Assembly: GCA_030951045.1 (NCBI GenBank)
Contig: JAUZQJ010000032.1
Span: forward strand, 1-43,350
Source: Mariprofundus sp.
Lineage (GTDB): Bacteria > Pseudomonadota > Zetaproteobacteria > Mariprofundales > Mariprofundaceae
Direction: 5' to 3'
Length of the DNA stretch: 43,350 nucleotides
Shown: positions 1 through 43,350 of the stretch, in pieces
How positions within the stretch are numbered: the stretch's first letter is position 1
Layout of the letters: each line of letters starts with the position of its first letter
Made by a program: the position numbers and the translations under genes
The notes under the pieces: model-generated
What the model was told of the DNA's origin: nothing
The model's input: only the letters and a program-made list of their open reading frames with translations
Databases searched by the model: none

Positions 1-195
1 TGCCGAAAGCCACCCACTTAAAATGGCCTGACGACTATTGTGAAGACTCACAAGGGTGATTTCAGAGAAATAGGTGATGGCTCTTGATTTAACTGTTTCT
101 AGCCGAAAACCATGTCAAGCTTTATCATGCTGAATAGTTACAATATTGGTAATATAAATACCTAATATACTGTTTTAAAAGCATTATATTCTTTA

Positions 196-212
196 TGCAT
201 AAATTTTATGCA
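196..212. promoter_or_regulatory. Perfect 8-bp-arm dyad, operator-like
   Basis: TGCATAAA and TTTATGCA are exact reverse complements separated by one base. A dyad of this size in an AT-rich non-coding stretch is typical of a dimeric regulator site, but no gene in the window starts beside it, so a regulatory role is inference. Confidence 0.4.
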
Positions 213-262
213 AACAACCTGTTGTATGTCATAAAGCCTTAAAAAAGCCCATTTTACGAACT

Positions 263-297
263 CTATCCACACAGTTATACACAGGTTATGTGCACAA
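263..297. promoter_or_regulatory. Cluster of DnaA-box-like 9-mers
   Basis: Three 9-mers resembling the DnaA consensus TTWTNCACA lie within 35 bases. They are CTATCCACA at 263-271 (one mismatch), TTATACACA at 275-283 (exact match, identical to the E. coli oriC R2 box), and TGTGCACAA at 289-297 (reverse orientation, one mismatch). No dnaA or dnaN gene is in the window. This could be a DnaA regulatory or titration site, or the edge of a replication-related region. Confidence 0.4.
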
Positions 298-464
298 CTG
301 AAAAAGTCTTTGTATTATAAGGCATTTACCCAAAAGAGAGATCTGGAAATCGTGTTTCTCCTCTTCATTCCGTCACGCTTTCATTCAGATATTTTTGCAT
401 GTTTCAGTGTATCCCTCAGATGATCCGCCCATGAATCCTGAAAACCTGAGTGCCGAAGCACTGT

Positions 465-614
465 GTCACAATTGACGGCAACCACCCACTAGCTGGCCAG
501 AACCTGACCTTTGATGTTGAAGTCACTGATATTCGTGATGCCACCGAAGAAGAACTGGAGCACGGCCATGTACATGGTGATGACGAAGAGTTCTCTATCC
601 AATCAATCAGGTGA
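465..614 (+). pseudogene. slyD: 3' remnant of slyD-type FKBP peptidyl-prolyl isomerase
   Basis: Translation from 465 gives about 49 residues ending in TGA at 612-614. It opens with VTIDGNHPLAGQ, followed by LTFDVEVTDIRDATEEELEH and a GHVHGD stretch. This is the diagnostic end of the SlyD FKBP fold, with its insert-in-flap domain missing. Full SlyD has about 150 residues before this metal-binding tail; here homology stops abruptly at about 464 and an in-frame stop lies just upstream, with no start codon or ribosome site. The usual His/Cys-rich tail is also short. I read it as a decayed 3' fragment. Family assignment is firm from the motif; inactivity is inferred from the missing N-terminal domain. 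Confidence 0.8.
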
Positions 615-651
615 TAGTTTGGATTCTGTTGCAATTACCTATCACTTTTAT

Positions 652-1158
652 TCACTTACTAAATGGGCCACCACCAGAATAATTAAATGTGCGAACAGGC
701 TTCACTTCTTTCTCGATTGTTGTTGAATACTGAATATTTGAAACGATGTTTTGCAGGCTCATGCTTACAATTGGGGTGTTTTTGTATTGCGCATAAATAA
801 GCGTTTCTGATTTGCCTGTATTTGATAACATGATATCGGTTTTAGTAGGTTGACCCCAGGATCGAATCACATCTTTTTTGCTCATACCAATGGCAAGTTG
901 TTTAAACCTGATCAATTTGCTTACTTCGGCAGCAGTCAATGTGCCATGCCCAGCTTTTGAAGCATCATGAGCAGAGTAATCATGCATTTTTTGATGACTG
1001 ACTTCTTCCCCTGCATTACAAGGTTCATTTTGCCAAACGACTGAATCGAATGCTCCAGCGCCTTTGCATTTATAAATACTGCCAGCGGATGAAAGTGCAG
1101 GGACCATCAACAGCAACACCATGCTCCATGACAGCCCTTTCAGAAATTGTATGGTCAT
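652..1158 (-). CDS. Exported DUF4124/SmpA-like protein
   Basis: A 168-residue protein with a signal peptide (charged start, hydrophobic core at about 10-23, cleavage near ALSSAG). After it comes a short DUF4124-like segment (IYKCKGAG and WQNEPCNAG) with two Cys that could form a disulfide. Residues about 85-140 resemble the SmpA/OmlA (BamE-like) fold, with IGMSKKDVIRSWGQPT as the typical 'G-M-x-x-x-x-V-x-x-x-x-G-x-P' helix-turn signature. Proteins of this kind sit in the periplasm or on the inner face of the outer membrane, and most have no known role. It stands alone, with its start about 100 bases downstream of pncC. No lipobox is seen. Confidence 0.7.
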   Translation of the reverse strand: MTIQFLKGLSWSMVLLLMVPALSSAGSIYKCKGAGAFDSVVWQNEPCNAGEEVSHQKMHDYSAHDASKAGHGTLTAAEVSKLIRFKQLAIGMSKKDVIRSWGQPTKTDIMLSNTGKSETLIYAQYKNTPIVSMSLQNIVSNIQYSTTIEKEVKPVRTFNYSGGGPFSK

Positions 1159-1255
1159 CTTATCTCTCCCAACCCTTACCCAATGCTGTATGAGTATAGC
1201 AGAAAAATGTGTACTTACTTTTTTGCTTATCAGGGAAATTATTAGATCTTTAATA

Positions 1256-2248
1256 TCAGGGTTTTGATATTTCCCGTTTGTGTAACATCAAAGTCAGAGA
1301 CTGGGTCACTGCCCTGTTCTGGATTTCGTGGCGAGCACCATCCAGTTGCAGACAGCGACTCGTTGTACTCTGGCCATCTTGTGCAACGGCTACCCAAACG
1401 GTGCCAACCGGTTTTTCTTCGGTTCCACCACCCGGGCCTGCGATGCCACTGGTGGCGATGCAGATATGCGATTGTTCTGAACTACCGGCATCCACCCCGC
1501 CATTGGCCATGGCGATCACAACATCCTGACTGACTGCACCAAACTCTTCGATCAATTCGGGATCAACATCAAGCTCATCCTGCTTAGCCTGGTTGCTATA
1601 GGTGACCCAGCTGCGATCCACTACCTCGGATGAACCGGGTACCCGGCATAAGCGTGATGCAATGCCACCTGCTGTGCAGGACTCCACCGTGCGAATCGAT
1701 ATTCCTTTTTCTTTCAGAGTATTTATAACCTGTTCTTCAATCATAAGGCCGGCGTTATTCAGGCATGGAATCTGTGCCTGTTTCTCCAGACTGGCGCTCA
1801 TGCCGGCCTCTAGTTTAATCGGCAGCGCATCACTGGCAGCAATATATAACGGTAATAACGGTTCTCCATTATTCAATGCCGCAAGCCAGCTATTGCGCTG
1901 ATAGGCGATTTCACCAATGGGCAATAACAGTGTCTGATGCGACTGATGTTGAAAATGAAGTGCGTGACGTGGTGGATTATCCAGTGGGATCGACGTGCCT
2001 TGAACATCCTCAATAAAGGGTTCAGCGACAACATTGAGTTCTTCTTCTGTAGCAAAAAAAATCTGAATGTCAGCCTTGCTATTTTTCCATGCGCCGGACT
2101 CAAGCAGACCAATACTGACATCTGATGCACCGGCAGATTGTAGCCATGCGCTAAGCCAGCCGGTGGAGATGCCTGCACTCATCAGGTTTTGCAGACCAGC
2201 TTCGCTGATGATCAAGCTAGCCTGAATAGATGGTTTCAAGGTAGACAT
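1256..2248 (-). CDS. pncC: Nicotinamide-nucleotide amidase (CinA C-terminal domain), N-terminally extended
   Basis: 330 residues. About 170-325 form a complete PncC/CinA C-terminal domain, which deamidates nicotinamide mononucleotide to nicotinic acid mononucleotide in NAD salvage. ESCTAGG (189-195) holds the expected Ser nucleophile, YSNQAKQ follows at about 217, and the glycine-rich TSGIAGPGGG with EEKPVGTVW lies at about 266-285. Stand-alone PncC is about 160 residues. Here another 165 precede it that do not show the usual COG1058 MoaB-like domain motifs and that I do not recognise. The ATG overlaps the pgpA stop by one base (TAATG), so the two are translationally coupled in a thiL-pgpA-pncC run, as in several proteobacteria. 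Confidence 0.88.
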   Translation of the reverse strand: MSTLKPSIQASLIISEAGLQNLMSAGISTGWLSAWLQSAGASDVSIGLLESGAWKNSKADIQIFFATEEELNVVAEPFIEDVQGTSIPLDNPPRHALHFQHQSHQTLLLPIGEIAYQRNSWLAALNNGEPLLPLYIAASDALPIKLEAGMSASLEKQAQIPCLNNAGLMIEEQVINTLKEKGISIRTVESCTAGGIASRLCRVPGSSEVVDRSWVTYSNQAKQDELDVDPELIEEFGAVSQDVVIAMANGGVDAGSSEQSHICIATSGIAGPGGGTEEKPVGTVWVAVAQDGQSTTSRCLQLDGARHEIQNRAVTQSLTLMLHKREISKP

Positions 2249-2736
2249 TAGCTAAGCAGCTGAAACAAGACGGTAACGGCAATGGCCCCCATCACACCTG
2301 CAACCAGATCATCGGCAATGATGGACCACCACGGAGCCCCCAGTTTTTCAGCCAGCGAAACAGGCCATGGTTTGAATATATCAAACAGGCGAAATGCGAT
2401 AAAAGCAAAGACCAGCGTCTGAAAACTATGACCAAGTTCAGGCACAAGCATGGCAATGCATAGCCATTGACCAGCCCATTCATCAATGACAATCCAGCCG
2501 GGATCTTTATCACCGCTCAGGGTCGGTATTACCTTATAACATACCCAGCAACCGATGATGGTAACAATCAGCGTAGCAACGAGCAGCGTGTTTGAGCCTG
2601 CATACTCAATAATCAACCAGGCTGGCAACAGGGATGCAATCGAACCCCAGGTGCCCGGTGCTGAGGGTAACCAGCCGCTGCCAAAACCTGCTGCGATCCA
2701 ATGATTGATGGTACGCTGATCAGCTGAAGTGGTCAT
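2248..2736 (-). CDS. pgpA: Phosphatidylglycerophosphatase A
   Basis: 162 residues, the usual PgpA length. It dephosphorylates phosphatidylglycerophosphate to phosphatidylglycerol at the inner membrane. Seen: the N-terminal GFGSGWLPSAPGTWGS motif (about 18-33), then hydrophobic segments, the acidic DEWAGQW motif (about 85-91), FRLFDIFKPWP (about 115-125), and a C-terminal DDLVAGVMGA membrane segment. These are the hallmark PgpA motifs. Its start lies inside the end of thiL (17-base overlap) and its stop overlaps the pncC start, so all three genes are one transcription unit. Confidence 0.93.
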   Translation of the reverse strand: MTTSADQRTINHWIAAGFGSGWLPSAPGTWGSIASLLPAWLIIEYAGSNTLLVATLIVTIIGCWVCYKVIPTLSGDKDPGWIVIDEWAGQWLCIAMLVPELGHSFQTLVFAFIAFRLFDIFKPWPVSLAEKLGAPWWSIIADDLVAGVMGAIAVTVLFQLLS

Positions 2737-3649
2737 AACCTTTACTCCCGATATCTACTATCTTGCCATTCAACAACAAAGCTACGCCCGGCTCTTCTCT
2801 GCAATGGCCGATCTTCAGTGCAAGTTCATCCGGGAACGCCATATGCGCCGGCGCTGTAAAGAGCAGTGCATAATCTTCACCACCCTGCATAACGTTATTC
2901 AGTGCTGCCGCTTCACCCAGTTGGTCAGAGAGATAGGCCCAGTCCGGTACCTTGTTGATCTCAAGTTCCATGCCTATCTTTGATGCATGGCAAATGTGTT
3001 CTGCATCCTGCAGCAGACCATCACTAACATCGATGCAGCAGGCGATACCGCGTTCTCGTAAGGCGATACCAGCTTGCAGTTGCGGCGTGAGTGTTTCGAA
3101 ATGTTTAATGAATAGGCCATCGTACTCTTTATCAAACCACTGCTTTAGCCCTGCCGCATGAAAGCCCAGTTTACCGCATAACCAGACGACATCACTCGCT
3201 TTTGCTTCATTCCGCCGCATGGCGCTGCCTGCTGGCAGTTCACCAGCCACAGTAACCGATACCGCATTGGTAGCACTTTTGCTGGTGTCTCCACCAGCTA
3301 ATTCAACATCGTAACGTCTTAGAGCAGCAGTAGCGCCCTGCCCCAATAATTCGACCGCAGCGCTATCAAGCGCCATCACATTCAACCAGACGCATACGGG
3401 TTCTGCGCCCATGGCAGCCAGATCAGACAGGGCTGAACAGACAGCCCGATCAGCGGCGTTATCGAGTGGAAAGTCATCAGGCCAGTGTACGTTCTGTACC
3501 GAAGAATCAGTACTGACCACCAGCTCACAAGCTGCTGTTGGTTTGTGAATGGAGCCATCATCACCAATACCGAATGATGTGAATGCTTTTGCACTACCAC
3601 CAGCACCTTTAAACAGGCGGTTGATGAGTTTAAATTCGCCTTCAGCCAT
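2720..3649 (-). CDS. thiL: Thiamine-monophosphate kinase
   Basis: 309 residues, typical of ThiL, which phosphorylates thiamine monophosphate to the active cofactor thiamine diphosphate in the cytosol. It belongs to the PurM/AIR-synthase-like ATP-binding superfamily. Visible motifs in order: GIGDDGS near 27-33 (Mg-ATP binding), STDSSVQNVHW near 47, AVCSALSDLAAMGA, AGGDTSKS near 138, DVSDGLLQD near 207 and GGEDYALLFT near 256. It overlaps pgpA by 17 bases, a common thiL-pgpA pairing. It follows rsmB after about 30 bases, so rsmB-thiL-pgpA-pncC may be one operon. Confidence 0.95.
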   Translation of the reverse strand: MAEGEFKLINRLFKGAGGSAKAFTSFGIGDDGSIHKPTAACELVVSTDSSVQNVHWPDDFPLDNAADRAVCSALSDLAAMGAEPVCVWLNVMALDSAAVELLGQGATAALRRYDVELAGGDTSKSATNAVSVTVAGELPAGSAMRRNEAKASDVVWLCGKLGFHAAGLKQWFDKEYDGLFIKHFETLTPQLQAGIALRERGIACCIDVSDGLLQDAEHICHASKIGMELEINKVPDWAYLSDQLGEAAALNNVMQGGEDYALLFTAPAHMAFPDELALKIGHCREEPGVALLLNGKIVDIGSKGYDHFS

Positions 3650-3679
3650 CAGAGCACTGACTGACAGATCTATTATGTT

Positions 3680-4909
3680 TCACTGGGAGGCACACTTTGT
3701 GACGCAGGCATGGAAGAAACCATCATGATCCATGCTAGGAAGCAATCGCGTTTGGTCAGTGATGGTGAGCGTATGTTTCAAACCATCAAATACTTCTTCA
3801 TTCTCCTGCGCATGAATCGAACAAACAGCATAGATCATACTGCTATCGACTTTTAGCACCCTGAGTGATTCGTTCATCATCGCACCCTGAATCTGAGAGA
3901 GTCTGTTTACCGCCTCCTGATTTTGAAGATATTTGGCATCGGGATGACGGCGCAAAATACCCGATGCAGAGCAGGCCGCATCCAGGAAGATGGCATCAAC
4001 GCTATTGTCTTCAAAGCTAAGCTCCATCGCATCCCCCTGCAGAATCTCAACATGTTCACAGTGCAGGCGTTTCAAATTCTCCTGCAATCTGGGGATACGT
4101 TTTTCACTCAGTTCCACTGCCACGATGCGGGCCTTGGGAAAACGATGCGCTAACAGGGCTGTTTTACCACCGGGTGCGGCACAGACATCAAGCATCAGAC
4201 CATCAAAGTCAGCCGGTAGTTTCAGCGCCATCACTGCCGCCTGTGCAGCCTGATCCATGACAGTGAATGCACCAGCATCAAAACCAGGTAGAGCTGTGAC
4301 ATCGGTGCCAGACGGCAATAACACGGCAAATGGAGACAGAGCCCCTGTTTCTACGTCAATACCGGACGCTTGAACCTCGGCTATCCAGGCATCCCGATCT
4401 ACAAACAGGGCTAAAGAGAGTTTGGGTGGTGTCTTTAGAGCGGCACCGAGTAATTGTACTTCATCTGCACCAAAGGCATCGCGCCACTGGGCATAGATCC
4501 ACTTGGGTAGTTCGGCACGCTGATTGGGTTTGAGTTTTTTAGGTACCTGATTCACGCTCACCTTGCGCAACACCGCATTTACAAACGGGGCGGCTTTCGG
4601 GCTGAGATGCTTGATTGCCGATACTGTTTCAGAGACAGCGGCATGTACGGGTACACGCATATGCCGCAATTGATAGGTACCGACTGCTAGTGCGGCATAG
4701 GTAAAATCGTCGGGCTTGGTTTTAATAAAGCGGGAAAAATCGGCTTCCAGAGAAAAACTGCGGCGCAATACACCATAAACACATTCATGCAGTAACTTGC
4801 GATCGCGTAGCTCCAGATGCGCTGCGGCACGCTGCATGACAACATCAGCCTTCTGCTCATTATGCAGGACCTGCTTTAAACATTCGATTGCTGCTTTGCG
4901 TACCTGCAT
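3680..4909 (-). CDS. rsmB: 16S rRNA m5C967 methyltransferase (RsmB/Sun family)
   Basis: The N-terminal third is a NusB-like RNA-binding domain (VRKAAIECLKQVL, then LLHECVYGVLRR). The C-terminal half is a SAM-dependent m5C methyltransferase: LDVCAAPGGKT binds SAM, LDAACSASGILRRHPDAKY is motif IV, and MIYAVCSIHAQENE is motif VI with the catalytic Cys. I chose the ATG at 4909: GGGA lies seven bases upstream and the protein opens on MQVRKAAIE like its family. A GTG at 4975 would add 22 unrelated residues. Motif IV normally reads DAPC; here it is DAAC, so the proline before the conserved Cys is replaced. Family assignment is firm. Confidence 0.9.
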   Translation of the reverse strand: MQVRKAAIECLKQVLHNEQKADVVMQRAAAHLELRDRKLLHECVYGVLRRSFSLEADFSRFIKTKPDDFTYAALAVGTYQLRHMRVPVHAAVSETVSAIKHLSPKAAPFVNAVLRKVSVNQVPKKLKPNQRAELPKWIYAQWRDAFGADEVQLLGAALKTPPKLSLALFVDRDAWIAEVQASGIDVETGALSPFAVLLPSGTDVTALPGFDAGAFTVMDQAAQAAVMALKLPADFDGLMLDVCAAPGGKTALLAHRFPKARIVAVELSEKRIPRLQENLKRLHCEHVEILQGDAMELSFEDNSVDAIFLDAACSASGILRRHPDAKYLQNQEAVNRLSQIQGAMMNESLRVLKVDSSMIYAVCSIHAQENEEVFDGLKHTLTITDQTRLLPSMDHDGFFHACVTKCASQ

Positions 4910-5025
4910 GGTTGGGTCCCAGTGAAAAAAGTATGATAAATCAGAAGACAGGTAACGCGGTAAAGCGTTCACCACTTCTCTTATAAAGAAGTGAATTATG
5001 GTGGCCTACAACACTAGAGCAAGTA

Positions 5026-6270
5026 TCAATGCGCTTGGATAAGGGTAATTACTTTTTCATAGAGCAGGTAATCATTATTAGCAGCCTGTTGATTGGCCTT
5101 GCGAATATGTGCACCAGCTACAGCAGTCAGCTCATCTGATAGCAGACTCTCATAAAGGCCTTTGTAAAAATTATCGGGGATCACCCGTACCGTGTAACGT
5201 ACACTGCGGGCGTCTGTTGGTAAGGCCTTGAGCAAGAACTGGCGTGTTTCACCCGGCATGATGCGGGTATCACGCAACTCTTTCCAACCATCACCCTGGT
5301 AAGCAACCTCTCTGATAATCTCCCACTGCTGATGCTGCATGATGCTACCGACAGCGTTCAATGCTTCTGCTTCAACAATTACTTTGGGGGTGACGTACGT
5401 TGGAAATGCATGCCCTATCCATGTGGATGTAATGCTGAGATTAGCACTGTGATTCTGTTCGGTTAGTGAAAAGCTGAGCCCTTTTTTGACCATTTTTGGA
5501 TCGTGAATGCCTCTGAATTCATGGGCTCTATCCGGCATGTGACAGACCTGGCATGTGACTCCTTTATCGGAAAAAGAGCTGTTTTTCCATTCTATTAAGG
5601 TATTTTCTAAAGGTTTTCCATTGATTGCCATATAGTCAGGGAACTGATGGCATGATGCACAAAACTGCGACTGTTCAAAATCCTTGGTAGCTGTGAACCC
5701 GCCATGGGCCGGAGTATCTTGTTTACCAACTGCTCCCGTCGTTTTTGGTGGTGGTCCGAAACGATCGCCATTGCGTACATGGCAAACGGCACAACTCACG
5801 CCGGTGTGTCTCAGAGGGAGCAGTTTAGTATCTCGATCGCTCACATCATAATCGGCATCAGCATCAGCATCAAATCCTTCGGCATGTTTCAGACGCAAGA
5901 GAATCGAATCATCCATATCTGTTGGATCTGTATAAAGTTGCTCTTTCAATGGTGCATGGCACACCAGACAATCATTGGCATAGGTATGCCCCTGGCCCGG
6001 GAATTGCCCTACTAGACCTGGTGAGTAGGCGTGCGCATGCAGACTCTTTTTCCATACATTAAATTGAGCGGCATGACATTGTGCACATGCCTCCGGACGC
6101 AGATCTTTTTCAAGTTCAGACCAGTTGTGAGAAGACGGAACCTTGGCAGATGGGTTATCCCAGTAGCCAAGTGGCAGACCTGGATCGATAGCAGCAGCCA
6201 TCAGTATCAAGCCGCCGATAATAGAGATCGCTGCCAACACGGACTGCTTCAAACTCAAGGGTTTCTTCAC
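5026..6270 (-). CDS. Membrane-anchored pentahaem cytochrome c
   Basis: About 414 residues. The start is a GTG at 6270 with GGAG five bases upstream; the open frame runs further but without a ribosome site. One N-terminal hydrophobic segment (about 8-28) can act as anchor or signal. Five CXXCH haem sites follow: CAQCH (about 62), CLVCH (101), CAVCH (160), CASCH (204) and CQVCH (240). Spare His residues can act as distal ligands. The last 150 residues have no haem motif and look like a beta-rich domain. The arrangement recalls cytochrome c554-type multihaem proteins, but I cannot name a substrate. It would act on the periplasmic side in electron transfer. The next gene upstream is the NPC-repeat cytochrome, beyond a repeat element. 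Confidence 0.85.
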   Translation of the reverse strand: MKKPLSLKQSVLAAISIIGGLILMAAAIDPGLPLGYWDNPSAKVPSSHNWSELEKDLRPEACAQCHAAQFNVWKKSLHAHAYSPGLVGQFPGQGHTYANDCLVCHAPLKEQLYTDPTDMDDSILLRLKHAEGFDADADADYDVSDRDTKLLPLRHTGVSCAVCHVRNGDRFGPPPKTTGAVGKQDTPAHGGFTATKDFEQSQFCASCHQFPDYMAINGKPLENTLIEWKNSSFSDKGVTCQVCHMPDRAHEFRGIHDPKMVKKGLSFSLTEQNHSANLSITSTWIGHAFPTYVTPKVIVEAEALNAVGSIMQHQQWEIIREVAYQGDGWKELRDTRIMPGETRQFLLKALPTDARSVRYTVRVIPDNFYKGLYESLLSDELTAVAGAHIRKANQQAANNDYLLYEKVITLIQAH

Positions 6271-6717
6271 TATGACTCCATTCTTAAATCTGTTTAACTT
6301 AGACCAACTCACTATCTGACAGGGTAATTATATTATGTTTTGGCACTAAATGTTCCAAATAGTACAAATTGATTGTTTATCGCTTATGCAAAAAAGAAAG
6401 GAACCAAAGAAATTGCCCGCTAGCAGGTTGCCGATCATACATATTTAAAGCGGAAGAAATCAGCATAGCGCGCCGTTTTAAATCTGTATGATCGGGAGCC
6501 CGAAGGGCTGTCTGGTCTCCGGGCGGGGGGGGCCTTCTTTCGTTCTTTCTTGGGCACGCAAGAAAGGACAAACACAGCCTGAAGTGCTTCATGCCCATTC
6601 AGGCAAATCAGCCCCATACTCTGACAGTTGTTACTGATCTGCGTGCACAAATACGAAATGAAGCAGATATTTCTGTCTATACTTCAGTGTTTAACTGCGA
6701 GAATCTGCGTCTAACTA
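6271..6717. other. Intergenic stretch dominated by an inverted-repeat element
   Basis: No gene is visible between the pentahaem and NPC-repeat cytochromes. The stretch is occupied from about 6391 to 6567 by the nested inverted-repeat element listed separately. Open frames across the element look like translated repeat, not protein. Bases 6271-6390 should hold the ribosome site and possibly a promoter of the pentahaem gene. Confidence 0.6.
6391..6567. repeat. Nested inverted-repeat element (MITE/REP-like)
   Basis: Outer arms are related purine-rich tracts: AGAAAGGAACCAAAGAAA at about 6395-6412 on the plus strand, and AGAAAGAACGAAAGAAGG read on the minus strand at about 6534-6552. Inside them is a 23-base imperfect hairpin: 6431-6453 (starting CCGATCATACA) pairs with 6473-6495 (ending TGTATGATCGG) around a 19-base loop. 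A second small hairpin AGCCC-GAA-GGGCT is at 6497-6509, next to an 8-G run at 6525-6532. No transposase is present. The nested design suggests a non-autonomous mobile or extragenic repeat; copy number elsewhere is unknown. Confidence 0.6.
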
Positions 6718-7335
6718 CTAACGTTGTTCTTTCATAAACTGCATACGCAAGGCACGATAATATGCAGCCATCGCAGTTAACTCTTTTGAATTTTTCCCAA
6801 ACTGTTTTCCTTTCATTGGATTAAGCATGCAGTAATTGATCATCTGATCCAAGGTCACCACATCACCTACCATTTTTACAAAATGTGGGAAATTCTGATT
6901 ACGATCTAAATTCAACAGTTCATGATCTGCATGGCATGAGAGACATGCCAAACCGGATGTACCTAAACTTTCATCTTTCCACATTTTAGCACCGAGGGAT
7001 GCGGCTTCCTGATAGTTCTTAAATGCAGGTTTGCGAATGGGTGTCTTTTGATTTGCCGCACATGGGTTACCCATAGAACATGGGTTGGATTTCATGCTGC
7101 AAGGATTGGAGTGTTTTTTCATGGCGCATGGGTTGCATGGGTTCATATGCTTTTTCATGCTGCATGGGTTACACGGGTTCATATGTTTTTTCATACTGCA
7201 TGGGTTACATGGGTTCATATGCTTTTGCATCCCGCATGGATTGCATGGGTTAGCATGTGATCCAGCCAGGGCCGGGGTGCTAAACAAACCTATGCTGATA
7301 AGCATGGCGTAAATTACTCTTAATATATTATTCAT
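6718..7335 (-). CDS. Exported NPC-repeat protein fused to a cytochrome c domain
   Basis: 205 residues from the ATG at 7335, which has a strong GGAGGAGA six bases upstream; an upstream in-frame start is ignored. A signal peptide ends near PALA|G (24/25). Residues 28-75 are four 12-residue repeats of the form [12 protein letters not shown], followed by degenerate SNPCSM/NPC units to about 92, giving 11 Cys plus many Met and His. Residues about 105-200 form a class I-like cytochrome c: [11 protein letters not shown], haem site CLSCH at 131-135, then a [10 protein letters not shown] segment with candidate distal Met or Cys. The repeats are near-identical at DNA level (36-bp period, 7060-7254). 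I infer a periplasmic redox protein with a soft-metal-binding arm. The metal is unknown. Confidence 0.82.
7060..7254 (-). repeat. 36-bp tandem coding repeats (NPCNPC units)
   Basis: In-frame 36-bp units encode the 12-residue repeat of the cytochrome fusion, most nearly identical over the four full copies and shorter and diverged toward the end. Such arrays can gain or lose units by slippage or recombination while keeping frame. The same unit type recurs at 7849-8019 in the neighbouring gene. Confidence 0.85.
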
Positions 7336-7376
7336 CGGTATCTCCTCCATCATAAATGCCGGTACTCCGGTCATGA

Positions 7377-7724
7377 TGTGGAAGTCGGCATTGCACCCCG
7401 CTTCTTACAACAGATGTTAGAAATATCTCCTGGCCTGGTATCAGTGGTTATGATTTGGCACTAGCGATACGTAAAGTGTTACCATTCCAAATTATCTTCT
7501 TTATTTCGGGAAACGCTTATTGCGAACATAACAAAACAGCAGCGCAAGAGACCTGCATGATTTTAAATAAGCCTATTCATCCAAAAGCGTTACTAGAAAG
7601 GGTCAGAGATGTCATTCTACCATGCCACAAACACCTTTCAGAAAAGCTAAACAACCCCCTCTCAACATGCGTGAATGCCGAATTATATGATTGCCCGTTT
7701 TGTTCACGTAATTTGCTTACATAA
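7377..7724 (+). pseudogene. Remnant of a response-regulator receiver domain
   Basis: This frame has no ATG or ribosome site; it opens after a stop at 7374-7376. From about 7413 it reads like the second half of a CheY-type receiver: NISWPGISGYDLALAIRK corresponds to the phospho-acceptor loop plus helix 3, IIFFISGNAY to strand 4, and ILNKPIHPKALLERVRDVI to the conserved Lys-Pro switch and last helix. The phospho-Asp position is Asn (AAT). The N-terminal half is missing. The tail ends with CPFC and a stop at 7724. It lies on the opposite strand between the two NPC-repeat genes. I regard it as a fossil fragment. Confidence 0.55.
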
Positions 7725-7785
7725 CAATCACCTTATCAAGGATTGTTCGGTTTCTAAGCGTTGAAAAATAGCGTGTGACGTAAAT

Positions 7786-7830
7786 AAACCCAAAGACTCT
7801 GCACGTTTTGCATGCAGAGTCTTTGGGTTT
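7786..7830 (-). terminator. Perfect 18-bp hairpin, terminator of the small NPC-repeat gene
   Basis: An 18-base arm at 7786-7803 (ending GACTCTGCA) is perfectly complementary to 7813-7830 (starting TGCAGAGTC), with a 9-base loop. It starts 19 bases after the stop of the minus-strand repeat gene. Read on that strand the stem is followed by TTTATTTA, a weak U tract. It also insulates the receiver remnant. Confidence 0.7.
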
Positions 7831-7848
7831 AACGATTGAGATAAAGAA

Positions 7849-8103
7849 TTAATGCCCTTTAGAACAAGGATTACACGGATTCATTTTGTGTTGCATATCG
7901 CATGGGTTGGCATGCTTTTTCATGGCACATGGATTACATGGGTTCATTTTATGCTGCATGGCGCACGGGTTACACGGATTCATCGTTTTTTTCATTGAGC
8001 ATGGGTTGCACGGGTTCATTTCATGATGGCCTGCAAAGGCAGGTGCAGCAGACAGACCCAAGGCAAGCAGCAGTGCGATAGCTAATGTTGTCATCGATTT
8101 CAT
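7849..8103 (-). CDS. Small exported NPC-repeat protein
   Basis: 84 residues from the ATG at 8103, which has GGAG six bases upstream; an ATG two codons earlier abuts that site and is unlikely. The signal peptide ends near AFA|GHH (24/25). The whole mature part is repeat: [36 protein letters not shown], a half unit ANPCDMQHK, and [11 protein letters not shown]. About 60 mature residues carry 9 Cys, many Met and 8 or more His, with no other domain. It lies 74 bases after arsM on the same strand and is followed by a strong hairpin, so it may be the last gene of the ars unit. I infer a periplasmic Cu(I)/As(III)-type metal chelator; no enzyme motif is present. Confidence 0.82.
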   Translation of the reverse strand: MKSMTTLAIALLLALGLSAAPAFAGHHEMNPCNPCSMKKTMNPCNPCAMQHKMNPCNPCAMKKHANPCDMQHKMNPCNPCSKGH

Positions 8104-8177
8104 ATTCATCTCCTCTTTTGTCCCTATTGGGATAACAGGCGGTTAGGCGTTTGAATCCTGAAATACTTACAGTTTGC

Positions 8178-9008
8178 TTAACAACAAGAGGTTGATGAAC
8201 AACCGCCCGGTTTCTTCGCTTCAATGTAAGCCGATACAACATAAGCTTCCACGCCCCGACCGGGTGCCCAATCACGAATAAATTCACGCGAACTGTCTTT
8301 TGGAATAATGCTAATCTGTTCAAAACCAGCATCGGCCATCATGGTCTCCAGTGCATCAATCATGGATGCGCCAGCCATACAGCCTGCATGCAATATCGGA
8401 TCATTTTTCATCTCATCCGGCATCTCCGCTGTTGCCACCACATCGGATATGGCCAGGCGTCCACCCGATTTCAACACACGAAATGCGTCGGCAAATACCA
8501 GCTCCTTATGCGGTGAAAGATTAATCACACAGTTGGAAATAATGATGTCGGCAGTGTTATCGGCAATCGGCAGGTGTTCAATCTCAGCAAGGCGAAACTC
8601 TACATTGCTGAATTTTCCTTTTTCGGCGTTATGTCGCGCCTTGGATAACATCGTGGGAGTCATGTCGATACCGATCACGTGACCGCTCTCACCAACCTCA
8701 CGGGCAGCCAAAAATGCATCAAAACCACCACCACTACCAAGATCAATAACCACTTCACCCGGACGCAGTGAAGCAATTGCACGTGGATTACCACAGCCAA
8801 GGCCCATATCGGCACCATCGGGTACATTAGCCAGATCATCTTCAGAGTAACCCAAGCGTGTGGAGATCAGTGTATTGATCGCCGCATCATCAGAGACGCC
8901 GCAGCAACTGGATTCCACACCGCAACAATCACCGTCATTACTGGCATCTGCCACTTCCGCATAAGATTTACGCACGTGCTGACGCACGTTATCAGCTTTT
9001 ACACTCAT
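8178..9008 (-). CDS. arsM: Arsenite S-adenosylmethionine methyltransferase
   Basis: 276 residues. ArsM methylates As(III) stepwise using SAM. DLGSGGGFDAF (89-99) is the SAM-binding motif I and GIDMTPTML follows. The three Cys known to bind arsenite in algal ArsM are all present in context: C72 in GLGCGNP, C160 in ISNCVINL and C210 in HAGCMAGA. Extra Cys pairs occur near the N-terminus (DCCG, SSCCG) and at the end (GGCSSTSCC), common in bacterial ArsM. A GGAGAAAG ribosome site precedes the ATG. It follows the peroxiredoxin gene by 14 bases and arsS lies upstream, so ArsM supplies methylated arsenic for arsenosugar formation. Very secure. Confidence 0.96.
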   Translation of the reverse strand: MSVKADNVRQHVRKSYAEVADASNDGDCCGVESSCCGVSDDAAINTLISTRLGYSEDDLANVPDGADMGLGCGNPRAIASLRPGEVVIDLGSGGGFDAFLAAREVGESGHVIGIDMTPTMLSKARHNAEKGKFSNVEFRLAEIEHLPIADNTADIIISNCVINLSPHKELVFADAFRVLKSGGRLAISDVVATAEMPDEMKNDPILHAGCMAGASMIDALETMMADAGFEQISIIPKDSSREFIRDWAPGRGVEAYVVSAYIEAKKPGGCSSTSCC

Positions 9009-9022
9009 TTCTTTCTCCGTAT

Positions 9023-9667
9023 TTAAATGGTTTTCAATATTTTTATTATGTCAGTTGGTTCCATGCGTTTGGTATAATCCACATCTACAAAAGCACTCAT
9101 CACCTTGCCATCAGGTGCAATAATATAGGTCGCAGGCATAGGTAGTTCAAAATGATCATTGCCGTGACTGGCTGGCAAATCGATGCCAAAACTCTCATAA
9201 ATAGGCCTCAAACTCTCAGGTAAGGTGAAGACTAAACCATATTGCTTGGCAGTTTCATTGTTCTGATCACTCAACAACGGAAACGTAAGGTTTCCTTTAT
9301 CTCGCGTCTGAGCAGCAAATTCCGGCAGTTCGGGAGCAATGGCGATCAACTGAGCGCCCGCAGCTTCAATATCAGGCAGCGCTTTCTGCAAGGCCTGCAT
9401 CTCCAAATTACAGTATGGACACCAGCTGCCTCGATAGAATGTGATAACAACCACTCCACGCTTTAGCGCTTCAGATAATTTTACTTTCTTACCATTTAGT
9501 TCAGGGAGATCAAAATCAGGAGCATGTTGCCCAGCTTGTAAAGCCCGCTCGGTTAAACCCGAAGATTGTAGTATCTGCACCGCATCATTCATGGTGCTTA
9601 CAATATTATCGGGAACCTGGGCTACGAATCCACGGTTAAACGCTTCAAGTTCATCATGAAGTGCCAT
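9023..9667 (-). CDS. Peroxiredoxin (AhpC/TSA family) of the ars operon
   Basis: 214 residues from the ATG at 9667, which overlaps the arsS stop by one base (TGATG) and has GGAGG just upstream; a longer frame reading into arsS is rejected. After an N-terminal helical segment there is a thioredoxin-fold domain: APDFDLPELNGKKVKLSE, then FYRGSWCPYC with the peroxidatic-type Cys at about 83 and a CXXC partner at 86. NDHFELPMPATYIIAPDG is the cis-Pro/substrate loop. The family reduces peroxides using thioredoxin or a similar donor. Its place between arsS and arsM suggests a job in the same pathway, for example protecting radical or thiol chemistry from oxidation. That is inference. Confidence 0.9.
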   Translation of the reverse strand: MALHDELEAFNRGFVAQVPDNIVSTMNDAVQILQSSGLTERALQAGQHAPDFDLPELNGKKVKLSEALKRGVVVITFYRGSWCPYCNLEMQALQKALPDIEAAGAQLIAIAPELPEFAAQTRDKGNLTFPLLSDQNNETAKQYGLVFTLPESLRPIYESFGIDLPASHGNDHFELPMPATYIIAPDGKVMSAFVDVDYTKRMEPTDIIKILKTI

Positions 9668-10632
9668 CACTCCTCCAATGCTCCGCCGCAACTGGAACCC
9701 TGACCGGCAGTACAGCCATAACAGTGATCCATCACAACAATTGAAGATCCGGAGATTTCCTGTTCAATTAGTTCAGAAAGGTGCGTTGCTAAACCACCCT
9801 CTCTATGTATGGGCAGATTCAGCATTTGATTGAAATCACAATCATAGACATAACCTCTCCAGTCCACGCTTATTAAGCTTTTGCACATCACTTCATCGAG
9901 ATTTTTCTCACTATAAACTTCTTTAAGTAGCTGCATATAAGATGCGAATTTACCTTGTGAAATTAGCGTGCTACCAAAACGTTTTATGGGCATATTGGTG
10001 ATGGTAAAGAGTTGATTAAAGACAATACCAAAACGCAAGTGCAGTTCGCGTTTATAAGCTATTTCCAGTTCACTCTGTGAAGGCGGCAGGTTTGTCCCCT
10101 GTGGATTATAGACCAGTGTTAATGTTAAATCTGAACCCTCGATACCGTACCCGAGTGCATTCAAACGCTGAATGGCTCTAATGCTGCTATCAAACACCCC
10201 TTTACCACGCTGAGCATCAACATTATCACTCAAATAACAGGGCAGCGATGCAACGACTTCGACCTTGTGCTTAGCAAGGAACTCAGCTGTATCACTATAG
10301 TTTTCTTCTTCCAAAATAGTCAGATTACAGCGATCAATGATACGCACGCCCATAGCACTGGCTTGCTCTATCAGGTAAACAAAGTGCGGATTCATCTCCG
10401 GCGCGCCACCGGTCAGATCGAGTGTTTTGATATGTTGCACACGCAAGTAATCAAGCACGGTTTGCACCGTCTTTTTATCCATGATTTCGGTGCGACGAGG
10501 ACCTGCATCCACATGGCAATGCAAACAGGTTTGATTACATAAATAGCCTAAATTAACTTGCAGCGTATTGAGCTTTCCACGAGAGATGGCAGGGAAGTCA
10601 GTCTTCTCTAATAATGGCAGTGTTGCATGCAT
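9667..10632 (-). CDS. arsS: Arsenosugar biosynthesis radical SAM protein
   Basis: 321 residues. Radical SAM cluster motif CNQTCLHC (C32, C36, C39) binds the [4Fe-4S] cluster. LDLTGGAPEMNP (about 71-82) is the SAM-binding GGxP strand, and the C-terminal DUF3641-type region ends in the Cys-rich HCYGCTAGQGSSCGG, likely a second metal or cluster site. This layout is that of ArsS, which transfers a deoxyadenosyl group to dimethylarsenite to form dimethylated arsenosugar precursors. Adjacent arsM supplies the methylated substrate. The ATG at 10632 follows GAGGA at about 15 bases, a long spacing. It is the first gene of arsS-prx-arsM. No efflux gene (arsB, acr3) or arsR lies in the window. Confidence 0.93.
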   Translation of the reverse strand: MHATLPLLEKTDFPAISRGKLNTLQVNLGYLCNQTCLHCHVDAGPRRTEIMDKKTVQTVLDYLRVQHIKTLDLTGGAPEMNPHFVYLIEQASAMGVRIIDRCNLTILEEENYSDTAEFLAKHKVEVVASLPCYLSDNVDAQRGKGVFDSSIRAIQRLNALGYGIEGSDLTLTLVYNPQGTNLPPSQSELEIAYKRELHLRFGIVFNQLFTITNMPIKRFGSTLISQGKFASYMQLLKEVYSEKNLDEVMCKSLISVDWRGYVYDCDFNQMLNLPIHREGGLATHLSELIEQEISGSSIVVMDHCYGCTAGQGSSCGGALEE

Positions 10633-10659
10633 ATAAACAATATCCTCTGTTAAATTTAA

Positions 10660-10732
10660 TTTGAATCAAAGTGAAGTGTCTGCTGAGTCGACTCAAACGC
10701 ATTTACATTACAGGAAATATCATCAGATGATA
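10660..10732. promoter_or_regulatory. Three dyads upstream of arsS
   Basis: Within the 113-base gap before arsS lie three perfect palindromes: TTTGA-A-TCAAA (10660-10670), TGAGTCGACTCA (10684-10695) and TATCATC-A-GATGATA (10718-10732). The first resembles the half-site style of ArsR/SmtB operators; the last could also help terminate the pentapeptide gene upstream. Which regulator binds is unknown. Confidence 0.45.
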
Positions 10733-10745
10733 AAAAACCGTTGGA

Positions 10746-11300
10746 TCAGGAACGATAAGCGATATCACCTGCGATAAAGGCTTTTTTCAATTTCCATTTA
10801 GAAATATTTGCACCTGTTCGATCTGCTCGGGTTAAATTGGCACGTTTCAGGTTAGCACCACGAAAATCTGCATCACGAACGTTGGAGAATGAAAGGTTGG
10901 CTTCGTTCAATATTGCACCACGAAAATCGGTACCCTCAAGATTACAACCCTGCATATTGGCATCAGAGAGCTTGGCATTTCTTAAATCCAGACCGGATAA
11001 GTCCAGACCTCTTAAGTCTACACCTGTCAGTGACCAACCACTGCTAATGCGTGCGCGCAAAAGATCCAGATCAATGCGAATGCCATGCTGATTGGTATTA
11101 ATTAATACCGCACCATCAAGACTTACACCTTGAATATTGGCGTCTGATAAATTAGCTCCGGAGAAATTACAGTTCGAAAGATTGGCTCCTGACAGATCTG
11201 CACCGGACAGATCCTGATTTGAAAAGTCCAAGCCGGACAAATCTGTACCAGCTAAGCTATTCCCAGCCTGTATTGCAGCAATTACCTCTGAAACTGTCAT
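10746..11300 (-). CDS. Pentapeptide-repeat protein
   Basis: 184 residues from the ATG at 11300, which follows the strong site GGGAGGGGAT; the open frame extends upstream but lacks support. Nearly the whole protein is A(D/N)LxX pentapeptides: DLSGLDFSNQDLSGADLSGA and so on, broken once around residues 75-95 (HGIRIDLDLLRARI), then resuming. These form a right-handed quadrilateral beta-helix. There is no signal peptide, so it is probably cytosolic. Some relatives mimic DNA and protect gyrase; most have no known role, and nothing here identifies the target. It is a single gene about 110 bases upstream of arsS on the same strand. Confidence 0.9.
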   Translation of the reverse strand: MTVSEVIAAIQAGNSLAGTDLSGLDFSNQDLSGADLSGANLSNCNFSGANLSDANIQGVSLDGAVLINTNQHGIRIDLDLLRARISSGWSLTGVDLRGLDLSGLDLRNAKLSDANMQGCNLEGTDFRGAILNEANLSFSNVRDADFRGANLKRANLTRADRTGANISKWKLKKAFIAGDIAYRS

Positions 11301-11406
11301 ATCCCCTCCCATGAAAGATTGTGATGTTAAAAAGCCTGTGTCAAAGCGCAAGCAATAATTACTAATCAGCACCCGATAACTATATACTAATCAACCCTTG
11401 CATACG

Positions 11407-11877
11407 TTAATGCTTGTCATAAAACAGTGTTGGATTGATCTGACATAGCATAGACCAACCTATTTCTCTGCGTTCAAGGCATACAACACCACCATTGCGG
11501 AAGTGAACCGCTTCACGGTGTGGATCACCACAGACGAGCAATCCGGCTAAACGCTGAAGATAAGGCAGGTGGCCAACCAGCATAACATCCTCATTCATGC
11601 TGGCTAGATGAGCTGACCAGGTGGAGGGATCATCATTGGGGCCAAGCTCAAGCGCCTGTTCACAAGGGATGCCGCCCCAGACTTGAGAAAACAGATTGGC
11701 ACTCTGTTCTGCTCTTAAGACACCACTATGCATAATACGAACTGGTTCTGGTTTCTCAAATAGACTTAAAAATTCAGCTGTACGTGTCACATCGTTATGC
11801 CCCTGAACAGACAACGGGCGTTTTGCATCCTCTTGTTTCTCTTTAGCTAAACCATGTTGAACCAGATATACCCGCAT
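11407..11877 (-). CDS. sixA: SixA-type phosphohistidine phosphatase
   Basis: 156 residues, SixA-sized, in the histidine phosphatase (phosphoglycerate mutase-like) superfamily. The catalytic His is H8 in LVQHGLAKEKQEDAKRPLS. The usual RHG triad is QHG here, a variant seen in this subgroup. A second active-site His lies in VGHLPYLQRLAGLL near 103, and SGVLRAEQSA carries the conserved Arg. SixA removes phosphate from His on phosphotransfer proteins in E. coli; the target here is unknown. It is divergent from map with a 78-base gap, so promoters for both may lie between 11878 and 11955. Confidence 0.85.
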   Translation of the reverse strand: MRVYLVQHGLAKEKQEDAKRPLSVQGHNDVTRTAEFLSLFEKPEPVRIMHSGVLRAEQSANLFSQVWGGIPCEQALELGPNDDPSTWSAHLASMNEDVMLVGHLPYLQRLAGLLVCGDPHREAVHFRNGGVVCLERREIGWSMLCQINPTLFYDKH

Positions 11878-11955
11878 AAGTATCCTCCAATAGATGACCT
11901 AATGAGCAGATTACGTCAGCATACGGCCACCCTACAAGTGTTTTCAGGAGTCAGC

Positions 11956-12708
11956 ATGGTTAGCATCAAAACAAAACAAGATATCGAGGCTATGCGGCCA
12001 GCATGTCATCATGCTGCGGATACATTAGTCATGATTGAGCCCTATATTAAAACAGGCATCACTACCGATGATATCAATGATCTGGTACATGATTTCACGA
12101 TCAAGGCTGGTGGCATCCCTGCCCCGCTCAACTATCACGGTTTCCCCAAATCAGTTTGTACGTCGGTAAACCATGTTGTCTGCCACGGTATACCCACCAA
12201 TAAAACACTCACAGATGGTGATATTGTTAACGTCGATGTCACCACCATCATCAATGGCTGGCATGGCGATACGAGTAAAACATTTCACGTCGGGAAACCC
12301 AAAATTAAAGCTGAAAAAGTAGTGGAAACAGCACGCAAAGCACTGGATCTCGGCATAGCACAAGTGCGTCCTGGCGCAACGCTCGGAGATATTGGCCATG
12401 CCATTCAAAGCTATGTGGAAGGCGAACGGATGTCGGTTGTACGCGAGTATTGCGGGCATGGTATTGGTCGTGTGTTTCACGAAGATCCACAAGTGCTGCA
12501 CTACGGTAAAGCGGGCACAGGCATGAAACTCAAAGCCGGTATGGTCTTTACTATTGAACCGATGGTGAATATTGGTAAGGCGGCAGTAAAACTCCTGGGT
12601 GATAAATGGACCGTAGTTACGCGCGATAAAACACTCTCTGCTCAGTTTGAACATACGCTTGTTGTCACTGAAACCGGCTGTGAAATTCTTACTGTTCCTT
12701 CATTATAA
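11956..12708 (+). CDS. map: Methionine aminopeptidase, type I
   Basis: 250 residues from the ATG at 11956, with AGGAG five bases upstream; a longer frame would run into the sixA start. The pita-bread fold removes N-terminal Met from nascent proteins. Metal ligands appear in order: the Asp pair in VNVDVTTIINGWHGDTS, His in CGHGIGRVFHEDP, Glu in FTIEPMV, and Glu in QFEHTLVVT. The substrate His is in NYHGFPKSVCTSVNHVVCHG. Length and motifs match the type Ia enzyme without an N-terminal zinc finger. It is often next to rpsB or alone; here it stands alone, before typA. Confidence 0.95.
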   Translation: MVSIKTKQDIEAMRPACHHAADTLVMIEPYIKTGITTDDINDLVHDFTIKAGGIPAPLNYHGFPKSVCTSVNHVVCHGIPTNKTLTDGDIVNVDVTTIINGWHGDTSKTFHVGKPKIKAEKVVETARKALDLGIAQVRPGATLGDIGHAIQSYVEGERMSVVREYCGHGIGRVFHEDPQVLHYGKAGTGMKLKAGMVFTIEPMVNIGKAAVKLLGDKWTVVTRDKTLSAQFEHTLVVTETGCEILTVPSL

Positions 12709-12956
12709 ACATTTAGTCTTAAAGTATAAGATGATCATTCTGATGTCAGAAGAGAATTCCCTTTGGGGCACAAAGTAAATCTAACAAAGCTTAAAAAAAC
12801 AATCATTTAGAACATATTTTTAATGATAAATCTTGATTTTCATCTGTGCCTTTACCTTTTAGTCGGAAATATTAATTTACAATAATCATCTTATTACTTC
12901 CAAATGGATGGTAAAACGATACTATGCGCGCCACTTAGAATTAGAGGTTATTATAT

Positions 12957-14774
12957 ATGACACGCAAATTACGTAATATCGCCATCATCGCCCACGTTGA
13001 CCATGGCAAAACTACACTGGTTGATGAGCTACTGAAGCAGTCTGGTACTATGGACAGTCTCCGTGCAGACATGGAAACATGTGTTATGGATTCCAATGAC
13101 CTTGAAAAAGAGCGCGGCATTACCATCACTGCAAAAAATACCGCAATTCGTTACGGTGATACCCATATCAACATTATCGATACTCCTGGCCATGCCGATT
13201 TCGGCGGTGAAGTAGAGCGTGTATTGAACATGGTTGATGGTGTAGTTTTGTTGGTTGATGCCCGTGAAGGCCCAATGCCACAGACCAAATTTGTTACCTC
13301 CAAAGCATTGGCTCTTGGCTTGAAACCCATTGTTGTGATCAATAAAATTGACCGCGAAGGATCCGATCCTGATGCCGTAGTTGACCTCACGTTTGACTTG
13401 TTTGCATCACTTGGTGCAACCGATGAACAGTTAGAATTCCCTGTTGTCTATGCCTCTGCTAAAAACGGTTATGGCATGCTTGATCTGAATGAAGAGTCAG
13501 ACAACCTGCTTTGCCTGTTCGATACGATCCTTGAACATGTTCGCCCACCTGAGGGTAATGCTGACGAGCCTTTACAGATGTTGGCTACCACACTGGACTG
13601 GGATGAGTATATTGGTCGTGTTGTGATTGGTCGTATTGCTCACGGACGTATTAAAACTGGCGAAGAGATTACTGTGATACACGCTGATTCCAGACAGGAG
13701 AACTTCAAAATAAGCAAACTACTTGGTTTCCTCGGTCTGAACCGTGTTGAAGTCCAGGAAGCAGAAGCTGGTGAAATTGTTGCAGTTGCCGGTATTGAAC
13801 ATATTAATATCGGTGAAACGATTGCATCGAAAGCAACACCTATTGCACTTCCAGTGATCCATGTGGATGAGCCTACGCTTTCTATGGAGATACACGTCAA
13901 CAAGTCTCCATTGGCTGGTACTGAAGGTAAATTTATTACTACACGTCAAATTCGTGATCGCCTGATGAAAGAGATTCGTACCAACGTGGCTATGCGTGTA
14001 GAAGATACTGATTCTGCAGATGTATTTAAAGTATCCGGCCGTGGCGAACTACACATCGGTATTCTTTTAGAAACCATGCGTCGTGAAGGTTTTGAAATCG
14101 CTGTATCACGTCCAACCGTGATTATTCGTGTAGAAAATGGTGTAAAAGAAGAACCTTACGAGCATGTAACTGTTGATGTAGAGCAGGAATATCAAGGTGC
14201 TGTGATTGAGAAGCTTGGTAAACGTGGTGCGGAAATGACCTCCATGGCGACCAATGCAGATGGTTGTACGCGTATTGAGTTCATGTGCCCTACGCGCGGC
14301 CTGATTGGTTATACATCTGAATTTCTAACTGATACCCGTGGTACTGGTATTATGCACCATGTCTTCCACGCTTATGGTCCATTCATTGGCACCCTTCCTG
14401 GCGGCCGCATAAATGGCGTATTGATCTCCATGGAAAACGGTTCATCTGTTGCTTTCGGCCTGTGGAAACTACAGGAACGTGGCAGAATGTTTATTGGTTC
14501 CGGTGCAACAGTGTATGAAGGTATGATCATCGGTATCAATAATCGCGATGCAGATATGTGCGTTAACCCGATCAGAGAGAAGAAACTGACCAACGTACGT
14601 TCATCTGGTAAAGATGATGCCATTGATCTGGTTCCACCTTTGAACCTGAGCTTGGAACGCGCTATCGAATTCATCTCTGATGATGAGTTGGTAGAAATCA
14701 CTCCAAGCTCTATTCGTCTGCGTAAACGTGTTCTGAAAGAGAACGAACGCAAACGCGGAACACCAAGAGGTTAA
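12957..14774 (+). CDS. typA: GTPase TypA/BipA
   Basis: 605 residues, full length. This is a ribosome-associated translational GTPase of the EF-G/LepA group, acting in 50S assembly and stress growth. G1 is [15 protein letters not shown] near the start, G2 is [11 protein letters not shown]3 [16 protein letters not shown], and G4 [10 protein letters not shown]. Then come a beta-barrel domain, an EF-G III/V-like region ([20 protein letters not shown]) and the BipA-specific C-terminus ([19 protein letters not shown], then [11 protein letters not shown]). AGAGGT lies about ten bases before the ATG. A 248-base AT-rich gap precedes it and a clear terminator follows, so it is transcribed alone. Confidence 0.97.
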
Positions 14775-14790
14775 ATCTTGTAATTACACT

Positions 14791-14823
14791 AAAGGCCTGT
14801 CCCAATGGACGGGCCTTTTTTTT
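14791..14823 (+). terminator. Rho-independent terminator of typA
   Basis: AAAGGCCTGTCC pairs with GGACGGGCCTTT around a CAAT loop, followed by a run of T. It lies 17 bases after the typA stop. Confidence 0.93.
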
Positions 14824-14825
14824 GG

Positions 14826-14882
14826 TTCATCGCGTATTAGTGGAAAATATCACAATGGCATTGTTCGGTGTTGCTTAGCTAT
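14826..14882. repeat. Dispersed intergenic repeat, copy A
   Basis: TTCATCGCGTATTAGTGG, then ATCACAATGG and TGTTCGGTGTTGCTT, closely resemble the sequence at about 32577-32636 (copy B), colinear with only small gaps. Both copies lie just after a gene end. It is not coding. Confidence 0.55.
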
Positions 14883-15307
14883 TCTGATATGCGGTAGCAG
14901 CTTCTGCCACTTTCCTTGGCTCGATACATGGCAGTATCCGACCTGCTCACAATGCCTTCCATATCTTGATCATCTGGAGAGGCCAGACAAACACCTATAC
15001 TTACACCTATTTTATACTGAGTTCCTTTCAGAGCTAAAGGCAGTGCAATGGCAGTAATTATTTTTTCTGCCATCTTGTTAGCAAACGTTTCAGAATTGAC
15101 ATCAAGCAGAATGATACTGAATTCATCGCCGCCAATGCGAGCTACGGTATCTGTCGCACGGGTACATTTCAGCAGCCGATTGCTAACTTCGACAAGAGCC
15201 TTGTCACCCCACTCATGACCCAATGCATCATTGATCGGTTTGAAGTGATCAAGATCCAGCATCAACACAGCTATAAAACTGCAGTTATCGGCCGGATACT
15301 CTAGTTA
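14879..15307 (-). pseudogene. Truncated GGDEF (diguanylate cyclase) domain
   Basis: The frame reads DNCSFIAVLMLDLDHFKPIN, then GHEWGDKALVEVSNRL, ARIGGDEFSIILLDV, and ends VSRSDTAMYRAKESGRS. That is nearly a full GGDEF domain with its active-site GGDEF intact. An in-frame stop at about 15310 cuts it off just before the domain's first helix, and no sensor, receiver or membrane part precedes it. A GTG or ATG inside strand one would give only about 129 residues without a fold start. Diguanylate cyclases make c-di-GMP, but this piece is likely inactive: a decayed 3' fragment with its upstream half deleted. Confidence 0.75.
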
Positions 15308-15364
15308 CAAAACATAGGTGGCTAGGAAGATGCTGATTTATTGCATCCTGCCAAATGCCCCAGT

Positions 15365-15404
15365 ATTCCAATTAAAAAACTAAGGTATTATTTTTAGTTG
15401 GAAT
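15365..15404. repeat. AT-rich imperfect hairpin between coaE and the GGDEF remnant
   Basis: ATTCCAATTAAAAA (15365-15378) pairs with TTTTTAGTTGGAAT (15391-15404) with one wobble pair and a 12-base loop. It lies 45 bases downstream of the coaE stop. It may serve as a weak terminator or mark a rearrangement scar next to the truncated gene. Confidence 0.4.
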
Positions 15405-15448
15405 GAGGATATAGAAAAAGAGGGGCAGAGCAACAGTGAACCATTACT

Positions 15449-16066
15449 TTACGCCTTGAACTGCTTCGATATAAACGTATGTGTTTCAATGACCTTTTCA
15501 CGTAACGACTCAAAATTATCATCATTTAAAATAATATAATCGGCGGATTCACGGCGTTGCTCATCGCTGCATTGACGCGCTACGATGGCATCGAATTGTG
15601 TGCTATTTCTATCACCTCTGGTAAGTACACGCGCACGTCTGAGCGCAAGATCAGTCATGACCACCAGCACCGCATCCATGCGTGATGCACCACCGGATTC
15701 CAATAACACCGAAGCTTCGATGATCGCATAGCTACCATGCTGCTGCTGTAACCACACATCTTCTTGCTCTCTAATGAGCGGATGCATGATGCTATTCAGT
15801 CTGGTTGTTTCTGTTGCCTTTGCAAAACAGTGTTCGGCAAGCGCTGCCCTGTTAAGTGAGCCGTCCGTATTTAATATGGCATCACCAAAAGCCTTGGTTA
15901 ATTGCTCTAAACCTGTGGAACCGACCGCAACAACATCGCGCCCGACCTGGTCCAAATCCAATACAGGCACACCCATACCTGCAAATATTTTAGCGACAGT
16001 GCTTTTTCCACTACCAATGCCGCCGGTCAGGCCAACTTTTGCAATCATGTTTGTGCTATCACCCAT
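15449..16066 (-). CDS. coaE: Dephospho-CoA kinase
   Basis: 205 residues. It phosphorylates the ribose 3'-OH of dephospho-CoA, the last step of coenzyme A synthesis. P-loop GLTGGIGSGKSTVAKIF lies near the start, followed by PVLDLDQVGRDVV (substrate Asp), HPLIREQE, and the LID region RRARVLTRGDRNSTQFDAIVARQ. The ATG at 16066 overlaps the pilD stop by eight bases (ATGGGTGA). An internal ATG at 16048 (MIAKVGL) fits the family's usual N-terminus equally well. coaE at the end of the pilus cluster after pilD is a classic proteobacterial order. Confidence 0.95.
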   Translation of the reverse strand: MGDSTNMIAKVGLTGGIGSGKSTVAKIFAGMGVPVLDLDQVGRDVVAVGSTGLEQLTKAFGDAILNTDGSLNRAALAEHCFAKATETTRLNSIMHPLIREQEDVWLQQQHGSYAIIEASVLLESGGASRMDAVLVVMTDLALRRARVLTRGDRNSTQFDAIVARQCSDEQRRESADYIILNDDNFESLREKVIETHTFISKQFKA

Positions 16067-16832
16067 TTATGCCGGAAAATTGAAGATACCAATCAAGAAT
16101 AATATTTCCCCAAACAAACCAAATCATACCGGCTGCTGCGAGGTAGGGGCCAAATGGAATCTCAGTGCGCAAACCACGTTTGGCCAGTACAATGAAAGTA
16201 AGCCCAACAATAGTACCTACAATAGAAGATGCGAGTACAATGAATGGCAGAGCCTGCCACCCCATAAAGGCTCCTAGCATAGCCAACAGTTTAAAGTCCC
16301 CTGCCCCCAAGCCTTCACGCCCGGTCAGCATGAGGAATAGTTTGGCCACAAGCCAGAAAACACCATAACCAGCCACGACTCCAATCAATGATGATTGCCA
16401 ATCCCCTAGCCAATATGAAAAAATAAAACCGATGGCAATGCCCTGATAGGTTAACACATTGGGTAACAGATAGGTTTCCATGTCAATTGCACTCAATACC
16501 CAAAGTAAGAAAAATAGCGTGAGTGCAGCCAGTAGCTCCAGAGAGATGCCATAGTGGTAGGCCAAGCCGGCTGAACCCAACCCCATTGCCAGTTCCATCA
16601 GTGGATAGCGCCATGCAATGGAGTGCGCGCAATATCGGCATTTTCCCTTCAATATTAACCATGACAACAGCGGGATATTATCATACATAGCTATAGGATG
16701 ATCACAGTGTGGACAATGACTGCCAGGAAAGGCTATCGATTCATATAACGGGATACGGTGCACACAGACATTGGCAAAACTACCGACAATTAAACCGACG
16801 ATACCAAATAAAATCACTAGCTCCATACCCAT
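16059..16832 (-). CDS. pilD: Type IV prepilin peptidase / N-methylase
   Basis: 257 residues, a polytopic inner-membrane protein. It cleaves the leader of type IV prepilins and N-methylates the new first residue. A zinc-type tetracysteine sits in the first cytoplasmic loop (CPHC at 40-43, CRYC at 65-68). The two catalytic Asp are D117 in SAIDMETYLLPN and D179 in GLGAGDFKLL, both in the aspartyl protease context of this family. About seven or eight hydrophobic helices follow. Its start overlaps the pilR stop by one base (TAATG) and its end overlaps coaE by eight, so it is co-translated with both. Confidence 0.95.
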   Translation of the reverse strand: MGMELVILFGIVGLIVGSFANVCVHRIPLYESIAFPGSHCPHCDHPIAMYDNIPLLSWLILKGKCRYCAHSIAWRYPLMELAMGLGSAGLAYHYGISLELLAALTLFFLLWVLSAIDMETYLLPNVLTYQGIAIGFIFSYWLGDWQSSLIGVVAGYGVFWLVAKLFLMLTGREGLGAGDFKLLAMLGAFMGWQALPFIVLASSIVGTIVGLTFIVLAKRGLRTEIPFGPYLAAAGMIWFVWGNIILDWYLQFSGING

Positions 16833-18199
16833 TATATCTCATCCTCTGCCGGTAATGTTTTTTTCAGTCGATAGCGCAAGGAGCGAAAACTAATGCCTAG
16901 CTCAACAGCGGCCTTGGTAATATTGCCATCGGTTTTGGCCAGCGCTTCATCAATTAATTGTTGTTCAGTAGTGGCCATAAAACTATCCAAATCATTATTT
17001 TGTGCCTGCATACTAGCCAATGAAATAGATGTAAGACTATCAATGCCAGAATACATCTCATCCAATAATGATAGATCTAAATCTCCGGAATCTGACAGAG
17101 CCAACATTCGTTGCATGATATTCTCCAGTTCCCGTACATTGCCCATGAATGGCAATTTGCTGAGATAAGGCAAACATTCATCACTCAAACGTGCTTTCCC
17201 TTCACTGTGTTGATGTACAATGCGCTTGGCAAGCATGGGGATATCTTCACTACGATGGCGAAGTGCAGGCATATGTACAGGCACCACATTGAGTCGAAAA
17301 AATAGATCTTCCCGAAAATGACCTTGCTCGACTTCAGCTTTCAAATCGCGATTGGTCGCAGCAATAATACGTACATTTACATCCCGTTCCTGATCATCAC
17401 CTACGCGCCGAATACGTTTTTCCTGCAGCGCTCTGAGTAACTTTACCTGAACCGATAGCGGCAATTCCCCCACTTCATCGAGAAACAGTGTACCACCATC
17501 AGCCGATTCCATGAGTCCTTTTCGATCTGAATCAGCACCGGTAAAAGCCCCTCTACGGTGTCCGAACAACTCAGATTCAAATAGGCCTTCAGGGATAGCC
17601 CCGCAATGAACCGGAACAAACATGCCTTTCGCACGTGGCGAATGAATATGCACAAAACGTGCAGCCAGCTCTTTACCTGTACCTGATTCACCTGAAATAA
17701 GTACCGTAAATTCAGACATGGCGGACCGCTCCAGACGCTGACGTACGCGTTGCATCAGTACAGACTCACCAATTAACATCTCTGTCCCTGAAATCTCATC
17801 CGAATCATTCGTATCCATGCTGCTATGATCTGTACCAGACTGAATCAGAGCACCCTCTACAGCAGCGGCGAGCTCTTCTGCCGACACCGGCTTGGTCAAA
17901 TAATCAAAGGCCCCATCTTTCATAGCCATGACAGCGGTATCCGAACTGGCATAGGCTGTGAGCAATAGCACTTTAGCATGCGGTTGAGCCTTTCTACTGG
18001 CCGTGATCACATCGAGCCCTGCATCACGACCTTGCATGCGTAGATCGGTCAGCACCACGTCAAACATATGTTTCTGCAACAATGTTGCAGCTTCAATGGA
18101 TGAACCGCATGAAATGACCTGATGCCCCTGTAATTCAAGCCCCAAGGATAACACTTTGCGTGCATTCAACTCATCTTCTACCAGCAAAATATCAGCCAT
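16832..18199 (-). CDS. pilR: Sigma-54-dependent response regulator (PilR)
   Basis: 455 residues in NtrC layout. Receiver domain 1-120 has phospho-acceptor D52 (VLTDLRM) and switch Lys in YLTKP. The AAA+ domain has Walker A GESGTGKE at 170-177, the sigma-54 contact loop GAFTGA at 217-222, and [13 protein letters not shown] (Walker B). A Fis-type HTH closes the protein ([21 protein letters not shown]). With PilS it activates pilin transcription through RpoN; no pilA gene lies in the window, so the target is elsewhere. It overlaps pilS by eight bases and pilD by one. Confidence 0.93.
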
Positions 18200-19739
18200 G
18201 TTTAACCTCCATCATTGACGTTTCTACTGGAGAAGTAGCCAGCAAAGGCCCTTCTACTGTAAAGCAAACTACGCCTGCATCTGAATGCGCTATAATTGTC
18301 CAATCATTGACTGAACAGACATGTTTAACCGTGGCCAAGCCCAAACCTATGCCTGCCGAACGCCCACTAACAAAGGGCTCAAATAGATGTTCACGCACAG
18401 TATCTGCAATCTCACCTTGATTACTTACGTCCAATTTCCATCCCTTCTCATCACTGCTCAAGGTTATTTCTACAGGACTATCTTCTTCAGGACGATTTGC
18501 CAGAGCATTCGACAGTAAGTTATCCAATACCAAACGAAAATGGTCTCTATCAAGACACACTTCATCCACTTGCGTGTTCAGATGTATATATTGACGATCT
18601 TTTTTATCAAACAGTTGCAACGACGCATGAATAAAATCAGACATGCATGTGAGAGATTCAGATGCGTACAGCGGTTTAGAATATTGTAACATCATGCTGA
18701 CCAGTCGATTCAAGCGTAACATTTCATCATGAAGGATGCCCTGAACCTGTTTGGTATTGGCAGGACTCTCTCCCATGATCTCAAGGCCATAAGCCATGGT
18801 TTGAATCGGATTGCGAATTTCATGCGCCAACATCGCAGCCATTTGCCCCAATGCGGCCATTTTCTCTTGTTGAATTAATTGTTCTTTTAATTGTTTTACT
18901 TCACTGACATCCACCACCGTTAGTAACCAGATAGTATGATCTTCAACCCATAATCGGCGCGTAGCCAACAACAGCGCCTGATCATCTCTGGCATACTCAC
19001 ACTGAAAACTATTTGCTTTTGAATCTTGCAGAGCCTGATGAAAAAAATCAGCCAACGGAGGGAATAGTAAAAGTGTTGCGAGCGAATCACGTTTTAACAA
19101 GATGTTGGCAGCCATGTTCATATCGATAAAGTGCAGCTGTTGATCCAAAAGAATCACTCCTTCACCCATCTCAGCCATAATTCTGTCGTGCAGGTCTTTA
19201 AGTTTGCGATGCTGTCGAACGGCTTGATTGCTACTAGCGCTTAAGCTGGCATGACGACGCGCAATAAAGGCCATTACTCCGCCAACCAGTATGAGAGCAG
19301 ATACCTGCAAAAGCACATGCAATGCCTGTTGACTGGTTAGAAAGGTATCATGACGCAACCATAACTCGCCATAGACGGCCAATAAATATGTAGCACATGC
19401 AAAGGTACTAATGATTAATGGTAGCAGGCGCTGTGCATGGACACCTGATGCAATGACTATCAGGCCGAGTAACAAAGCAAAAGGACTTGAGTTGCCACCG
19501 GAAGCGAGAACCAACAGGCTGGCGAGAATAGCATCCGAGCCATACTGGAAACACCATTGATTGAAAAGTGAAATATGAGAAAAACTTAAAACGGCCTGCA
19601 TCGTTAATAGAAAAACACTCGCAATGCCGATCAGCATCATTAATGTTTGGTTTGCAGTTGTATACATAGGATAAAACCATATGGACAGAACCAGTCCAAT
19701 CACTGATATTGCCAGCGCACGGTAAAAAATCACCTGCAT
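18192..19739 (-). CDS. pilS: Sensor histidine kinase (PilS)
   Basis: 515 residues. Six or so membrane helices lie within 8-160, the PilS-type sensor. A PAS-like segment (about 185-280: GEGVILLDQQLHFIDMN) follows, then a dimerisation domain with phospho-His H306 in LAHEIRNPIQTMAYG. The ATPase domain has N box NLLSNALANR, EGEIADT-like G1, and GRSAGIGLGLATVKHV (G2). It phosphorylates PilR; the two genes overlap by eight bases. A sigma-70-like promoter at 19837-19864 lies about 100 bases upstream, so pilSR-pilD-coaE can be transcribed apart from pilBC. Confidence 0.93.
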   Translation of the reverse strand: MQVIFYRALAISVIGLVLSIWFYPMYTTANQTLMMLIGIASVFLLTMQAVLSFSHISLFNQWCFQYGSDAILASLLVLASGGNSSPFALLLGLIVIASGVHAQRLLPLIISTFACATYLLAVYGELWLRHDTFLTSQQALHVLLQVSALILVGGVMAFIARRHASLSASSNQAVRQHRKLKDLHDRIMAEMGEGVILLDQQLHFIDMNMAANILLKRDSLATLLLFPPLADFFHQALQDSKANSFQCEYARDDQALLLATRRLWVEDHTIWLLTVVDVSEVKQLKEQLIQQEKMAALGQMAAMLAHEIRNPIQTMAYGLEIMGESPANTKQVQGILHDEMLRLNRLVSMMLQYSKPLYASESLTCMSDFIHASLQLFDKKDRQYIHLNTQVDEVCLDRDHFRLVLDNLLSNALANRPEEDSPVEITLSSDEKGWKLDVSNQGEIADTVREHLFEPFVSGRSAGIGLGLATVKHVCSVNDWTIIAHSDAGVVCFTVEGPLLATSPVETSMMEVKHG

Positions 19740-19836
19740 ATCATGCCTGTACTGTGTATCTCATTTGCCATATTAGCTTTCCTTGTGTCGCGCATGAGCC
19801 CTTGTTCTGATCATATTTGTGTTGAATCAAAAGTTT

Positions 19837-19864
19837 TTTATACCATAGTGGATTAAGCCATCAA
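19837..19864 (-). promoter_or_regulatory. Sigma-70-like promoter for pilS
   Basis: On the minus strand TTGATG (19864-19859) and TATAAA (19842-19837) are 16 bases apart, in the 140-base gap between pilC and pilS. Both boxes are close to consensus. Predicted, not shown. Confidence 0.5.
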
Positions 19865-19879
19865 CCTTAAATAAACCGA

Positions 19880-21073
19880 TTAAACGAGAGAAGCCATCTG
19901 GAAGATTGGCAGGTACATTGATACCACCAACCCACCAATAACCACACCAAGGAATGCCATAATTAACGGCTCCATCAACTGCTGCATATTGTTTACAGCA
20001 GTATCAACCTCTTCTTCGTAGAAGTCGGCAATTTTTGCCAACATATCTTCCAGACTACCTGTCTGTTCACCGATGGATATCATTTGCGTTACCATCAGTG
20101 GAAAAATTTTACTGGCTTCCAATGGTGCCGTCAGTGTCTGTCCCTGCGAGATGGAATCTTTGGATGATAGAATAACCTGTTCAATCACTACATTTCCAGA
20201 TGTCTCAGCCACGGTATCGAGTGCTTCCAGAATGGGTACACCGGCCGCCGACAACGTTGAAAACGTACGGCAAAAACGTGCTACAGACGCCTTGCGCAAT
20301 ACATCCCCCAAGACAGGTAATGCCAGTAACAGTTTATCCAGTTGGTAGCGACCATTTGGCGTTTGGTACAGTGCTCTAATAGCAAATACCAGCACAATCG
20401 GGGCACCGATAATGAGATACCAGAACTCGACAAACACATCGGATATCGACATGGCAATTTGGGTAGGCATGGGCAGTTCCCCACCTAAATCAGCAAACAT
20501 CTCACTGAAAACAGGAATAACAAAAATCATCAGAATGGATGTTACAATAAAGGATACCACCAGAATCGCGACCGGATAAACCATCGCTGATTTTATTTTA
20601 GCTTTCAAGCTCAGGGCCTTTTCTTTATAAATACATAGACGCAGTAAAATCGTATCAAGAATACCGCCCTGCTCACCAGCTTCTACCAAGGCACAAGTCA
20701 AACGATCAAACTCTTTAGGAAACTTGCGCATAGTTTCACCAAGTGGATTGCCGCCCTCCAGATTAACACGCACATCATTCAGTAATTTAACCATGGCCTT
20801 TTTTTCAGCACCACGTTCAGCCAGTTCAAAACATTGCACCAATGGTAAACCAGCGTTGATCATGGTCGATAACTGACGAAAAAATATGGAAATATCCTTG
20901 TCATCCACTTTTTCTGGGAAAATCACAATCTCAATGGGTTTTTTCTTAGCTTTGATATCAACCAAGCCTTTACGTCGCAAAATGGCAACTACAATTTCAC
21001 GATTGGTGGCCTCTATCTCACCACTTTGAGATACACCCTGTTTGTTTTTTGCTGTCCAAGTAAATTCAGGCAT
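19880..21073 (-). CDS. pilC: Type IV pilus inner-membrane platform protein
   Basis: 397 residues, normal PilC/GspF length. Two repeated T2SF domains (about 70-190 and 270-390) each have a cytoplasmic helical bundle: FFRQLSTMINAGLPLVQC and RFCRTFSTLSAAGVPILEA are the matching repeat starts. Three membrane helices are at about 168-195, 215-240 and 370-392. PilC couples the ATPase PilB to pilin extrusion. The start MPEFTWTAKNKQG is typical. It follows pilB by about 50 bases on the same strand. Confidence 0.95.
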   Translation of the reverse strand: MPEFTWTAKNKQGVSQSGEIEATNREIVVAILRRKGLVDIKAKKKPIEIVIFPEKVDDKDISIFFRQLSTMINAGLPLVQCFELAERGAEKKAMVKLLNDVRVNLEGGNPLGETMRKFPKEFDRLTCALVEAGEQGGILDTILLRLCIYKEKALSLKAKIKSAMVYPVAILVVSFIVTSILMIFVIPVFSEMFADLGGELPMPTQIAMSISDVFVEFWYLIIGAPIVLVFAIRALYQTPNGRYQLDKLLLALPVLGDVLRKASVARFCRTFSTLSAAGVPILEALDTVAETSGNVVIEQVILSSKDSISQGQTLTAPLEASKIFPLMVTQMISIGEQTGSLEDMLAKIADFYEEEVDTAVNNMQQLMEPLIMAFLGVVIGGLVVSMYLPIFQMASLV

Positions 21074-21125
21074 CAGTTTAACACCATCTTATCATTACCT
21101 TTATTTATGATCATTATTGCTTTCA

Positions 21126-22823
21126 TTAGCTGGCCACCGTAACCCTTAAGCACTCTTCCAAAGAAATTTCACCGGCGTGTACTTTTTCTAAAGCCGCCAT
21201 ACGCAATGTCTTCACACCTTTGCTTACTGCAATTTTATTGATCTTGTCGGAATTTTCTCCCGCATAAACAGCTTCACGAATTTCATCAAAAACGGGCATC
21301 ACCTGATAGACCCCTGTGCGCCCTTTGCAGCCAGTACCATTGCAAGCCTGACATCCCTTACCGGTCATCGTTTGAAATCCCACCAGATCTTCTTCAATAA
21401 CGCCTGCATCAAGCAATGCAGCCGGTGGTATATCCATCGTAGTTATGCACTCACTACAAATGCGACGCGCTAATCGCTGCGCTGATATGAGGTTAATAGC
21501 GGAGCCAACGAGAAAGGACTCCAGCCCCATATTGATCAAACGTGTCATTGTTGAGGGAGCGTCATTGGTATGCAGCGTCGCCAATACCATGTGCCCGGTA
21601 AGCGCTGCCTTAATACCAATAGCGGCGGTTTCATAATCTCGTATCTCACCAATCAAAATCACATCTGGATCCTGACGCATGAACGAACGTAATGCGGCAG
21701 GGAAATCCAAGCCTATTTCTGCATTTACATTGACCTGATTGATACCCATAAAGTTAAACTCAACAGGATCTTCGGCGGTTGAAATATTTATTCCGGGTTG
21801 ATTCAATTCAGCCACCGCAGAATAAAGACTGACGGTTTTACCTGAACCGGTAGGGCCAGTCACCAGCACCATACCATAGGGCTGATGTATCGCATGTTTC
21901 AACCATGATAGCGATTGAGGATCATACCCCAGCTTGGTCATATCCAGTTGTAAACTGGAGGGATCAAGCAATCGCATCACTACTTTTTCACCAAATAAGG
22001 TTGGCAGTACAGAGACACGAAAATCAACCGTTTTTGCCCGCGATAAGCGCAATTTAATACGTCCATCCTGAGGCAAGCGCCGTTCTGAAATATCCAGTCG
22101 CGCCAGGATTTTTAAACGCGACACGATGGCATCACGCATTTTCATGCTGGGGCGCATGATCTCATGCAACATGCCATCAATACGATAACGAACCCGTAAA
22201 ATTTTCTCATACGGTTCTAAGTGAATGTCCGATGCACCACGTTTGATCGCATCCATCAAGATCAGATTAACCAGTTTTACAACCGGTGCTGCTTCAATTT
22301 CGGCCGAAAGTGAAAATGCATCGATATCATCCTCACTGGTATCGACAACCTCCACATCTATCGCTCCAAGATCTGCCATGACCTGTTGAAGTTGTGAATC
22401 ATTATCACTTAATTCATCAAGTTTTTTACTGATCTGCTTTTCAGTTGCAATAATTACTTCAACATTGCATCCCGAGATAAAGGAAATCTCATCCAGTCCA
22501 TTGATATTGTATGGATCAACCACTGCCAGCTTGAGTGCATTACCAGTACGCTTAAGGGGTAGTACCATATTTTTTCGCAAGACATTAACAGGAATCTTGG
22601 TGACATCCGATTTCACCATGACCTTATCCAGATCAATAACCGGACAGCCAAAAGAGCGAGCCATAAATTTCACCAGCTCAAGCTCATCTATAATATTCTG
22701 GCGCACCAATTGAGATGTTAATGTATCTCCATGTAACTTGGATTCACGTGTGGCTAAATCCAGCTGTGCACGTGTAATACGCTTATGTTTGAGTAATATA
22801 TCTCCTAATCGAGAATTACTCAT
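21126..22823 (-). CDS. pilB: Type IV pilus assembly ATPase
   Basis: 565 residues from the ATG at 22823, which overlaps the aroE stop by one base (TAATG); a longer frame would read through aroE. An MshE/GspE N-terminal domain (LGDILLKHKRITRAQLDLA) is followed by the extension ATPase: RYRIDGMLHEI, Walker A GPTGSGKTVSLYSA, the Asp box TAEDPVEFNF, Walker B DPDVILIGEIRD, and His box GHMVLATLHTNDA. A tetracysteine zinc site is present (CSEC, and CQAC with GCKGRTG). It drives pilus extension from the cytoplasmic face. No pilT or pilA is in the window. Confidence 0.95.
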   Translation of the reverse strand: MSNSRLGDILLKHKRITRAQLDLATRESKLHGDTLTSQLVRQNIIDELELVKFMARSFGCPVIDLDKVMVKSDVTKIPVNVLRKNMVLPLKRTGNALKLAVVDPYNINGLDEISFISGCNVEVIIATEKQISKKLDELSDNDSQLQQVMADLGAIDVEVVDTSEDDIDAFSLSAEIEAAPVVKLVNLILMDAIKRGASDIHLEPYEKILRVRYRIDGMLHEIMRPSMKMRDAIVSRLKILARLDISERRLPQDGRIKLRLSRAKTVDFRVSVLPTLFGEKVVMRLLDPSSLQLDMTKLGYDPQSLSWLKHAIHQPYGMVLVTGPTGSGKTVSLYSAVAELNQPGINISTAEDPVEFNFMGINQVNVNAEIGLDFPAALRSFMRQDPDVILIGEIRDYETAAIGIKAALTGHMVLATLHTNDAPSTMTRLINMGLESFLVGSAINLISAQRLARRICSECITTMDIPPAALLDAGVIEEDLVGFQTMTGKGCQACNGTGCKGRTGVYQVMPVFDEIREAVYAGENSDKINKIAVSKGVKTLRMAALEKVHAGEISLEECLRVTVAS

Positions 22824-23707
22824 TAGTCTCTCGCCCAGCCGGAAAGTGGCCTTACCTGGCGTTTTAAATCTTGCTGCATCTGATGAAGTGCCTGCGTAAA
22901 GTCCGGCATATCGCAATCATGCCACCAAGCAAAAGCAGCCGCTCCTTGCGCAATCAACATCGGCAACCCATCCACACTTAAACGTCCGGCTAATGTCGCT
23001 GCTTCAACAAACGTTGTTTTTCCATCAGGACGATATACGGCATCCATAGCAACACCATCTCCGCACAATACAAATGGAAATTTCTGCCCGGTCTTTAAGC
23101 CGATGCTGGTAGTATTGATCAACAAACGTGAATCCCGACAGGCATCACTTGCCTCAGATTGTTGCCAGGCAATAGGCTGACAATGAAGTGTTGGATACGC
23201 TTCTTTGGCAAAGCGGAGAAAGCCGGCCAATCGTTCTGGATTGCGATTACAGACATTCACCTTACTGACATTCAGTGCATTTAATGCATGCAGTACAGCG
23301 CGTGATGTGCCGCCTGCACCAAATAAGAGTGCTTCTTTACCGGCCATGTCGAGACCGGAGGCATCGACAACTGACTTAAATCCACGCCAATCTGTATTGG
23401 TAGCAACCCACCCTTTTGCGCTACGGCGCACTGTGTTTACCGCTCCTATTTTTCTGGCATCAGCATCAGCTTCAACCATCTGAAAAATAGATTCTTTGTG
23501 TGGGACGGTGACATTAAATCCATCTACGCCCAAGGCCCATAATCCATGCATGGCCTGTGTGAGCAATTCAGGTGCCACACCGAACGGAACATACACTGCA
23601 TTGATGTTATGAGTCTCAATAAAGCGTGATTGAAAGCGTGGTGAAAGCGAATGCTCAACTGGCCAGCCAATGATTCCATATGTCTTGGTAGTACCATTAA
23701 TATTCAT
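22823..23707 (-). CDS. aroE: Shikimate dehydrogenase (NADP+)
   Basis: 294 residues. It reduces 3-dehydroshikimate in aromatic amino acid synthesis. GWPVEHSLSP carries the shikimate-binding Ser pair, FNVTVPHKE the catalytic Lys, NTDWRG the Asp, GAGGTSRAVLHAL the dinucleotide-binding loop, and NRNPER the NADP-selective Arg. The C-terminal GLPMLIAQGAAAFAWW is typical. The TAATG junction couples it to pilB, so pilB expression is likely linked to aroE. Some 20 residues at the C-terminus extend past the usual end. Confidence 0.95.
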   Translation of the reverse strand: MNINGTTKTYGIIGWPVEHSLSPRFQSRFIETHNINAVYVPFGVAPELLTQAMHGLWALGVDGFNVTVPHKESIFQMVEADADARKIGAVNTVRRSAKGWVATNTDWRGFKSVVDASGLDMAGKEALLFGAGGTSRAVLHALNALNVSKVNVCNRNPERLAGFLRFAKEAYPTLHCQPIAWQQSEASDACRDSRLLINTTSIGLKTGQKFPFVLCGDGVAMDAVYRPDGKTTFVEAATLAGRLSVDGLPMLIAQGAAAFAWWHDCDMPDFTQALHQMQQDLKRQVRPLSGWARD

Positions 23708-23779
23708 GTTGTCAGCTTATAAACAGAATGATGATGTGTCAAAGTTTGTCACCTCATGAACCGGAACTTATCTCTTTCG

Positions 23780-24826
23780 TTACCGCTTCGCTTCCGCTTG
23801 TTTGATATCAGGGCCTAACAATATAGCGACCCATTGGGTCTCCTGCCGTGATTCCAGCGCCAGCTTGATGATCATCGTCAACGGTACAGACAGCAGCATG
23901 CCAACAGGACCAAGCACCCAACCCCAAAACACCAAGGAGATAAATACTACCAGTGTTGATAACCCAACACCGCGCCCCATAAATTTGGGTTCGATCACAT
24001 TTCCCATGACAACATTGGCAATAATATACCCCAAACCAGCCAATAATGCGTCACCGCCACCGAGCTGTACTAATGCCAGTAACAGCGCAGGAATTGCGGC
24101 AATTATGGAGCCGATATTGGGTACAAAGTTGAACAGAAACGCAACAAGTCCCCATAACAAAGGATAATCAACTCCGATCACAGCCAGCCAGATAGCAATA
24201 AATATACCTGTAGCAAGACTAATCCATGTCTTGATTGAAAAGTATGCTCCAACACTTGAGATAAATATTTCAAAGCCATGTTTTGATGGAGCATTTTCAT
24301 CCATAGCAGACCATTTATGTGGTAACGCAGACGCTTCGATTAATAAAAATATTACAGTAAGTACAATCAAAAACGTATTCGCCAAAGCGTTGCCAAGCCC
24401 TGACAGTAATTTGCCAGCCATGCCCATAGCAGCAGATGGGTCGAGCACATCCAGCATCGATTGTGATGATACAGCCAGCCCCATGCCTGATAGCCACAAA
24501 AGTGCATCGCCAGTCAATGCTTTCAACCGCTCCTGATAACTTGGTATATTATGAGAAAAGTCGGCCAGTGATGAGCTTACAAATGCAGCAATCAGCAGTC
24601 CTATCAATACAATTACAAGCGTAATGCATAAAACCGCAAGCCCTGCAGGTACCTGTTTATGGATTAGCCAGCTCAACATTGGCAAGCAAATAATAGCCAC
24701 GAAAGCTGCCAATAAAAATGGCACCAGCAATGAAGCTGCCGCTTGCATACCTGCAACCACCACGACAAATGCAGCCGATGAGATCAACAAGTTAGCACTG
24801 CCTTCAGATGGTTTATTCATAAGCAT
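23780..24826 (-). CDS. AI-2E family transporter (PerM/TqsA-like)
   Basis: 348 residues with about seven to eight membrane helices. Family signatures: a hydrophobic pair at about 12-60, the amphipathic loop after helix 3, YFSIKTWISLATGIFIAIWL, and FLFNFVPNIGSIIAAIPALLLALVQ followed by GRGVGLSTLVVFISLVFWGWVLGPVGMLLSVPLT at the end. Members export autoinducer-2 or act as sodium/proton antiporters; substrate cannot be told from sequence. Its start overlaps the end of the BFD-like gene by 14 bases. An ATG two codons later is an equal candidate. Confidence 0.88.
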   Translation of the reverse strand: MLMNKPSEGSANLLISSAAFVVVVAGMQAAASLLVPFLLAAFVAIICLPMLSWLIHKQVPAGLAVLCITLVIVLIGLLIAAFVSSSLADFSHNIPSYQERLKALTGDALLWLSGMGLAVSSQSMLDVLDPSAAMGMAGKLLSGLGNALANTFLIVLTVIFLLIEASALPHKWSAMDENAPSKHGFEIFISSVGAYFSIKTWISLATGIFIAIWLAVIGVDYPLLWGLVAFLFNFVPNIGSIIAAIPALLLALVQLGGGDALLAGLGYIIANVVMGNVIEPKFMGRGVGLSTLVVFISLVFWGWVLGPVGMLLSVPLTMIIKLALESRQETQWVAILLGPDIKQAEAKR

Positions 24827-25016
24827 TTAAACGTGGATCATCAATATCGAATTCGCTTTCGCCGCTAGCAAACATCAATTTGATATAGGGAATACAACCT
24901 TCACATTCAGTACCGCACTGCGTGGCAGCCTGAGCGGCTTCAAAATTTTCATACTGTTTCAATTGTTCGAACGTTTTATTGACGCATTCACAACGATTTA
25001 CTTTGCTATCACACAC
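24813..25016 (-). CDS. BFD-like [2Fe-2S] protein
   Basis: 67 residues starting at a GTG with GGAGAGGA six bases upstream. Four Cys are in the bacterioferritin-associated ferredoxin pattern: CEC near the N-terminus and CGTECEGC after a helix (C34 to C41). The domain binds one [2Fe-2S] cluster. Free-standing BFD helps release iron from bacterioferritin; this one lacks a recognisable Bfr-docking signature and no bfr gene is near. It sits between a fatty acid hydroxylase and a permease, and could supply electrons to the hydroxylase. That is inference from adjacency. Confidence 0.8.
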   Translation of the reverse strand: MCDSKVNRCECVNKTFEQLKQYENFEAAQAATQCGTECEGCIPYIKLMFASGESEFDIDDPRLNAYE

Positions 25017-25019
25017 GGT

Positions 25020-25847
25020 TCATCCTCTCCGCTTTATTGATTTTTTCAGCATCGGATACTGGCCGATATTACCGCCAAACGGCAAGCGCAGCATAAACCC
25101 AATCTGATGCGTCGATGCATCCTGTAAATGTTCCAACCCTATCACCATGTCAGTATGACCCAGCGTAGGTTGTGCGCGAAATGTGCCAAAAAGTCGATCC
25201 CAGAATGACAGATTAAAGCCAAAATTACTATTGGTTTCGGCCTTGATGATGGAGTGATGAATACGATGAATATCAGGTGTAATCACCAACAATCGTAATA
25301 TAGCATCAAGCCTAAGTGGTAAACGTACATTGGAATGATTAAACATCGCCATTGCATTAAGTATTATTTCAAATATTAATACTGCCAGGACTGGTACCCC
25401 AAGCAACACGACAGCACTGATTTTAATCAACATCGACAGCATGATTTCAAGCGGATGAAAGCGCAGTCCGGTAGAGACATCAATTTCTTTGTCAGCATGA
25501 TGCACTATGTGCAGACGCCATAACCATGGCACCGCATGAAAAAGCACATGTTGTCCATATACCACTAAATCCAGCAAGATTACTGCGATAATAACGGATA
25601 CACTCTCATTCCACCCCAGCCAATTAAACAGGCCAAAGCTATGATTATTGGCCCACCATGAAGCCCCTACCGCACCAGCAGGAAACACTATGCGAACCAG
25701 CAACATATCCAACACAATGATGCCAATATTGGCTGGCCAGCGTTTATACCCCATTACAAGGGCTCTACGCGGGTATAAAAACTCAGCACATGCCATGCAT
25801 AATAAAACCGTTATAAAAGCAGTTAATCTAAGTAAGGATTCATCCAT
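25020..25847 (-). CDS. Sterol desaturase / fatty acid hydroxylase family protein
   Basis: 275 residues with four or so membrane helices. The histidine clusters of the membrane di-iron hydroxylase superfamily are in order: HVLFH, HIVHH, FNHSN, and HRIHHS. These ligands activate O2 to hydroxylate or desaturate a lipid chain at the membrane. Substrate is not deducible; relatives act on sterols, carotenoids, fatty acids or alkylglycerol. Its stop lies four bases before the GTG of the BFD-like gene, so the two are coupled, which fits a ferredoxin-fed hydroxylase. Confidence 0.88.
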   Translation of the reverse strand: MDESLLRLTAFITVLLCMACAEFLYPRRALVMGYKRWPANIGIIVLDMLLVRIVFPAGAVGASWWANNHSFGLFNWLGWNESVSVIIAVILLDLVVYGQHVLFHAVPWLWRLHIVHHADKEIDVSTGLRFHPLEIMLSMLIKISAVVLLGVPVLAVLIFEIILNAMAMFNHSNVRLPLRLDAILRLLVITPDIHRIHHSIIKAETNSNFGFNLSFWDRLFGTFRAQPTLGHTDMVIGLEHLQDASTHQIGFMLRLPFGGNIGQYPMLKKSIKRRG

Positions 25848-25927
25848 TGCGCCACTCTGTATAAAAAGTCACCTAGCTGCAAAAAAAGTTCACTACCAGT
25901 GCGTTTATTCCGCTTGGGTTTATCGAC

Positions 25928-25933
25928 TATACT
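25928..25933 (+). promoter_or_regulatory. Candidate -10 box before the OmpA-type lipoprotein
   Basis: TATACT, matching the sigma-70 -10 element in five of six positions, is 80 bases upstream of the ATG in the divergent gap. The -35 region is weak (TTATTC at 25905, 17 bases away). Confidence 0.35.
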
Positions 25934-26012
25934 ATATAAGCTTTGGCTATAGTTAGGTTTCACTGAGAGAAGTTTGGTTTTCGTTGAAGATTAGAAAAAA
26001 TGGAGAATTATC

Positions 26013-26705
26013 ATGAAAAGAATTGTATTCATTGCTATTACTGCAAGCATTGTATTGACCAGTTGTGCCAGCAATCCAGTTGTTGACCCGAATGATCCAA
26101 ACAAAAACACCAAACAGAATGCCGCTATAGGTGCTGCTGTAGGTGCACTTGCAGGTGCTGTTATCGGATTTCAGAATGATCATTCCGGTGGTGCATTACG
26201 TGGTGCTTTGATTGGTGGTGCCGCAGGTGGAGCACTCGGAGCCGGCACAGGCATGTATATGGATAAACAGGAACAAGAATTTAAACGTGCCCTGGCTGAA
26301 GAGCAGCGTAGATCACAGATAGAGATTGAGCGGCTTCAAAATGAGAACCTCAAGATCACCATGAATAGTGAAATATCCTTCGCGTCTAACTCAGCAAAAT
26401 TAACCCCCTCCTTTCATAACACACTCGATAAAGTAGCTGATATCTTAAGCCGTTATCCACGCACTTCGATCAACATTACCGGTCATACGGATAGCCGTGG
26501 CTCAGCCCAGTATAATCAGCAACTATCCGAGCAGCGTGCCCAAGCAGTGAAATGGTATTTAATGGATCGTGGTATGGCATCCAACAGGATTGGCGTGGAA
26601 GGTCGTGGTGAATCTCAACCAAGAGCCTCCAACGACACACAAGCAGGCATGCAGCTAAACCGCCGTGTTGAAATGCTGATTATTCCAAACAAAGATATTC
26701 AGTAA
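26013..26705 (+). CDS. OmpA-family lipoprotein with glycine-zipper domain
   Basis: 230 residues. A lipoprotein signal peptide ends in LTSC (lipidated Cys at 18). Residues about 35-85 form a glycine-zipper (AAIGAAVGALAGAVIG, then GALIGGAAGGALGAGTG). After a coiled-coil-like Glu/Arg-rich linker comes an OmpA_C peptidoglycan-binding domain: FASNSAKLTPSF, INITGHTDSRGSAQYNQQLS, and NRRVEMLI. It resembles E. coli YiaD and Pal-like proteins that tie the outer membrane to peptidoglycan. GGAGA precedes the ATG by six bases and a strong terminator follows, so it is a single-gene unit. Confidence 0.92.
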   Translation: MKRIVFIAITASIVLTSCASNPVVDPNDPNKNTKQNAAIGAAVGALAGAVIGFQNDHSGGALRGALIGGAAGGALGAGTGMYMDKQEQEFKRALAEEQRRSQIEIERLQNENLKITMNSEISFASNSAKLTPSFHNTLDKVADILSRYPRTSINITGHTDSRGSAQYNQQLSEQRAQAVKWYLMDRGMASNRIGVEGRGESQPRASNDTQAGMQLNRRVEMLIIPNKDIQ

Positions 26706-26731
26706 GCTGCAATAAGAAACTGTCCAACATC

Positions 26732-26763
26732 AAAGCCCACGGATTGATCCGTGGGCTTTTTTT
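26732..26763 (+). terminator. Rho-independent terminator after the OmpA lipoprotein gene
   Basis: AAAGCCCACGGAT pairs with ATCCGTGGGCTTT around a short loop, followed by a T run. Confidence 0.94.
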
Positions 26764-26943
26764 GGGTTTATCACGCATGAGCTATCGTACTGATGAAAAA
26801 ACCATTTTAAGCCTCGCTAGCAGCTGCAAATCAGACATAGTTTAAACTAATCAGAGTAGCTTGATGATAAGCATAGTCTTTTATACGTTAGTGGCTCCGT
26901 AAAAGCTGTATATGTTGTAGGCAGTAGCCGTTATGATTCGCTA

Positions 26944-27876
26944 ATGTCTGTATATACTGAACTCACACACGCTGATATCAGCACAATTCTGGCTGATTAC
27001 AATATTGGCACCCTCTCCTCTTTTGAAGGCATCGCTGCAGGAATTGAAAACAGCAATTTCTTTATCGATACCGATCAGAACATACGATATGTGCTCACCA
27101 TCTTTGAACGCCTGGAAGCTGATGAACTGCCATATTTCATGCATCTGATGAAGCATCTTGCCTCTAATGGCCTGGAGTGTCCTGACGTGATGCAGCGTAA
27201 AGGTGATTCATTATTATTTGAAATAGATGGAAAACAGGGCTGTATTGTATCGTGCTTAAGCGGCCGTACGCTTGATGAACTCAACGAAGCACAATTAACA
27301 TCATCCGGTCAAGCCATGGCCCAGTTGCATCTGGCGGGTTCTGATTTCACTATGCACAGAGACAATCCGACCGGACCGAACTGGTTGGCAGAGCATATTG
27401 CTGCCGTACTCGATAAAACAGTTGAACTATATGGTAATACCGCAGGTGATCTATTGCGTTCCGAACTGAACTTCCAATCAACCTGTGAGCTACCTGCTCT
27501 ACCATGCGGCGTTATTCATGGTGATCTGTTTGTGGATAATATTCTATTCGAAGGTGACCATGTATCAGGCATTATCGACTTTTATTATGCCCACGATTCA
27601 TCATTTGCAATGGATATTGCCATATCCTTAAATGCTCAGGCTGTACTGTTAAGTGATGCTGATGATAGACGCATCAAAGCTTTTATGGATGGTTACCAGT
27701 CTGTCAGACCACTTGAGAAAGAAGAATTACATGCGCTACCTCTATTATTAAGGCTGGCCGCTTTACGCTTTTGGGTATCACGCCTTTTTGATGCTATTTT
27801 TCCACGCGGCGGAGCAATGGTTCAGACCAAAAATCCGGAAGAGTATCGTCAGAAATTACAGTTTCATCGTAATTAG
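26944..27876 (+). CDS. thrB: Homoserine kinase, ThrB type II (aminoglycoside phosphotransferase fold)
   Basis: 310 residues in the choline/aminoglycoside kinase fold, not the GHMP fold of E. coli ThrB. The Asp-rich catalytic loop reads GVIHGDLFVDNILF (Brenner motif), with the metal-binding Asp in GIIDFYYA. EGIAAGIENSNFFI near the N-terminus is the nucleotide loop of this homoserine kinase group, and RLAALRFWVSRLFD near the end is characteristic. It phosphorylates L-homoserine in threonine synthesis. thrC and hom are absent, so the pathway genes are scattered. A bidirectional terminator follows. Confidence 0.9.
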   Translation: MSVYTELTHADISTILADYNIGTLSSFEGIAAGIENSNFFIDTDQNIRYVLTIFERLEADELPYFMHLMKHLASNGLECPDVMQRKGDSLLFEIDGKQGCIVSCLSGRTLDELNEAQLTSSGQAMAQLHLAGSDFTMHRDNPTGPNWLAEHIAAVLDKTVELYGNTAGDLLRSELNFQSTCELPALPCGVIHGDLFVDNILFEGDHVSGIIDFYYAHDSSFAMDIAISLNAQAVLLSDADDRRIKAFMDGYQSVRPLEKEELHALPLLLRLAALRFWVSRLFDAIFPRGGAMVQTKNPEEYRQKLQFHRN

Positions 27877-27882
27877 AAGCCG

Positions 27883-27924
27883 TAAAAAAAAGGGCGGGTA
27901 TAGATTTACTATACCCGCCCTTTC
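27883..27924. terminator. Bidirectional terminator between thrB and the DEAD-box helicase
   Basis: GGGCGGGTATAG pairs with CTATACCCGCCC. A flanks the left arm and TTT the right, so T runs follow the stem on both strands. It serves two convergent genes. Confidence 0.93.
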
Positions 27925-27960
27925 AAGCATCAGCCAATATTGATAATTCTCGGTTATGCG

Positions 27961-29919
27961 TTATTTTTTATTGCGACGTGGTGGTTTTCTGCCACCAGCA
28001 TTGTCCGGGCGACCACGGCCACCATCTCTGCCTCCACCTGGCTTACCACCACGAGATGGACGACGATCACCATCACTACCACGTCCGGGTTTGAACTGTT
28101 TATGTGGTGCTCTTTGAGGGGTGGCTGCACTGTCAAGCAGACTTGCATTGAGGCGTTGACCACAAACCTGAACATTCTTCAGTTCGTTGAAAATCGCTTT
28201 CGGCATACCGTCTGGCAAATCAACGATACTGTAATCATCAAGAATTTGGACACGCCCGATAAACTCACTTTCCAAACCGATTTCATTGGCAATAGCGCCA
28301 ACAATATTTCCAGGTTTTACACCGTGAACTTCACCAACATCAAGCCGGAAGCGTTCCATACCCTGTTCAAGCTTTGGACCACGATCAACTGAACGTCTTG
28401 GTTTAATATCTTCATCTTCATACTGATTACGTGAATCTTCGCGACTACTTCTGCGTTTATCTTCGGGCGCATCAAAACGTGGATTGCGTTCAGAACGCTG
28501 TGGTCGATCTGAGCGTTCAGAACGTTCTCTGCGTTGTGGTTCATCTTTAAGCAGTAGCGCCTTATCACCCTGAGCCAACTTCGCTAATGCAGCAGCAATC
28601 TCATTGGCAGGTACATCATGTTCCTTTCGATATTGCTCAACAATCTCAGTATATAAGGTCAGACCTTCACCTGATTCCAATGTTTCAGTGATACGATCTT
28701 TAAACTCTTCAATACGTTTGTCGTTAATGCTTTCAGTGGTAGGCATTTCGAACTTTTCAATGCTCTTCTTGGTTGCTTTTTCAATGGCATACAATAGACG
28801 CTTTTCACGTGGTGCAACGAATAGAATCGCATCGCCTTCTCGTCCTGCACGACCAGTACGGCCAATACGATGCACATAGGATTCTGTATCCTGTGGAATA
28901 TCATAGTTGATAACATGCGAAATACGTTGCACATCAAGACCACGTGCTGCTACGTCTGTAGCCACCAAAATATCGATTTTTCCCTGTTTCAAACGGTTGA
29001 CAGTGTTTTCACGTGTCTTCTGAGCAATATCACCATTGAGTGCTGTCGCTGAATAACCACGAGCTGAAAGTTTTTCAGCCAGCTCTTCGGTAGCCGTTTT
29101 GGTGCGCACAAAAATAATCACCGCATCAAATGCTTCGGCTTCTAATACACGGGTCAAGGCATCAACTTTGTTTCTACCACTCACCATCCAGTAACGCTGA
29201 CGAATAGTTTCGGCCGTTGTTTCTTTCATTTGAATGCTAACATGTATTGGATTAGTCAAATGCTGCTGGGCAATTTTACGGATAACCTGTGGCATGGTGG
29301 CTGAAAAGAGTGCGATTTGACGCTGCTTAGGTAGCTGCTCAAGCACCCACTTCACATCATCAATAAAGCCCATACGCAACATTTCATCGGCTTCATCGAG
29401 TACCAGTGTTTTTAAATTACTTAAATTCAATGTCTTGCGACGCATGTGATCCATCACACGCCCTGGCGTTCCCACCACAACATGCACACCGCGTTTAAGT
29501 TGACGCAACTGAATTTCATAACTCTGGCCACCATAAATAGGCAGCACATTGAAACCTTTCAGATGGCGTGCATACGTCTGGAATGCTTCTGCAACCTGAA
29601 TAGCCAATTCACGTGTTGGAGCCAACACCAGCACCTGTGGATTTTTTTGGCTTAAATCGATGTTGTTCAGCAGCGGCAGTGCAAATGCACCTGTCTTACC
29701 TGTACCTGTTTGAGCCTGTCCAATCACATCCTTGCCTTCGAGCAGCAGTGGAATGGTTTGCGCCTGAATTGGAGATGGAGTTTCATAACCCAATGCTTCC
29801 ACGCTTTTAATCAGCGGAGCTATCAAGTTTAAATCTGAAAATTTAACCTGTACGGATTCATCTAATTTGACTTCAACCTTTTCGATTGTTGTCTTTTCTT
29901 CCTGTTCTTTTGTTGTCAT
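27961..29919 (-). CDS. deaD: DEAD-box RNA helicase (DeaD/CsdA type)
   Basis: 652 residues. Q motif FSDLNLIAPLIKSVEALGY then PSPIQAQTIP; motif I AQTGTGKT; motif II DEAD in LVLDEADEMLRMGF; motif III SAT; motif VI HRIGRTGR. The C-terminus holds a DbpA-type RNA-binding domain (FRLDVGEVHGVKPGNIVGAI, then VQILDDYSIVDLPDG) and a basic Gly/Arg-rich tail. This is the layout of CsdA, which remodels RNA in 50S assembly and in cold adaptation. The 5' region has a promoter and a hairpin around the ribosome site. Confidence 0.93.
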   Translation of the reverse strand: MTTKEQEEKTTIEKVEVKLDESVQVKFSDLNLIAPLIKSVEALGYETPSPIQAQTIPLLLEGKDVIGQAQTGTGKTGAFALPLLNNIDLSQKNPQVLVLAPTRELAIQVAEAFQTYARHLKGFNVLPIYGGQSYEIQLRQLKRGVHVVVGTPGRVMDHMRRKTLNLSNLKTLVLDEADEMLRMGFIDDVKWVLEQLPKQRQIALFSATMPQVIRKIAQQHLTNPIHVSIQMKETTAETIRQRYWMVSGRNKVDALTRVLEAEAFDAVIIFVRTKTATEELAEKLSARGYSATALNGDIAQKTRENTVNRLKQGKIDILVATDVAARGLDVQRISHVINYDIPQDTESYVHRIGRTGRAGREGDAILFVAPREKRLLYAIEKATKKSIEKFEMPTTESINDKRIEEFKDRITETLESGEGLTLYTEIVEQYRKEHDVPANEIAAALAKLAQGDKALLLKDEPQRRERSERSDRPQRSERNPRFDAPEDKRRSSREDSRNQYEDEDIKPRRSVDRGPKLEQGMERFRLDVGEVHGVKPGNIVGAIANEIGLESEFIGRVQILDDYSIVDLPDGMPKAIFNELKNVQVCGQRLNASLLDSAATPQRAPHKQFKPGRGSDGDRRPSRGGKPGGGRDGGRGRPDNAGGRKPPRRNKK

Positions 29920-29928
29920 TTATATACA

Positions 29929-29954
29929 CCTTCGGATATTACCGGCGGCGAAGG
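29929..29954 (-). promoter_or_regulatory. Hairpin masking the ribosome site of the helicase gene
   Basis: On the minus strand CCTTCG (29954-29949) can pair with CGAAGG (29934-29929). The second arm contains the AAGG ribosome site nine bases before the ATG. The loop is 14 bases. This could make translation temperature- or protein-dependent. Short stem, so tentative. Confidence 0.4.
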
Positions 29955-30058
29955 CTGCCTGTATCATGATTAAGAAACCATTAGTAAGTGTTCATACTTT
30001 TGAAAGGATTGAATGAGATATCCAATTATTTTTTCACAGATAAAAGCGAAAACAAGAA

Positions 30059-30086
30059 AACATAACAATAAATACTTTTATATCAA
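30059..30086 (-). promoter_or_regulatory. Sigma-70-like promoter of the helicase gene
   Basis: TTGATA (30086-30081) and TATGTT (30064-30059) with 16 bases between. Transcription would begin near 30052, giving a leader of about 130 bases. Confidence 0.5.
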
Positions 30087-30111
30087 TATGTTACAATAAA
30101 ACACTAAAGCT

Positions 30112-30399
30112 CTATAGCGGCCATAGATTGATACCCTGGAACATGAAAAAGAGCGATGAAACAGCACACAAAATAGAAACCATCACATAAACAGGTTGAA
30201 AACCGACCTGTTGCGTCTGTTTAAAACCGATATATGCACCAATACCGGTAGCAAAAAAAGCAAACTCACTAAGCACCAGAAGCGTTAGCAAAGGCAAGGC
30301 ACGAACACCTTCGGCATCCACCTGTTGCCCCATACTTACGACAATAAAAAATACCAAGCCCAGTGGCAATGCAACAAATGGAAAATAGATCATCTGCAT
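30112..30399 (-). CDS. Small membrane protein
   Basis: 95 residues, three hydrophobic segments (about 7-23, 35-58, 70-90) with a short charged loop (QQVDAEGVRA). No family motif is recognised. It lies 18 bases after prfB on the same strand, so it is probably co-transcribed. Composition is that of a real inner-membrane protein, not a shadow frame. Confidence 0.6.
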   Translation of the reverse strand: MQMIYFPFVALPLGLVFFIVVSMGQQVDAEGVRALPLLTLLVLSEFAFFATGIGAYIGFKQTQQVGFQPVYVMVSILCAVSSLFFMFQGINLWPL

Positions 30400-30417
30400 A
30401 ACGGTTAAAGTAAAATC

Positions 30418-31546
30418 TTATTCGCCATCGTTTTCGCCGCGTTTAATACCCATCAACTGAGCCTGAATAAACGCGTCAATATCACCATCCAAGAATACCT
30501 GTGTATTACCGGTTTCCATACCTGTACGCAAATCCTTAATACGAGACTGATCCAATACATACGAACGAATCTGGTGACCCCAACCGATATCGGTTTTGGT
30601 ATCTTCCAACGCCTGTTTTTCAGAATTCTGTTTTTCTATTTCCAGTTCGTACAGGCGTGCTTTTAACATTTTCCAGCAAGCTTCACGGTTTTTATGTTGA
30701 GAACGGTCATTCTGACATTGAACCGCTACTCCTGTTGGAATATGGGTTAAACGTACGGCTGAATCGGTTTTGTTAATGTGCTGACCACCGGAACCACTGG
30801 CACGGTAGGTATCTGTACGCACATCGGCCGGATCAATATCGATATCAATGTCGCGATCAATATCAGGATAAGCAAACACAGATGAGAATGAGGTGTGACG
30901 ACGATTGCCTGAATCAAATGGTGATTTACGCACCAGACGATGCACACCAATTTCGGCCTTTAAAAAGCCATAAGCATATTCACCCTTGATCGAGACTGTT
31001 GCTGACTTAATACCGGCCTCTTCTCCATAGGTACATTCCATCAACTCCGTTTTAAAGCCTTTGCGTTCAGCCCAGCGCAAGTACATGCGCAATAACATTT
31101 CAGCCCAATCCTGCGCTTCTGTACCACCGGAACCGGAATTAACATCTAGGAAGGCGGATTCAATATCGGTTTCACCACCCAGCATCTGGGCTAGTTCGAG
31201 AGCTTCAACCTGATGCTGTACAGCATCAATGCCTTCGATCGCTTCAATCTGAGAATCACGATCCTGCTCTTCGATACCCATCTCAAATAACATGGATGCA
31301 TCTTCGTGCTCACTAAAAGCACGTTTATAATCCACCAGCACTTTTTCCACACGTGCGCGTTCCTGCATTAATTGCTGCGCTTTTGCCTGATCATCCCACA
31401 GAGAGGGATCTTCGATACGAGCGTTTAACTCACGCAGATCCTCTTCTTTGGCATCAACGTCAAAGTGACCTCCGCATAGCATCAAGTCGACTGGCATAAT
31501 CCTCTGCCCGTGTTCTAAATCCTGCGATCTGATCTTCAATGGTCAT
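30418..31546 (-). CDS. prfB: Peptide chain release factor 2 with programmed +1 frameshift
   Basis: Translation starts at the ATG at 31546 (GGAG 7 bases before) and reads 28 codons (MTIEDQIAGFRTRAEDYASR and so on) to an in-frame TGA at 31460-31462. A slip to the +1 frame at CTT-TGA-C lets it continue as DVDAKEEDL to the end, for about 375 residues. The main domain holds the RF2 tripeptide SPF (RKSPFDSGNRR) that reads UGA/UAA, and GGQ (ASGSGGQHINKTDSA) that hydrolyses peptidyl-tRNA. This is the known autoregulation: low RF2 means slow stop reading and more frameshift. An in-frame reading that starts downstream is an artefact. Confidence 0.97.
31459..31473 (-). promoter_or_regulatory. prfB +1 frameshift signal
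   Basis: CTTTGAC (31465-31459) is the slippery Leu codon plus UGA stop. CGGAGG sits three bases before CTT, the spacing of the internal anti-ribosome pairing site in E. coli prfB. Confidence 0.95.
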
Positions 31547-31762
31547 TGTCTAACTCCAATGTCTGTTTCAAAAGATTGTGCACGTTACCGCTCTTCCATT
31601 TCAAATCAACCAACATTTGAACACAATAAGGTCCTGATGCATCAACCAGCATGCTTGCGAATACACGTCATCTAAGCACGAACACCCTACCGGTCTAAAT
31701 AAATGAATATTGATTATTCTATGACCTAGTAGCTTATAGCGAATGCATTGCTACAGATAAAA

Positions 31763-31957
31763 CTATCCGTTTAAAAATTCCTCAAGCTTCTCTGCCTCGG
31801 TCTTCTCAACAACAACTTCGGTCACTTCAGTATCAACAGACACTTCTGAACCATCTTCATTTCTTTTTTCAAGTTTACGCAAGCGCTTCTCTTCATTCTT
31901 TTTCTGCTTAGCAATTTCTTTCTGTCGTTTCTCAAATTTAAAATTAGCTCTGGCCAA
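31763..31957 (-). CDS. Small Lys/Glu-rich conserved hypothetical protein
   Basis: 64 residues from a TTG at 31957 with a perfect GGAGGT six bases upstream. Further upstream the frame is unlike protein, so the TTG is the likely start. It opens ARANFKFEKRQKEIAKQKKN and stays helical and highly charged (KRLRKLEKRN), ending acidic (EKTEAEKLEEFLNG). I have seen the NFKFEKRQKE opening in short uncharacterised proteobacterial proteins; no function is known. Probably a basic coiled-coil or RNA-associated protein, which is inference from charge. Confidence 0.7.
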   Translation of the reverse strand: MARANFKFEKRQKEIAKQKKNEEKRLRKLEKRNEDGSEVSVDTEVTEVVVEKTEAEKLEEFLNG

Positions 31958-32186
31958 GAAGGCACCTCCAAGCGGGTAGTGTGTTCGGCCACGGCAATGC
32001 CTTTGAAGCGAACAGTCGCCAATGCTGCCGCTCTTTGATGCTGTTGTCTCAAAAATAATCATGCAGCTTAGTGATAACATCTAATCATGAGTTGATGGAA
32101 ACTCTAATAAGCAGAAAACAAGTGATTGAATCCATAGGTTTTTTCTATTGTTGCATCCATGCTGATATCTAACATAGCATTTGCTC

Positions 32187-32570
32187 ATGTCTCAACAGAT
32201 GGTGCGTATCGATAAATGGTTGTGGGCTGCCCGCTTCTTTAAAACGCGTAGTCTGGCTACAGAAATGGTCAATGGTGGCCATGTCCAGTGTAATGGCGAT
32301 CGTTTAAAACCATCCAAAGGTGTACAGATTGGTGATATGCTAAAAATCGTGCGTGGTCAGGAGCTATATTCCATTACCGTAACGGGTTTGGCTGAAAAAA
32401 GAGGTTCAGCGACCATTGCGCAAAGCCTTTATCAGGAAGATGAAGAAAGTATCAAAGCCCGACAAGAGCAGCATCAGCTACGTAAACTCAATGCATCCCC
32501 TGACCCGGATAGACGGCCGGACAAAAAAGCACGCCGACAGATCATTCGATTCAGACGAAAAGAGGATTAA
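32187..32570 (+). CDS. hslR: Heat-shock protein 15 homologue (S4 RNA-binding)
   Basis: About 127 residues from ATG 32187 (an in-frame TTG lies two codons before). The S4 domain VRIDKWLWAARFFKTRSLAT, then NGGHVQCNGDRLKPSKGVQIGDMLKI, is followed by a basic tail (DRRPDKKARRQIIRFRRK). Hsp15 binds stalled 50S subunits that still carry nascent chain and helps recycle them. Size and C-terminal tail match. No clear ribosome site is seen. Confidence 0.92.
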   Translation: MSQQMVRIDKWLWAARFFKTRSLATEMVNGGHVQCNGDRLKPSKGVQIGDMLKIVRGQELYSITVTGLAEKRGSATIAQSLYQEDEESIKARQEQHQLRKLNASPDPDRRPDKKARRQIIRFRRKED

Positions 32571-32576
32571 ATTTAA

Positions 32577-32701
32577 TTCATCGCACATTAGCGGGAACCA
32601 TCACAATGGAAACTGTTCAGCGTTACTCAAGCTATAAAAACATCTAGCTATTAGGTAAAGAGTATCCTCTGGGGTATTCGTGTCCATTCGTGTAATTCGT
32701 G
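32577..32701. repeat. Dispersed repeat copy B plus ATTCGTG triplet
   Basis: TTCATCGCACATTAGCGG, then ATCACAATGG and GTTCAGCGTTACTC, match copy A at 14826. Downstream ATTCGTG occurs at 32676, 32686 and 32695, a short array like the 'attcgtg' tracts seen between genes in other bacteria. Confidence 0.5.
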
Positions 32702-32711
32702 GCTTGCTTGT

Positions 32712-33113
32712 CTATGCCTGTTTCAGAGCCGGATCAAACTGTTGGTTTAAATATGCGACGATCTCGCTGGACTCGTATAACCATGTGCTACTTTCATCAC
32801 CATGATCAATACGCAAACAAGGTACCTTGAGAGCCCCACCCTCTTGTTCCAACGCATTGCGATGTTCACCACCACGGATTTGAGCATCACGATATTCAAG
32901 CGGAATATTCAAACGATGCACGGTACGACGCGTTTTGATGCAAAACGGACAGGCGAAGTACTGATACATAGACATCGACTCAACCTGTTTGTTGATTTCG
33001 CGTTGCTCATCCACATCCCGCTTGATTTTGCGCGGGCTGGTCAAATAACTGATAAAAGCCATCAGACCACCAACACCTTCACGAAATATCTTTAACAGCA
33101 ACGCTTTTATCAT
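32712..33113 (-). CDS. Membrane-anchored glutaredoxin-like protein
   Basis: 133 residues. N-terminal hydrophobic segment (GVGGLMAFISYLT) then a charged linker and a glutaredoxin domain from about 48: YQYFACPFCIKTRRTVHRLN carries active-site CPFC, KVPCLRI the cis-Pro, and STWLYESSEIVAYLNQQF the GST-N-like end. Such proteins reduce disulfides or glutathionylated thiols. The anchor suggests location at the membrane, active domain in the cytosol. A single gene with its start about 110 bases from the divergent exonuclease gene. Confidence 0.85.
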   Translation of the reverse strand: MIKALLLKIFREGVGGLMAFISYLTSPRKIKRDVDEQREINKQVESMSMYQYFACPFCIKTRRTVHRLNIPLEYRDAQIRGGEHRNALEQEGGALKVPCLRIDHGDESSTWLYESSEIVAYLNQQFDPALKQA

Positions 33114-33220
33114 TAGAACCCCTTTATATGATTGAATCGTCGCGCCAAGCTAGCAGCCCATCCAGTTTAAGAAACCGTTAGAAACGTGCATGATTGGCAG
33201 ATAATGAGGAAACTGAATAT

Positions 33221-34141
33221 ATGAATGACATTGATGCCATCAAACATTTAGAGCAATCCGATCAATACAGGGTCATTGAGCGCCTGCAAGTGCCTGATCG
33301 CTACAGTGCCGGTGAGCCTACGACACCGCGTATTGGTATCGTGATTGATACCGAGACCACAGGCTTGGATACCAGTAAAGACGTCATTATCGAGCTCGGT
33401 TTTGTCGCGTTCGAATACGATGCAGGAAGCGGCCTGATTTATAGAGTGTTGCATACCTATGATGGTTTTGAAGATCCAAACGAACCACTGAGCGATATCG
33501 TCAAGCAGATCACCGGCATCACCGATGAGATGGTCGCAGGGCAAAGACTCGATGATGATGAAATCATGCAGTGGCTGAACAAGTCTGATCTTATTATTGC
33601 ACATAATGCCGGTTTTGATCGCCCGATGATTGAACGGCGCATGCCTATGGTCAAAGAGACGAACTGGGCCTGCACCTTCAATGATATTCCATGGCAGGAT
33701 GAAGACATCTCCAGCCTGAAACTCGATTATATTGCCTATAAACTGGGTTACTTTTTTGATGGCCACCGCGCAGTGAATGATGCCCAGGCAACACTTCATC
33801 TACTAACAAAAGCCCTGCCCTGTTCCGGTAAACTGGCCATGGCAAGCCTGCTTGCATGTGCCAGGGAGAAGAGCCAACGTCTGTTTGCGATCGGAGCACC
33901 CTTTGACAAAAAAGATGATCTGAAAGCACGTGGATACCGTTGGCTGGCCGATTTTTCTTATAAAGATCAGTTTGGAAAACACAAAAAAGGTGTTTGGAGC
34001 AACTCAGTATCAGAAGCAGATAGTGAGGCAGAAAATCAATGGTTAACAGATGATATCTATGCAGGGAAAGAGGCACCGTTTCGTCATGTCGATCTTACTG
34101 CCCGAAACCGTTATTCACTAAGAGAATTCGGCATAGACTGA
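33221..34141 (+). CDS. DEDDh 3'-5' exonuclease (DnaQ-like) with C-terminal domain
   Basis: 306 residues from ATG 33221 (GAGGAA upstream). Residues about 45-210 are a DnaQ-type exonuclease: Exo I IVIDTETTGLD, Exo II LIIAHNAGFDRPMIERR, Exo III GHRAVNDAQATLHLL with the DEDDh His. The remaining 95 residues (APFDKKDDLKARGYRW, then KGVWSNSVSEADSEAEN) form a compact domain found with such nucleases, function unknown. No polymerase is adjacent, so it is a stand-alone nuclease. Its stop overlaps the arfB ATG (TGATG). Confidence 0.88.
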   Translation: MNDIDAIKHLEQSDQYRVIERLQVPDRYSAGEPTTPRIGIVIDTETTGLDTSKDVIIELGFVAFEYDAGSGLIYRVLHTYDGFEDPNEPLSDIVKQITGITDEMVAGQRLDDDEIMQWLNKSDLIIAHNAGFDRPMIERRMPMVKETNWACTFNDIPWQDEDISSLKLDYIAYKLGYFFDGHRAVNDAQATLHLLTKALPCSGKLAMASLLACAREKSQRLFAIGAPFDKKDDLKARGYRWLADFSYKDQFGKHKKGVWSNSVSEADSEAENQWLTDDIYAGKEAPFRHVDLTARNRYSLREFGID

Positions 34142-34554
34142 TGTTAAAAATATCCGAGTCGGTCATCATTCAGGATGATGAAATTGAGCTTTCAGCCATT
34201 CGCGCTCAGGGCGCTGGCGGTCAAAACGTAAACAAAGTATCCAGCGCTATTCATCTACGTTTTGATATTCATGCATCCTCGTTGCCGCAGTTTTACAAGG
34301 AACGGCTGTTACAGCTCAGAGACCGCCGTATCAACAGTGATGGTGTGCTCATCATCAAAGCACAACAATTTCGCAGTCAGGAACAAAACCGCACAGATGC
34401 ATTGAACCGACTTCAGGAGCTCATTAAAAGTGCCACAGTTGTGCTCAAGAAACGACGCCCGACACGAAAGTCTTACAACTCTGTTAAACGGCGGTTGGAG
34501 GGTAAGAACAGACGCAGCCAAACAAAAGCCCTGAGAAAAAAAGTGGACGAATAG
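34141..34554 (+). CDS. arfB: Ribosome-rescue peptidyl-tRNA hydrolase ArfB
   Basis: 137 residues, ArfB (YaeJ) size. The RF-1 domain carries GGQ in SAIRAQGAGGQNVNKVSSAIHL. It ends with the Lys/Arg tail that enters the empty mRNA channel (KKRRPTRKSYNSVKRRLEGK). It frees ribosomes stalled on broken mRNA without codon reading. The start overlaps the exonuclease stop by one base, so the two are co-translated. Confidence 0.94.
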   Translation: MLKISESVIIQDDEIELSAIRAQGAGGQNVNKVSSAIHLRFDIHASSLPQFYKERLLQLRDRRINSDGVLIIKAQQFRSQEQNRTDALNRLQELIKSATVVLKKRRPTRKSYNSVKRRLEGKNRRSQTKALRKKVDE

Positions 34555-34807
34555 TCGTGTGCATTCTCTGCTGATGATCATTGATAGTGGATATTGCAGA
34601 TGTCTTGTGATTAGCGGAATCATTTTGAACTAAACCAATTTATCAACCAAATCTAAGTCGTCAGTCTGCCCATAAATAAATTGCCCCCTTATTTCTTTAG
34701 ATGGCTTCCTATAAGATCTGCAAAATATTTTTACGTATTAACGGTGACCAGAATGTTAATCATAACTAGCGGTCATCCTCATCTCTTTCTAACACGGTAT
34801 TAAACAA

Positions 34808-35677
34808 ATGAATGATAAAACAATAGTAACCCACAACGGAAACTTTCATGCAGATGATGTATTCAGTGTCGCTGCACTGAAAAGCATATTCTTCTCGTTC
34901 ACGCTGATTCGCACGCGCGATTCAGAGCTGATCTCCAAAGCGGATATTGTGCTTGATGTAGGCGGCGAATATGACCCGGACAAAGGCCGTTTTGATCATC
35001 ATCAACGTGGTGGTGCCGGTGAGCGCGAGAATGGTATTCCCTACTCCTCGTTTGGTCTGATTTGGAAGAAATATGGCTTGCAACTATGCCAGGGCGACCA
35101 GGACATCGCACATGCAGTTGATAAAGGTTTAGTCTCAACAATTGATGCCATTGATTGTGGTCATGTCGAAGGTGTTCCTCAAGGTATCAGCCTTAGCCAG
35201 ACAATTGGCATGTTTAACCCGACTTGGCAGGAAGATAGTCACGTTGATGCATGTTTTGATGAAGCGGTTGAATTTGCATCGCGCGTACTGGCACGCTTTA
35301 TTGCAGCAGCCGGCGGTGGCGTTCATGCGAAAGCCATTGTAGCCAAAGCGATTGATAATGCTGAAGACCCTAGGGTAATTGTGTTGGAACAATATACCCC
35401 GTGGAAAAGAACGGTTCACACCCTGTCTGAGGAAGCGTTATATGTAGTTTACCCATCGCAGACTGGCGAATGGCGTATTCAAACCGTGCCGACTGAGCCG
35501 GGTTCCTTTGAAAACAGAAAACCGCTGCCTCAACCATGGGCCGGCCTGTCCGATCAAGAGTTGCAAGCGGTAACAGGGATTGATGATGCCATGTTCTGCC
35601 ATAATGGACTGTTTATTGCGGGCGCAAAATCATTTGAAAGTACGATGAAAATGGCAACCATCGCCGTTCAAACATGA
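34808..35677 (+). CDS. MYG1/UPF0160 family metal-dependent hydrolase
   Basis: 289 residues. Family motifs: THNGNFHADDVFSVAAL (metal His/Asp), DVGGEYDPDKGRFDHHQRG (DHH-like), STIDAIDCGH, and EQYTPWKRTVH near 200, FCHNGLFIAGAKS near the end. MYG1 is a DHH-superfamily 3'-5' RNA exonuclease in eukaryotes; bacterial members are poorly known. The ATG lacks a strong ribosome site. Gap before it (34555-34807) shows no gene. Confidence 0.9.
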   Translation: MNDKTIVTHNGNFHADDVFSVAALKSIFFSFTLIRTRDSELISKADIVLDVGGEYDPDKGRFDHHQRGGAGERENGIPYSSFGLIWKKYGLQLCQGDQDIAHAVDKGLVSTIDAIDCGHVEGVPQGISLSQTIGMFNPTWQEDSHVDACFDEAVEFASRVLARFIAAAGGGVHAKAIVAKAIDNAEDPRVIVLEQYTPWKRTVHTLSEEALYVVYPSQTGEWRIQTVPTEPGSFENRKPLPQPWAGLSDQELQAVTGIDDAMFCHNGLFIAGAKSFESTMKMATIAVQT

Positions 35678-35786
35678 TAAGTATGATCAAAAATAAAAAA
35701 TATCAATTCAGTTGCAACGCTACTTGAGTCGCTATTCATGAATTGATGTGGTGATCACGCAGAAAATTTGTTTGCCGGAGGAGATG

Positions 35787-36098
35787 ATGAGTAATCGTGT
35801 AAAAATGAATACCTTTTATTGCTGGGATGGCGATGTGTTGATTCTCAATATCCTCGGCTCACCGAATGCGAAAACGAACAAGATAGGCAAACCAAAAGGT
35901 AACCAATTAAAGGTTAATGTCGCAGCAGTACCCCGCGGTGGCAAGGCTACGGATCATATGGTGAAGTTTTTCGCCAAGGAGTTCGGAGTGAAAATAGCGG
36001 ATATTGAAGTGGTATTCGGGCGTATGAATGTAAACAAACAAGTCCGTATCAAAGCGCCGCAATCACTCCCCTCTGTCATTGCAAGGCATGAACAATAA
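35787..36098 (+). CDS. YggU family (DUF167) protein
   Basis: 103 residues starting at the second of two adjacent ATGs, with GGAGGAG at 35777-35783. DUF167 core: ILNILGSPNAKTNKIGKP, LKVNVAAVPRGGKATDHMV, and FGVKIADIEVVFGRMNVNKQVRI. The family is small, cytosolic and of unknown role. Single gene. Confidence 0.85.
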   Translation: MSNRVKMNTFYCWDGDVLILNILGSPNAKTNKIGKPKGNQLKVNVAAVPRGGKATDHMVKFFAKEFGVKIADIEVVFGRMNVNKQVRIKAPQSLPSVIARHEQ

Positions 36099-36318
36099 GA
36101 GGTTAAGGTAATGGACGCCCTCTAATTACATCTTAGAGAACACCAAGACGGGATCCTGAGACATTTCCAACTTGGCGTCGTCGTTGCTCAAACCAGCTAA
36201 CTTATCTTTAAAAACGACCAGCAAAGGTACAAGGGAATGATAGCTTGGGTTGATAATCGACGGCAAAGCCCCCTCTCTACCATTGTAATGCACAGTTATA
36301 TAACCGTATGTAAGAGGT

Positions 36319-37116
36319 ATGAAAAATACAATGGATATCAAAGGAATCTGTATCGCATCAACAGCAGATGAGCACGGCCATATTTACGTTTACCAAACAC
36401 GCAACAGCCGGATTCTCAGTTTTGACGGAAAAATCTATCAAAGTTGCATGAAACTCAATAACGTCAATGGATTACATCTCGCTTACACCCGGGCCATGAT
36501 GGCAGGCCTGTTTTTTATTCCCAGCGTTAAAACAGTAACCATCATGGGGCTTGGTGCTGGCTCCATGGTAAAGAGTCTGCTGAATAGTTTCCCCGCATTG
36601 AACGTACACGCGATTGAATACAGAGAAGCCGTGGTGAAGGCCGCAAAAGAACATTTTCACCTGCCCGATAGTGATCACTTGTTCATTCATATCGACGATG
36701 CTGTGAACCACATAAAAAACACCGATATCAAAAGCGATATTATATTTTCTGATCTGTTCAATCCGGAAGGCATGGAGCCCAAGCAAATACAGTCGTCTTA
36801 CTTGCGTGATTGTAAGGATGCACTCACCGAGCAAGGTGTGCTCGTGCTCAATATATGCAATATCTCATTTCAATTACGCGAAGTCTTTGATCAACTGCTC
36901 ATACATGAGTTTAACAACCAACTGCTTAGGTTCGACGTCGATGATGGAAACACCATCATAATCGCATTCAAAAATGACATCCCGTTGATCGAAAAAGAAG
37001 CACTACTCACCAAAGCTCAAGCGTTGCAAGAAAAAATGAACATTCCGATGCAACAATATGCTGAGTTGCTTCTGCGCACACAGGGTAATCGTATTATAAA
37101 AAGCGAAGACCTTTAA
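36319..37116 (+). CDS. Spermidine synthase-like methyltransferase-fold protein
   Basis: 265 residues. Rossmann core: TVTIMGLGAGSMVKSLLN binds the nucleotide, VHAIEYREAVVKAAKEHF carries the acidic residue after strand two, HIDDAVNHIK follows, and DIIFSDLFNPEGMEP holds the catalytic-type Asp. These match polyamine aminopropyltransferases, but the N-terminal beta-domain is short, so substrate specificity is uncertain. AGAGGT touches the ATG; the second ATG at 36331 is possible. Confidence 0.78.
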   Translation: MKNTMDIKGICIASTADEHGHIYVYQTRNSRILSFDGKIYQSCMKLNNVNGLHLAYTRAMMAGLFFIPSVKTVTIMGLGAGSMVKSLLNSFPALNVHAIEYREAVVKAAKEHFHLPDSDHLFIHIDDAVNHIKNTDIKSDIIFSDLFNPEGMEPKQIQSSYLRDCKDALTEQGVLVLNICNISFQLREVFDQLLIHEFNNQLLRFDVDDGNTIIIAFKNDIPLIEKEALLTKAQALQEKMNIPMQQYAELLLRTQGNRIIKSEDL

Positions 37117-37159
37117 AAGATTTCCACCGCCCCCCCCAGGGTGGCTTCTCTCGCTTCGC

Positions 37160-37254
37160 GATTCACCTTCAGTACGCAAAGTAAGTCAAAGGCACAGTCC
37201 ATGTTAAATATAATAATGGTTTACTCTGCGTAACTTTGCGTACTTCGCGGTGAA
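37160..37254. repeat. Inverted-repeat intergenic element
   Basis: AGTACGCAAAGT at 37171-37182 reappears in reverse complement at 37232-37243 (ACTTTGCGTACT), and the flanks TTCACC and GGTGAA pair too. The ~50-base centre is AT-rich. An 8-C run sits at 37130-37137. Not coding. Confidence 0.65.
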
Positions 37255-37344
37255 CCGCTTTTGACCTTGTTGGCTATCGGCGGCTACTCCACTTCCATGC
37301 AGCGCATCCCATAGCTATCTGCACGGCCCAATTCTACAATGCCT

Positions 37345-38004
37345 TTACTCACCCAATATGCACAGTTCATGATGCTCTAACCATAAGGGGTATTTGAACA
37401 TCGCCTTGGCATAGAGCCGGCTTTGTAAATGTTGATTTAACCAGCGCTGCAAATGCGAGTACGGACCATGTAAATACAATTGTCGATTGACCTTGGAAAA
37501 CTGCCGAACAAAAGGCAGTAGTGCATAATCAAGCAGACTTGGTTTAGCCCCCATAAAAAAGTCATGCTGTGTCAGACGATATTCCAGCCCTTGAGTAAAC
37601 GGTTCACACAACAGGCGACACTGTTCTTCATCTTCACCGTGAAAACGTTTGGCGCGCTTGTACTGTTCCAACTGAGGTTTAAAAACAGAATCATTTTCAT
37701 GGATGACTGCCAACATTTCCGCAAGTGCCTCTCCATCTTGTGCATAGAGTAAATTATCAGGGTCGTTGCGCTCTAACGCCCACAACATAATGTCTAAACT
37801 TTCATCGATGACTTTGTTTTCACTTGCTGCATCTAAGACTAAAACAGGCACAGTGCCTTTAGGCGAAGCCGCTAACATTTCAGCCGGTTTATCTTGCATC
37901 ACCATTGCGCGCAGTATCACGGGCTGTTGCGCCAATAACAGCGCAAGCCTTGCACGCATGGCATAAGGGCAATGTTGTAGGGAATACAGTACTGGCAATG
38001 TCAT
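37345..38004 (-). CDS. Glutathione S-transferase family protein
   Basis: 219 residues. Thioredoxin-like N-terminal domain LYSLQHCPYAMRARLALL with CPYA, then KGTVPVLVLD (cis-Pro) and VIDESLDIMLW (gamma-glutamyl site). A helical C-terminal domain follows. The Cys could form a mixed disulfide, as in Omega-class or Grx2-like members. Substrate unknown. It lies 25 bases after the rlhA-like gene. Confidence 0.87.
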   Translation of the reverse strand: MTLPVLYSLQHCPYAMRARLALLLAQQPVILRAMVMQDKPAEMLAASPKGTVPVLVLDAASENKVIDESLDIMLWALERNDPDNLLYAQDGEALAEMLAVIHENDSVFKPQLEQYKRAKRFHGEDEEQCRLLCEPFTQGLEYRLTQHDFFMGAKPSLLDYALLPFVRQFSKVNRQLYLHGPYSHLQRWLNQHLQSRLYAKAMFKYPLWLEHHELCILGE

Positions 38005-38028
38005 GTGATGACCATGTCAGTCATTACT

Positions 38029-40278
38029 CTACAAACCTTGGCGATATTGTGCGTGTGTGGATTGCACAACCATCTTGCTTAATTGCTCTGGTGTTTGCTC
38101 ATCACCACTTAACAGGTTTTCAAAGTGCGCAATCAATTCCGCCTTGTCCAACTCAGGCTTGGAGCCTGCACCGATATTGGTCAGATCAATAAAAAACTCA
38201 TCAAATAAATCGTCAAGGTCTTTAACAATATCAACGTTTAAAAACTGTTCGTTATTATAGATACTGGGGTAGCTGCCTTTTTGTTTATCCACGGCGAAAC
38301 TGACGCCTTTGACATTCGTGATCGTGGTTGCTTTGCTACAATTGAGCATACAACCATCTTCAATGGTGGGTTTTTTACAGCCTACGGTTTGCTGAAAAAA
38401 GCACTGTCGGCTGGTCATCAATAGAATCGGATGATAAATGCTGTAGAGCAGTTTGAAATTGTCCGGGCGGGCAATGTTTTTGATTTGCATCCGGTTGATT
38501 TCGTTAGAAATAAAGGCTCCGGCACAGTTTAACTCTTCTTTCAGGGTTAACAGTGCATAGGAGTTGGTGGTATTTAAAAATGGGCCGGCAATCCACTCGA
38601 TGCCCATTTCAAAGGCTTTATAGGCTACCCCCGTATTATTACTGACGATACGTTCAGGGCGAACCTGCTCCAGTATTCGCACGGATTCATCGTAATCTTT
38701 ACCAATTAAAACGGCAGGAAACCATGGAATTAGGCGCGGATGACGCAAGAACAGATCGATGTGTTTGTCACAGCATTTTTTCAAGCTCTCTGGCACCTTA
38801 AAATAGACATCGGCATGCGTCAGCTCACATAGGTGAACATCTTTCTCATCGGCAATCAATATCGACATTGTTGTTCTTTTAGATGCTTTTGCATGTTTCT
38901 CTAACTGTGGCACATCAACAAAGGGAACCCTGTCGACGGAATGATTTAACAGTGACGCAGCCTCATTTTTTAATGTTGTGAGTTCTTTAAACGGCAGCGT
39001 TAATCCATCATCCAGATCCGAACATGCAAAGCATTCAATGCGGTAATCATTGCCGGCAACGTTTTTAAAGCGTTTTTCCAATGTTGACCGGGTAATCGCC
39101 GATTCACTGGCCGCCCTGAGCAGTGATGGCGTTTGTACCTGATACACTTTGTCATCATCACCTATCGTCATCGTCAAACAAAGCGGTGCGCCTAACTGAC
39201 CTGAAAAATCCAATACCAGCGGTTGTTTGGCAATACTGAGATACTTGATCTTTTCTGCCAGTTCGGCCCCAAGTTCATTTTTCTTCGAGTACAACTCCAC
39301 TTTCACCTGCTCAATAGCATCAGGTGTGACTGCATCACTTTGTTCAATGGCATGGTTCACACTGTAATCACGCGGGTTGTCGATAAACATCTCTTTACTG
39401 AGGTTCCCCTGTAAAAAAGAGTTGGTAAAATCGCGGTTAAATACGCGGTGCAGGTTCGAATCGTCGGCCAACAGTTGTCCCGTTCCTACAAATTCGTCGA
39501 CCTGCTTTCTCCAGGTATCGACCACTGTATAAACATAGTGTGCATTTTTAATGCGGCCCTCTATCTTCAATGAATCCACTTGCGCATCAACCAGCGCGGG
39601 CAGATCAAAATAAGCAGAATTATCCTTCAAATTGAGCGGAAAGCGATTGCCCGCCGCCGTGATTTCATATTCATCACGACATGCCTGACTACAACTGCCA
39701 CGATTACCAGAGTTGCCCACACTAACTGAGCTTGAGTAACACTGGCCGGAAAATGCAATACAGAGTGCGCCATGCACAAATACTTCGGTGAGTACGTTGT
39801 GCTTATGGGCGAGTGCCGTTAATGATTTTATTTCGCAAATATTTAATTCGCGAGACAGATTAAGGCGTGACGCGCCGATTTTTGCGAGAAATAGTATCTG
39901 ACCTTCGTTATGCGTCGTCAACTGTGTTGAGGCGTGAATATCCAGCGATGGAAAATGTTTTTTAACCAGATTAAAAATGCCAAGATCCTGTACGATAATG
40001 CCATCGATCCCTGTGTTCACCAGCTTGTTCAGCAGCTTGATCAAACTGCGCAGTTCATGTTCCAGGATGACCACATTGACGGTTAAAAACACCTCGCAAT
40101 CGTATTTGTGTGCCAATCGTAAGATCCCGGACAGATCTTCAAACGAAAGGTTGGCGGCGCGATTGCGGGCGTTAAAATTATCCAGCCCACAATACACCGC
40201 ATTGGCCCCGGCAATCACTGCGGCCTTAATCGCTTCAACATCGCCACCGGGCGCTAGTAGTTCTATGTTTCTTTTCAT
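38029..40278 (-). CDS. rlhA: U32 family protein, RlhA-like (23S rRNA hydroxylation)
   Basis: 749 residues from the ATG at 40278; a GTG 15 bases earlier is possible. N-terminal TIM-barrel: ELLAPGGDVEAIKAAVIAGA, then AVYCGLDNFNARNRA, HASTQLTTHN, and the U32 signature EVFVHGALCIAFSGQCYSSS with CSQACRDEY. Cys pairs suggest an iron-sulfur site as in RlhA and UbiU/V. A DUF3656-type middle is followed by a second U32-like part. E. coli RlhA (653 residues) hydroxylates C2501 of 23S rRNA; this is about 100 longer. Confidence 0.83.
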   Translation of the reverse strand: MKRNIELLAPGGDVEAIKAAVIAGANAVYCGLDNFNARNRAANLSFEDLSGILRLAHKYDCEVFLTVNVVILEHELRSLIKLLNKLVNTGIDGIIVQDLGIFNLVKKHFPSLDIHASTQLTTHNEGQILFLAKIGASRLNLSRELNICEIKSLTALAHKHNVLTEVFVHGALCIAFSGQCYSSSVSVGNSGNRGSCSQACRDEYEITAAGNRFPLNLKDNSAYFDLPALVDAQVDSLKIEGRIKNAHYVYTVVDTWRKQVDEFVGTGQLLADDSNLHRVFNRDFTNSFLQGNLSKEMFIDNPRDYSVNHAIEQSDAVTPDAIEQVKVELYSKKNELGAELAEKIKYLSIAKQPLVLDFSGQLGAPLCLTMTIGDDDKVYQVQTPSLLRAASESAITRSTLEKRFKNVAGNDYRIECFACSDLDDGLTLPFKELTTLKNEAASLLNHSVDRVPFVDVPQLEKHAKASKRTTMSILIADEKDVHLCELTHADVYFKVPESLKKCCDKHIDLFLRHPRLIPWFPAVLIGKDYDESVRILEQVRPERIVSNNTGVAYKAFEMGIEWIAGPFLNTTNSYALLTLKEELNCAGAFISNEINRMQIKNIARPDNFKLLYSIYHPILLMTSRQCFFQQTVGCKKPTIEDGCMLNCSKATTITNVKGVSFAVDKQKGSYPSIYNNEQFLNVDIVKDLDDLFDEFFIDLTNIGAGSKPELDKAELIAHFENLLSGDEQTPEQLSKMVVQSTHAQYRQGL

Positions 40279-40416
40279 ATTACGGTTATTCACTCACTTT
40301 TGCATGATTAAAGCTGTCTGAATACCAGGACGATGGTGTCTTGATAAACGAGCCATGACGAGACGATAAGGCTGACCAATTAAAGGTCAATGAATCAGAT
40401 CTGATCGAGCAAGGAG

Positions 40417-40734
40417 ATGGGCAAGGTGATAGTCCACCTGCCCCGGATGAACTTACAGCACAAGGCTAATATTCGTTTTTGGGCTGTGTTTGAGCATCAT
40501 GGGGTCAGCGCCTGCGATAAATTAGCTGCTTCTCTACAAGCTCAAATTGATAAAATAAAATCAAAAGGCTTCAGCAATCTTTCAAAAGAAGATAAAAACA
40601 AATACGGGGCTTTAAGGCGTCAACTTTTAGTAGTTGAGAAAGCAAAGGCAGCGAATGCAGCAATGGGGAAATTACTCGAGATAATAAGTGGGATAAAGGA
40701 CGAGGCTCTATCAGCAGGAAGAAAAGCACAGTAA
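40417..40734 (+). CDS. ORFan, possible degenerate gene
   Basis: 105 residues. The last 75 (QIDKIKSKGFSNLSKEDKNK onward) are helical and charged, with plausible protein composition; the first 25 look less so. No family is recognised. In another frame 40359-40469 is also open with acidic composition (DDKADQLKV, EQGDGQGDS) and ends in TAA. A frameshift joining the two would give one longer acidic-then-basic protein. GGAGATG precedes the 40417 start only loosely (GGAG 3 bases before). Low confidence as a working gene. Confidence 0.4.
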   Translation: MGKVIVHLPRMNLQHKANIRFWAVFEHHGVSACDKLAASLQAQIDKIKSKGFSNLSKEDKNKYGALRRQLLVVEKAKAANAAMGKLLEIISGIKDEALSAGRKAQ

Positions 40735-40762
40735 GGTACAGGCATATAAGCGCGAATCATCA

Positions 40763-41245
40763 TCAATCACGCTCGCTACGAATATGTTCAAGGATTGCCA
40801 TTGAAATACGATAGCCGTGATCTCGCATTTCCAACACCATCGATTCTGCGCTTCGGATCAAACCGCGTTGCTCCGCAATATCGAGCAAGCGAACTGTACC
40901 GATCACATGCAAACCCAAGCGAAGTGCCTGTTTTCGAGCCAGAAAGTCATCCATGATCAGTAGGCTGTTTGAAGCATCTTCCAATGTCAGATGGATGGAG
41001 TCTTGTTCACCGCGCCCCAGACTCAGCGAGAGCAGTTGATCACAAGTAACAGGGCTGCATAAATTCAACCATGTCTTCTGCATCAAATCAGCCAACACCT
41101 CATGCTCAGCGCACGGTTTTACCATGCACTCCGCCTTCACCGATGCTGTGATACAAATTTCGTCAAATAGTTTATGAAATAGCTCAGTCTGATCGACCTT
41201 TGCGAGGGCAATCAGCGGCCCCGTATCAATTATGACGCGAGCCAT
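40763..41245 (-). CDS. PIN-domain (DUF3368) toxin-like protein
   Basis: 160 residues. PIN fold: VIIDTGPLIALAK holds the first Asp, KAECM the second acidic residue, LGRGEQDSIHLTL the third region, and LLIMDDFLARKQALRLGLHVIGTVRLL the DUF3368 signature. PIN toxins cut RNA with Mg. Its start overlaps the partner gene by 16 bases. Together they form a type II toxin-antitoxin module. Confidence 0.88.
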   Translation of the reverse strand: MARVIIDTGPLIALAKVDQTELFHKLFDEICITASVKAECMVKPCAEHEVLADLMQKTWLNLCSPVTCDQLLSLSLGRGEQDSIHLTLEDASNSLLIMDDFLARKQALRLGLHVIGTVRLLDIAEQRGLIRSAESMVLEMRDHGYRISMAILEHIRSERD

Positions 41246-41568
41246 GTGCCAATGTTCCTTGTTTCTTGCCTGGTTGTTTCATCCACCTGCACAAGATCAA
41301 CACCCAGACTCGAAAGATGCTCAACAAATTGCGACAACGATAAGCCGCTTAATCGAGTCGCAGCTCCCAAAGAGAGGGTTTTATCCTTATATAAGCTGGC
41401 TGCAATAGCAGGGCGAAATAGCTGCTCGCTCCCCATATTGGATGCATCCAGATGAATAATAAGCGCATTAGGCTGATCACCTTTCAACACCAAAACAGGC
41501 TCCTGCTCTGCCTGCCTTAAAGCTAACGACGGATTTTTTTTTAGATTACGAACATTGGTTGCAAACAT
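41230..41568 (-). CDS. Antitoxin, Phd-like N-terminus with UPF0175 C-terminus
   Basis: 112 residues with a strong AGGAGGAG five bases before the ATG. Residues 1-45 resemble Phd/YefM-type DNA-binding ends (NVRNLKKNPSLALRQAEQEP, LVLKGDQPNALII). Residues about 50-95 match UPF0175 (YKDKTLSLGAATRLSGLSLS). The C-terminus would wrap the PIN toxin. Autoregulation of the operon is expected; no operator was marked. Confidence 0.8.
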   Translation of the reverse strand: MFATNVRNLKKNPSLALRQAEQEPVLVLKGDQPNALIIHLDASNMGSEQLFRPAIAASLYKDKTLSLGAATRLSGLSLSQFVEHLSSLGVDLVQVDETTRQETRNIGTWLAS

Positions 41569-41687
41569 GGGCTCCTCCTACATAACACTACACAGCGTAG
41601 TCTACGGCTATGCAATGTCAATCTATTGCCTTTTCCTATCCCTCTATCCTGTCACATATTCAGCAGGGAATACTCTGAGTGGATTCC

Positions 41688-41709
41688 CCGATCGGGCCCC
41701 CGAGATCGG
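41688..41709. repeat. GC-rich dyad in the gap before the toxin-antitoxin operon
   Basis: CCGATC (41688-41693) and GATCGG (41704-41709) pair around a GC-rich 10-base loop. It lies about 120 bases upstream of the antitoxin start. It may be an operator or scar. No gene is evident in 41569-41816. Confidence 0.35.
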
Positions 41710-41816
41710 ACCAAGCCAAGCCATTTATACTAACTGTTTATACTCTTTAACAGATTGTTTTTAAGCCTTAGATTCCCCTTTTTAATAGTGAAATGGCGAG
41801 TTTAAGGAGAAACACT

Positions 41817-41915
41817 ATGTCAGCTCAATGGGCGCTACCCTTATCACTCCTAAGTTACGCTTCTCCTATTGCCGGTTCATCTGCTTTTTGGTTTTGCTGG
41901 TTGCCTGTGCAGTGA
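41817..41915 (+). CDS. Possible short ORF or gene-start remnant
   Basis: ATG with AAGGAG seven bases before, followed by 32 codons (MSAQWALPLSLLSYASPIAG, then a hydrophobic end) to TGA. It runs over the last 50 bases of hrpB on the opposite strand. A strong ribosome site with so short a frame suggests a small membrane peptide or the retained start of a gene cut away by rearrangement. Confidence 0.3.
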   Translation: MSAQWALPLSLLSYASPIAGSSAFWFCWLPVQ

Positions 41916-43350
41916 ATGGATCATCTGGCCAGTAGTGGCGTTTGTATTTCCCACGCAGCTCTTTTTTTACATCGTGATAGGTGGTGTTCCAGAAGCTGTT
42001 TAAATCTTGTGTGACTTGCATTGGCTTACGCGCTGGTGATAACAGATGCATCATCAGTTTACAGTGACCATTGAGTATCGTGGGTGTGTCGTACAGACCA
42101 AATACCTCCTGGAGTCTGACAGCCAGTACGGGTTGCTCCGGATCGCTATAGTCAACTGACATGGAGGAACCACTGGGTACGCTGATTCGCTCTGGCGCCG
42201 CGTGTTTTACCAGTTGCTGTTGTTGCCAGCTGAGCTGATTTAAAAGCAAGCTGTACAGATCCAGTTTAAAACACTGCTTGAGGCTGTTTTCATGGCTTAA
42301 GTACGGTTGCATCCATACATCCAAGGTATCGCTCAGGTTCTGCTCTGAAAAATCTGGCAGAGATTCATCAAACTGCTTTTTAACAGCAGGATTATTGTGA
42401 ATATGGTGGTTAATACATTGTACCCGCTGTTTCAGGTTCTCGGCCTTAGCATTCCAGTTCAGGCACGCTAGTCCCCTATTCCTGATGGCCTGCATCAGGC
42501 ACTGTTGTACCGCCTCTTGGTTTTTTCTATTTTTTGCATCGTGCCAGATAGATTCTTGTAACACTATTTTTCCAATACTACTGGTCTGTTTGACTTCGAC
42601 GCGTTGAGCGCCCTCATTCCATTCAACGCGTTCTGCGTGCTGAATATTCTCACTAAAATATTCCTGCAATTGTTCAGCACTGATATCCGCTGCCAGATAA
42701 ATACAGGCCTCCCCCTGTTTTCCGTCAAGGTTGGCGATCACAAGGTATTCATGCAGATGATGTTGCAAAAAGTGCGGAATAACCGCGCCCTTACCGTTAC
42801 TGAGCAGATAACGCGCCTCGTTGGGGTTACGCTGTTTAGCGACTCTATCGGGATAGGCGTAGGCCAAAAGCACCCCGCTACAGAGATTATCCGGTCTCTC
42901 TTTGTTGACTCTAGCTTTGCTGCATTGTTTCACGCGCCTGAAAAAATCATCGGCGGTTTGTATGATGCGTTTGCATTGCTGGTGATCGATACCGAGATGC
43001 TTTGATCCTCCATGCACAAGCACATTAATCCTATCATGAATATCGGCACTTTTTTCGGTCCTGCTCTGAAACAAATCTTTCTCAGTGAGCAGGCTGGCAA
43101 TTAGGCAGGCGTGGTAAGTCTGATCCAGCTTAACTGCAGACAGCATCATGTGCGCTAAGCGTGGATGCGTGCCCAGTTTCAGCATATCACGGCCGTGTGT
43201 TGTAATGTTGCCCGCCTCATCGATAGCGCCGAGTTGTTGCAACAGTGCTTTTGCCTGTTCGGTGGCTCCTATTGGCGGCAGATCCATCCACTGCATTTCA
43301 TCAGCGTTGGTCACGCCCCAGTTGGCCAACTCCAGCACCAATGAGGAGAG
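41866..43350 (-). CDS. hrpB: ATP-dependent helicase HrpB, partial
   Basis: C-terminal 494 residues; the gene continues beyond the window edge, and the frame is open to 43350. Seen: the winged-helix/ratchet region (LSSLVLELANWGV, LPPIGATEQAKALLQQLGA, GTHPRLAHMML), the HrpB linker (LLAYAYPDRVAKQRNPNEAR, YLLSNGKGAV), and the HrpB C-terminal domain (VRLQEVFGLYDTPTI, LLSPARKPMQVTQDL, FWNTTYHDVKKELRGKYKRH, YWPDDP). The DEAH motor domains lie outside. HrpB is a DEAH RNA helicase with no certain substrate. Confidence 0.95.
   Translation of the reverse strand, partial: LSSLVLELANWGVTNADEMQWMDLPPIGATEQAKALLQQLGAIDEAGNITTHGRDMLKLGTHPRLAHMMLSAVKLDQTYHACLIASLLTEKDLFQSRTEKSADIHDRINVLVHGGSKHLGIDHQQCKRIIQTADDFFRRVKQCSKARVNKERPDNLCSGVLLAYAYPDRVAKQRNPNEARYLLSNGKGAVIPHFLQHHLHEYLVIANLDGKQGEACIYLAADISAEQLQEYFSENIQHAERVEWNEGAQRVEVKQTSSIGKIVLQESIWHDAKNRKNQEAVQQCLMQAIRNRGLACLNWNAKAENLKQRVQCINHHIHNNPAVKKQFDESLPDFSEQNLSDTLDVWMQPYLSHENSLKQCFKLDLYSLLLNQLSWQQQQLVKHAAPERISVPSGSSMSVDYSDPEQPVLAVRLQEVFGLYDTPTILNGHCKLMMHLLSPARKPMQVTQDLNSFWNTTYHDVKKELRGKYKRHYWPDDPFTAQATSKTKKQMNRQ

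Follow-up and report, generated by a model that had tools for sequence, protein, structure and literature searches.

What might a haem protein do with a row of repeated cysteines at its N-terminus? The question is raised by a gene in the window (the whole stretch of 43,350 nucleotides of a Mariprofundus contig that was analyzed here), which encodes a small cytochrome preceded by tandem NPC repeats. The answer that we prefer, tentatively and at somewhat below an even chance, is that of a periplasmic thiol redox module which binds soft metals or metalloids, and in which the haem domain would act as an electron relay to a pentahaem protein.

The armed cytochrome and its relatives

The open reading frame runs on the minus strand from an ATG at 7335 to a stop at 6718-6720 and encodes 205 aa (Table 1). 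An alternative in-frame ATG at 7374 would yield a protein of 218 aa; the hydrophobic signal-like segment, however, begins at 7335. Judged from this segment the cytochrome is probably exported to the periplasm. An earlier note on this DNA had described four near-identical 12-residue NPCNPC units together with a CLSCH haem motif, and both were confirmed exactly where it had placed them. More specifically, units 2-4 read MNPCNPC(S/A)MKKH and the first unit deviates, whereas three single NPCs following the four units bring the arm to a total of 11 cysteines. The note was accurate for the reading frame and passed over the two genes that flank it, those of a free NPC-repeat peptide and of a pentahaem cytochrome.

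Table 1. Features of the locus, with positions in the window
Feature	Position	Strand	Remarks
Pentahaem c-type cytochrome (MHC), conserved partner	5026..6312	minus	5 CxxCH
NPC-armed SoxA/TsdA-type monohaem cytochrome (CYTARM)	6718..7335	minus	ORF, 205 aa; PF21342 match
N-terminal signal-peptide-like segment, residues 1-25	7261..7335	minus	read from sequence; model helix 4-17
NPC-repeat arm, residues 27-96, 11 Cys	7048..7257	minus	predicted disorder, pLDDT mostly about 45-50
Four 12-residue units (A/M)NPCNPC(G/S/A)M(Q/K)KH, residues 28-75	7111..7254	minus	
Haem domain, residues 101-205	6721..7035	minus	pLDDT mostly above 90 (predicted model)
Haem attachment motif CLSCH, residues 131-135	6931..6945	minus	
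Cys169, aligned with haem-ligand Cys of TsdA heme 1	6829..6831	minus	alignment
Met155, position of TsdA catalytic Arg109	6871..6873	minus	alignment; 81/81 homologues
Met165, position of TsdA catalytic Arg119	6841..6843	minus	alignment; 81/81, partly ascertained by scan pattern
Free NPC-repeat peptide (ARM), predicted to be exported, 86 aa, 9 NPC	7849..8109	minus	between ArsM and armed cytochrome
Arsenite methyltransferase ArsM, lineage-specific upstream neighbour	8178..9008	minus	NF008823 352 bits, cut-off 263
AhpC/TSA peroxiredoxin-like protein	9023..9661	minus	PF00578
Radical SAM protein ArsS	9667..10632	minus	TIGR04167 464.9 bits, cut-off 300

Matches to the cytochrome were found in many families of a 299-genome sample of the phylum, the weakest of them being ordinary SoxA/TsdA-like proteins. 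The named relatives belong to Mariprofundus and Ghiorsea (Zetaproteobacteria), Nitrospinota, Tectomicrobia, Nitrospirae, Magnetococcales, bins of Deltaproteobacteria, and further to Gammaproteobacteria, Gallionella, Sideroxydans, Burkholderiales, Rokubacteria and Gemmatimonadota. A match in Cupriavidus metallidurans was discarded as an ordinary TsdA-like di-haem protein.

A SoxA/TsdA-type haem domain with a changed pocket

The haem domain matches the Pfam model of the SoxA/TsdA cytochromes (PF21342) with 46.2 bits at a cut-off of 27. A profile of 12 homologues compared with the PDB retrieved SoxA (1h31, E 1e-15) and TsdA (E 1e-5), and a Foldseek search with the predicted model put TsdA (4wqc) and SoxAX (1h31) on top, with probability 1.00 and E-values of only 3e-3 to 4e-3. 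Class I cytochrome c (PF00034) was not among the Pfam matches at E up to 1. The earlier assignment to a class I-like domain was thus right about the CLSCH motif and wrong about the class, which is of the SoxA/TsdA type.

With the Cys-ligated cytochromes of this family (PF21342; 1h31, 4wq7) the domain shares the fold, the CxxCH and an aligned sixth-ligand cysteine. The CxxCH (C131/C134/H135) and Cys169 are present in all 81 homologues, although for Cys169 the count is partly ascertained by the pattern used in scanning. In TsdA the ligand of heme 1 is Cys96 of the mature protein (Cys123 of the precursor), and this residue forms an S-thiosulfonate intermediate (PMC4423706, PMC6879331). By homology, Cys169 would be the sixth ligand, giving the haem His/Cys ligation.

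In other respects the armed cytochrome differs from SoxA and TsdA. It bears NPC arms and has only one CxxCH, whereas TsdA thiosulfate dehydrogenase is recognized by two haems, and its score with the model for SoxA of the Sox system (TIGR04484) is 45.6 bits, below the cut-off of 110. Moreover, the catalytic residues of TsdA that influence the ligand cysteine and the intermediate, Arg109, Arg119 and Ser127 (PMC4423706), are replaced in an ungapped alignment by Met155, Met165 and Pro173. These three are invariant in the 81 homologues and Met174 is found in 80 of them. Contigs were scanned for homologues with the pattern [QE]M[IV][NQ]xC[ML][LVI][NVG]P. Met165, Cys169 and Pro173 lie inside it, so that their invariance is in part a product of the search; Met155 and Met174 lie outside. 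The NPC-armed proteins obtained by a pattern-free profile search have kept the Met155 equivalent and Met165, and an arm-less sister group (L063, L174, L177) is without the Met155 equivalent.

SoxB was found in none of the 74 genomes of the window's family, and SoxY had no match there either, its control being silent too. Given the change of the catalytic Arg/Arg/Ser to Met/Met/Pro and the lack of SoxB in all 74 genomes, the protein is probably not a thiosulfate enzyme; identity as a thiosulfate dehydrogenase was rejected on the replaced residues and a role in the Sox pathway on the missing SoxB. The haem domain lies within a known fold family and yet lacks the marks of its thiosulfate enzymes.

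The homology does bring another role of the arm to mind, that of a sulfur carrier in cis. The Cys-ligated haem would form a Cys-S-SO3 or persulfide adduct and pass it on to an arm cysteine, so that the arm would replace SoxYZ. Indeed, SoxA-family enzymes conjugate thiosulfate to a thiolate via the haem-ligand cysteine (PMC4423706), and a YeeE-type sulfur transporter and DUF302, a domain that occurs in sox clusters (PMC5037610), each adjoin the gene in 7 of the 21 beta loci. We nevertheless hold this to be unlikely in view of the Met/Met/Pro set, the single haem and the SoxB (and SoxY) results, to which it may be added that no Sox genes were recognized among the annotated neighbours. Such sulfur-type neighbours agree with a chemistry of thiols or sulfur no less than with metal, and to that extent weigh against the module that we prefer.

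The NPC arm

All pairwise comparisons of the NPCNPC cores of the armed cytochrome and the neighbouring free peptide yielded 83 third-position differences with the same peptide encoded. With third codon positions so diverse under an unchanged peptide, the repeat is not a recent product of slippage. The zero count of non-synonymous differences, on the other hand, is by construction, since the units were picked by the motif itself.

An independent test is offered by the homologues. The arms of the 81 contain 891 cysteines, 733 in an NPC context and 800 preceded by proline (xPC), and the commonest spacing between cysteines is 3 (233 pairs). The claim in the earlier note that this spacing is unlike the CxC/CxxC arrays of metallothioneins is incorrect, because C-N-P-C is itself a CxxC and spacing 3 is the commonest. 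CxxC-type thiol arrays are common to both; unlike metallothioneins, the NPC arm is predicted to be exported, has the NPC context and is tethered to a haem. No metallothionein family matched the armed cytochrome in the family-model search, and no family model searched covers the NPC arm or the arm-plus-pentahaem module. Repeat strings such as NPCNPC and NPCAAK returned nothing relevant from the open-access full-text literature, although the family may still be described.

The arm can be N-terminal, C-terminal or both, and holds at least three cysteines in 76 of the 81 homologues. It is rich in Met and His (NPCAMKKH) in some lineages only and in Ala and Lys (NPCAAK) in others, and hence only the thiols are general. 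On comparison of the sequences, it is the cysteines that are conserved while the rest of the arm varies. The exceptions speak against a thiol/metal module: the arm is absent from three Gemmatimonadota members (L132, L142, L149), contains just two cysteines in L102 and L138 and none in L175, and in the relative at L062:8598-9491 an acidic (AEGE)n stretch takes its place.

The arm-less members and the (AEGE)n stretch, together with the predicted disorder, would fit the unstructured linker that the earlier note named as its refutation. Such an arm might be a disordered tether, or a tail for docking onto the pentahaem cytochrome, with cysteines engaged in structural disulfides or crosslinks and not in metal binding. 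That is doubtful considering that the cysteine is precisely the arm residue that is conserved, that thioredoxin and CcdA are found among the neighbours, and that arm peptides without a haem are maintained. A free arm gene lies beside the cytochrome in 15 of the 33 zeta loci (a permissive count) and accompanies the pentahaem gene alone in L065, L160 and L163, so that an arm is apparently retained even where there is no haem domain.

The pentahaem partner, the neighbourhoods and a proposed function

The most constant neighbour is the pentahaem gene, which lies within 6 kb in 50 of the 91 loci (27 of 33 zeta; 17 of 27 delta, Nitrospirota, Tectomicrobia and other; 6 of 21 beta), shared ancestry being ignored in this and the other neighbour counts. 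Among the 74 family genomes, 40 have both the pentahaem gene and the arm or armed cytochrome, 26 have neither, and 3 and 5 are discordant; presence agrees in 66 of 74 (Fisher p = 6.8e-12, kinship ignored). The best fold match of the pentahaem protein is the penta-haem c552 5ze8 (E 1.2e-11), of which only the broad relation is used because the model is of modest quality (mean pLDDT only 67). By profile and fold its closest solved relatives, which it resembles with its five CxxCH, are this c552 of Thermochromatium tepidum and the multihaem selenoprotein MccSep/ExtKL (9wt8). The score with the ExtKL/MccSep model NF040886 is, however, 62.5 bits, far under the curated cut-off of 250, and the alignment has neither a Sec nor a Cys at the Sec region of MccSep; with no Sec equivalent, a selenoprotein identity was rejected. 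The segment between the cytochrome and the pentahaem gene (6433-6532) is GC-rich, has an inverted-repeat look and a G run, and occurs once in the genome.

Two haem proteins from neighbouring genes, in hosts that include the Fe(II) oxidisers Mariprofundus, Gallionella and Sideroxydans, could simply be an electron-transfer pair for Fe(II) oxidation or another respiratory chain, with a neutral arm. This seems improbable, since the arm is conserved, the system occurs in numerous organisms that are not known to oxidise iron, and neither the cytochrome nor the pentahaem gene is present in G009 and G044, single-contig members of the genus. The suggestion, made from the sequence beforehand, that the protein is not a plain electron carrier gains support from the Cys-ligated SoxA/TsdA fold, the occurrence of the arm across phyla and the pentahaem partner.

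The thiol redox module that we prefer would consist of a His/Cys-ligated monohaem protein of SoxA/TsdA fold with a disordered NPC arm, the free NPC peptide and the pentahaem cytochrome. The thiols of arm and free peptide would capture soft ions, most likely Cu(I) and possibly As(III) or other thiophiles; alternatively, these thiols might themselves be oxidised under metal or oxidant stress. A haem pocket in which Met155, Met165 and Cys169 replace the substrate-binding arginines of TsdA could then trade electrons with the arm thiolates or the bound ion, and the haem domain would give electrons to the pentahaem protein or take them from it. Where present, periplasmic reductants of the thioredoxin/CcdA type would keep the thiols reduced. 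The anatomy and family of the protein, the conserved partner, the conservation of the arm cysteines and the loss of the thiosulfate residues are established by the comparisons; in the scheme we infer export, Cys ligation, the binding of metal or thiol, the identity of the metal and the direction of electron flow.

A bolder proposal would be that of an undescribed, phylum-spanning periplasmic metal/thiol redox system. Its Cys-ligated haem, set in a Met-bearing pocket, would act on the ions of its own NPC arm, as a metal oxidoreductase or metallochaperone in cis, and would trade electrons with a pentahaem cytochrome dedicated to it; the whole would be an alternative to bufferins. We rate it as unlikely. 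Should the module that we prefer be right, SoxA-fold haem-thiolate cytochromes would reach beyond thiosulfate chemistry: a large branch of them, found among iron oxidisers, Nitrospirota/Nitrospinota and betaproteobacteria, has methionines at the TsdA substrate arginines, thiol arms and in many cases a pentahaem partner. There would then be a periplasmic metal/thiol redox system open to testing, and many unannotated 'NPC-repeat' proteins would gain a function.

The genes directly upstream in the window, ArsS, a peroxiredoxin and ArsM, suggest a module specific to arsenic, in which As(III) would be caught by the free peptide and by the armed cytochrome to serve the arsenosugar route of ArsM/ArsS. 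In the Zetaproteobacteria this trio is often found upstream of the cytochrome (several genera, with ArsM and/or ArsS on the same stretch), and ArsS adjoins the gene in a Magnetococcales genome (L102). ArsM and ArsS are nevertheless missing from most non-zeta loci and are expected in the cytoplasm, whereas the arm carries a predicted export signal. Furthermore, 33 of the 36 good family genomes have ArsS, whether or not they also have the module (p = 0.56). The gene order itself is real, yet it gives no evidence of functional dependence; with ArsS nearly universal and independent of the module, the arsenic-specific role was set aside and is retained only as a rival of low probability.

Outside the zeta loci the neighbourhoods are mixed. 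DUF6969 is near in 13 of the 21 beta loci, thioredoxin, DsbD/CcdA and anti-sigma factors, like YeeE and DUF302, in 7 each and an ECF sigma factor in 4, and two (L140, L145) have a bufferin operon (DUF2282-MNIO-DUF2063-DoxX). In Cupriavidus sp. KK10 a truncated relative of the haem domain has Czc/Ihp-type efflux genes on one side and a thioredoxin/CcdA pair on the other. The combination of thiol reductants, sulfur transport, envelope-stress regulators and copper peptides points to periplasmic thiol/soft-metal handling rather than Fe(II) respiration or the Sox pathway. A soft-metal function of the putative metal arm is plausible in this context of bufferin operons, ECF/anti-sigma factors, Czc-type efflux beside a remnant, and ArsM/ArsS.

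Bufferins are exported Cys-rich peptides that chelate copper in the periplasm and occur in an ECF-sigma context, and one Buf1/Cytochrom_C fusion has been reported (PMC12452194). The NPC module resembles them in its putatively exported Cys-rich peptide, its ECF-sigma context and the known fusion to a cytochrome domain. Unlike these DUF2282/Buf2 copper-binding RiPPs, however, it has another repeat, no DUF2282 and no MNIO: neither the free arm peptide nor the cytochrome matched a DUF2282 precursor, and the MNIO enzyme (PF05114) was not found in the window's genome (86.9% complete), on which ground a reading as MNIO-modified RiPP was rejected. PF05114 is present in 7 of the 74 family genomes and none of these 7 has the armed cytochrome (p = 0.011, post hoc, kinship ignored); the apparent exclusion is only a lead. 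An FGE (SUMF1-like) protein was considered as a Cys-modifying enzyme; the arms have no clear CxPxR target on reading. In the Gammaproteobacteria an FGE-like gene is adjacent in 3 of 7 loci, and in a single locus it forms a fusion with the pentahaem gene. In L124 (7002-9263) the pentahaem cytochrome is fused to an FGE/SUMF1-like domain and adjoins a cytochrome with 22 NPCs; in L128 the FGE-like gene is separate.

Neither RNA families nor defence families were found in the window, and a promoter scan gave fewer matches than in shuffles. A Stenotrophomonas plasmid match is surrounded by sulfur genes (DsrE, TusA, rhodanese). A small exported family ending in YxYSCPLNPTP, for which there was no Pfam or NCBIfam match, recurs near the cytochromes (L133:11116-11598, L126:11600-12169, L110:5574-6032). 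Between the two arm genes of the window, a short open reading frame on the plus strand (7455-7724), judged by reading alone, looks like the C-terminal end of a response-regulator receiver domain (NKPIHPKALLERVRDVI) and is possibly a gene remnant.
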